DNA of 38,444 bases, taken from positions 1 through 38,444 of the IMG/VR virus record IMGVR_UViG_3300048015_000215, one strand, 5' to 3'. Under the pieces are notes generated by a model. The model saw nothing but the letters and a program-made list of their open reading frames with translations, did not search any database and was not told where the DNA came from. Shown here in pieces: positions 1 through 38,444 of the stretch. This DNA comes from a virus. Position 1 is the stretch's first letter; every line of letters begins with the position of its first letter. Both the position numbers and the translations under genes were made by a program.

Positions 1-50
1 CCAGCCACAGCTTCTTTTTCAACACAAAAATCTAAATCATGTATACTCAT
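1..50 (-). CDS. 5' end of a leftward gene, cut by the window edge
   Basis: On the minus strand an ATG at 50-48 opens a frame that runs off the left edge after 16 full codons (MSIHDLDFCVEKEAVA). A good ribosome binding site, GGAGGC, lies at 62-57 with a 6-nt gap, which is the main reason to believe it. The visible part is short and acidic and matches nothing I recognise. It lies downstream of, and in the same direction as, the repeat-protein gene, so it may belong to the same leftward accessory transcript. Confidence 0.5.
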   Translation of the reverse strand, partial: MSIHDLDFCVEKEAVA

Positions 51-162
51 TATATAGCCTCCAATTAATATCACTTATATACCGCTCATATAGCCCATTA
101 ACATACCAGTCATATTCAATGGGCCTTTGTTTAACTTGCCCGTGCCAGCTGCTGGGCGGGGG
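51..162. other. Short non-coding gap with an inverted repeat
   Basis: No gene is visible here. It holds an inverted repeat, GCCCATT at 93-99 and AATGGGC at 118-124 with an 18-nt loop. Neither strand has a convincing U-tract directly after the stem, so I do not call it a terminator. Its role is unknown. Confidence 0.3.
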
Positions 163-399
163 TTAGGTTGTCGGACGGGCCAGCATCGCCCCAACGCCTC
201 CCCAGTCGCTGTAAATCGGGAACCGCTTTAAATACGTGTAACTAAGATCCCACGCCCTAATTTGCGGGGCGTCCGTTGTTTTCCAGACAGCGCTTTCAGT
301 TTGACACATTTTATGAAGCGGATGACCCTTGGGCAATGCTTGGCATGGCTGTGTAATTATTGCCCAGCCAACTGCTTCGCATGCTGCCTCTGCTAATAA
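163..399 (-). pseudogene. Frameshifted third repeat of the neighbouring repeat protein
   Basis: Just past the stop of the repeat-protein gene, the minus strand stays open in another frame from about 399 to a TAA at 165-163. It has no ATG near its beginning. Its translation clearly resembles the C-terminal half of each repeat upstream: WAIITQP matches WVVISQP, HPLHKMC matches HPLNKIC, and VWKTTDAPQIRAW matches SWKTTEFPQIRPW. The part with the TVNKRT motif is missing. The frame differs by one base from the upstream gene. It therefore looks like a decayed or frameshifted third copy, although a programmed frameshift or a sequencing indel joining it to the upstream gene cannot be excluded. Confidence 0.65.
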
Positions 400-1028
400 C
401 TAGTGAATACCGGTAAATCTTCGTGTTGATCCACTCCCGGTACCCACGGTCTAATTTGAGGAAATTCAGTTGTTTTCCACGACGCCTCGTACCATTTGCA
501 CATGTAATTTAGTTGGCATCTGGCCCCAACTTTTTGGCGCGGCTGCGAAATAACTACCCACTTACCCGTGTCAGTTTGCATTTTTCCAATGCGTGTATAC
601 GCAGTGCTGCGATCAATAGTTCGTTTGTTTACAGTTAATATATTTCCATTCAGGAGGCCGTATTTTTTTGCCTCGCCCAAAGAAAAGTTATGTATATGCA
701 ATTGATATGGCTGTAACACGGGCCGTGTAACGTGGTCGTACCTTTCCAGCTCAATGTCTCGGGTTGAGGGAAAATCCGGTATTGTCCACTTAGCGTCGTA
801 GCCTTCGCATATTTTATTTAGTGGGTGGCTGTGCGGCATACGCATCCACAGTTGCTTAATGACGAATTCCGTCTCCGCCCCTGGGGGAGCTTTTTCTAGC
901 TCCCCATACACAAGGGCACGCTTCGCGGTTCGTTTGTTTACAGTCAATACATTATAGACTAATTTGCCGTAGTTCTCGGCTTCATTCAGGTATTCATCTT
1001 TAATATATAATTGATATGCTTTTAACAT
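393..1028 (-). CDS. Two-repeat protein of unknown function (TVNKRT repeats)
   Basis: This 211-residue protein is built of two diverged tandem units of about 100 residues. Unit 1 (about 4-100) and unit 2 (about 107-205) share AYQLYI/PYQLHI, a short EA..YG segment, the strongly conserved ILTVNKRT or VLTVNKRT motif, a WV/FVI strand, and a closing C-x(5)-W-x(3)-FP-x-x-R segment. A third, frame-disrupted copy follows. The ATG is preceded by AAGGAG with a 6-nt gap. The gene is divergent from the small terminase and separated from it by about 250 bp, typical of an accessory gene at a phage genome edge. The repeats look like a small beta-rich or DNA/RNA-binding fold, but that is a guess. I do not recognise the family. 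Confidence 0.8.
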   Translation of the reverse strand: MLKAYQLYIKDEYLNEAENYGKLVYNVLTVNKRTAKRALVYGELEKAPPGAETEFVIKQLWMRMPHSHPLNKICEGYDAKWTIPDFPSTRDIELERYDHVTRPVLQPYQLHIHNFSLGEAKKYGLLNGNILTVNKRTIDRSTAYTRIGKMQTDTGKWVVISQPRQKVGARCQLNYMCKWYEASWKTTEFPQIRPWVPGVDQHEDLPVFTSY

Positions 1029-1059
1029 ATTATTGTTCTCCTTATTATTAAGTAATTAA

Positions 1060-1093
1060 TTAGTTAGTTGTAGTTGTTAGTTAGTTGTAGTTG
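1060..1093. repeat. 17-bp tandem repeat, two copies
   Basis: Two perfect head-to-tail copies of TTAGTTAGTTGTAGTTG lie at 1060-1076 and 1077-1093, followed by a partial TTGGTTTGTT. They sit in the leader of the leftward repeat-protein gene, 30-65 bp before its start codon. They may be a regulator binding site or slippage-generated sequence. Confidence 0.7.
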
Positions 1094-1123
1094 GTTTGTT
1101 CGTTCCCCTCAGTTCATATTATT

Positions 1124-1152
1124 ATTATGGCACCAATCACTATATTATGCAA
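1124..1152 (-). promoter_or_regulatory. Candidate promoter of the leftward repeat-protein gene
   Basis: On the minus strand TTGCAT (1152-1147) and CATAAT (1129-1124) are separated by exactly 17 bp, a sigma70-like arrangement with a good -10 and a poor -35. It would give a leader of about 90 nt containing the 17-bp tandem repeats. It lies in the divergent gap opposite the terminase transcript. Confidence 0.35.
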
Positions 1153-1215
1153 CTGTTTATTTTCCAGTTGGTTACATTTCTTAATGACATATTTTTTAAA
1201 GCCACTTTACAAAAT

Positions 1216-1245
1216 ATAGTTATTAATAAATAATTAACGTATAAT
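1216..1245 (+). promoter_or_regulatory. Candidate promoter before the small terminase
   Basis: A perfect -10 TATAAT at 1240-1245 lies in a very AT-rich stretch. The -35 is poor (AT-rich, around 1216-1222). Transcription would begin near 1252, which places the upstream ATG at 1250 outside the transcript and supports the start at 1286 for the small terminase. Confidence 0.35.
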
Positions 1246-1285
1246 TTATATGCTTAATTTAAATATTTATGGAGTTGTGACGATT

Positions 1286-1795
1286 ATGGTCGATCGCATG
1301 CGTTATGCTGATAATTTAACCGACGTTTATAAGCGCAAACGCGCTCACGGTAAGCCTTCCAGCTACCGGCCCGAGTATGCGCATCAGGTGTTCAAGTGGT
1401 TGGCGTCGGGCCACTCGCTAGATTCGTTCTGCGCACAGATCATGGTGTCGGGGGACACCATATACCGTTGGAAAAAGCAGCATGAAGACTTTGGCGAGGC
1501 CATTGACCTTGGCCGGCGCGGGTTGCAGGCGTACATCGAAGAGCTGATCCACGAATCCGCGAACCAATCGGCCGATGGCCACACTGATAACGGGGTTCCG
1601 ACTTTTTCGAAAAAGTATATACCTCGTATGATCGAGTTACTTGCAAAAAACCAACTTAAGTGGGAAGGCACTGAAGCCACCGTCACGCAAACCAATACCA
1701 CTGTAGGCGATGGCGGCTTAACCGCTGAAGTATTTGTCATCGCGGACAAGACGGCCCTACCTCCGGTTCAAGGCGCTGACGACGACAGTGATTAA
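1286..1795 (+). CDS. terS: Terminase small subunit
   Basis: This 169-residue protein is the probable DNA-recognition subunit of the packaging motor, which selects the packaging start and presents DNA to the large subunit. A helix-turn-helix is visible at about 46-75 (GHSLDSFCAQIMVSGDTIYRW), followed by a helical centre and an acidic, disordered tail ending in DDDSD, the usual order for small terminases. The start at 1286 is preferred over the in-frame ATG at 1250 because GGAG (1271-1274) lies 11 nt before it and the likely transcription start is near 1252. It directly precedes a small gene and the large terminase. The gene is visibly more GC-rich than most of the genome. Confidence 0.8.
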   Translation: MVDRMRYADNLTDVYKRKRAHGKPSSYRPEYAHQVFKWLASGHSLDSFCAQIMVSGDTIYRWKKQHEDFGEAIDLGRRGLQAYIEELIHESANQSADGHTDNGVPTFSKKYIPRMIELLAKNQLKWEGTEATVTQTNTTVGDGGLTAEVFVIADKTALPPVQGADDDSD

Positions 1796-1997
1796 GCTTG
1801 AGGTGCTGGCCAGCCGGTCTGAATTTGTTCGTTGCGGTATCACATATTACCGCCTGACCTCGCTTGTGCCGTACATCACGGTTATTACACAGTGTAAACA
1901 GCTAACTGATCAGCTGCTGTGGGACGTCCTTACAGGCTATTTTAGTTGCCACTACGATAATTATGAGCTGAGCGTCGAGTATTATTCGTATGCCTAA
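1788..1997 (+). CDS. Small linker protein between the terminase genes
   Basis: A 69-residue frame starts with GTG at 1788, overlapping the last codons of the small terminase, and ends by overlapping the start of the large terminase by 8 nt. Overlap at both ends suggests translational coupling within the packaging operon. The product is rich in Tyr, Val and Leu, has no clear membrane segment, and has no recognisable domain. An ATG further upstream at 1734 is possible but would lie deep inside the small terminase and has no better ribosome site. Whether it assists packaging is unknown. Confidence 0.55.
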   Translation: MIKLEVLASRSEFVRCGITYYRLTSLVPYITVITQCKQLTDQLLWDVLTGYFSCHYDNYELSVEYYSYA

Positions 1998-3324
1998 ACT
2001 AAGATTCGTACTCCCCGAAAAGCACTACAATATTGTTATGCACAGTGCACAAAACAAGGTGGTCAATGCTGGCCGCCGCTTCGGAAAGACGGAGCTGCTG
2101 CTGTTCGCAATATATAAACACCTGCACAACCGCTACTATTCCCGGTTAGACGGGCATGAGATGCGGCTGTCCATCGGATACTACGCCCCGACTTATTCGC
2201 AAGCTGAGGAGATCTTCTGGGACAGGCTATGTGAGCGTTTTAAGCCTATTCAAGCCAAAAAACCAGACAACGACAAGCTTGTCTTTTTTTTCAAGCCCAT
2301 GATTGGCCGCCAGTACGCATCGCGCATTCGCTTGTTTGGAACGGACATGAAGCCCGACCGGCTTCGCGGTAATTACAAGACCCTTGCCATTACTGATGAG
2401 CGCGCGTTTTTCAAACCCAACGTATTCAATGCAGCTATCTCGCCCCAGCTCGGAGACGCCAATGGCGAGCAAATCCACGTGTCCACTCCCAACGGGCACG
2501 AGGAATTTTATGAAGAGTATCAGTATTACAAGGCCAAAGAAACGGAAGGCGATTCGCGATATAAGGTGTGGACCTATAAGTCCGTTGATGGCGGATACAT
2601 CGACGAAACGTTCGTCAATAATGAACGGGACCGCATGGATGAATTAATGTGGCGGCAAGAGTATCAGGCCGAGTTCATCCTCAGCTCGTCCGCCATTTAC
2701 TACAATTTCAATCCAGATATCCACATCACCGAATTCGATTACCAGCCCGACCTCACTATACATTGGGGTTGGGATTTCAACATCGTACCATCCGTACATT
2801 CCGTGCTGTGTCACCAGTACAATAACCGCCTTTACGCTTTCGACGAGATCTGCGTCGGCGACACGCCTACGACCGTGGTCCGATTCATGGAGAAGTATCC
2901 TCCGGTTCAGGGCCAGCGCATCATTTTGTACGGAGACTACAACGGAACGTTCGCCACGTCTGGTTTTAGCGATTACGCAATCATTGAGAATATGCTTCAA
3001 GCGCACGGTTACAACGTTGTTCGTAAGGTGCAGGTCAATCCGTTTGAGCGCGACAGAACCAACAACATCAATTATTTGCTGCTGGACGCCAACAAAAACG
3101 TGCGTCTGCTAATTGACCCCCGCTGCAAAAAGCTGATAAAGGATTTAAAACTTTTAAAAAACAAAAATGGAAAAATCGACAAAACGAGCGATCCATACTT
3201 GTCTCACGCTTCTGATGCACTTGGATATATGGCGTATATGCTGTTCCCGCCTAAATTTCCAACGCGCACTAGTATAATTAAACAAGCTACTATACAATAT
3301 GATAATAAAGGCTGGTGGCGCTAA
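1990..3324 (+). CDS. terL: Terminase large subunit (ATPase-nuclease)
   Basis: This 444-residue protein is the packaging motor, which pumps DNA into the prohead through the portal and cuts the concatemer. The ATPase half shows a Walker A site AGRRFGKT (27-34) and Walker B with catalytic Glu, LAITDE (132-137). The RNase H-like nuclease half shows its acidic residues at D262 (WGWDFN), D316 (YGDYNG) and D409 (SHASDALGY). All key residues are present and the length is typical. The ATG overlaps the preceding small gene. As in the small terminase, the 5' two thirds are richer in GC than most other genes here, suggesting a module with a different history. Confidence 0.95.
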   Translation: MPKLRFVLPEKHYNIVMHSAQNKVVNAGRRFGKTELLLFAIYKHLHNRYYSRLDGHEMRLSIGYYAPTYSQAEEIFWDRLCERFKPIQAKKPDNDKLVFFFKPMIGRQYASRIRLFGTDMKPDRLRGNYKTLAITDERAFFKPNVFNAAISPQLGDANGEQIHVSTPNGHEEFYEEYQYYKAKETEGDSRYKVWTYKSVDGGYIDETFVNNERDRMDELMWRQEYQAEFILSSSAIYYNFNPDIHITEFDYQPDLTIHWGWDFNIVPSVHSVLCHQYNNRLYAFDEICVGDTPTTVVRFMEKYPPVQGQRIILYGDYNGTFATSGFSDYAIIENMLQAHGYNVVRKVQVNPFERDRTNNINYLLLDANKNVRLLIDPRCKKLIKDLKLLKNKNGKIDKTSDPYLSHASDALGYMAYMLFPPKFPTRTSIIKQATIQYDNKGWWR

Positions 3325-3336
3325 AAGGACTTTAAA

Positions 3337-3549
3337 ATGAATAAGAAGCCTGTAAATTTTAAGAAAAATCAGCAGTATCAACTGCCTCCCAATAAGCAAA
3401 AAACCTTTGACTTGAAAGATCCCGCATTTAATGGCATTTTTGATTCATATCCCGTGCCACAAAACGACGAAGAATTAAATAATGTGCTAAAAGAAAAACT
3501 GAACGACTTCAATAATACTGGCGTTGAAACCACTGGCGGTAATGCTTAA
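3337..3549 (+). CDS. Small hydrophilic protein before the portal
   Basis: A 70-residue protein follows the large terminase after 12 nt, with AAAGGA as ribosome binding site. It is polar, rich in Lys, Asn and Gln at the N-terminus and acidic towards the C-terminus, and looks mostly disordered with a possible helix at about 47-60 (ELNNVLKEKLNDF). Its stop overlaps the ATG of the next micro-gene (TAATG). I do not recognise it. Position between terminase and portal suggests a small head-assembly or packaging accessory protein. Confidence 0.75.
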   Translation: MNKKPVNFKKNQQYQLPPNKQKTFDLKDPAFNGIFDSYPVPQNDEELNNVLKEKLNDFNNTGVETTGGNA

Positions 3550-3632
3550 TGAGTTTGTTTGCCCTTTATCTCTGCTTTATGATCTCAACCATCACCTGTA
3601 TGGTGCTGATTGGAGGCCTTTTGCATGACTAA
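3549..3632 (+). CDS. 27-residue single-pass membrane peptide
   Basis: An ATG overlapping the previous stop (TAATG at 3547-3551) opens a 27-residue frame. The peptide begins MSLFALYLCFMISTITCMVL and is almost wholly hydrophobic up to a Gly-Gly, then ends LLHD. It would span the membrane once. Its 3' end overlaps the portal start (3625) by 8 nt and contains the portal's GGAGG site. The overlaps at both ends imply it is translated as part of the operon, or that its translation simply couples the portal gene to upstream. No homologue is known to me. Confidence 0.5.
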   Translation: MSLFALYLCFMISTITCMVLIGGLLHD

Positions 3633-5571
3633 AAAGCTTACAGAGCAACAACAGCACGAATTAGTCACCTACCTTGTTAAACGCCACAAAGCCTTTAAGC
3701 AGATTAATGCTAACCTTTACGATGATTGGAAAGGCATTGACGATGCTTTTCTCGCGCCACAGAACCACGCCTCCACTTCCCGGTTCGCGGGGCTCGTCCC
3801 TTTCATTAAAGAATCCCATCAAACACTGATCAGCCATTTTTGGGCCCGCACACTGCAAAGTCAGGGTGTCTTTTTTGACGTACAAGGCCAAGATGAGCAA
3901 GCCGAAAAGTTCGCACAAATTCACAAACACAACATCTGGAACATTCTATATAAGGACGGCGTCCCAAACAAATTAGATACTTGTTTGTTTGAACACGGCA
4001 TTAAAAAAGGCTTTGCGGTTGCTCGAATTAAGTATAAAAAAGTCGTTAAAGAAATGGCCCTGCCGACCAAGTACGTTAATCTGGTTCAAAATCCTGTTTC
4101 CACTAAGGATATTAAATCGGGGATAACGCAAATTAGTCAAACCATCTGGGATGGAGCCTCGCTCGAAATTTTAGACCCCTTCCACTTCACTTATGATCCA
4201 TCTGAAGAGTGGGACAATGGTTTCAAGTGTTACGAGTCCTGGCGGTTTAAATCTGATTTAAAGGGTAACAAACTTTTTGACAAAAATAAGTTGGAGTTAT
4301 GTCATCCAGACGACTCTGACATTGCACATGATGACAACAAGCCTGCCGACTATAACCGCGCCACGCGCCAGAACAAAATCAACATCAAAGAATTCTACGG
4401 TAATTTTATGGTTGGCGACGAATTACTTGAAAATTATTATGTTGTTATAGGATCTGATGATGTTTTATTGTGTTGCGAGCCTAATCCCATTTATATTAAC
4501 CCATTTGTTAAGTGGGAGTACAATTACTCAAAAATTGGAATGGGTGTTTCTCCACTACAGCACGCGCTTGATCTTTCTAACGCAGCTTCTAATCTAATGA
4601 ACAGCGGTGTTGAATCCGCTAAACTCGCTATTAATCCACCGCTTATTGGACCTAAAGGTGCTTTCCCCAACAACAAAAAATATTATTTAGAAGAGGGTCA
4701 GGTTATCGAATACGAACCCAACCCGATGGCCCCCCACCCTCCGGCTCCGCTGCAAATTAATCCGCAGGCTCCTTTACCATACCTGCAGTGGCTGGAAACT
4801 CAGACAGAATTTGTGACAGGAGCAACACGCCAACTGAGCGGTCAAGTTACAACCAGCGACAAAGATCAGACAGCGACAGAATTTCAAGGCCTTCAGGTCG
4901 TCGGAAACCTTATTCTTGACAGAGTGGTTGACCTATTTAATCACGGATTCAAATTGCCAATTATTGAAAAAATGGTTCAGGTACAAGCTATCTTTAATCC
5001 GATGGAACGACAAATTCCAGTTGTGGGAACTAACGGAACGTCCAACATCGAACAGGTAGACGCACAAAGCTATTTTGCAAATTACGCTTACACAATAATT
5101 GATAGTAAATCGGAGCAAGAGCGCAAAGGCCAAATTCAACAAAAAGCACAATTCCTTCAAATGCTGATGCAAGACCCCGAGCTATCACAACGGCTGAAAA
5201 AAATTGATATTGCATCTGCACTGCTTCAAGACTTTGGTTATGGAGACGCGGGCGAATATTTTTACAATGACGAAGATTTTATAGCTGAAAACGCAAAAAA
5301 ATTAATGGAACAGTCCATTATTCAAACTTTAGCACAACAACTGGCACAACAAACTATGCAAAATCCTCAATTAATGCAACAAATAATGCAAGGAGCACAA
5401 TTAAATGGTACCCCGATCAATGTCCCAGGACGAGCTGAAGGAGGGCCTCCGCCAATGGGCCAAGACCCTTTTGGGCGCGCAGTTCAAACAGCATCTGGTC
5501 AACCTCAAAGCCAGCCGCCAATTCCTGGACCCAGTGCAGGTCCTTTCATGCCCCCACAAAACAGCCAATGA
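3625..5571 (+). CDS. Portal protein
   Basis: This 648-residue protein should form the dodecameric ring at one capsid vertex through which DNA enters and leaves and on which the short tail is built. It lies directly behind the large terminase and before scaffold and capsid genes, and its size fits podovirus portals. Visible are a helical, charged N-terminus, a mixed central region, a segment with PxxxPPAPLQINPQAPLPYL at about 370-390, and a Gln/Met-rich helical barrel-like C-terminus (about 560-600) ending in a Pro/Gln-rich tail. The ATG at 3625 is chosen because GGAGG (3612-3616) lies 8 nt before it. The last 167 nt are also read in another frame by the next gene. Confidence 0.85.
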   Translation: MTKKLTEQQQHELVTYLVKRHKAFKQINANLYDDWKGIDDAFLAPQNHASTSRFAGLVPFIKESHQTLISHFWARTLQSQGVFFDVQGQDEQAEKFAQIHKHNIWNILYKDGVPNKLDTCLFEHGIKKGFAVARIKYKKVVKEMALPTKYVNLVQNPVSTKDIKSGITQISQTIWDGASLEILDPFHFTYDPSEEWDNGFKCYESWRFKSDLKGNKLFDKNKLELCHPDDSDIAHDDNKPADYNRATRQNKINIKEFYGNFMVGDELLENYYVVIGSDDVLLCCEPNPIYINPFVKWEYNYSKIGMGVSPLQHALDLSNAASNLMNSGVESAKLAINPPLIGPKGAFPNNKKYYLEEGQVIEYEPNPMAPHPPAPLQINPQAPLPYLQWLETQTEFVTGATRQLSGQVTTSDKDQTATEFQGLQVVGNLILDRVVDLFNHGFKLPIIEKMVQVQAIFNPMERQIPVVGTNGTSNIEQVDAQSYFANYAYTIIDSKSEQERKGQIQQKAQFLQMLMQDPELSQRLKKIDIASALLQDFGYGDAGEYFYNDEDFIAENAKKLMEQSIIQTLAQQLAQQTMQNPQLMQQIMQGAQLNGTPINVPGRAEGGPPPMGQDPFGRAVQTASGQPQSQPPIPGPSAGPFMPPQNSQ

Positions 5572-5659
5572 CATTATTCTTTTAAATAATGTTATACTGG
5601 AATATCATAAGGCAATTACTGACATCCTCAATTTACTTGGAGAAACAACCAATGAGTAA
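5405..5659 (+). CDS. Overlapping gene in the portal 3' end, unknown function
   Basis: An 84-residue frame begins inside the portal gene in a different frame, with AGGAG (5391-5395) 9 nt before its ATG, and runs 88 nt past the portal stop. No other gene fills that tail. Its stop overlaps the next ATG (ATGAGTAA). The product is compact and looks like a folded helical protein: charged and amphipathic at 7-35 (DELKEGLRQWAKTLLG), with a second helix at about 60-80 (NNVILEYHKAITDILNLL). The DNA under it encodes the low-complexity Gln/Pro tail of the portal, which suggests that the portal tail sequence is shaped by this gene. Function is not known. Confidence 0.7.
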   Translation: MVPRSMSQDELKEGLRQWAKTLLGAQFKQHLVNLKASRQFLDPVQVLSCPHKTANDIILLNNVILEYHKAITDILNLLGETTNE

Positions 5660-5930
5660 CGAGCAAAACACCCACAATCATTTATATGACCTTCTTTCCA
5701 TTTTGAAAAAAGAAGGGGAAGCTGCTTATCACGCTCTTTTGCCCTCTTTAATTCATCAAGCCAAAACCGCTCTACACGAAGTGTTGTCTACCGTTGTTAC
5801 TCCTCAGGTTGTAACCGAAAAAGTAACCGCGGCAACCGGGAGCCCGATTGCGGGTGCCGTTGCCGGTGAAGTAGCTAACCTTGTTGAAGCGGAAGTGGAG
5901 AAACACCTAAATGACAACCAACAACAATAA
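5652..5930 (+). CDS. Small helical protein downstream of the portal
   Basis: A 92-residue protein starts at an ATG with GGAGA 8 nt upstream and overlaps both neighbours by a few bases (8 nt at the front, 20 nt at the back). The N-terminal half is amphipathic helix, the middle (about 58-77, TAATGSPIAGAVAGEVANLV) is small-residue-rich and could be a weak membrane or packing segment, and the end is acidic. I do not recognise it. Its place between portal and scaffold suggests a head-assembly role. Confidence 0.7.
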   Translation: MSNEQNTHNHLYDLLSILKKEGEAAYHALLPSLIHQAKTALHEVLSTVVTPQVVTEKVTAATGSPIAGAVAGEVANLVEAEVEKHLNDNQQQ

Positions 5931-6489
5931 TGAACTCGCAAACCGGGTGCTGAGCCAAGAAGAACAAGATCAAATCAATCAGCAGATGGCCTTGGATTTG
6001 ACGACTCGCCCGATGGAAACACTTTCCCGGTTAGGGGCGATTCAAGAACAAAACATTATCCAACGAATGGCCCCCAACGCAATTGCAACAGCTCAACTCT
6101 TAGTTCGATCTAACCCGGAATGGAACGCAATCTACTCAAATGAAGCCGTTAAAACCAACATCGACGAGTGGATTACGGGCCACGCCAAAACACACGGAAC
6201 CGTTGATCCTGCACAACTGGCCGACATGATGGACAAACTGTCCAAAATGTTAAACGGTTTTGCTGGAAAATCAACAAACACTTTTCCGGTTGAAGTAAGT
6301 AAGACAGGAACTGTCGTAAATAATGCCGATCACGATCCTAACGATCCTATCGCTGTATGGGATTATTATAATGGGCTTGTTAAAACAAACCCAGCAGAGT
6401 TTAGGCGTTGGGAAGCGTCACCCGAATCGCGCAAAATTAAAGAGGCCGCCTTAAAACTTTATAAAGAGCGCGGAATTAAAATAAACTAA
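5911..6489 (+). CDS. Probable scaffolding protein
   Basis: This 192-residue protein sits between portal and major capsid protein, the usual place of the scaffold that shapes the prohead and then leaves. It is rich in Gln, Asn, Glu and Lys, mostly helical by eye, with no Cys and a basic C-terminal helix (KIKEAALKLYKERGIKIN). A basic helix at the C-terminus is what P22-like scaffolds use to bind coat protein. The identification rests on position and composition rather than a motif. A terminator follows at once, so the scaffold ends this transcript while the capsid gene has its own promoter. Confidence 0.55.
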   Translation: MTTNNNNELANRVLSQEEQDQINQQMALDLTTRPMETLSRLGAIQEQNIIQRMAPNAIATAQLLVRSNPEWNAIYSNEAVKTNIDEWITGHAKTHGTVDPAQLADMMDKLSKMLNGFAGKSTNTFPVEVSKTGTVVNNADHDPNDPIAVWDYYNGLVKTNPAEFRRWEASPESRKIKEAALKLYKERGIKIN

Positions 6490-6520
6490 CCCACTTCCTT
6501 CTTTCTCCTTATTTTCGTTA

Positions 6521-6548
6521 GCCTTGGCAATTAGCCAGGGCTTTTTTA
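6521..6548 (+). terminator. Intrinsic terminator after the scaffold gene
   Basis: GCCTTGGC (6521-6528) pairs with GCCAGGGC (6534-6541) with one G-T wobble and a 5-nt loop, followed by TTTTTT. It separates the packaging/portal/scaffold transcript from the capsid gene. Confidence 0.8.
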
Positions 6549-6573
6549 TTAACACAATCTTAATAATTTATTA

Positions 6574-6601
6574 TTACAAAACTTAGTAAAGCCGCTATAA
6601 T
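6574..6601 (+). promoter_or_regulatory. Sigma70-like promoter of the capsid operon
   Basis: TTACAA (6574-6579) and a perfect TATAAT (6596-6601) are separated by 16 bp. It lies just behind a terminator and 37 bp before the capsid ATG. Host RNA polymerase would start near 6608. This gives the major capsid protein, needed in hundreds of copies, its own strong start. Confidence 0.7.
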
Positions 6602-6637
6602 AAGTATAGTTACTATAGTGACGGAGACTTATTAATC

Positions 6638-7525
6638 ATGGCTTTTACTAGAGGCGAGGCCAATTTCGCAGCCCACGGTTTTATTCCAGTTAAGTTCAGC
6701 CCCAAAGTGCTGGCTATTCTCGACAAAAAAACTGCTGCAGTTGAATGCGTAAACAGAGACTGGGAAGGCGAAATTTCCGATTCTGGAGATATCGTTCGAA
6801 TTCGCTCCATCTCCCCGGTTCCCGTGTCATCGTACACTGTTGATTCGTCAATCACCTATTCAACCCTGTCTGAGCTTTACACTGACTTGGTTATTGACCA
6901 ACAAATTTATGGTGCTTACAAAGTCGATTACGTAGATGCGACTCAAACTGACCTCGATGTTATGGAAATGGGCGCAGAGCGGGTAGAAGTGTCAATCCGT
7001 AACAACGTTGACACCAATCTTACCGCTAAAATGGTTGCCGGTGTTTCAATGCAAACAACTATGGGCGCTCCGTCTTCTGGTTCTGTTATTAAATTAACCG
7101 CTCCTGACATTGCAGATGCGTACACCGATCAATATCAACTGCTGCAAGAATCCAACGCCACATTCTTAACAGGTGAAATGCCTTTCACCATTGTCACCCC
7201 CGCGGTTTACGCCCTGATGAAAAAATCAAAGCTGTTGAACATCGGCGTAACTTCCTACAATGGCGAGCCAATTGATGAGTTTCAAGGCTTCCAGGTTAAA
7301 GTTTCTACCAACACCGTTCTTAATGCGGCTAGCGGTGGAAATGATGACTATGTTGCAATTATTTCTGGCTATAAATTTGCAACTACCTTTGCTTTGCAGA
7401 TTAATGCAGAAGAAATGATCGAACCGCTGCAAACTTATTTTGCCAAAGGGCGCCGCTTCCTGGTTGTGTGGGGTGCTTTGGTTACTCACCCTACTGGACT
7501 AGGAAAAATGATTGTGAAAGTGTAA
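6638..7525 (+). CDS. Major capsid protein
   Basis: A 295-residue protein is the likely coat protein of the icosahedral head. It has the right place (after the scaffold, before adaptor genes), its own terminator-promoter pair, and a sequence typical of an HK97-fold coat: an N-terminal arm (FTRGEANFAAHGFIPVKFSP), a central beta-rich segment, a P-domain-like middle (DAYTDQYQLLQESNATF, then PFTIVTPAVYALMKK) and an A-domain-like end with FQGFQVKVSTN and the final GALVTHPTGLGKMIVKV. GGAG lies 11 nt before the ATG. No protease gene is visible, and no obvious cleavage site. Confidence 0.8.
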   Translation: MAFTRGEANFAAHGFIPVKFSPKVLAILDKKTAAVECVNRDWEGEISDSGDIVRIRSISPVPVSSYTVDSSITYSTLSELYTDLVIDQQIYGAYKVDYVDATQTDLDVMEMGAERVEVSIRNNVDTNLTAKMVAGVSMQTTMGAPSSGSVIKLTAPDIADAYTDQYQLLQESNATFLTGEMPFTIVTPAVYALMKKSKLLNIGVTSYNGEPIDEFQGFQVKVSTNTVLNAASGGNDDYVAIISGYKFATTFALQINAEEMIEPLQTYFAKGRRFLVVWGALVTHPTGLGKMIVKV

Positions 7526-7555
7526 AATAATTATTAAGTAATAGGATATTATTTT

Positions 7556-8104
7556 ATGCCGAAACCGTTGCCAGAGCCCCAAACTAATCAGCAGCTCAGT
7601 ATGGCTGATCTCGTTTCTGCCGACATAATTGAAAATCCTTTAGAGGAAATAGAAGTAGCTCAGAAACGGTTCAAACCGATTATTCTGGAAGGTGAGGCCG
7701 CGTGTCGTTTTCTTGGAGTCCCTTATCGACCTCGACGGGGAATTCAAAAAGGACTATTACAAGCTGGGGATGTTTCATTAATTTATGAAAAACATCGCCA
7801 GTTTATTAACCGCCTTAAAGAAAAGGGCGTTGATCACAATAAAATCCTATTCTCAAATATTACTTTGCACGTTTTTAACAAAGGGTGTATCGGGCATCAT
7901 TATGAGCATTTTACAAATAAACAAATTCTTGACGGCGTAAACCCCGAAACGGAAGCAATCAAATATGGTGGAGAATACTTTCCGGGCAACACAATCGAAA
8001 CCTTTTTGAATGAACACCCCCGCAGTCAGGAACCCTCCCGGTACATCGTGTTTTTAGATTCTGTAAAAATCACTAAAGAATTGGAGCATCTCTATCATGG
8101 CTGA
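7556..8104 (+). CDS. Head-region protein of unknown function
   Basis: This 182-residue protein follows the capsid gene by 30 nt and overlaps the next by 8 nt. It has a disordered, Pro/Gln-rich N-terminus (about 1-25), a basic segment at about 56-64 (PYRPRRGIQK) and a His-rich stretch at about 103-118 (HVFNKGCIGHHYEHF). I do not recognise a family. In podoviruses this position often holds head completion or decoration proteins, so a structural or assembly role is likely but unproven. The His/Cys cluster could bind a metal. Confidence 0.65.
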   Translation: MPKPLPEPQTNQQLSMADLVSADIIENPLEEIEVAQKRFKPIILEGEAACRFLGVPYRPRRGIQKGLLQAGDVSLIYEKHRQFINRLKEKGVDHNKILFSNITLHVFNKGCIGHHYEHFTNKQILDGVNPETEAIKYGGEYFPGNTIETFLNEHPRSQEPSRYIVFLDSVKITKELEHLYHG

Positions 8105-8873
8105 TACTATTGCATTTCGTAATCTTTTGACTGTTGTCAATCAAGGGGCGGGATCTGTTGCGTCTGCTCCAATTCAACTGGATGCTAGCAACACCGCCGG
8201 TTTAAACCTATTTTTAACTTCTGACAACACACAGTACATTAAATTGCCTACCAACCGGACAGGCCTCGATCTTGAGTCTTTAACCGCAACTTTTTATTGC
8301 CAAGGCACTACCGGAACAACTGTAACCGGAAAACTTGAGTGTCAGGGCGCCGCATCCCTTACAGACGTTAAAACTGTTGCCACTGCCATCCCAAACGCTG
8401 CGGCCACCTCTGTAGCCGTTGCTGCTCGTGATGGCTTTACTCAAAACAACTACGTTTTGATGGTTGAGCCGGATGGATCCGCTTACGAATGGGTTCAAAC
8501 CACCTCCGCTAACGCTACTGGCGCAGGCTCACTAACCCTCGTTCGAGGACAACTTGGAACGACTGCCCGCTCATTTGTCGGGCTTCCTTTGCTGTTCACA
8601 ACAAACGGCTGGGTGGACGTTCCAACAGGCCTCACTTCCGGTACAACGACCATGAACGTAACAAACTCATCTCTCCACTCCCCAGCTGCCTCCATTAACG
8701 CCCCCAACATTGTCCAACTTGATATGCAAAACGAAGCAATGAACCGTATCGCATTCCCGTTCATTCGTTTTCTATTTACTGTCGGCGGAACAGGAACACC
8801 CGTCGTAACCGCAGGTTACTTAGATGTTGTGACTCAAAAACGCCTTCACAACTTCACAACTCGCGCAAGGTAA
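8097..8873 (+). CDS. Probable head decoration or minor structural protein
   Basis: A 258-residue protein, low in charge, very rich in Thr, Ala, Ser, Gly and Asn, with alternating beta pattern throughout, as in virion surface beta-sandwich proteins. A GTVTV-type strand pattern repeats at about 68-85 and 173-190. It overlaps the gene before it by 8 nt and precedes the head-tail adaptor by 6 nt. Decoration protein or head fibre is the most likely role from composition and location. No diagnostic motif is present. Confidence 0.55.
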   Translation: MADTIAFRNLLTVVNQGAGSVASAPIQLDASNTAGLNLFLTSDNTQYIKLPTNRTGLDLESLTATFYCQGTTGTTVTGKLECQGAASLTDVKTVATAIPNAAATSVAVAARDGFTQNNYVLMVEPDGSAYEWVQTTSANATGAGSLTLVRGQLGTTARSFVGLPLLFTTNGWVDVPTGLTSGTTTMNVTNSSLHSPAASINAPNIVQLDMQNEAMNRIAFPFIRFLFTVGGTGTPVVTAGYLDVVTQKRLHNFTTRAR

Positions 8874-8879
8874 TTCATT

Positions 8880-9641
8880 ATGGGAACTTTGAACCTACAA
8901 TATTATTTTTCCAAGGTTCAGAGAACAGCGGGGCTCCGAGTGAGCCCCTTTTTTCCGTCGACCCCCAACGATGAAGAACAACGAGTAATTGATGCCATTA
9001 ACGATACCCTTGCAGAACTCAACAACGAATTCTACCTCGCCTTCAAGCAAACAGAATACATTCTAACCACCTCCGGTTCCACCTCTTCCTACAACCTTCA
9101 AATTTCCCCCTACAATCAGACCTTCTGGCGCGTTTACCGGATGGCCCGCAACGGGGTTGTAAGGCTTTCCGACGACATTCCCCTCACCTACATTGATTAC
9201 AGTGAACGCGACTGGCTTCGTCCCGATATCACCCAAAACGCCCGAACAGTATTTTATTCTGCCTTTGGCCCCAACCTTTTGATCTGGCCCCCCTCTGCCG
9301 GGACCCAACTCAAAATTCGTTATTATTCCACAGCCAACGGTACCGATACAACCGGAAACACCCAGCTACAATTACTATCAAATGCAACAGACCTTCCCGG
9401 TTTGCAGGATGAATTTAACGAAACCCTTGTTATTGGTGCGGTTTTTCGTCTCCGCCGGTTCCTAGGCAACGACCGAAAACTTGGAGAATTTGAAAAGGCG
9501 TGGGAAACACAAAAGCGTATGTTAAACGAACGTACCGCACAAAGTGAAGACGGTTCTATGTCTTTAAAAATTATGCCTTACGGAGCTAATCGAAATGTCC
9601 AATATAGTAGATATTTCCCATTTTTTACTCCCTTTGAATAA
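8880..9641 (+). CDS. Head-tail adaptor (gp4-like connector)
   Basis: This 253-residue protein is likely the adaptor that docks under the portal and carries the tail nozzle. Features that fit this class: an N-terminal helical segment (about 31-52, DEEQRVIDAINDTLAELNNEF), a beta region with YNLQISPYNQTFWRVYRM, a PPSAGTQLKIRYYS segment, and a long C-terminal helix (FRLRRFLGNDRKLGEFEKAWETQ split across 190-215) of the kind seen in T7 gp11 and P22 gp4 families. It directly precedes the nozzle protein. The family is inferred from order and pattern, not from a unique motif. Confidence 0.65.
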   Translation: MGTLNLQYYFSKVQRTAGLRVSPFFPSTPNDEEQRVIDAINDTLAELNNEFYLAFKQTEYILTTSGSTSSYNLQISPYNQTFWRVYRMARNGVVRLSDDIPLTYIDYSERDWLRPDITQNARTVFYSAFGPNLLIWPPSAGTQLKIRYYSTANGTDTTGNTQLQLLSNATDLPGLQDEFNETLVIGAVFRLRRFLGNDRKLGEFEKAWETQKRMLNERTAQSEDGSMSLKIMPYGANRNVQYSRYFPFFTPFE

Positions 9642-9804
9642 AAAAAATTCAATTTACCCCAAAAATTTTTTTCCTGCACAACTACACCACGAACAAATTA
9701 GACTATACGATATTTACTCCGACTTAGCCTCTTTTATAAAATTAAAATCTTATGAACATAAAAAAGGTTGGGATTTAGCCCTAAATAAGTATTTATTGAG
9801 ATAA
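9595..9804 (+). CDS. Small protein between adaptor and nozzle
   Basis: This 69-residue protein begins 47 nt inside the adaptor gene, with GGAG about 10 nt before its ATG, and ends 4 nt before the nozzle gene. It is basic (several Lys, Arg, His) and mixes helix-forming and aromatic residues, with RLYDIYSDLASFIKLKSYEH as its most ordered stretch. It is more AT-rich than its neighbours. I do not recognise it. It may be a small tail-assembly factor. Confidence 0.65.
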   Translation: MSNIVDISHFLLPLNKKNSIYPKNFFPAQLHHEQIRLYDIYSDLASFIKLKSYEHKKGWDLALNKYLLR

Positions 9805-9808
9805 TATT

Positions 9809-11368
9809 ATGCCTCAGTTTCTGTCAGATGGGTATCAACAAGGAAAACCCGCCGTAAACTGGTATACTAAACCAACCGGCGGTATTAATGCACTATTTGC
9901 CCGTGGGGCCGTCAATCAGGCTACTGAAGGAACAGAGTTCACCTACCTTCAAAACCTCGAATCCTATAGAGAAGGCTCCCTCATAGGAATGCTCGGAAAC
10001 GTCCAGCTCAACACGGGCGTAACAGACAACACAGCCATTCTGGGAATAGGGGAATGGGTTTATAGCGGAGGAGACCTCCTCATCTATGGAAAAGCATCCG
10101 GCAACTATTATTCAATGCCCGTAACAGGTGGCCCTGAAACCCTCATTGCTTCCGGCAAATCAACAACAGCCGTTCCCCGGTTCGTCAATTTTCAAGGCTA
10201 CATAATAGTTTTCAATGGAGTAGATGCGCCCTGGCAATATAATGGAACCGCCACCAACTTAACCGGAACCCCTGCCGCCTGGTCAACAAACAAACCTTAC
10301 GACGCTGACGTTTTAGGCGCTCGAATTTTTGCTGTTTCAAAAGACGGGGTTTTTTGGTGTGCCGCAGGAAATCAAAACGATTGGAACACTGCATCCGATG
10401 CAGGATCATTCACCAATCAATTTGCGGACGCTTCATTCCCCCGCGCCATTACTGCGCTTGGTTCAAGCCTCGCCCTATTCAGTGTTGGAAACCGCGTTTA
10501 TTCCATTGACGGAACATCTCCTGCCAACTTTTCAGTTACCCGCTATTCTGGAAACCGTACATTAACAGGAGTTCAAGCCCACGCTATTTTTAACCGATAT
10601 TTATTCTATTTTACTGGAAATACAATCATTCCCATCTATATTAATGATTTTGGAACCAAAATGATTCAAGAAGAGTTAGACCTCGGCTTAAAAATTAAGC
10701 CTATGCTAACCCCAATAGACCCTCATATGGTCATTCCACAAATGGATCAAACTCAACTCTCCTCCGTTATTTTGTTGCCTTATTACAATAAAAATTATCT
10801 GCTTGTCTATTTTAAAGGGACAGCTTCAAGTACTTACAATTATTGCCTCTGCTACTCGCTCGAACAAAAATCCTGGACGGTTCGGGCAATGCAACCAATC
10901 ACAGCTGCCTGTGCCGCTGAAAACAACGTCTATACCGGAACCTCTACCGGTCAAATCCTTAAAGAGTTTACCGGATTTACCCGAGCCGACGGCCAACCAA
11001 TTCAAATGGTGCTTCAAACTCCCTGGTTTGATTGGAACCGCCCTGATCTTTTTAAACAAATAAACACCCTCTATTTAAACTTTATTTATGGTATTTCATC
11101 TAACATTACAATAAACATTTACAAAGACTATTCAGAAACGGCGGCCATTAGCCGTACCATAAACAACCTAAAAACCTATTCTCCTGGAAAATACGGATCC
11201 AGCGCTTATGGTGTTTCATCTTACGGCACTAACATAATAGATTTTTATCTTGGGGAACTCAACATTAATGCCAAAACTTTAAAACTAGAAGTCATCGTAA
11301 ATGATATCGTCTCAGACTTTGAATTATGTGGAATGGGATTTGAAATAGAGCTGAACGATGGCCACTAA
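9809..11368 (+). CDS. Tail nozzle / DNA stabilisation protein (gp10-like)
   Basis: A 519-residue, beta-rich protein that fits the P22 gp10 and T7 gp12 type of tail hub: a beta-propeller-like chain of strands carrying repeated aromatic-Gly turns, such as NFQGYIIVFNG, LGSSLALFSVGNRVYSIDG, and FNRYLFYFTGNT. It would close the portal channel to keep DNA inside and later open to let it pass. The order adaptor-nozzle-ejection proteins agrees. There is no signal peptide or membrane segment. The C-terminus (about 405-519) looks like a separate beta domain. It overlaps the next gene by 11 nt. Confidence 0.75.
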   Translation: MPQFLSDGYQQGKPAVNWYTKPTGGINALFARGAVNQATEGTEFTYLQNLESYREGSLIGMLGNVQLNTGVTDNTAILGIGEWVYSGGDLLIYGKASGNYYSMPVTGGPETLIASGKSTTAVPRFVNFQGYIIVFNGVDAPWQYNGTATNLTGTPAAWSTNKPYDADVLGARIFAVSKDGVFWCAAGNQNDWNTASDAGSFTNQFADASFPRAITALGSSLALFSVGNRVYSIDGTSPANFSVTRYSGNRTLTGVQAHAIFNRYLFYFTGNTIIPIYINDFGTKMIQEELDLGLKIKPMLTPIDPHMVIPQMDQTQLSSVILLPYYNKNYLLVYFKGTASSTYNYCLCYSLEQKSWTVRAMQPITAACAAENNVYTGTSTGQILKEFTGFTRADGQPIQMVLQTPWFDWNRPDLFKQINTLYLNFIYGISSNITINIYKDYSETAAISRTINNLKTYSPGKYGSSAYGVSSYGTNIIDFYLGELNINAKTLKLEVIVNDIVSDFELCGMGFEIELNDGH

Positions 11369-11975
11369 AATAATAAAATACACTCCAAAATATCTGGCCC
11401 CAATATTAGATTGTCTTGAACAATACCACAAAGCCTTTTCAATAGAAGGAACAGCTTCCCCCGGTTCCGAGCTTTGGGCTACAAACTGGCACAAATTTTT
11501 AAGGGACAACTATTCCTTTATCATCATAAATGAGTCAGGTGATTTTCAGGGCTGCATATGGGCTTACGATTTTAGCGGTAATGCCCACTGCAAAATAGGG
11601 GGCTTCGCCATTCGAAAATTTCCCCCGAAACAAACCCGACAAATAATTCAAGACTTTTGTCATCACCTATTTACAACCCTTAATATAAAATTAATCTTAG
11701 CTGAAATTAAAGAGTGGAACCGATCTTCCAAACGTGCTATACTTTTTAAAGGATTTAAGTTATACGCCAAAATCCCCCATTTTTACGGCTATAACGAGCC
11801 TTGTTTACTGTATGGCCTAACAGTAGAGGATTTTAATTCATGGGCGGCGGACCAAAATCACCCAGCTTTCCAAACACGGCTACCTATTTTGATGGCCAAA
11901 ATATGGTGGGAAGTCGTAAAAAGGGCGGAAAATTTATTCAATATTATAATTCCACGCCCGAACAACAAGGCCTAA
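11358..11975 (+). CDS. GNAT-like acetyltransferase
   Basis: A 205-residue protein with the outline of a GNAT N-acetyltransferase: N-terminal beta-alpha (YLAPILDCLEQYHKAF), a central strand pair (YSFIIINESGDFQGCIWAYDF), then a segment around 85-105 where the acetyl-CoA loop would be (FPPKQTRQIIQDFCHHLF), and a closing LILAEIKEWNRSSKRAILFKGFKLYAKIPHFYG strand-helix-strand (read in two parts, about 112-146). The usual Q/RxxGxG/A loop is degenerate here, so activity is uncertain. Such genes occur between tail and ejection genes in some podoviruses and may modify a virion protein. The last 136 nt overlap the next gene out of frame. Confidence 0.55.
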   Translation: MATKIIKYTPKYLAPILDCLEQYHKAFSIEGTASPGSELWATNWHKFLRDNYSFIIINESGDFQGCIWAYDFSGNAHCKIGGFAIRKFPPKQTRQIIQDFCHHLFTTLNIKLILAEIKEWNRSSKRAILFKGFKLYAKIPHFYGYNEPCLLYGLTVEDFNSWAADQNHPAFQTRLPILMAKIWWEVVKRAENLFNIIIPRPNNKA

Positions 11976-12730
11976 AAACTGGCCTCATAAACAATTTTTA
12001 TGATGAGATGCCGTATCTTTCATCATACACAAACAAATACTCAAATGATTTTAACAGGCTCTATAGCGAAGCGCATGATGCACTAGCCAAATCTCCAACA
12101 GATTTTGTCAATTACGGACACGAGATCGGAAACAACCTTAACCAAGCCGCGTCCCAAGATTTCCAGCGTTCTTTAGAACCCATCCTCCAAAACATGCGAG
12201 ATGACTACGCTTCCCGGTTAGGCACATTTAATCAGACCCCCTACATTGATCGCCAATATCAACTTCAAAGACAGGACATTGATCCGACTCTCGAAAACCT
12301 CGCCCTTAAATCTCAAGTAGCTGGGGCCGATCTTGTTCCTCAATATCAAGGAGCCCTAGCGCACAATTACAACACATTGCTCAATGGCTTTACCGAAGGC
12401 GCAAATTCAGACATTCAACGCCGTTTATCGGGCCTTGGTTTTGATGTAAACGGTTTAAGTGCTTTACAAAACCAATACTTATCGAGTCTAGGTGCAAACA
12501 GCCAATTTAGCCAGCAAGCGCAACAATTCGGACAAAACCAATTTGCCAACAATATGCAAAGATATAATAATCAAATGGGTATGATCGGCTCTTTGTTAGG
12601 CCCTACAGGGTCCTCTTTTTTTGGAAGTCCTTCCGGCAATCAAATTGGTGGAAGTGGGGGTGGAGATATGTCGGGCGCCGCTTTTTCAGCCCTCATGTCT
12701 GCCGGTTCAGGCCTTCTCGCCGCAATTTAA
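11840..12730 (+). CDS. Small ejection protein (internal virion protein A)
   Basis: This 296-residue protein is the first of a likely ejection set. It starts MGGGPKSP, is rich in Gln, Asn, Ser and Tyr, is largely helical in the middle (about 55-230), and ends in a Gly/Ser-rich and then hydrophobic C-terminus (SGAAFSALMSAGSGLLAAI) able to enter a membrane. This matches the composition of the smallest ejected proteins in T7- and P22-like phages, which leave the virion with the DNA. Its start lies 136 nt inside the preceding gene, with AGAGGA upstream of the ATG. Function is inferred from order and composition. Confidence 0.6.
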   Translation: MGGGPKSPSFPNTATYFDGQNMVGSRKKGGKFIQYYNSTPEQQGLKTGLINNFYDEMPYLSSYTNKYSNDFNRLYSEAHDALAKSPTDFVNYGHEIGNNLNQAASQDFQRSLEPILQNMRDDYASRLGTFNQTPYIDRQYQLQRQDIDPTLENLALKSQVAGADLVPQYQGALAHNYNTLLNGFTEGANSDIQRRLSGLGFDVNGLSALQNQYLSSLGANSQFSQQAQQFGQNQFANNMQRYNNQMGMIGSLLGPTGSSFFGSPSGNQIGGSGGGDMSGAAFSALMSAGSGLLAAI

Positions 12731-12741
12731 GAGGTTTAATC

Positions 12742-13926
12742 ATGGGTATACTCGCTCAAATAATCCAACCCCTTATGCAACGCGCTTTCGGCAATACCGG
12801 AAGCGCCGAAACACTTGCCAATCAACTAAACAGCAACCTTTCTCAAATGGGAGTTCAAGCTCACTTACCCGAAATCCCCCGGTACGCCCCAGGAGGCTCC
12901 GCAGCTATTATTCCCGGTGTCGTCAATCAATACAACCAGATGATTCAATCCCAGCGTATGCAAAACTACATCGAGGCAGCTCGTCAAGTTAATCCCCAGG
13001 ATCAAGCTCTGCAAAATATGAATTCTTTTCCCGCCGTTCAAGAATATTACAAACAAGTTGTTCTGCCTCAGGCATTAGCAAGGCAACAATATGAACAAAG
13101 AGTTCAACAAGACGCCCCCATCTTAAACGCAGAACGTGCCCGGTTCCTGTCCAACCCCGAAGAAATTTTAGGAAAATCCAATCCCTACGTCCAAAATAAC
13201 CGGATTCGTCCCACAATGCTGGAAGCAGACCCCAACGTCCCCGGTTCCGCGCAATCCACTGACGCTGCAAATATGGCGCAAGTCCCGGAAGCCGCGCTCA
13301 ATAAACTTCAAACACTAGATCAACTGCATGATTACTTCAAAACCTTGGGTGGTGGAGATGCGGCCAATCTCGAGCATCAAAAAGCAGACGATAACACTCT
13401 TCAAACAATGACAAACACTGGAACACAACTTAATAAAGACGCCAGAGAGCAGGCCTCATTTCCAGCCGACCTGCAAAAAAAGATTTTAGAAAATGAACAA
13501 CAATCGATTCAAAATAATTATAATACTGTAAACAACCCATTAAAAACGCAAGAACAATCCTTAAAAAATAAACAATTACACGAAAACATTTTTAATCCCA
13601 ACAAGCCTTTAAAAGACAGATTACACGCCCTCATTGAATTCCACAATCAAAACCCGGGAGTATTAACCGACGACGACTTATCGCGTTCCGCGGCCGCAAT
13701 AATTTCGGGCCATCAAAACAATCGAACAACTGACGCCACAAGCAATTCACACAAATTGATGAAAACTCTTTCCGAGATAGATAAGCAAATTGCAGAACAA
13801 TCAAGAGCCTACAACCAAACACCGGAAACAAAACAAGCAATTAACACCCTTCAGCAACGAAAACAACAAATACTTCAACAAATGCCTTCAAATTCCTTTA
13901 GCGGACCTGGAGGTTTCAAAATTTAA
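12742..13926 (+). CDS. Ejection protein (internal virion protein B)
   Basis: A 394-residue protein, very rich in Gln and Asn, with long stretches of predicted helix or coiled coil (about 95-130 and 225-260, and 340-380 with QQRKQQILQQ). The N-terminus is hydrophobic and short (MGILAQIIQPLMQRAF). AGAGG precedes the ATG, and the stop overlaps the next start (TAATG). It lies between the small ejection protein and the large transglycosylase-bearing one, the usual place of the middle ejection protein that builds the trans-periplasmic channel. No catalytic motif is seen. Confidence 0.6.
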   Translation: MGILAQIIQPLMQRAFGNTGSAETLANQLNSNLSQMGVQAHLPEIPRYAPGGSAAIIPGVVNQYNQMIQSQRMQNYIEAARQVNPQDQALQNMNSFPAVQEYYKQVVLPQALARQQYEQRVQQDAPILNAERARFLSNPEEILGKSNPYVQNNRIRPTMLEADPNVPGSAQSTDAANMAQVPEAALNKLQTLDQLHDYFKTLGGGDAANLEHQKADDNTLQTMTNTGTQLNKDAREQASFPADLQKKILENEQQSIQNNYNTVNNPLKTQEQSLKNKQLHENIFNPNKPLKDRLHALIEFHNQNPGVLTDDDLSRSAAAIISGHQNNRTTDATSNSHKLMKTLSEIDKQIAEQSRAYNQTPETKQAINTLQQRKQQILQQMPSNSFSGPGGFKI

Positions 13927-16900
13927 TGGCCTTACAAGGAAGCGTCTCAGTAACAAATTCTCCGCAAGCGCTTTATGCGGCTATGGCGTCAGACGCTGCT
14001 CAGCGTTATGGCGTTGATCCAGAAATTTATTCCGCTTTGCTCCACCAGGAATCCGGCTTAAACCCGCACGCCGTTTCCCCGGTTGGAGCCCGCGGTATAG
14101 CTCAATTCATGCCCTCGACCGCTAAAGCACTTGGAATCAACCCAGATGACCCGCAACAAGCTATAGATGGGGGCGCTCGTTATCTTGCGCAACACCTTAA
14201 AACTTTCGGAGGCGACTATGAAAAAGCGCTAGCCGCGTACAATGCGGGCCCCGGCGCTGTCCAAAGATACAATGGTGTTCCTCCATACGCCGAAACTCAA
14301 AACTATGTCAAAACAATCTTAAATGGAGCGCTTCAACGCAAACAACAACGCCTGGCCGCTTTACAACAAGCAACTCAACCCCCCCAAGAAACTCAAGAAA
14401 ACCCAAAAGACTACAGCTTTCAACAAACTCAGCAATTAGCCCCCCTTAAAGACACAGACGCCATACCCGACAACGCTTCCCCGGTTCAGTTGATGCAACG
14501 GCAAGTCACGTTTCAAAACGCTTTAAACGTTCCAGGTAACCGGGAAGCGTGGGAAAAAGCCAACGACGAGCAAAAAAAACAAATTCTCGACCAATTCAAA
14601 AACAAATACATCGGCCCCAATCCAGCCTTTCAACAACTATCTCCTGAACAACAAAAAGCCACAATTCAAAAATTCTACCAAAAATATTTGCCAGAACCCA
14701 AACAAAACGAATTTTTAAACGGCGTTGGAGAATTTTTCAAGGGTTTTGGCGAAGATGCCTCAGCCTACAATTTCGATTTTAAAGGAAACCCAAAAAACAT
14801 AGGCTATCAATTGGGGCAACAAGCTGGGGAGCTTGCGGCCAATATTGTTGTTCCTATAGTTGGGGCTAGCAGCGGTGCTGCTATAGGGGGCACGGCATCC
14901 CTTGGAAACCCGGTAATAGCTGGCCTCTCTGGTGTAGGGGGAGCGGTTGCAAGTTCTGCCTATTATGCCTATATTCACGATTATAATAAATATCTAAAAG
15001 AGCATCCACACGCTGACCTTGCAAAAGCAGAAGCCCACGCCAGAATTACCGCCGCTACTATGGGGGTTTTTCACCTCATTCCCGGTTTAGGTGAACTCCC
15101 CGTCAATCCTGGACAATTTTTAAAGCAGGCAGGAGCTGACGCCCTAATAGGCGGAATTAGTGGGGGCGCTCACGGTGCAGTTGAAACAAAAGACCCCGAA
15201 AAGATAGTTCAAGCCGCGGGTGAGGGGGCTGCAAGCCAAGCTCTTTTCGGCGCTTTGTTTCGGCAGGTTTTGGGTCGTGTATTTCCCCGTAATTCCACAA
15301 AAAAACCTCCTACCAACCCATCTAATCCTAAATCGAATATTTTACAGGGCCGCGTAGAGCAAACCGTAACCCCGGATCAAGTATTGCTAGATAAACAAGC
15401 GTCGTCCCCAGCAATAGTAAAAGCCGCAAAACAGCTTCTAAAAAAACACATTGAAACCGTTATGCGTATGGCGCAATTTCAAAGCCCAGAAAATCAGGCC
15501 TCATTTATTGAACAGCAAATGCAAGACCCAACGATTCAGCACGCAAAAAAAATTGTTGAGCGGGCCTCTGAACTCGAATCTGAAGCAGATTCCCCCAAAA
15601 AATTAAGTATTTCTAACCATTCTAACGATGAATTAGAGGCGCTTATCAATATGGGGATTAAAGCCAATCAATCAGGAGGGGCTGCTAGTGCTAAATTTGA
15701 AGCTTATCTTAATGAAAACTACAATAAATCTGATGCCTCCATCATTAAAAAAGAAATTCAAAGACGCTTGAAGTCCGAAAAGACTTCCCCGGTTCAGGAA
15801 TCAAAAGCAGAGCCTATCTACAAACTTACAACACAATCTTCAGAAAGCATAGAAAAAGTTTTACAGGCAGGTGTTTCTGCTGCTTCCGACATTAAAAAAT
15901 TAGCTAAATTTAACAAAGAACTTGATTTTTATTATTCTAAAGAAGACGCAAAACTTATTCGTCAAGAAATTGCAAACAGATTAAATCAAGAAAAAGCTCA
16001 AAAAGCAGAAGTCCTAAAATTAGAAGCTAAAAAACAAGAATTATTAAAAAACCAAACTAAAAAACAAACGACCTCTATCAATGATATGTCTCATCAAGAT
16101 TTAATGAGAATTATTGCGCGCGGGCTAGATGAATATTCGAAAGGCCCTGCACATCGTTTAAAATTTAACGCAGAAATCCTAGAAGAGTTTGGAAAAGATC
16201 AGGGCTCTCAAATTCTCCGTGAACTTGAGCGCGCCCACAAACAACTAACCAAAACTCCAGAAGAACACCAAGCAACCATCGAAGAAATAAAAAATTCCCC
16301 AGAGAATATCTCAGACATTGAAAAGACTGAAAATCAAATAACAACCGAGGTTGAACCAGAACTCAAGGCTGAGGCCGAATATACCGACGGCCCAGAACGT
16401 GTTTTACATAAAGATCATTTAAACCAGGGAACCAAGCAGCAAAGTAAAGGCGGTTATAAAACCCTATCCGAACTTCTTTCTATACCAGCCATTAAAAAAG
16501 CTTTTTTAGAACTACCAGTTAAAGCTCAAGAAATAATGAAACAACTTGATTTGTTAGGCTACGCCAACCAACGCGCCAATATCTTATCATACAAAGCCAA
16601 AACCGGACAGCATTCCTCCGCATCTGAAGGTTATCTCGACGTACCGGAAGAAGACAAACACGTCAGCCATCTTGGTTTCGAGTGGAATCCAGAAACACAA
16701 GAATTTTCAATCGGTGTAATCAACAACAATATGCAACTACGCAAATACTTTATCCAAAAAGGGGAAGGTACTCCAGGCATATCTGAAGTAGTTCCACACA
16801 CAGGCGCCCAGCTAGAGGGAAAAATTTCCGGCGCATACAAAGAACCAGGAGCCTACATAGACCCGGCTCCTTATGTTGAGTATGCTATAGGCATGATGCC

Positions 16901-17213
16901 TCGAAACATGGTTTCCCGGTTAGGGAAATCCCCAGAAGCCGACCAAGTATTAAAGGTCATTTTAAAAGCTAAAGGCATAAACGAACCCGAAATATTTAAT
17001 TTCATAAAACATACAGTCACCAATCAGAAAGAGTTAGAGACTTACCTAAACAAACACTTACCAGAAACCCTTCAAAAGCTATTAACTGACTCTAAAAAGC
17101 TGTCTTCTCTTTCGATAAAAGACTTCAAATTACGTTCAGATAAGCTTGCTAAAGAAATAGAAAAACTTCCTCAGCATCTTATCAAATTATTAGATAGAGA
17201 GGTTCCCTGCTAA
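13926..17213 (+). CDS. Large ejection protein with lytic transglycosylase domain
   Basis: This 1095-residue protein carries an SLT (soluble lytic transglycosylase, GH23) domain at about 22-145: catalytic E42 in LLHQESGLNP, then GARGIAQFMPSTAKALGI, ARYLAQHL and ALAAYNAGPGAV, all classic motifs. It would open the peptidoglycan locally while the DNA enters. Behind it lie a Gln-rich linker, a small-residue hydrophobic region (about 295-345 and 400-440) that could insert in the inner membrane, and a long Lys/Glu-rich coiled-coil part (about 550-830). The layout resembles T7 gp16. It starts by TAATG overlap and ends by overlap with the next gene, so the whole ejection set is translated as a coupled unit. 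Confidence 0.9.
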   Translation: MALQGSVSVTNSPQALYAAMASDAAQRYGVDPEIYSALLHQESGLNPHAVSPVGARGIAQFMPSTAKALGINPDDPQQAIDGGARYLAQHLKTFGGDYEKALAAYNAGPGAVQRYNGVPPYAETQNYVKTILNGALQRKQQRLAALQQATQPPQETQENPKDYSFQQTQQLAPLKDTDAIPDNASPVQLMQRQVTFQNALNVPGNREAWEKANDEQKKQILDQFKNKYIGPNPAFQQLSPEQQKATIQKFYQKYLPEPKQNEFLNGVGEFFKGFGEDASAYNFDFKGNPKNIGYQLGQQAGELAANIVVPIVGASSGAAIGGTASLGNPVIAGLSGVGGAVASSAYYAYIHDYNKYLKEHPHADLAKAEAHARITAATMGVFHLIPGLGELPVNPGQFLKQAGADALIGGISGGAHGAVETKDPEKIVQAAGEGAASQALFGALFRQVLGRVFPRNSTKKPPTNPSNPKSNILQGRVEQTVTPDQVLLDKQASSPAIVKAAKQLLKKHIETVMRMAQFQSPENQASFIEQQMQDPTIQHAKKIVERASELESEADSPKKLSISNHSNDELEALINMGIKANQSGGAASAKFEAYLNENYNKSDASIIKKEIQRRLKSEKTSPVQESKAEPIYKLTTQSSESIEKVLQAGVSAASDIKKLAKFNKELDFYYSKEDAKLIRQEIANRLNQEKAQKAEVLKLEAKKQELLKNQTKKQTTSINDMSHQDLMRIIARGLDEYSKGPAHRLKFNAEILEEFGKDQGSQILRELERAHKQLTKTPEEHQATIEEIKNSPENISDIEKTENQITTEVEPELKAEAEYTDGPERVLHKDHLNQGTKQQSKGGYKTLSELLSIPAIKKAFLELPVKAQEIMKQLDLLGYANQRANILSYKAKTGQHSSASEGYLDVPEEDKHVSHLGFEWNPETQEFSIGVINNNMQLRKYFIQKGEGTPGISEVVPHTGAQLEGKISGAYKEPGAYIDPAPYVEYAIGMMPRNMVSRLGKSPEADQVLKVILKAKGINEPEIFNFIKHTVTNQKELETYLNKHLPETLQKLLTDSKKLSSLSIKDFKLRSDKLAKEIEKLPQHLIKLLDREVPC

Positions 17214-18847
17214 TGTCCACTGTATGCTCACCCAAAAATTTAGCGTGCGTCCTTATAGGCGAAGCTGACGCCAAATATAAAGGCGTTATTGATTATGAAG
17301 CCTATAAAAATCTTTCTCCAGACGAGCAGTATCATTATCAATTAGGATATACTCGACAAGATATTAATCAAGACATGGATTTTAACAAGAATTTTATGTC
17401 TCAAATGATTCACGGAACTCGATTAAATGCAATGTATATGAGCGCCGCATTTCGCACTCCTAGAGAACTTTTTGGGGATCGAATCGTTTCCCCGGTTTCC
17501 GAATTAATGCAACACTGGGTATCGAATGGCGCTTCAATTGACCTATATAAAAACCAAATTGTCCCTCAATTAAAAGCTCATCGCGATAATATTCTACCTC
17601 AATTAAAGGGAGCTCAAAAATCACTTTTTAACAATTATATAAATGACCAAATATTAAGGGTGGATTATGGCTCCTCCACTTCAGGGTTTATGGCCCTGAT
17701 CAATAAAGCAAATTCTTCTCTAACAGAATCGTTAATGAAGTGGAACATCGATACCGCATTTTTGCACACTCTCACCGTCCCTATGCGCGGCGTTTCTTTA
17801 GACGCAGATGCACTAGGTTACAACGTTATATCTGGTTTGATGCAAGCAATAAAAAATGCTCCAAAAGGCAAATTTGGATTGCCTAACCTTGCCGGGCAGA
17901 TCGAAGAAGTAAAACAATTTGGCTCTTACGGAGACTCGCACGACGATCTTAACAATATGGGCCTTCTCCACGCTGCGGACACCGTACAGGCAAACATTAT
18001 GCATTACGCGGCTAAATCCAAATTCGGAGCCAATGTAGCCGCCAGAAAAGAATTTGAATCATATGCCACTCTCCGGTACGAACTTGGCAACGAGCCCACA
18101 TACTTTATAAATCACGAGATTCGGGACACGCATATGTTCAATCTTGGCCGGTTTGCAATTAGAGAGCTTTTAGATCCCATAAGCCACCTGATGGCAATAA
18201 AAAACTACACACAAAACCCAACCGATCAGGGGCTGAAAACAAAAGCCATCCTAGGCTTAAACTACCTGCTGGCAAGTTCTCTTATTCGTACTGTTGTTTT
18301 TGGCCCCAATGCCTCTATTCAAGGACTTCCCGGCATCGCCCTAAAACAGGCTCACAACATGGCCCACATGTTTAATGAAAATATACCCACTGCGGACGAA
18401 TGGAATAAGTCTGTAGAAGAAAATTTAACCGTCACAATCAATGGAAACAAGTATCACTTAACTCACCTATTAAAATATGGCAATTTAGACTATTCGCATC
18501 AACACGAAACAATTCCATTTGCATTCAACTATCAATACACAATAAATTTTTTAGGGTCCGCTGCAAAAACTGTTAAGAGTATGAATGAAGGAAACCCAAA
18601 TAAAGCGGGCGAGTATTTAATGACGACCCTGGCAAATGGACTTCCCTATTTGTGGCCCATACCAGAAGCCATAAGAAATAAACCTATGATAACATCCATC
18701 AAAGCTATGGGTAGAGCGGTTTCTGGAAAAATAGATTATACTGAAATTGTGCCTGATTTTGTTGAAACTACCTTTGATTTAAACCAACCAATAACAGGGT
18801 ATGGTAGGCAAAGAAAAGCATACATTGAAAGCAGAGGCAGACAATGA
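17213..18847 (+). CDS. Virion protein, probable fourth ejection component
   Basis: A 544-residue protein, mixed helical, starting by TAATG overlap with the SLT protein and ending by ATGA overlap with the fibre gene. It has no signal peptide, a hydrophobic helix at about 365-385 (LGLNYLLASSLIRTVVFG) and many His/Asn/Tyr residues. No domain is recognised. Because T7 gp16 is about 1300 residues and this protein lies directly behind the 1095-residue SLT protein with overlapping genes, it may represent the C-terminal part of a gp16-like protein made as a separate chain. That is an inference from order and size. Confidence 0.6.
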   Translation: MSTVCSPKNLACVLIGEADAKYKGVIDYEAYKNLSPDEQYHYQLGYTRQDINQDMDFNKNFMSQMIHGTRLNAMYMSAAFRTPRELFGDRIVSPVSELMQHWVSNGASIDLYKNQIVPQLKAHRDNILPQLKGAQKSLFNNYINDQILRVDYGSSTSGFMALINKANSSLTESLMKWNIDTAFLHTLTVPMRGVSLDADALGYNVISGLMQAIKNAPKGKFGLPNLAGQIEEVKQFGSYGDSHDDLNNMGLLHAADTVQANIMHYAAKSKFGANVAARKEFESYATLRYELGNEPTYFINHEIRDTHMFNLGRFAIRELLDPISHLMAIKNYTQNPTDQGLKTKAILGLNYLLASSLIRTVVFGPNASIQGLPGIALKQAHNMAHMFNENIPTADEWNKSVEENLTVTINGNKYHLTHLLKYGNLDYSHQHETIPFAFNYQYTINFLGSAAKTVKSMNEGNPNKAGEYLMTTLANGLPYLWPIPEAIRNKPMITSIKAMGRAVSGKIDYTEIVPDFVETTFDLNQPITGYGRQRKAYIESRGRQ

Positions 18848-20370
18848 CCCTTTACAGCCTACAACACGCGACAGAAATCATCGATGGGGCAGCGTATACA
18901 ATTCACGCAAACCACCTGATTGATAATTTCAACGCGCTCAGTTCAGACATCAATGATCGCCTTTCAACCACAACAGCCAACACGCAAGTTGTCTCTGGGC
19001 CCGTCACCTTTAATGGAGCCGTTACCCTTGCAGGCGGCGTTGCCGGAACTATCAACTTTGCAAGTTTACCCACTTCAGCACAAACAACGCCAACCGCTTC
19101 AAATAACCTTGCCACAAAGCTCTATGTTGATTCCGCTTCCAGAGCCACTCCCTTAAACACTATGTACGGCGCTTCTCCGGTTTACGTTAACGCAGCCACA
19201 ATCACAATAGGCCCTTTTTCCTGCCTCGATTCAACAGGAGCTGTTTTTATCAATAATATCGGAACAACCACGGTAACCACAAACACCACCGGCGCAGCAA
19301 ATGGGATTTTAACATCTTCCACCCTTGCTGGGACCGTAGCAGGAACAAAGGGAAGTGGAACCATTACTGGAACTGGAACGACGGCAACCACTGACCTCAA
19401 AGTTGGTGACATTGTGACAATCGCCACCGTCACAACCGGAAACCTTTCCGGAACAGTTTCAATAACCAGCGGAACCACTGTAGTAACAGGCTCATCAACC
19501 ACCTTCACCCAAGATTTTGTTCCTGGAGACACCATTAATTTTGCCGGCGGAGCGTCGGGCATTGTTGATAACGTAGCTTCAGACACATCTATGACATTAA
19601 CCGCCAACTATACCGGACCTACTTTAAGCGGCGTAACCTATACCGCTTCCGGCCCCCAAATTAGAAAAGTAGCCGCCATATCCTCCAACACATCATTTAC
19701 TGTTAGTCCCAACATAACTAGAACAGTAAGCGGCGCCACTTATTTCAGAGGCGGAAAATGCGTTAAAACTTTCTATTATTTGTATGCTGTGCTTCAAAAC
19801 AACTTGTCAAACCCCGCACTCATTTTATCTACCAGAAGTGTAGCAACCGGCGATACTTTAATTGATTTACCGCCTGGATATATCTACTATCGTCAATTAC
19901 CCTTTGCATTGCTATTAGATGCAAGCGCTAAAATATGCCCTTTTCTCGTGGCTTCCGGTTGGCCGGGAAAAACTCAAATTTATTTTACCAACAGCGGATA
20001 TCAGTCAAGCTCGTTTAGTAGTTCTTCTATTACCGCAAGTCTTTACAACCTCTTAGTCAACGCAACCCAAACTACTTATACAACCGTCAATGCCTCCAGT
20101 TTAATTCCAAAAATATCCCGGCAAGGAATATATTCAGGCTTTGTCAATGGTACATCACCATCAGCCCCGTCCCTCTGGATGCGCGATTCCACAAACCAAC
20201 TCACGCCAGGCAACATTTTAACTATTTCGGATAATAGCGCGTACACACCTTTTTATGGTGTGTTAGGCCCCTGCGACGTTAACCAGAATTTTGACTACAA
20301 AATTGACCCTGCAGGCGGAACCTTATACGTACTTACAGTTAATGGCTTTGTTGTAACGGAGGTTTATTAA
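18844..20370 (+). CDS. Tail fibre or spike protein
   Basis: A 508-residue protein with a short N-terminal attachment helix (NHLIDNFNALSSDINDRL at about 23-40), a typical fibre-neck pattern (TQVVSGPVTFNGAVTLAGGV, 50-70) and the phrase NNLATKLYVDSAS (about 87-100) found at the start of many fibre shafts. The middle (about 130-290) is Thr/Gly-rich with repeating strands, and 210-270 resembles part of the appendage protein at 20969. The C-terminal half is probably the receptor-binding part. It would decide host recognition. No chaperone-like autoproteolysis motif is seen. Confidence 0.75.
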   Translation: MTLYSLQHATEIIDGAAYTIHANHLIDNFNALSSDINDRLSTTTANTQVVSGPVTFNGAVTLAGGVAGTINFASLPTSAQTTPTASNNLATKLYVDSASRATPLNTMYGASPVYVNAATITIGPFSCLDSTGAVFINNIGTTTVTTNTTGAANGILTSSTLAGTVAGTKGSGTITGTGTTATTDLKVGDIVTIATVTTGNLSGTVSITSGTTVVTGSSTTFTQDFVPGDTINFAGGASGIVDNVASDTSMTLTANYTGPTLSGVTYTASGPQIRKVAAISSNTSFTVSPNITRTVSGATYFRGGKCVKTFYYLYAVLQNNLSNPALILSTRSVATGDTLIDLPPGYIYYRQLPFALLLDASAKICPFLVASGWPGKTQIYFTNSGYQSSSFSSSSITASLYNLLVNATQTTYTTVNASSLIPKISRQGIYSGFVNGTSPSAPSLWMRDSTNQLTPGNILTISDNSAYTPFYGVLGPCDVNQNFDYKIDPAGGTLYVLTVNGFVVTEVY

Positions 20371-20750
20371 TGTACGTTATTCGACAAATTAATAATCCTT
20401 TAATGATTTTAGCTTACGGACAAACCACGGAACCAGGAAGGCTTTGTCCATTTGACCCAACCATTTATGAAGAGGTTGAACTTGATCAGCTTCCCCCCGA
20501 CGCACAAATAATCCCCCTTAAAACTCCTAAAGATAAACTTAACGATCTATTTAATCAGTTACCTCCCGATAAAAAGGCAGCCTTTTACCCGCTAAAAACC
20601 ACCGTATTTCACGCCTTACAAGACGGCGACGCTCCAACCGCCGTTATGCTGGTTCAAGCCGCTCCCGTGCCAACCGAATACCAACCAATTCAAGCCCAAA
20701 TAATTGCCATTTTACAAACTATTCCCCCCGGTTCCACAGGAGGAGCATAA
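20370..20750 (+). CDS. Small protein behind the tail fibre
   Basis: A 126-residue protein, translated by TAATG overlap with the fibre gene. It is rich in Pro, Leu and Gln, with repeated Pro-Pro pairs (LPPDAQ, LPPDKK, IPPG). Its place directly behind the fibre resembles fibre assembly chaperones, but I see no conserved chaperone motif. Soluble, without signal peptide. The function remains unassigned. The 3' end carries the CCCGGTT motif and the GGAGGAG binding site of the next gene. Confidence 0.65.
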   Translation: MYVIRQINNPLMILAYGQTTEPGRLCPFDPTIYEEVELDQLPPDAQIIPLKTPKDKLNDLFNQLPPDKKAAFYPLKTTVFHALQDGDAPTAVMLVQAAPVPTEYQPIQAQIIAILQTIPPGSTGGA

Positions 20751-20966
20751 ATGCTAAATCTCGAAGAGCTTTTAAAAGCACCAGAAAAGTTTGCAACTTT
20801 TATCGAAACACGTTTAGGCCTTGCTATTTTTGTGGCGGGTATTTGCATTTATTTTATTACTCCATATCTTCAACACGTTAACGATTCTTTAGACAAAATC
20901 CAATTGTCAATGGAAAGGTTAACTGAAGCTGTTCAATATTACGCCATAATCTCAAGAGGTAAATAA
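20751..20966 (+). CDS. Single-span membrane protein, holin candidate
   Basis: A 71-residue protein with one clear membrane segment at about 23-42 (GLAIFVAGICIYFITPYLQH) and an amphipathic C-terminal helix that is likely coiled (VNDSLDKIQLSMERLTEAV). It has a strong ribosome binding site (GGAGGAG, 4-6 nt before the ATG). It lies three genes before the muramidase-like lysin. Holins with a single membrane span exist (T4-like or class III), and location favours this, but a tail-linked membrane protein is also possible. No second start for an antiholin is evident. Confidence 0.55.
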   Translation: MLNLEELLKAPEKFATFIETRLGLAIFVAGICIYFITPYLQHVNDSLDKIQLSMERLTEAVQYYAIISRGK

Positions 20967-20968
20967 AA

Positions 20969-21667
20969 ATGACAACAGGACTCTTAAAATTTAAAGGAAC
21001 AACTTCCACAAACCCCAACCCGTCATCTTTAACTACCTCAAACCCTTACCCGGTTTTAGGCTCCAATCTTTCCGGCACAATCACTGTAGCAACCGGCGTA
21101 GGAACAACTACCACTCAAGGTGATTCTATTATTGGTTCCGGCACTACCTTTCAGACAGACTTTGCTGTAGGAAACAAAATTGTAACCGCCGGCGGACAAA
21201 CAAAAAGAATTTATTCAATAACATCAAACACTCTTATGAACTTGGGATTAGGAGATTATTTTGAGACCTCAGAAACCAATGTTACATATAAAAACGGCGG
21301 CTATGTTAATCGTTATGTGTCTTCTGCAAAATGGCAAACTCAAGCCACCTCGTATTGTAATGCTTTAATCCCTCGAGAAACACTGTACGGATCCAATAAC
21401 CAAACAGAGCTTAATCTTGGCTTTCAAGCAATTGGAGGAACATTAACCGGCACTTACTCAATCGATATATGGGTCTGGTCAGCCACTATAGGCGCATGGC
21501 TGGAGTATCAACGTAAATCCTTTACTGGAGATGCCATCAACTCGAACGCAACCTTTTACTGGCCCCTGACGCTTCCCGGTTTCGACCCCATCTTTATTCA
21601 AATTACGGCCATTCCCTCCAACTTTCTCCAAATAAACTATGACGCGGGGGTTGCTGTACTATTATGA
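20969..21667 (+). CDS. Beta-rich appendage protein sharing a fibre domain
   Basis: A 232-residue, Thr/Ser/Asn-rich beta protein with AGAGG before its ATG. Residues about 35-90 (GTITVATG...GSGTTFQTDFAVGNKI, then ITSNTLMNL) align with the fibre protein at about 205-265 (GTVSITSG...GSSTTFTQDFVPGDTI, then VASDTSMTL). This is a recurrent small beta domain in phage virion proteins. The C-terminal part (YSIDIWVWSATIGAWLEYQRKS) looks like a beta-sandwich lobe. A second receptor-binding or base-decorating protein is likely. It sits between the holin candidate and the lysin, so a lysis role is less likely given the composition. Confidence 0.6.
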   Translation: MTTGLLKFKGTTSTNPNPSSLTTSNPYPVLGSNLSGTITVATGVGTTTTQGDSIIGSGTTFQTDFAVGNKIVTAGGQTKRIYSITSNTLMNLGLGDYFETSETNVTYKNGGYVNRYVSSAKWQTQATSYCNALIPRETLYGSNNQTELNLGFQAIGGTLTGTYSIDIWVWSATIGAWLEYQRKSFTGDAINSNATFYWPLTLPGFDPIFIQITAIPSNFLQINYDAGVAVLL

Positions 21668-22245
21668 CACTAGCATTGCGAAAAGCCCTAACCCAAAACG
21701 AACTATTCCCGATTCAACCGGGAACGTTAGCCCACGACTACCTGATGAAAAACTGGTATATGACCGATGTTCGTCCCGAAATCATAGCGGGCCTATGGTA
21801 CCGGGAAAACAACTTTAAAATGACGCCCGATAACCCCTTTCAATTCGATCCCCCACTCCCCGGCTCCGTCAGAAACACTTTGCTTGACAAATACTCACAC
21901 TACATAAAAGATTTAACCCCCTTTCAAATAGAAATGCTCCTTGCCACCGAATTTTTTAAAAATAAATGCTTCAATATTTCGGCCATAGAGGGTAAAAATC
22001 CCTCCAACGACGCCATTATGGATGCATACTATGGCTACAATGGCCGTGCCTTTGGTTCTGACCCTCGTAAAAGCCCGTACGTTTATAATGGCTTTGATTC
22101 AGATCATTACCCCATGCACTTTACCGGGAGCCAGCCAGACCCAAAAAACCACACAAAAAGAATCAAAGTCACCATACAAGACACTCGTCCTGGGGCTTTT
22201 GTCGTATATCTTCAGCTCAAAGCGTTACAACTGTTCAATATATAG
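21664..22245 (+). CDS. Endolysin, lysozyme-like (probable transglycosylase/muramidase)
   Basis: A 193-residue protein, starting by ATGA overlap. The segment IAGLWYRENNF (41-51) has the shape of an SLT/lysozyme-like active site in which E48 would be the catalytic acid, followed by NPFQFD (57-62 in the mature pattern) and a helical domain with MDAYYGYNGRAFG. This pattern occurs in phage lysins annotated as lysozyme-like or transglycosylase-like. No signal peptide or SAR segment is seen, so release would depend on a holin. It acts on host peptidoglycan at the end of infection. The family is inferred from motif shape and location beside a membrane protein. Confidence 0.65.
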   Translation: MTLALRKALTQNELFPIQPGTLAHDYLMKNWYMTDVRPEIIAGLWYRENNFKMTPDNPFQFDPPLPGSVRNTLLDKYSHYIKDLTPFQIEMLLATEFFKNKCFNISAIEGKNPSNDAIMDAYYGYNGRAFGSDPRKSPYVYNGFDSDHYPMHFTGSQPDPKNHTKRIKVTIQDTRPGAFVVYLQLKALQLFNI

Positions 22246-22256
22246 GAGTTATTAAA

Positions 22257-22541
22257 ATGGCAGACCTTAACAAAGACAAACGCAATGTTGGCGGCGGTAC
22301 GTCCGGCCCATCTAAAACCAAAAACTGGGAAAGCGCCCCTCAATTTCCCCAAACAAATGCAGAAGATGAAAAAAAACCGGGAAACCAGAGCCCCAATAAA
22401 AAAGGCCCGAACTTGGAGCCAACCATACCAGACAAAGGCGCTCAATACTATACAAGCAATAAAAAAGAAAACCCCCTACCCGCCCCCAAAGACATTTTAG
22501 GAAAGCTCGACCAAAAACCACCCCTGGACCGCAAAAAATAA
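22257..22541 (+). CDS. Short disordered Lys/Pro-rich protein
   Basis: A 94-residue protein with AGGAG before the ATG, last gene of the rightward block. It is almost entirely polar: Lys, Pro, Asn, Gly and Gln, no membrane segment, no lipobox, no Cys. It looks intrinsically disordered. A spanin would be expected in this place, but neither a signal anchor nor a lipoprotein signal is present, so I do not call it one. A terminator follows 12 nt after the stop. Confidence 0.7.
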   Translation: MADLNKDKRNVGGGTSGPSKTKNWESAPQFPQTNAEDEKKPGNQSPNKKGPNLEPTIPDKGAQYYTSNKKENPLPAPKDILGKLDQKPPLDRKK

Positions 22542-22553
22542 ATTGACCTCCTT

Positions 22554-22579
22554 TCCCCCGGTTCAGGGGGATTTTTTTT
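22554..22579 (+). terminator. Terminator of the rightward (late) block
   Basis: TCCCCC (22554-22559) pairs with GGGGGA (22566-22571) around the loop GGTTCA, followed by eight T residues. The loop and left arm together form a CCCGGTT motif. It ends the late transcript 13 nt after the last stop codon. Confidence 0.85.
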
Positions 22580-22584
22580 GCAAG

Positions 22585-22604
22585 AAAAAACCCCTCGAAA
22601 GGGG
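22585..22604 (-). terminator. Terminator of the leftward (early) block
   Basis: Read on the minus strand, CCCCT-TTCG-AGGGG is a 5-bp stem with a UUCG tetraloop, followed by TTTTTT. It lies 35 bp after the metallophosphoesterase stop. Together with the opposite terminator just to the left it insulates the two converging blocks. Confidence 0.75.
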
Positions 22605-22638
22605 CGCGGGGATCGAGAGAGAGAGAGGAACTGTATGG

Positions 22639-23445
22639 TTAAGGTAACAAAGAAACTTGAACATGCTTCCTGGAATGACCGCCCCACGCTGGGTTTCTGG
22701 GGAGCATTATAATTGAGGTGGCGGTTGTCCCGGTATCCAGCATTCGAGCCTCTTGCGCATAAGTCGCTTTTTTCAAAAAAGATCCGACCCCACAGTATGT
22801 TTGATAAATGCTTGCCATTGTGCCGGTTCTCTTGTTTATAACCGGCCGAACAATAGAGTGTAAAGTTATCGGGTTGTGAAAATGCCCTTGCACATACACA
22901 TCTGCATTACTAATCTCATTAATATTTTTCAATAAATTATTTGCGATAGTACCAACCGCGCCGCCGCCGCCGCTTCCATGCGTAATAAAAACAATAAAAT
23001 GACTCCCCATAACATTAAACAACAGCACAAGGTGAGGTTTTCCGTAGCCCACCCTAATTTTTTCCTGTCGCCCTAAATCCCAAAACCACGATTCTACCGC
23101 ATCAAATTCGCTTCCGGTTGCTCGTGCAATTCTTTTATCATGGTTGCCTTGGCAGGTTCCCAAAAACTTACCCTCTTTTATTAGGAGATAAAAATCCTCC
23201 TTAAATTTTCCAAGGGCTTCTCCAATTGACTCATCTTTTCCAATGCTTCCAAACTTGCCTTGAATCGATAAATCTAAGGTGTCCCCAACCCCAGCTGCCT
23301 TCCGGTTAGGCTTTTCAAAAACATATTCAATTTTTTCTTTAATCTTTTTACGGTCTTGATCAGGGCTTCCATAATGCAAATCCCCAAATATTACCAGCTC
23401 AAGAAATTCATATTGAACTGGGGGATACTTAATGATTTCATACAT
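22639..23445 (-). CDS. Calcineurin-like metallophosphoesterase
   Basis: A 268-residue protein with the complete metallophosphoesterase signature: GDLHYG (21-26), GD at 54-55 (GVGDTLDL), GNHDKR (100-105), an H at 156 (ITHGSGGGG), and GHFHN (187-191). These residues bind two metal ions, and the family splits phosphomonoesters or phosphodiesters. The substrate cannot be told; in phages such enzymes may act on nucleotides, nucleic-acid ends or cyclic nucleotide signals. The stretch GSGGGG after the fourth motif is unusual. It is the last gene of the leftward block, next to nucleotide-metabolism genes. AAGGG lies upstream of the ATG. Confidence 0.85.
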   Translation of the reverse strand: MYEIIKYPPVQYEFLELVIFGDLHYGSPDQDRKKIKEKIEYVFEKPNRKAAGVGDTLDLSIQGKFGSIGKDESIGEALGKFKEDFYLLIKEGKFLGTCQGNHDKRIARATGSEFDAVESWFWDLGRQEKIRVGYGKPHLVLLFNVMGSHFIVFITHGSGGGGAVGTIANNLLKNINEISNADVYVQGHFHNPITLHSIVRPVINKRTGTMASIYQTYCGVGSFLKKATYAQEARMLDTGTTATSIIMLPRNPAWGGHSRKHVQVSLLP

Positions 23446-23463
23446 TATAGAAGCCCTTATTAA

Positions 23464-23625
23464 TTAATGCTCGTATAAAAATGTGACCGTCGCTGTAATC
23501 GCTAATGCTGACATCCAGTAACAAAAATCTTTTATCGAGCCTCTACATAACCAATTAATTGAATTACTAAAATATAAAACCATAATAACATAATTAAACA
23601 ACAATTTGTTAGTTAACCACATCAT
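23464..23625 (-). CDS. Small membrane protein, two spans
   Basis: A 53-residue frame starts at ATG-ATG (23625) overlapping the stop of the preceding gene by ATGA. Two hydrophobic stretches are visible, about 8-27 (LLFNYVIMVLYFSNSINWL) and about 36-51 (YWMSALAITATVTFLY), joined by the short charged loop CRGSIKD. It is a likely inner-membrane protein. Translational overlap with its neighbours makes a chance frame unlikely. No family is recognised; a role in host membrane takeover or lysis is conceivable. Confidence 0.5.
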   Translation of the reverse strand: MMWLTNKLLFNYVIMVLYFSNSINWLCRGSIKDFCYWMSALAITATVTFLYEH

Positions 23626-23750
23626 TTACTTTTTTTGGCCTTATCTTTCGTTTCCACCAACATTTTTTTATCTTCTTTTTTATCTTTAGAAGATTTTTCA
23701 ACGTCTTTCATTTTAGGCTTTTTATCTTTTTTCATTTCATCTTTCTTCAT
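23622..23750 (-). CDS. Very Lys-rich 42-residue protein
   Basis: An ATG at 23750, one base after the preceding stop, opens a 42-residue frame in which nearly half of the residues are Lys, with Asp and Glu most of the rest (MKKDEMKKDKKPKMKD...). It is certainly disordered. The gene ends by ATGA overlap with the next small gene. Such short Lys-rich proteins often bind nucleic acid without specificity or are virion DNA-condensing proteins; the evidence here is composition only. Confidence 0.5.
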   Translation of the reverse strand: MKKDEMKKDKKPKMKDVEKSSKDKKEDKKMLVETKDKAKKSK

Positions 23751-23751
23751 T

Positions 23752-23913
23752 TTATTTACCTTTCACTTTCTTTAAGTTAGGATTGGCTTTTTTTGCTTTT
23801 TTGGAAGCATTACGCGCCCCAGCTGCAATAATGGCGTCTGCTTCCCCTTTGCTAACACCTTCTTTTTTCTCTACAGATTTTGCAGCTGCTTTAAAGCCCA
23901 TACCTTTTGCCAT
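23752..23913 (-). CDS. Small basic conserved-type phage protein
   Basis: A 53-residue basic protein starting MAKGMGFKAAAKSVEKKEG and ending in ARNASKKAKKANPNLKKVKGK. The pattern GFKAAxxxIxxKEGxSxxxAxAIxAxxxRxASxxAKKxNPxLKKV is one I have seen in small proteins of several podoviruses and siphoviruses, of unknown function, possibly DNA-binding through a helix-hairpin-like motif. The ATG is preceded by AATAGAG. It stands between dCTP deaminase (6 nt upstream) and the Lys-rich gene (1 nt downstream). Confidence 0.65.
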   Translation of the reverse strand: MAKGMGFKAAAKSVEKKEGVSKGEADAIIAAGARNASKKAKKANPNLKKVKGK

Positions 23914-23918
23914 CTCTA

Positions 23919-24494
23919 TTATTCCTTTATCTTTACATTACTAATTAAATAAGTTTTTGGTAGCATACATCGGGGATTCCAATCAGTGTAATTAAAGTTA
24001 TAGTGCCCCTCATATACATTATTATTGCCCGTAACCCTATGAAATTCAAGCTGTCCAACCGGTTGCCCGACATATAATTTAGCTGGAAAATTAGTTGTCA
24101 CTTCCAACGTCCACCGGCTAGCAAACCCGGGATCTCCCCAACCCGCTGACTGATGTACACTAATAAAATTTCTGGCTAAAGTCGACCTCGTATGAAGCGA
24201 ACAATTTAAATGTGGCACCAAAGACCCCACAAACTCCTCAGAATGCATCAAATACCCAAGTCCCGGCTCAATATTTATTACTTCATTTTTAGCCTCGCAA
24301 AGCGTATAATAAATATTTTCCCCAGGAGAAACAACCCAATAATAACGCCCCAACCGAATATCTAATGAGTTGCCCTGGCACAGCCGATTAAAAACGTCTT
24401 CAAGCACTGGCTTCCCGGTTCCGTCCAAATATCTAATCTCACCCCTTTTAATAGCTTCTCTAATTGCTTCTTTGCCCAAACTACAACTACTCAT
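23919..24494 (-). CDS. dcd: dCTP deaminase (DCD/dUTPase family)
   Basis: A 191-residue enzyme that converts dCTP to dUTP, the first step of making dUMP, substrate of ThyX. Diagnostic motifs: GNSLDIRLG (41-49), HTRSTLAR (101-108), ISVHQSAGWGDPGFASRWTLEV (about 111-132; the Arg of RSTLAR and the Glu of WTLEV match the catalytic residues of the family) and GQPVGQLEF (143-151). A bifunctional dCTP deaminase/dUTPase cannot be excluded. It overlaps the adenosyltransferase gene by ATGA, so it is part of the same translationally coupled operon as the ribonucleotide reductase. Confidence 0.9.
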   Translation of the reverse strand: MSSCSLGKEAIREAIKRGEIRYLDGTGKPVLEDVFNRLCQGNSLDIRLGRYYWVVSPGENIYYTLCEAKNEVINIEPGLGYLMHSEEFVGSLVPHLNCSLHTRSTLARNFISVHQSAGWGDPGFASRWTLEVTTNFPAKLYVGQPVGQLEFHRVTGNNNVYEGHYNFNYTDWNPRCMLPKTYLISNVKIKE

Positions 24495-25066
24495 AAATTA
24501 ATACTCCAATTAATTTTACAACTAAGATCATACCGCTCTAATTTTTTAATGGTTTTAAGTTCTACCAGCCGAGCAAGCTCAAAAAATAGGGTGGATAATC
24601 TGTTAAAAAATCTATTTAATTCTATGCAATGGGGAATCTCGGTTTGATTCCAATAAGCCCTTTCTAACTGTCTAGCTTTAACTCTAAGTAAATTTAAATG
24701 GGCCGCACCAGGATGATTAAATTTATAAAATGATGTCGTCGGCCCAGATAATTCTGTTACCCTATCAATTAATTTTTCAAACTCTTCATTATAAACGCGA
24801 TTTATTAGTTCTAAGCATTTGTTATTGTCGCACTTATCGGCTAACCAAGGAAAAGAAGCCAACAAATACAACGAATTCTGCACATTAATTAATATAGAAT
24901 TAATATATTCTCTATACTCTAGAATATTAATAATCGAACCTTCTTTTCTTATTAAGACCATTAATTCGTCCAAATAATTCAAATATTCAAAATAAGAATT
25001 ATCTTTTTTTAGTCTTTTAGTTAAATTAAAATAAGTTAACCCTCGATCCCCATAGTGAGTTCTCAT
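24491..25066 (-). CDS. Cob(I)alamin adenosyltransferase, PduO type
   Basis: A 191-residue protein that aligns by eye over its whole length with PduO/MMAB adenosyltransferases, which transfer the adenosyl group of ATP to cob(I)alamin. Matches: THYGDRGLT (3-11) to the ATP-binding TxTGDxGxT; KKDNSYFEYLNYLDEL (20-35) to the KDDxxxExxGxxDEL segment; ASFPWL to the end of the first long helix; HPGAAHLNLLRVKARQLERAYW (about 117-138, in part) to the PGG..AxLHxxRxxxRRAER helix, keeping R..ER; and NRFFNRLSTLFFELARL (about 149-165) to LNRLSDxLFxLAR. The Asp of LNRLSD is Thr here and PGG is HPG. It lies in a coupled operon with a B12-dependent reductase, which gives it a clear role: making adenosylcobalamin. 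Confidence 0.85.
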   Translation of the reverse strand: MRTHYGDRGLTYFNLTKRLKKDNSYFEYLNYLDELMVLIRKEGSIINILEYREYINSILINVQNSLYLLASFPWLADKCDNNKCLELINRVYNEEFEKLIDRVTELSGPTTSFYKFNHPGAAHLNLLRVKARQLERAYWNQTEIPHCIELNRFFNRLSTLFFELARLVELKTIKKLERYDLSCKINWSINL

Positions 25067-25263
25067 GACAGTACCTCCTTAACTAAATGTTTAGGAATTT
25101 TAATCTCCAATGAAATTGTTGTATGCTCTTTAAAAGTGCCCACTGAATGAACGCTGGACGTTATTCCATACACCTCATATTTATGCAGTGTTCCTAAAAC
25201 GTCCCACATAAATTTTTTTGCTTCTGTTTTCTCAAACAAATAATTTAATATGTGTTTAATCAT
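25063..25263 (-). CDS. 66-residue protein between reductase and adenosyltransferase
   Basis: Starts at ATG 25263 overlapping the reductase stop (ATGA), and ends overlapping the adenosyltransferase start (ATGA). GGGAG lies before the ATG. The product has an N-terminal helix (HILNYLFEKTEAKKFMWDVL) and a beta-like second half with TISLEIKIPKHLVKEV. There is one Cys-free, soluble domain by eye. I do not recognise it. Being locked between the B12-dependent reductase and the cofactor enzyme, it could bridge them or control the reductase. Confidence 0.7.
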   Translation of the reverse strand: MIKHILNYLFEKTEAKKFMWDVLGTLHKYEVYGITSSVHSVGTFKEHTTISLEIKIPKHLVKEVLS

Positions 25264-28067
25264 TTTATGGGACAACTCCCGCCACTGCATTCATCTTCTA
25301 AGGTAATGACATCACCAGTAAACAATTTAAAAATATCCTGTGGAATAACCTTCAAAGGCTTAATCAATTCCTCATATTTTTCTTTGGTTATAGGAATGTA
25401 GGGCAAATCCGGATATTTATCTGCAATCGTATCATCATTTTCATCCAATTCAAATAAAGGCAAAAAAGAAGTAGATTTTAAAATATTCGAATACCTATAA
25501 AGTAATGTTTCTAATTGCTTTGTTTCTGATTTTTTAAAATTTATGGTAGCGCTTACTTGATTATCTGCCCAATATTGTTGAACAAAAAGTTGAAAGTCTA
25601 GTTGTTCTTTTAAAGTTTGTGTTTGAGCGCTCTTGAACCGGCGATTCTTTGCAAACTCACTTTTAATCGGAAATTCAAATAAATAGGCATTAGGAGTTTG
25701 AACCGCAGGACGCCCGCTATACCCCGCAGCAGTTAAAAGCTTAACCAGGGGGCTTGTCGCGTCCATTTGAATCCTTCTAAGATAATACGCCGAATATGGG
25801 GCGTGGATGCCGGGAGAAACCCCCGCCAAAAGGCTAATTGTTCCTGATGGCTTAACAGTTGTTAGCTTAATAGACCTATTAACGTTAAGATAGGCTGAAA
25901 AAACCTTATCTACCTCCCTAATACGCTCATATAATACGCTCAATATATTACTTAATGAATTTTCGGTTAAATTCTTTTTGCAGATCCAGTCAACCCAACC
26001 GGAAATAGAAACCCCTATCCTCCGGTTCTTGCGAACAACCTTCGCGGTTACTGGATCCTCATAATTCGCCAATGTAACCCGTTTAGCATATTTGTAAGCC
26101 AACGTCACAACATCCAGATAACCAACGTTTTGCGGTATCTTCGAGGGAAACACCTCCACCAAATTGCACGGCTCTCCATCTTCCAAGGTTATCTCCCCAC
26201 AATTTGCAGAAATAACTCCAGACAAATAACTTTTTCCTACCGAAATATCATCAACAATAATATAATTATGAAATTCTTCAACCATCCCATTATAAACGTC
26301 TTCTGTTCCGCAAGGAATAACGGATACAACTTTATGGTTTTCTAATATTTTTTTAGCGATGCCTCCAGGAGTTTTATAGAAAAACCCATTTAAAACCTGG
26401 GCTGCATAATGCTCTTTATTATGTTCACTCTGTGTTAGTAATCCCAAATTTTCAATTCTATTGTCAGTGGGATCTCCATTAAGATGATGAACAATTTTAT
26501 TGTCAATATTTAATCCAAAATAATCGGCCACAATTCTATGTAAAAAATATTGTTGAACATAATCCCCGTCTTTAACATTTCTAACAACTCTAAGATGACC
26601 GTCCCTATGACGATGAATAGAAAAAGCTGATACAGATTGTCCTATTTTTAAGTTTTTAGCTTTTATCTTATTTCTTTGTAAAGTAAAGAAATTATGGTCT
26701 TCCGTGCATTTAACTTTTAGCCCGCTGTCAAAAGTTACTTCTAAGACAGAAACATTCGATCTTGTTTTGTGCGGACGTTTCATTATAGATAGTTTAGGTT
26801 GATTGGTTTTTAAATCAATACACCACACTAAAACGTCTTTTTCGGTCTTTGCCAATTCTTCAAAAGTTTTAACCCCATTATAAGTTAATATTTTTGTGCC
26901 TCCCGCAACACAAGGATTAGTTCCGACGGCTGCCGGGTCTGCTGCCGGATTAAATCCATCTATCAAACGACCCGAATTCCTACAGTTATACAGATTGACT
27001 ATCCCTGGCTCCCCATTATTTATAATGGCATTCGCTAAGTCCGGCCAAAAAATACAACTATCTTCTTCAATAACAATAGAATTATTTGACGCCCAGCGAT
27101 GATGCATCAAATATTCATATTTTTGCTTTTCTTCCTCGGTTACAGGGTTGAAATTAACATTTTTAGCGTCCAAAAAGTCAATATCATTAGGATCGCCCAG
27201 AGCAATAAGGGCTGATCGACGAACATTCCCGCTAACAACGCAACGACCGATGCAAGTAACGATATCCAAAACCTCGACACTGGTCAATTTCCTTCCTTGT
27301 GCGCCATTAAAAATTTTTGTAACCCACTCCAACAATTCTTTCAATGGTTCCGGTCCAGGTGCAACGCCTCCAAAAGTTTTCAAGGGAGTTCCTTTTGGCC
27401 GAATATTTGACAGATCAACCCAAATCGGCAACAAACCACCTTTATAAGAAAAATGAGACGTAATAATATGATGAACTACTTGAACCCAGCCTTCTCTTGA
27501 ATCCTCCACCACAAAGTGCTTAAAATCATTCCCACACTTTTTTGCCTTTTCCCCATCAAAACAAAGCTCAATTTGTGATCGAACCGAGGGAAGCCTATCA
27601 ATATATTTTTTTTGAATGCCAAACCCCACGCCAGACCCCAGCATAAGCTGATTCATAATAAACTTAAAGGCGTATGCAGGATCATTATAATATGGTTTCA
27701 TACTAATATAAAAGCAATTCGTTAGGCCTGCTCCATGACGCTCGCTCGCCTCGGTACCAGATAACCACAAACCGCGTCCGGCAGGCAAAAAATACATATT
27801 AAATATATAATGATACATTTGCATCGCTTCATATTTCATTGCAGCAACCCTAGAATTTGTAACCGATCCCTTAGTCGCCAATTTATGCTTATACTCAAGT
27901 TGATAATTTCCTTCGACCACCCGCGCCACGGTCTGCCACCACTCCTCGGTTCCGCCGTCAGGCAAAGGCCGCGCGTAAGTTCTTTTATACGTCACGTAAC
28001 CCAAAGGTCCCCACGGAGGCGCCAAATCTTTATATTGGCTGACAAACTGATCATCCAGAAACTTCAT
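25260..28067 (-). CDS. nrdJ: Class II (B12-dependent) ribonucleoside-triphosphate reductase with intein
   Basis: A 935-residue precursor; without its intein (386-622) the enzyme is 698 residues, close to the monomeric adenosylcobalamin-dependent reductase of Lactobacillus leichmannii. It reduces NTPs to dNTPs for phage DNA. The N-terminus (PPWGPLGYVTYKRTYARPLP, 17-36) matches that family well. Key cysteines are present: C118 (TNCFYIS) and C634 form the redox pair, C623 (386 after splicing) is the thiyl radical Cys of NPCGE, and C927/C932 (CSGGSC) are the C-terminal shuttle. Asn384 and Glu625 complete the active site. It overlaps the ERCC4 gene before it and the small gene behind it. Confidence 0.93.
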   Translation of the reverse strand: MKFLDDQFVSQYKDLAPPWGPLGYVTYKRTYARPLPDGGTEEWWQTVARVVEGNYQLEYKHKLATKGSVTNSRVAAMKYEAMQMYHYIFNMYFLPAGRGLWLSGTEASERHGAGLTNCFYISMKPYYNDPAYAFKFIMNQLMLGSGVGFGIQKKYIDRLPSVRSQIELCFDGEKAKKCGNDFKHFVVEDSREGWVQVVHHIITSHFSYKGGLLPIWVDLSNIRPKGTPLKTFGGVAPGPEPLKELLEWVTKIFNGAQGRKLTSVEVLDIVTCIGRCVVSGNVRRSALIALGDPNDIDFLDAKNVNFNPVTEEEKQKYEYLMHHRWASNNSIVIEEDSCIFWPDLANAIINNGEPGIVNLYNCRNSGRLIDGFNPAADPAAVGTNPCVAGGTKILTYNGVKTFEELAKTEKDVLVWCIDLKTNQPKLSIMKRPHKTRSNVSVLEVTFDSGLKVKCTEDHNFFTLQRNKIKAKNLKIGQSVSAFSIHRHRDGHLRVVRNVKDGDYVQQYFLHRIVADYFGLNIDNKIVHHLNGDPTDNRIENLGLLTQSEHNKEHYAAQVLNGFFYKTPGGIAKKILENHKVVSVIPCGTEDVYNGMVEEFHNYIIVDDISVGKSYLSGVISANCGEITLEDGEPCNLVEVFPSKIPQNVGYLDVVTLAYKYAKRVTLANYEDPVTAKVVRKNRRIGVSISGWVDWICKKNLTENSLSNILSVLYERIREVDKVFSAYLNVNRSIKLTTVKPSGTISLLAGVSPGIHAPYSAYYLRRIQMDATSPLVKLLTAAGYSGRPAVQTPNAYLFEFPIKSEFAKNRRFKSAQTQTLKEQLDFQLFVQQYWADNQVSATINFKKSETKQLETLLYRYSNILKSTSFLPLFELDENDDTIADKYPDLPYIPITKEKYEELIKPLKVIPQDIFKLFTGDVITLEDECSGGSCPIK
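26202..26912 (-). mobile_element. Intein with HNH homing endonuclease domain in nrdJ
   Basis: In-frame insertion of 237 residues (386-622 of the reductase). It begins with Cys (CVAGGTKILTYNG, block A), has block B with TEDH, block F-like VYNGMVEEFHNYII, and ends in Ala-Asn before the extein Cys. The usual His before the last Asn is Ala. An HNH-type nuclease lies inside (HHLNGDPTDNRIENL, then HNKEH). The exteins join at NP|CGE, the catalytic Cys itself, so the reductase is dead until splicing. The nuclease would home into intein-free alleles at this site. Confidence 0.9.
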
Positions 28068-28494
28068 TCAACGTACCTTTCTTCTTATACTCAATAAATT
28101 TAGTTAGTAAATACTGGGTCGTTTGCTGACCCTCGAACCGGGAACCGACAAATAGAACATAAATGCCATAATGCAACGACAAGCCCAACAAAAAATGTTT
28201 AAGCGCTTTATTTGCCCGCAATTCAAACCCAGCTAAATCAGTTTCAATAACCAAATACGGAAACTTTATTTGTTGCAGTCGTAGCAACTCTGCTTTGAAC
28301 CGGGAGGAGTGCCAACAAGATTCAATGTCTGAAAAGCTTTTTCTCTCTACAGTAATTTCATTTTCGAACCCTTCTAACGAATAATCTCCGGTTTTGAGGG
28401 CTGCTTTTTTAAGTTCCACTCCAGTAAACCTGTAGGGCAATTTTTCTCTCGTATCAATCAAAAAAACGGGGGCGAGTTTTTGTTTTTTAGGCAT
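28051..28494 (-). CDS. ERCC4-type nuclease
   Basis: A 147-residue protein with the XPF/ERCC4 nuclease core: DTREKLPY (14-21), GDY at 36-38 (KTGDYSL) and the hallmark ERKxxxD (E50-R51-K52 to D56, VERKSFSD). It would cut branched or flap DNA. There is no helix-hairpin-helix domain, so this is a nuclease-only version, as in several phages. It probably processes replication or recombination intermediates. Its end overlaps the start of the reductase gene by 17 nt. Confidence 0.88.
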   Translation of the reverse strand: MPKKQKLAPVFLIDTREKLPYRFTGVELKKAALKTGDYSLEGFENEITVERKSFSDIESCWHSSRFKAELLRLQQIKFPYLVIETDLAGFELRANKALKHFLLGLSLHYGIYVLFVGSRFEGQQTTQYLLTKFIEYKKKGTLNEVSG

Positions 28495-28534
28495 GACTAG
28501 CCCCCGAATTGTTTAACGCAGGAAAAGAGAGGAG

Positions 28535-28762
28535 TTACGCGTTGTTTAGATAGTTCAAAATATCTTGAACATGATTCAAAGAAGCTTTATCTCCTGTTTT
28601 TTCAAAATGTTTCAAGTGGTTTTTAGCAGCTCGAACTAATTTAGCGGTCGGAATATCTCTATTTACAATATCGTCTAAAGATTGAAGTTTTAACTCTCTT
28701 GGTTTGCGCTCTTTTTTAACTTTTGTTTTTGATTTTTCATCGGCGCTATGTTCATTGATCAT
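28535..28762 (-). CDS. Small basic helical protein, first gene after an internal promoter
   Basis: A 75-residue protein, very basic in its first half (KSKTKVKKERKPRELKLQ), with helices in the second (about 40-72, AKLVRAAKNHLKHFEKTGDKA). It is the first gene behind the strong promoter at the end of thyX and directly precedes the ERCC4 nuclease and reductase operon. No family is recognised. A nucleic-acid-binding role is likely from charge only. Confidence 0.7.
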   Translation of the reverse strand: MINEHSADEKSKTKVKKERKPRELKLQSLDDIVNRDIPTAKLVRAAKNHLKHFEKTGDKASLNHVQDILNYLNNA

Positions 28763-28815
28763 CGTGATTATTTCCCTTATTTAACTTCTACTTAATTTAA
28801 AACCCTTGTTATTTA

Positions 28816-28843
28816 ACTATAGCAAGTTTTTAATTGATGTCAA
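28816..28843 (-). promoter_or_regulatory. Strong internal promoter for the reductase operon
   Basis: On the minus strand TTGACA (28843-28838) and TATAGT (28821-28816) lie 16 bp apart: a full -35 and a 5/6 -10. The -35 overlaps the last codons of thyX. It would drive the small basic gene, ERCC4 nuclease, reductase, adenosyltransferase and deaminase separately from the replication genes upstream. Confidence 0.75.
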
Positions 28844-29549
28844 CACTTTTTATAAGATGTTTTGCAGAAATTGGAAAATATTGTAGTAACAAATTGTAAA
28901 TTTCTATTGCCACTTCCTGAGACTCTTTTTGCGCATGGTTATCCAATCGCTGATTACAAATCCTCGCAAATGCCAATAATGACCCAGTCCAATACCATTC
29001 AGTAAACATGCTTTGCGGTAAAATCATCCGTGCCAGCTCTGGTGCGATGCCTTCTTTAAGCATTAAATCATATAACTCAGTTGCCTCTTGGTAATGGTCA
29101 TCAACCCTTTGTTTAATATTTCCCCCCAAACCCGGCCAACCAGATTTAAACAAACTAATCGTCTCGCTGGACGACCCTTGCTTAATTCCTCCTTCCGGCC
29201 TGAGCCGCCAGTCATTCCTACTATAAAATTCGGGGGGCTCATCAACATACCTTCGAGAGACCTCATTCCAGGCCATGTAGCCCGCGTCGCCTCCAGAAAC
29301 ACCTACATGAGATTTCCAGAGTTGGCGGGCCACAAATAGGGGCGCCTTAACGATTACCGTCATTTGACAGTGTGTAAAAGGGCTCCAATGATCGTGCCTC
29401 GCTAAATAAGCAATTAACTTTTCATCTTTTTCATTAAAGGTATCTTCAGCTATCTCTTTATGAAAAGAAACACGAGCGGCGTTAACCACACGCCCATCAG
29501 AGCCCATATGATCCTTATATGTAACAGAAGATTTATTATGCGTAATCAT
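28830..29549 (-). CDS. thyX: Flavin-dependent thymidylate synthase
   Basis: A 239-residue enzyme that makes dTMP from dUMP with folate and FAD. Motifs: HWSPFTHCQ (54-62), VARQLWKSHVG (73-83) and NEVSRRYVDEPPEFY (95-109), the ThyX core, then a C-terminal helical part with NQRLDNHAQKESQEVA. The residue between HVG and NEVSRRY is normally only a few; here it is about 11 (VSGGDAGYMAW), an insertion in the substrate-binding loop. The ATG follows directly on the stop of the DUF3310 gene. With dCTP deaminase this forms a complete route from dCTP to dTMP. Confidence 0.93.
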   Translation of the reverse strand: MITHNKSSVTYKDHMGSDGRVVNAARVSFHKEIAEDTFNEKDEKLIAYLARHDHWSPFTHCQMTVIVKAPLFVARQLWKSHVGVSGGDAGYMAWNEVSRRYVDEPPEFYSRNDWRLRPEGGIKQGSSSETISLFKSGWPGLGGNIKQRVDDHYQEATELYDLMLKEGIAPELARMILPQSMFTEWYWTGSLLAFARICNQRLDNHAQKESQEVAIEIYNLLLQYFPISAKHLIKSVDIN

Positions 29550-29855
29550 TTATTCTGTTTCCTTTTTCGTTGCCGAAATAGTTTCATAATATTCTATCAC
29601 CCGGTTCACGTACCACCGTGCTTTTTTTAAGTCATCAATAAAAGACCCCTTAAATTGACAACGCATCAAATATTTCAATGCATTTCCCAAACAAAATTCA
29701 GGTCCCCAACCCAAGTCTTCAATAAGCTCAATTGATTCCGCTCGAGCCTGCAAATAATGACTTGGCCGATTAATCTTATCCTCCAGAACAAAAGCTTCAG
29801 AAATATCCACTTTCTTTATACTCCTTTTTCTTTTATCACCAAAACTTAACGGCAT
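29550..29855 (-). CDS. DUF3310 protein (T7 gp1.7-like nucleotide kinase family)
   Basis: A 101-residue protein with the DUF3310 pattern: INRPSHY (28-34), ESIELIEDLGWGPEFCLGNALKYLMR (about 40-65) and KGSFIDDLKKARWYVNRVIEYY (about 69-90). This family includes T7 gp1.7, which has nucleotide kinase activity in T7; for other members function is only inferred. It lies directly before thyX and fits the nucleotide-supply operon. Its start overlaps the tiny membrane gene upstream by 20 nt. Confidence 0.85.
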   Translation of the reverse strand: MPLSFGDKRKRSIKKVDISEAFVLEDKINRPSHYLQARAESIELIEDLGWGPEFCLGNALKYLMRCQFKGSFIDDLKKARWYVNRVIEYYETISATKKETE

Positions 29856-29931
29856 AATGATAAATTATTATCCAAAAAGCGACAAAATTTAGAAAACTAA
29901 CAAGAGAATAAAACCAATCAACTAACTTCAT
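29836..29931 (-). CDS. 31-residue membrane peptide with strong ribosome binding site
   Basis: An ATG at 29931 follows the DNA polymerase stop by 0-1 nt. AAGGAGG in the last polymerase codons lies about 12 nt before it. The peptide (MKLVDWFYSLVSFLNFVAFW, then IIIYHYAVKFW) is almost fully hydrophobic and aromatic and would span the membrane once. Its end overlaps the DUF3310 start. The very strong ribosome site argues that it is truly made, or else that it serves to feed ribosomes to the next gene, which lacks one. Confidence 0.5.
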   Translation of the reverse strand: MKLVDWFYSLVSFLNFVAFWIIIYHYAVKFW

Positions 29932-31710
29932 TTAATCTTTACCCTCCTTCCAATTTTTAATAGTTTTAGGCTCACATTTAACCGGCACATTTTTTAAATA
30001 AATCTCATTTCCTTTAATCATACATTCGCGAACAATATTTAATACCTCTTCCTTAATATTTTCTGAACATTCAACAAGAACCTCATCGTGAATCGTCGCA
30101 ACAATTTTCGCCTCTTTTGGCAAACGCTCCCGCATCAGGCATAACGCTTGTTTGTTGCCGTCCGCCGCCGTTCCCTGAATAATAGTATTAACAATTTCTC
30201 GCTCCGCTTTCTGCCGAACCCATTTATTAGAATGGTTTAAATCCCACAAATACCGAATTCTCCCGCCAACAGTCCGAACAAACAAATTTTGCTTAGCATC
30301 AAAATGCTTTCTCCGTCTAAACTCAGCCACTTTCGGAAACATATTATGATATTTTTCATAAAGTAGCTCGCCCTCAACTTCAGAAATACCGAGGGTTGCG
30401 GCTAATGCTTTCGCGCCTTTATCATACATCAACCCCAGTTTAACCGCCTTAATATCATTACGCTGTTTTTTGCTTACTTCCTCAACGCCATAAAATAACT
30501 GAGCCGCTCCGGTATAGGCGTCCATACCCCGCATAAAAATGTCAATCAAGCGTTCATCCCCCGACAACTCGGCCAAAATTCTTGGCTCAATCTGGGATAA
30601 GTCCGCATTAATAAACACGCTTCCAGGCTCAGGAATAAAGATATCCCGTATTTCCGCAGGAACATTCTGTAAATTCCGGCCGCTAGAACTATATCGCCCA
30701 GTCTCCGTTCCCAGCTGATTCCAGCTACAATGAACACGCCCATTTACTCGCTCATGCTTATAGGGCAATAAATACGTTGACAGTACTTTATGTGCTTTAC
30801 GATAATTTAATAAAGCATTAACAGCAACATCCTCTTTAAACCGCTCTAAAACACCCTCCTCGGTACCGGGAAGGCTTAAGCCATAATTTTTAAATGCTTT
30901 TTTTAGTTGGCTAGGCGAATTTAATCCCTTATCATCTAACCAAGCCCCCAAAAATTGGTGGATTGTGTGAGCCCACCTAGCTTTTTCCTCATTATATAAA
31001 TAAATATATTCATCTAATCTTTTTTCATCAATATAAATCCCATTTAATTCCATGTCCGCCGTAGCATATAACGTTTTCATCTCTAAATCAAATATGTGTT
31101 CAAGCTTACACTCTTTAATTTCTTCCCATTGCTTCAAAGCAATATAATGCAAATACATACAATCTTCTTTCAGGTACCGCACCATCTCAGGCGTTATATG
31201 ATCAAACCAAGGGGCAACCCTCAATTCTTTACGTTTATCACGCTGAATTCCAAGGCGCCTTAATGTAGTATCCTCTAAATCACAATTATTAAACTCATAT
31301 AAGCCCGCGGTCGTAATTTTTTCCGCAATAAAAGTATCAAACTTTATATCAAGCTCATAGTTATCGTGATGCTTAAAATTTACAAGCTCAAATTTGCCAT
31401 TATGACAAATTAGCCCTCGCCAAAGCTTCAAAGACTCCTCGGTTTTCGGCTCAAAAAACGCATAACTAAAAGTATCTACACATTCATTATGCAGATCATT
31501 TAAGCTGGAATGCTCATAAACCCCCACAGGAGCAATTTTATTTTCCCAAAAATGTAAGCCCGATCTATCCCTTAGAGATTCCTTATGAAGCTTATCATAT
31601 AATTTACTTCCCGGTTCATGCTTAAACATTTCATCATAAAGCTGCTGGTTTCCATCACCAACAGTTTCAATGTCTAAAGCAACCAATAGTTCAATTTCTC
31701 TATTGTCCAC
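29932..31710 (-). CDS. polA: Family A DNA polymerase with 3'-5' exonuclease
   Basis: A 592-residue replicative polymerase. Exonuclease part: LDIETVG (D13, E15), HNGKFE (103-108, usual Asp is Glu) and YLKED (Y179, D183). Polymerase part: motif A NADLSQIEPR (368-377), O-helix QRNDIKAVKLGLMYD (416-430) and motif C ATIHDEV (538-544). At the position of E. coli Pol I Phe762 there is Leu425, and the Gly after the O-helix Tyr is Asp430. The start is GTG at 31710, overlapping the primase-helicase stop by one base. There is no 5' nuclease domain. Pairs with the primase-helicase just upstream. Confidence 0.95.
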   Translation of the reverse strand: MDNREIELLVALDIETVGDGNQQLYDEMFKHEPGSKLYDKLHKESLRDRSGLHFWENKIAPVGVYEHSSLNDLHNECVDTFSYAFFEPKTEESLKLWRGLICHNGKFELVNFKHHDNYELDIKFDTFIAEKITTAGLYEFNNCDLEDTTLRRLGIQRDKRKELRVAPWFDHITPEMVRYLKEDCMYLHYIALKQWEEIKECKLEHIFDLEMKTLYATADMELNGIYIDEKRLDEYIYLYNEEKARWAHTIHQFLGAWLDDKGLNSPSQLKKAFKNYGLSLPGTEEGVLERFKEDVAVNALLNYRKAHKVLSTYLLPYKHERVNGRVHCSWNQLGTETGRYSSSGRNLQNVPAEIRDIFIPEPGSVFINADLSQIEPRILAELSGDERLIDIFMRGMDAYTGAAQLFYGVEEVSKKQRNDIKAVKLGLMYDKGAKALAATLGISEVEGELLYEKYHNMFPKVAEFRRRKHFDAKQNLFVRTVGGRIRYLWDLNHSNKWVRQKAEREIVNTIIQGTAADGNKQALCLMRERLPKEAKIVATIHDEVLVECSENIKEEVLNIVRECMIKGNEIYLKNVPVKCEPKTIKNWKEGKD

Positions 31711-33788
31711 TAATAAGCCATCCCATAGCCTAAAATGTACCGCGCAGATTTTTTATTCTTTGTCGTACGAACAATCTCAATACCATAATCTTTCAAACAA
31801 TCCGAAAAAAATTGAGGGCTTTTAAACCTCAAGCTTGCATCATATTCTCGAACTTCATTACAAAACCGGGTAAATTCAATGTGGCCGTCAGCTACTTCCA
31901 CTAATTTATCCTGAAAAAAGTTATGGATTGGATTTTCATTCTTTTGTATCTCTTCTAAATAATCAAACCCATCGTAACTAAAATTTCCGTTGTTTTCATA
32001 AAGTTTTTTGGCCCCTTTCATTGCCCAACTCAAAATTCCAGGCATTTCTAATTTTAGCTTATTTTCAATGTCTCTGTCAGTAGTTTCGATGACTTTGTTA
32101 AATTTTAGTAACAACAATCTTTTTTTTACAGGCTCTTCAATATTTTTTAGCGGGTGGTTCGATGCAAAAATATGTTTGCAAATAGGCCTATACATATAGT
32201 CTTGCTTATAAAGTTGTCGCACTGAAATACTAACATTTACATTAACTAATTGTTTAAAGCCCTCGTCCGTAAAAGACGTTTCTGGATTGACCTCGTCCAC
32301 AATATTAATTAATTTGCCAACAAGCGCGTGTCTTTTTTCTGGGCTTGCTAAAGCCTTTAACGAAACAGAGGCACGATTATCCAGCCCTATTAATGCTTCA
32401 ATAACGTTCAATATCGTCGACTTGCCGTTATGTCCAGCCCCCAGCATCCACAAAGCTTTTTTATAATTACTGTGAGGCATTAAGCAATACCCGACAAATT
32501 CCTGAAGCAGATCAATTTTTCGTGGATCATCCCCCAAAACCCGATCTAATACCTCTGCCCACAACGATGAATAAGCCTCCTCCAGATAGTCATAATTAAT
32601 AATCGTTTCTAAAAAAAGACCCTCATTATAAAGCCCCAGCTCCCCGGTTTGCAAATTATATATTCCATTATTTACCGGGACCTGACAAGCCGCCAAGTTT
32701 CTCCAAGGAATCGACCGACAACGGCCCACTTTTATAAGCTGCAAAATAGAATTTGTACGCGACATATTTTTTGCATTTTCTTTTGATTCATACTCTAAAA
32801 TCCACTGCTTTAGCTGTAAATCTTTTATTTCTTCATAATATTTACCATTAAAGGCATACGTATTTTCACTCTCAATATCCGTTATTAAGTCCCGCTCTTT
32901 AATCACATTATCTGCGACGTCTACTGGATCAATGTCCTTGTTTTCCGAAAAATGCATAATCTCATAACCCCTAAATGATACCGCATCATCAATAGCTTTT
33001 TTAACCGCCTCCGAGCCAGAGGCCACGTACAGGTCATTAAAATCCCCCTTAACCGGAGGAACAGCAAATGACGCCTTCCAGGCTTGAGCCACCTTTTTTG
33101 CTACTCCCATTCCCGCGCTGTCGTTGTCCGCGGCAATAATAAACTTCGAATTAAAAACCTGCCGAAAACTCCCCACAATTTTCTCAATATTCGATATCCC
33201 AAAACAACAAATGGTATTATATCCAGTAGCTTCATAAAGGCTCGCTCCGGTTGCGAACCCCTCACAAAACACATAAATATCTGCCTTCGAGTGAAACTGG
33301 TAAAAACCAGAGCTCGTAAGGCCCGCTAAACAATACTTTTTCCCGGTTGCACTGATTTTTTGGTACGAAATAATCTCATTGTTTAAGTTATAAATAGGGA
33401 TAAAAAGCATCCCGGCAGAATCTATTTTAATGCTTGAATCTTCTGGACACTTTATTTTTTTCAAGCTGATGTAAGGGTGGTCAAAGCACGTTTCATAGCC
33501 CTTAATTTTTTCGAGGTATTCTAAAGCTTCTTGTCTTTCTAACTCTTCAACTCTCTTTAATTTATTCTCTATCTCCGCTAATTCCTGCTTTGTCGGCTTT
33601 GTTCCATCATGTTTTATATGTTTTTTGCCTTGGGGGTCTGACCAACAACCATAAATTGCAGTCAGCCCATTTACCCGCTCGTGAACAACATACCAATATT
33701 TATCCTTTTCCCCGCAGCGGTGCAGCTCCCCGTCAACAATCGGATTCTCAATCCCGAACTCTATTAAACACTGAATCACTGACTTCAT
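31710..33788 (-). CDS. Primase-helicase (Toprim plus SF3/D5-like)
   Basis: A 692-residue protein. N-terminal Toprim-type primase part: CEGFATGASLYEATGY (about 175-190, catalytic E) and AADNDSAG (about 219-226, DxD). C-terminal D5_N/SF3 helicase: Walker A GAGHNGKST (450-458) and Walker B LINIVDE (about 493-499). This architecture unwinds the fork and primes it in many phages and P4-like plasmids. No N-terminal zinc site of the DnaG kind is visible. The ATG at 33788 is preferred over the TTG one codon earlier. It overlaps the PD-(D/E)XK gene upstream by 41 nt. Confidence 0.93.
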   Translation of the reverse strand: MKSVIQCLIEFGIENPIVDGELHRCGEKDKYWYVVHERVNGLTAIYGCWSDPQGKKHIKHDGTKPTKQELAEIENKLKRVEELERQEALEYLEKIKGYETCFDHPYISLKKIKCPEDSSIKIDSAGMLFIPIYNLNNEIISYQKISATGKKYCLAGLTSSGFYQFHSKADIYVFCEGFATGASLYEATGYNTICCFGISNIEKIVGSFRQVFNSKFIIAADNDSAGMGVAKKVAQAWKASFAVPPVKGDFNDLYVASGSEAVKKAIDDAVSFRGYEIMHFSENKDIDPVDVADNVIKERDLITDIESENTYAFNGKYYEEIKDLQLKQWILEYESKENAKNMSRTNSILQLIKVGRCRSIPWRNLAACQVPVNNGIYNLQTGELGLYNEGLFLETIINYDYLEEAYSSLWAEVLDRVLGDDPRKIDLLQEFVGYCLMPHSNYKKALWMLGAGHNGKSTILNVIEALIGLDNRASVSLKALASPEKRHALVGKLINIVDEVNPETSFTDEGFKQLVNVNVSISVRQLYKQDYMYRPICKHIFASNHPLKNIEEPVKKRLLLLKFNKVIETTDRDIENKLKLEMPGILSWAMKGAKKLYENNGNFSYDGFDYLEEIQKNENPIHNFFQDKLVEVADGHIEFTRFCNEVREYDASLRFKSPQFFSDCLKDYGIEIVRTTKNKKSARYILGYGMAY

Positions 33789-34104
33789 CAACTACAATCT
33801 CACTTAAGGCGGGTAACAACTCGACAGGGATACAAACATACCACTTTGAATAGTTCCTTTTAAAAAATACAAGCGGGATCAGTTTCTTTGCGTCCCTGCC
33901 CGCTTGTTCTAAGGCGTCCCATATGTTAAGTCTCTCCTTACATTTTACCTCGATGTGACACCCGGGAATACCCTGCAAGTCTGCATTTTCGATTCCGCCG
34001 GCTCCGACCTGTCTTTTTGTATTTATATTTTTAAATCCCAACGCTTTCAAAGCCGAGGCTAAGTTTAGCTCCGCCTTTCTTCCTTTAAGCACACTTTGTC
34101 TCAA
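33748..34104 (-). CDS. Small PD-(D/E)XK nuclease, resolvase-like
   Basis: A 118-residue protein with the Holliday-junction-resolvase/VRR-NUC type of nuclease core: E12 in RKAELNLASALKALGF (10-24), D42 in ENADLQGIPG, and EVK at 52-54 (IEVKCKE), then a Gln (about 67) in the second helix (EQAGRDAKK). It would resolve branched DNA before packaging or during recombination. The start is TTG at 34104 with GAGG about 10 nt upstream. The GTG five codons inside is an alternative start. Confidence 0.8.
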   Translation of the reverse strand: MRQSVLKGRKAELNLASALKALGFKNINTKRQVGAGGIENADLQGIPGCHIEVKCKERLNIWDALEQAGRDAKKLIPLVFFKRNYSKWYVCIPVELLPALSEIVVDEVSDSVFNRVRD

Positions 34105-34156
34105 TTATCTTAAACCTCTAAATTAATGGTTTTAGCCCCTAAGGTTACTTTAATCG

Positions 34157-34303
34157 TTAATATTCCTCCACTTCAAAATCTTTAAACGCTTCTTGAACAT
34201 TTTCTTTTCCCAAGCCCCTAAACATAATATTTAACTTAGAAGTCCAGGCTTTAGGAATAAACAGTAATTTTCTATCATAGTCCATAATGGCCGGCTTACA
34301 CAT
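34157..34303 (-). CDS. 48-residue protein of unknown function
   Basis: An ATG at 34303 overlapping the hydrolase stop (TAATG) follows AGGAGG by 6 nt. The 48-residue product (MCKPAIMDYDRKLLFIPKAW...FEVEEY) looks like a folded small protein: an N-terminal strand, a helix (NVQEAFKDFEVEEY), and a single Cys. The ribosome site and overlap are strong evidence of a real gene. The stop leaves 52 nt of non-coding sequence before the nuclease TTG. I do not recognise it. Confidence 0.7.
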   Translation of the reverse strand: MCKPAIMDYDRKLLFIPKAWTSKLNIMFRGLGKENVQEAFKDFEVEEY

Positions 34304-34923
34304 TAAATATCCTCCTCACCATATTTTTTACCTTCAATGATGTTTAAAAACACGTGACGACCAGCATGTAAATAGTTCAACTCATTGTGATCTGATACTA
34401 CTCTATAGTTTGTTACAGCTTTATTTTTTATCTGCCCCCCTATGGGATCCAGCACCCCATAAACATTATTAATTATAAACCTACGCCCCTTTCCAGCATA
34501 AAAATTACTTTTTAAAAACTTTAACTGTATTTTTGAGTGCAGCGGGCTACCAAAATAAATAATGTTTTTGGGCATTTTTTTACCTAATCCTGTCTCATAC
34601 CACTCAATAAATTCCAAAGCATCATTAAGCAGCACGGAACCGAGGGAGTGGGCTAAAAAAATGTCGTCCGCACCAAAGTCGTTTTTGCCTAAAAAACTAT
34701 AAAAGCCCTCAAGCACGCCGGCCTTATGGAACCTGTATGTGGGAACATCAGCCAATTCGTAAACCAACCTATTAACTTTTTCCCACTTAGACTCATACTG
34801 CGCCAACTCTGGCTTCCAATAAAATTCAAGCCATTCAGCGCCACCATAATTTAACGCTCGCTTCCATGCTTCCGAGTACCCAGGCTGTTTATTCGTCATA
34901 CCGTGAATTGTAATAAGTTTCAT
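34303..34923 (-). CDS. Alpha/beta hydrolase
   Basis: A 206-residue protein with an N-terminal strand and oxyanion-type HG (MKLITIHGM), and a nucleophile elbow LAHSLGSVLL with S93, of the lipase/esterase type A/GHSxG. Candidates for the acid and base lie in the C-terminal third (DPIGGQ, then SDHNELNYLHAGRH). No signal peptide or membrane segment. The start is ATG 34923 with AGGAG 8 nt upstream; a longer GTG start at 34974 would lie inside a terminator and is rejected. Such an enzyme in the recombination genes of a phage is unusual; its substrate is unknown. It follows a terminator, so is expressed by readthrough. Confidence 0.7.
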   Translation of the reverse strand: MKLITIHGMTNKQPGYSEAWKRALNYGGAEWLEFYWKPELAQYESKWEKVNRLVYELADVPTYRFHKAGVLEGFYSFLGKNDFGADDIFLAHSLGSVLLNDALEFIEWYETGLGKKMPKNIIYFGSPLHSKIQLKFLKSNFYAGKGRRFIINNVYGVLDPIGGQIKNKAVTNYRVVSDHNELNYLHAGRHVFLNIIEGKKYGEEDI

Positions 34924-34951
34924 TATTCCCGCTCCTAAAGTTGGTAAATAT

Positions 34952-34972
34952 AAAAAGGGGGCCGTAGCCCCC
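34952..34972 (-). terminator. Intrinsic terminator (attenuator) inside the leftward operon
   Basis: On the minus strand GGGGGC-TACG-GCCCCC forms a perfect 6-bp stem with a C(UACG)G tetraloop, then TTTTT. It lies between the ssDNA-binding gene and the hydrolase. No new promoter is visible behind it, so it probably dampens transcription of the downstream replication genes rather than ending it. Confidence 0.8.
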
Positions 34973-34988
34973 ACTGCAAGAGGAGAGT

Positions 34989-35459
34989 CTAATCAATCAA
35001 CCCCACCACATTATAATTAGTGTATTCATTGCCATCCTTTCCCGGTTTCGTGGTTGCCTTAATTTTAACCACTGTCCCGGTTAGCTGTTTTTGAAATTGT
35101 CTTACAATTTCTGACAGACTTTCTTCCGCTGCTTCAGCGCCTAACAACTTAACCACATCTGTTTTAAACTGGCTAAACCCAATTTTATTTTTTTCAAGCT
35201 GCCCAGTTTCCCGGTTCTGGCGTTGAAACACATACGATTTATAGACTGGCTTACCAACAAAGCTGTCCCCAGACACCTGATGGGATTCTTTTACGACCAT
35301 TTTAGCTTGTAATTGAACCCCCTTTTCATTCTCTATGAGCTGAATTTCTTGTAATTCAACCTCATACTCACCGTTAGGAAGGGGGCTAAAGCTATATGCT
35401 TCTGCTTCCTTATAGTCCTTGTCAAGGGCGTCGAGCGCTGATTCTGGTTTGCGTGGCAT
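34989..35459 (-). CDS. DUF669-type protein, probable ssDNA-binding
   Basis: A 156-residue protein of the DUF669 pattern: a beta-rich core starting PNGEYEVELQEIQLIENEKGVQLQAKM (about 28-54, in part), KPVYKSYVFQ (69-78), a helical segment FKTDVVKLLGAEAAEESL (about 97-115), and a final beta region GTVVKIKATTKPGKDGNEYTNYNVV (about 127-151). In other phages this family sits beside Sak4-like recombinases and is inferred to bind single-stranded DNA. The same order is seen here. It is followed by a terminator. Confidence 0.75.
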   Translation of the reverse strand: MPRKPESALDALDKDYKEAEAYSFSPLPNGEYEVELQEIQLIENEKGVQLQAKMVVKESHQVSGDSFVGKPVYKSYVFQRQNRETGQLEKNKIGFSQFKTDVVKLLGAEAAEESLSEIVRQFQKQLTGTVVKIKATTKPGKDGNEYTNYNVVGLID

Positions 35460-35462
35460 AAT

Positions 35463-36212
35463 TTACTGTCCTTTCTTATTACTTTTAAAATATGACCTTA
35501 ACTCTTTAAATCCAATATCGGCGCCCTTATCATCAGTCAAATAAAAATCCTCTGGCACCTCAATAATATTTTCTCTATTTCGTCTTTTCGCTTCGATATA
35601 TTTGCTACCTCCAAACGTAATTAATCTTTTCTTTTCTTTTGAATCGTCATAGTCAATATACCCAATAAAATCCAGCATGCCTATAATAACAGTCCTTAGT
35701 TGCTTTTGCACACTTGGCATTATCTTGTTATACGTTTCGCCAAAAGTTACAATTTCCGTAAATACAGAATGGCTTATAATTACTACACAAAAACCAGCCT
35801 CTCTTAACTGCATAATACTTTTAATGATGCTGGCTGCAACCATGTCTTGGCCTTTGCCGTAGCCAACATCATTAATGTGTTGAAGGGCCTTCCCGGTTGA
35901 GGTGCTTACTTTAGTGATGACTTCTTCGCAACCAATTTTGTACAGCATATCCACTGTATCAATAATTATTGTTTTAAATTCGTGTTTTTCCTTTGTTAAT
36001 GCAGTAATTATTTTTTCAAATTCTTTCCAAGTACTAACTTCTTTCCGGTATCCTTCAATGTGACTCGATTTATCGCCAAACAATAAGAGCAACGGAGAAT
36101 CAAAATTCATCGCAAGAGTTGTTTTTCCAACTCCTGGCGGCCCATAGAGCATCCAGAAATAATCGTGTATATTCACTGAGGGCAATTCTTTTTTTGTCGG
36201 TAAAACTGACAT
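35463..36212 (-). CDS. Sak4-like RecA-family ATPase
   Basis: A 249-residue P-loop protein: Walker A GPPGVGKTT (24-32), a Walker B-like TIIIDTVD (about 90-97), and VVIISHS (about 160). This is the AAA_24/Sak4 type of small RecA-like recombinase, which handles single-strand annealing or strand exchange with a partner ssDNA-binding protein. The partner is the DUF669 gene 3 nt downstream, and the nuclease that makes single strands is 13 nt upstream. AGGAG precedes the ATG. Cys residues are few and there is no zinc motif. Confidence 0.85.
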   Translation of the reverse strand: MSVLPTKKELPSVNIHDYFWMLYGPPGVGKTTLAMNFDSPLLLLFGDKSSHIEGYRKEVSTWKEFEKIITALTKEKHEFKTIIIDTVDMLYKIGCEEVITKVSTSTGKALQHINDVGYGKGQDMVAASIIKSIMQLREAGFCVVIISHSVFTEIVTFGETYNKIMPSVQKQLRTVIIGMLDFIGYIDYDDSKEKKRLITFGGSKYIEAKRRNRENIIEVPEDFYLTDDKGADIGFKELRSYFKSNKKGQ

Positions 36213-36225
36213 AAAATATTAACTC

Positions 36226-37116
36226 CTAGGCACTTTCTTCTAACTCTTTAAATGGATTTTCTTGTTTATATTCATATTTATATGTATACGGATCTACGCA
36301 CAATTTCAAATAAGGACAGCAGCCAAAACTCGTACAGGCCCCAGTATTTTTAAGAAATTTTACTTCTTGTGTAAGAGATAATTTTTTCTCAATCTCACTA
36401 AACGCAGCCTTAATAAATTCCCATTGACGAGCTTTTTGTTTTTCGCTTATTGAAATATAATTTGAAACAAAATTATCTGAAGTTACTTTTGTTGCTAATT
36501 CCTCCATTGAATATGCTTTTCCATCGGACAGTTGAGGCTTCTTTAAATAGGTATAAAGCATCCCCTCAACCTGTATTTTTTCTTGCGCCTCAACCACAAT
36601 AATATAATTTAAAATTTGATTTTCTATTTGTTTATGATAAAAATATTCGGAAGTCACCCTAGAGACTGTTTTATATTCCCTAACCCACCACTTTCCAGCC
36701 TTGTCTTGCACCAAACAATCGATCTTTCCTTTAAAAGTATCTGAATTAGCCATCCCCAAAGGCGTCATATCTAATTGAATTTCTGGGCGAATAACCTTAA
36801 AATTTTTAGCGTCATAATGATTCTGGTAATATCCCCGCAATAAAACATTACAAAGTTTCCGAGAGGTTTCTAAATTAGTAAATTGGTTCTGAACAAAAAA
36901 CGAGGTGTCTACACCATCAAAAATTTTGTCTGCTTCTTCAATCGCTAAGTCTATTGATTGTTCTTTGTATAGAATTTCAAGGCCTTTATGAACCGCGGAA
37001 CCCAGTGTTAAAGCCTTATCCTCTCTGGCAATCGGAACAAGCTCATTAACATACCTATGTTCATATTTCTTTTGACAAGTTAAATACGTGTTTATTGCGC
37101 TAGAAGTTAAAATCAA
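36226..37116 (-). CDS. Cas4/RecB-like exonuclease with Fe-S cysteine set
   Basis: A 296-residue PD-(D/E)XK nuclease: H43 (GSAVHKG), D133 (GKIDCL), and E147-x-K149 (REYKT). Cysteines at C14 (TYLTCQKK) and at C261, C266/C267 and C273 (CTSFGCCPYLKLC) form the one-plus-three pattern of Cas4/AddB-type 4Fe-4S nucleases. It would resect DNA ends to supply single strands for recombination. The start is TTG at 37116, with AAGGAG 8 nt before it, overlapping the stop of the small gene upstream (TTGA). It heads the recombination set with the Sak4-like and DUF669 genes. Confidence 0.88.
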   Translation of the reverse strand: MILTSSAINTYLTCQKKYEHRYVNELVPIAREDKALTLGSAVHKGLEILYKEQSIDLAIEEADKIFDGVDTSFFVQNQFTNLETSRKLCNVLLRGYYQNHYDAKNFKVIRPEIQLDMTPLGMANSDTFKGKIDCLVQDKAGKWWVREYKTVSRVTSEYFYHKQIENQILNYIIVVEAQEKIQVEGMLYTYLKKPQLSDGKAYSMEELATKVTSDNFVSNYISISEKQKARQWEFIKAAFSEIEKKLSLTQEVKFLKNTGACTSFGCCPYLKLCVDPYTYKYEYKQENPFKELEESA

Positions 37117-37274
37117 TTTTCTTTCTCCTTAAAGTACGAAAGCTTCCAATTATTACAATACTCTTTTAATTCTATTCGAAAATCCTCTATATCAATCAAC
37201 TCTAAAAACCATACCGGTAAAACAATACACACTTTTCTGATTGTCTCTAATTTCCACTTTCTCTGTGGGGCCAT
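37113..37274 (-). CDS. Small basic protein, first gene of the leftward block
   Basis: A 53-residue protein begins with ATG at 37274, with GAGGGA 5 nt upstream, and ends overlapping the TTG start of the exonuclease. It is basic and Trp-rich: MAPQRKWKLETIRKVCIVLP then VWFLELIDIEDFRIELKEY. It resembles the small proteins some phages use early to handle host factors, but I do not recognise the family. A 13-bp inverted repeat overlapping the likely promoter lies 36 bp upstream, suggesting control. Confidence 0.75.
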   Translation of the reverse strand: MAPQRKWKLETIRKVCIVLPVWFLELIDIEDFRIELKEYCNNWKLSYFKEKEN

Positions 37275-37490
37275 CGTTATCCCTCGGTTGCTTATGTTTC
37301 CATACTAACCGATATTCTATCGAATTGGAAGCTAAAAACGAGAAATGTTAAAAAGTTGTTACAAAAATTTTTCCGGAACCGGGAAGAGTGGTTGGGGCTT
37401 TTACCTCCTTCTTAGCCTTTCCCAAGCCTTTTTCGCCCTCTTTTTCAGATCGAACTCACCGACATCGACCCCCACCACATAGCCCCCAGT
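37275..37490. other. Non-coding leader region of the leftward block
   Basis: Besides the inverted repeat at 37310-37322 there is only a CCCGGTT motif, here reversed (AACCGGG, 37377-37383), and AT-rich sequence. No convincing gene of either strand is present; small open frames reading through this part are built from repeats and lack ribosome sites. Confidence 0.5.
37310..37322. promoter_or_regulatory. Inverted repeat overlapping the early promoter, operator candidate
   Basis: CGATA-TTC-TATCG (37310-37322) is a perfect 5-bp inverted repeat with a 3-nt centre. On the minus strand its middle contains TAGAAT, a possible -10, 36 bp before the first leftward gene. A protein bound here could block transcription of the leftward block. 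No repressor gene is seen in the window, so a host or phage small protein is a guess. Confidence 0.35.
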
Positions 37491-37568
37491 TCGACATTTT
37501 CGACATTTTAATGTCGATCTTAATGTCGAAAAAAGCCCGTCAAACCGGGAAAATGTCAAAAATGTCGA
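37491..37568. repeat. Iteron cluster 1: TCGACATT direct and inverted copies
   Basis: The 8-mer TCGACATT occurs at 37491 and 37500 (period 9) and, inverted as AATGTCGA, at 37510, 37522 and 37561, with a degenerate AATGTCAA at 37552. The pair 37500/37510 forms an 18-nt hairpin-like palindrome. This kind of dense short repeat is typical of replication origins or multi-site operators. An AT-rich run (about 37588-37617, with TATATATATA) follows directly, a possible unwinding element. Confidence 0.85.
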
Positions 37569-37637
37569 TTTTAAACAGTAACTTCTCCTTATATATATAT
37601 TACTATTATTTTTATCCTGTTTTTTACAGCACAAAGG

Positions 37638-37670
37638 CCCCATTTTCAAACCTTTTTTAAAAAAATGGGG
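37638..37670. repeat. Inverted repeat CCCCATTTT / AAAATGGGG
   Basis: CCCCATTTT (37638-37646) and AAAATGGGG (37662-37670) form a 9-bp stem with a 15-nt loop, on the edge of the AT-rich run. There is no U-tract directly after the stem on either strand, so this may be an origin-associated hairpin instead of a terminator. Confidence 0.6.
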
Positions 37671-37836
37671 TTAATATATGAATCGGGGTGCTCTGTCGCT
37701 AGGGCTAGCCTCTCACCTATCAAACACTTTGCAACTGATGCAGTCTCTAGCTCACCAGCCGCTTAAGGTCGAACTCAATGGAGAACTACCCAAGTATTTG
37801 AATCGGTTACCCACCGTCACCCACTCATCCACAACA

Positions 37837-37864
37837 GACTCATAGGCGCCTAGTCAGTTTTTTT
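37837..37864 (+). terminator. Possible terminator in the non-coding region
   Basis: GACT (37837-37840) and AGTC (37852-37855) pair around AG-GCGC-CT, with a CAT bulge on the left arm, followed by TTTTTTT (37858-37864). The stem is weak. If real it ends an unknown + strand transcript, since no gene is seen upstream within about 200 bp. Confidence 0.35.
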
Positions 37865-37889
37865 CCAGACCGAGTTATCCTTAATCCCT

Positions 37890-37898
37890 ATTATACCA
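37890..37898 (-). promoter_or_regulatory. Extended -10 promoter, leftward
   Basis: On the minus strand TGGTATAAT is a perfect extended -10 (TGnTATAAT). No -35 is needed for that type, and none is seen. It would start a leftward transcript near 37883 crossing iteron cluster 1 and entering the early genes, with a leader of about 600 nt, or it could serve as origin primer. Confidence 0.5.
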
Positions 37899-37978
37899 TA
37901 ACTCACCCACCCACGCCCATTAAGATTTGTAACGGACCCACATCAAAATTTTCCTCACGCGCGAAGGGAGGAGAAAAA

Positions 37979-38066
37979 TCGACATTTTCGACATTTCCGC
38001 GCCACTACAACCTTTTTTCGACATTTGTTAAGAAATATTCGACATTTTTTCGACATTTTCGACATT
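37979..38066 (+). repeat. Iteron cluster 2: six direct TCGACATT copies
   Basis: Exact copies of TCGACATT start at 37979, 37988, 38018, 38039, 38050 and 38059, all in + orientation. Two pairs have a 9-bp period (TTCGACATTTTCGACATTT). Together with cluster 1 this gives eleven copies in under 600 bp, while I see none exact elsewhere in the window. The direct array is what plasmid and phage initiator proteins bind. Confidence 0.85.
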
Positions 38067-38163
38067 TCTTCCGTACCCCTTGACAAATCAAAAAATACCT
38101 CTCCTGCATTACGGACCCACAGCCCGCCCCTCTTCCCGGTTCCCCGTCTCCGCCTAGCGCCCC
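38067..38163. other. C-rich non-coding sequence before the end repeats
   Basis: No gene. It contains a CCCGGTT motif at 38135-38141 and increasing C content on the + strand with few G. No open frame has a ribosome site. Confidence 0.5.
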
Positions 38164-38444
38164 TGCCACACCCTCGGTTCCCTAGCTCCAATCCCTTACT
38201 CACCCACAACCTTCTTTCTAAGGCCTCTAGCAGCCCCATAAACCCCCGGTTTCTAACCCTCCCCCTTCATACCCCATTACTCCCCTTCATACCCCCCACC
38301 CTTCCCCCCATACCCCAGTCCTAGTTCCCATGCCACACCCTCGGTTCCCTAGCTCCAATCCCTTACTCACCCACAACCTTCTTTCTAAGGCCTCTAGCAG
38401 CCCCATAAACCCCCGGTTTCTAACCCTCCCCCTTCATACCCCAT
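38164..38444. repeat. 167-bp direct repeat at the window end, G-quadruplex-prone
   Basis: The 114 bases 38164-38277 (from TGCCACACCC to TACCCCAT) recur exactly at 38331-38444, a period of 167 bp, and the window stops at the end of the second copy. The spacer repeats a smaller unit, CCTTCATACCCC. The + strand is extremely C-rich, and the complement carries many runs of three to six G with short loops (near 38251-38326), suited to G-quadruplex formation. Each copy contains one CCCTCGGTT and one CCCCGGTT motif. It could be a tandem array that stopped assembly, or a genome-end or terminase-related repeat. Confidence 0.8.

Follow-up and report, generated by a model that had tools for sequence, protein, structure and literature searches.

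The literature leaves open how aquatic phages with class II ribonucleotide reductases obtain their coenzyme B12 (PMC10547690), and the question is raised in concrete form by a phage locus in which a reductase gene of this class lies one short gene away from a putative gene for the enzyme that makes its cofactor. The locus belongs to IMG/VR record IMGVR_UViG_3300048015_000215, the whole of which (38,444 bases) was taken as the window. Its reductase gene, nrdJ, encodes an adenosylcobalamin-dependent ribonucleoside-triphosphate reductase (RTPR), and its neighbor a divergent PduO-type ATP:cob(I)alamin adenosyltransferase (ACA). The phage probably makes its own dNTPs with the RTPR and the cofactor of the RTPR with its own ACA. 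Each part of this mechanism has support in the sequence and the predicted structure, with the genes, their coupling, the predicted fold, and the kept residues as evidence; from these, we infer catalysis by the ACA, a reductant from the host, delivery of the cofactor to the RTPR, and the ability to do without the host ACA.

The record that makes up the window comes from a real phage of podovirus-like type. Its plus strand carries the terminase, portal/head–tail adaptor, major head protein, and internal virion protein, in agreement with the phage origin given in the initial annotation. A GNAT-like acetyltransferase (11358–11975), with a weak match below the cut-off, is located amid the virion structural genes. 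The minus strand holds a replication and nucleotide gene run composed of an exonuclease, a Sak4-like annealing protein, a primase, a family A DNA polymerase, and ThyX, followed by an ERCC4 nuclease, nrdJ, a gene of 66 codons, the ACA gene, and dcd (Table 1). The last 17 nt of the ERCC4-type nuclease gene are shared with the beginning of nrdJ (28067). As a member of the same run as nrdJ, thyX would round out a dNTP-supply set.

Table 1. Features of the nrdJ–ACA region of the window and protein X loci of other phage records.
Feature	Position	Strand	Basis or remark
dcd, dCTP deaminase family protein, 191 aa	23919..24494	-	ATGA-coupled to ACA
Divergent PduO-type ATP:cob(I)alamin adenosyltransferase (ACA), 191 aa	24491..25066	-	PF01923, model, residues
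66-aa gene	25063..25263	-	ATGA-coupled to nrdJ and to ACA
AAGGAGG Shine-Dalgarno (perfect)	25074..25080	-	7 nt ahead of ACA start codon
nrdJ, AdoCbl-dependent ribonucleoside-triphosphate reductase (RTPR, monomeric class II)	25260..28067	-	TIGR02505, 1L1L
Intein with HNH endonuclease, aa 386–622 of nrdJ	26202..26912	-	PF14890, PF13392, TIGR01445
ERCC4-type nuclease gene	28051..28494	-	PF02732 37.5 bits; upstream part of same gene run
thyX, flavin-dependent thymidylate synthase	28830..29549	-	PF02511 140 bits
Protein X loci	L056 9427–9879; L063 6923–7378; L033 9349–9810; some 70 more		Adjoining phage ACA

The minus-strand order nrdJ, unknown gene, ACA, dcd, proposed earlier from the letters alone, was confirmed by the open reading frames and by three ATGA overlaps read directly at 25260–25263, 25063–25066, and 24491–24494, which join the four genes one to the next. 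The span given for this operon (24491–28067) covers nrdJ, the 66-aa gene, and the ACA gene but leaves out dcd (23919–24494). The length of the 66-aa protein is counted from the coupled ATG, while the earliest in-frame ATG would give 75 aa; the protein has no match in Pfam, PHROG, or phage records. The dCTP deaminase assignment of dcd held, with 72 bits to PF22769 (cut-off 27) and 83 bits to the dCTP deaminase family phrog_1663; its product is under the TIGR02274 equivalog cut-off (61 vs. 92.8), and its conserved motifs are kept as judged by eye only. Taken together, the profile and structure matches of the ACA, nrdJ, and dcd products greatly exceed what chance would give.

The nrdJ product comprises 935 aa unspliced and 698 aa spliced. 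It passes the RTPR equivalog TIGR02505 (468.7 bits vs. a cut-off of 340) and aligns to the Lactobacillus leichmannii RTPR (PDB 1L1L) with an E-value of 3.3e-131, in agreement with the class II identity proposed earlier. Its cysteines align to C119, C408, C419, C731, and C736 of 1L1L, the functional (catalytic, radical, and C-terminal) cysteines of L. leichmannii-type RTPRs, and Glu410 is kept. By these residues, nrdJ is an intact L. leichmannii-type RTPR apart from its interruption by an intein. This element, with an HNH endonuclease, was absent from the initial annotation. It sits directly before the radical cysteine (C408 in L. leichmannii RTPR, C623 in the nrdJ precursor), so that the 1L1L alignment stops exactly at NP/C and picks up again at C623, and its GC content is 0.32 against 0.41 for the nrdJ exteins. 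Because of this position, active RTPR would need protein splicing, as expected from intein biology. Another phage RTPR ORF, of 2056 aa (L009 3694–9864), apparently has several inteins at different conserved sites.

The PduO-type identity of the 24491–25066 product, proposed in the initial annotation, was upheld by profile search, structure prediction, and residue comparison. The ACA matches PF01923 with 64.4 bits (cut-off 24) and an E-value of 1.8e-17, over residues 3–167 of the protein and positions 3–170 of the 171 in the profile. It stays below the equivalog cut-off of TIGR00636 (PduO_Nterm; 52.8 vs. 108.45 bits) and was therefore classed as a divergent PF01923 member outside the equivalog. 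An AlphaFold2 model, built from an alignment of 19 viral relatives that included other PF01923 members, has a mean pLDDT of 81. The PDB matches listed first for it were 2idx, 7rut, 6d5x, and 2nt8 (TM 0.66–0.69 on the query), and the best of the listed matches are either adenosyltransferases of the PduO-type/MMAB kind or designed scaffolds derived from these, with E-values from 1.4e-4 and a probability of 1.00. The ACA is thus predicted by the model to have the PduO five-helix-bundle fold and is presumably a trimer. The ligand residues G63, S68, K78, F170, R186, R190, E193, R194, N214, and S217 of human ATR, the roles of which have been described (PMC8633584, PMC9262797), correspond to G6, T11, K21, F113, R128, R132, E135, R136, N155, and S158 of the ACA, the human numbering having been transferred by hand from alignments. 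All 10 of the ATP/cobalamin contact positions compared are kept, one of them conservatively (Ser68 to Thr). The ACA is changed at the loop around the MMAB PSGG, and the position of Arg191 is occupied by Gln (Q133). The proposal that the reductase needs adenosylcobalamin and that its neighbor could make it is supported by the kept ligand residues.

The ACA is only about 24–37% identical to any relative found, and deviates in composition; in a tree of 40 sequences its branch is longer than any other, too long for the ACA to be placed. The closest cellular relatives found belong to Bacteroidota (up to 37% identity), and the host was left unassigned because the sampling was biased to this phylum. 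Viral contigs yielded no close relative, whether the query was only the protein of the window or Bacteroidales-like relatives of it, and no close homologue usable for a purifying-selection test was found. The GC content of the ACA gene (0.297) is the lowest among 21 genes compared and that of the 66-aa gene is 0.318, against 0.41 for the nrdJ exteins and dcd and 0.414 for the window. The two genes (24491–25263) form a low-GC island of 0.30–0.32, which suggests that they were inserted later as a unit between nrdJ and dcd. A tblastn search of phage records with the ACA gave five matches, and 15 with a better query, and none of them was counted as a phage gene, partly by inspection: in two opened records, the ACA is flanked by what appear to be genes of a bacterial chromosome, and the remaining matches lie in fragments that lack annotation or in a 254-kb “Acinetobacter phage” record. 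Records of this kind, which are labeled as phage and seemingly hold bacterial chromosomal genes around the adenosyltransferase (MT836462, MT839161, several “Listeria phage” fragments, and “Acinetobacter phage MD-2021a”), are a trap for automatic gene surveys.

The recurrence of the pair was examined in IMG/VR, where 288 stretches proved to encode relatives of the PduO-like viral-record proteins used as queries. Among 50 ACA records examined whole, 25 also have an RTPR, on the same strand in 25/25, and in 15 of these 25 the ACA is located 515–655 bp downstream of the RTPR on that strand. Since the ACA contigs are redundant, they were grouped into 38 clusters at 90% identity and 11 at 70%, of which 16 and 6, respectively, have an RTPR within 1 kb upstream of the ACA. 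A terminase (PHROG 2) was detected in five of the 25 records with both genes, four of them with the close arrangement (G039, G044, G047, and G048), which indicates that at least those are phages. PF01923 was absent from all 31 phage records fetched by RTPR similarity and PF02572 from all 26 checked among them; thus, RTPR phages for the most part seem to use the adenosyltransferase of the host. The CobA/BtuR family, considered as a substitute in other RTPR phages, was found in 0 of 27 records, the window included. A 430-kb phage record (G031) encodes a PduO-type adenosyltransferase (L036 9986–10513) and has no class II RNR match, suggesting that phage adenosyltransferases may serve other clients. 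Small thioredoxin- or glutaredoxin-like genes were seen by eye near phage RTPR/ACA genes (L041 560–811 and L071 11198–11425) and are possible electron donors for the reductase. The initial annotation knew of no described reductase–adenosyltransferase pair in a phage operon. This stands for the open-access literature, to which the search was confined, and no clear case was found in cultured phages; the rarity it implied does not stand, as IMG/VR has many phage PduO genes, and the pair recurs there and is not singular. RTPR–ACA pairing is apparently a recurrent and undescribed phage strategy, and its recurrence in other uncultured phages makes it look like a real, little-noticed route to a phage’s own cofactor. 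The window phage is an independent, lineage-specific, and more tightly coupled version of the pair, without the protein described next.

In other phages, the usual gene between RTPR and ACA encodes a protein of approximately 150 aa with an N-terminal hydrophobic helix, called here protein X. It stands beside the ACA in 67 of 80 loci found through the ACA and in 73 of 74 found through X, the remaining locus ending 268 bases past X. Protein X has no match near the cut-off in Pfam or NCBIfam, the transcobalamin and DUF4430 families included, and a PDB profile search returned no transcobalamin; the attempt to find a transcobalamin likeness by sequence thus failed, and its predicted fold is the sole support for it. 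The model (pLDDT 85.6) matches many transcobalamin chains, beta domain included, together with Ruminococcus gnavus 3u7z, with a probability of 0.95–1.00 and a TM of up to 0.68 on the target, yet with E-values of only 0.015–0.1. On the basis of this model, protein X is likely a secreted corrinoid-binding protein with a predicted transcobalamin-beta-/DUF4430-like fold and possibly a B12-capturing protein of the phage. The 66-aa protein of the window was considered as a counterpart and rejected, as the window gave no match to the X profile and the 66-aa protein has no recognizable relative.

In the proposed mechanism, active RTPR would arise when the intein splices itself out of the nrdJ precursor. 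The ACA would bind ATP and host cob(II)alamin, made base-off by F113; a host reductant would give one electron, and the ACA would then transfer the adenosyl group to cobalt to form adenosylcobalamin. The corrinoid converted in this way would be taken up or made by the host. With adenosylcobalamin, the RTPR would reduce NTPs directly to dNTPs, Dcd and ThyX would divert some of the dCTP toward dTTP, and translational coupling would match cofactor supply to reductase synthesis. The earlier suggestion that dNTP supply would depend only on host B12 uptake is too strong, as the step from cob(II)alamin to cob(I)alamin still needs a reduction, and uptake or synthesis of the corrinoid is left to the host; no cobalamin reductase or uptake gene was recognized in the window.

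That the phage provides its own cofactor is argued by the PF01923 match, the first place of PduO/MMAB structures among the matches of the model, the 10/10 ligand positions, and the intact RTPR cysteines, together with the ATGA overlaps, the perfect Shine-Dalgarno, dcd and thyX in the run, the phage structural genes, and the recurrent RTPR–ACA order. Against it stand the extreme divergence of the ACA, its TIGR00636 score, the altered PSGG loop and Arg191, and the RTPR-similar phages that lack an ACA. This divergence and the tight coupling of the ACA to its client would also suit a PduO-like protein that is mainly an escort, delivering bound, host-made adenosylcobalamin to the phage reductase while catalyzing slowly or not at all or, in a variant of the same idea, repairing or recycling inactivated cofactor. 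Human ATR acts as a chaperone as well as an enzyme, two functions that mutation can separate (PMC8633584). However, residues for catalysis and not only for binding are kept in the ACA, namely, K21, E135, N155, and R132, which equals human R190, a residue whose change lowers kcat 16–115 fold (PMC8633584). The escort role is the main alternative, improbable as an account of the locus by itself, and it may coexist with catalysis.

The longest branch in the tree, the lowest GC content of 21 genes, a later insertion probably shared with the 66-aa gene, and the 430-kb phage record that has an ACA and no class II RNR match would all fit an adenosyltransferase captured from a cellular source and now decaying or serving a role apart from the RTPR, its place after nrdJ being incidental. 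We consider this slightly less probable again than an escort, as the gene is a full-length ORF with a perfect Shine-Dalgarno, two ATGA overlaps, and all compared ligand residues, and the same neighborhood surrounds ACAs of another clade at other phage loci. An annotation artefact, with the PF01923 similarity reflecting a generic helical bundle only, could be suspected from a moderate score that is under the equivalog cut-off; it is highly improbable and refuted in the main, since nearly the whole 171-position profile is matched, every one of the scattered ligand residues lines up, and PduO/MMAB comes first in the structure search.

With provision of its own cofactor by the phage as the preferred reading, a wider proposal can be made, in which we place slightly less than even confidence: RTPR phages may carry dedicated coenzyme-B12 modules, with an ACA joined to or beside the RTPR and often a secreted transcobalamin-like corrinoid catcher, so that, where a host lacks the cofactor or has it in limiting supply, infection would produce it from vitamin B12, and the window would be an independently assembled version of such a module. 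The coupled RTPR–ACA genes and the recurring RTPR–X–ACA cassette turn the B12 question into defined, assayable genes. If the proposal is true, B12 activation, and perhaps B12 capture, would be added to what a phage brings to its host cell.

Several known systems can be compared with the locus. Class II RTPRs are common in aquatic phages; according to Wu et al. (2023, PMC10547690), the B12 has to be synthesized or assimilated by the hosts, and its uptake may be regulated or enhanced by phages in the course of infection. A phage adenosyltransferase is not mentioned there, the text having been searched for “adenosyl”. The nrdJ product resembles these phage RTPRs and 1L1L in its catalytic, radical, and C-terminal cysteines and insertion domain and differs from them in the HNH intein at the radical cysteine and in the adenosyltransferase of its own that comes after it. 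Viral contigs are known to carry cobalamin genes, as cobA, cobS, and cobT are listed as viral auxiliary metabolic genes (PMC11183165), including an adenosyltransferase (cobA); unlike the window ACA, CobA belongs to another fold family, and the passage listing these genes describes no link to a class II reductase. The ACA is similar to LrPduO and human MMAB/ATR (PF01923) in its predicted fold, nearly full-length profile match, GD.G.T ATP-loop, K21, F113, R128...R132..ER, and NRLS; in contrast to them, it is about 24–33% identical to the aligned PduO/MMAB and bacterial copies, has an altered PSGG loop and R191, is phage-encoded, and is coupled to a reductase gene. The nearest arrangement is the RTPR–X–ACA cassette of other phages (L056 7388–10564, L063, L067, and L070), which shares with the window an RTPR, one short gene, and a PduO ACA on the same strand. 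WhiB-like genes seen by eye at some cassette loci suggest actinobacterial hosts. The two ACA types measured score approximately 180–206 bits against PF01923, and the cassette ACAs form another clade; where these cassettes have the secreted protein X of approximately 150 aa, the window has its 66-aa gene.
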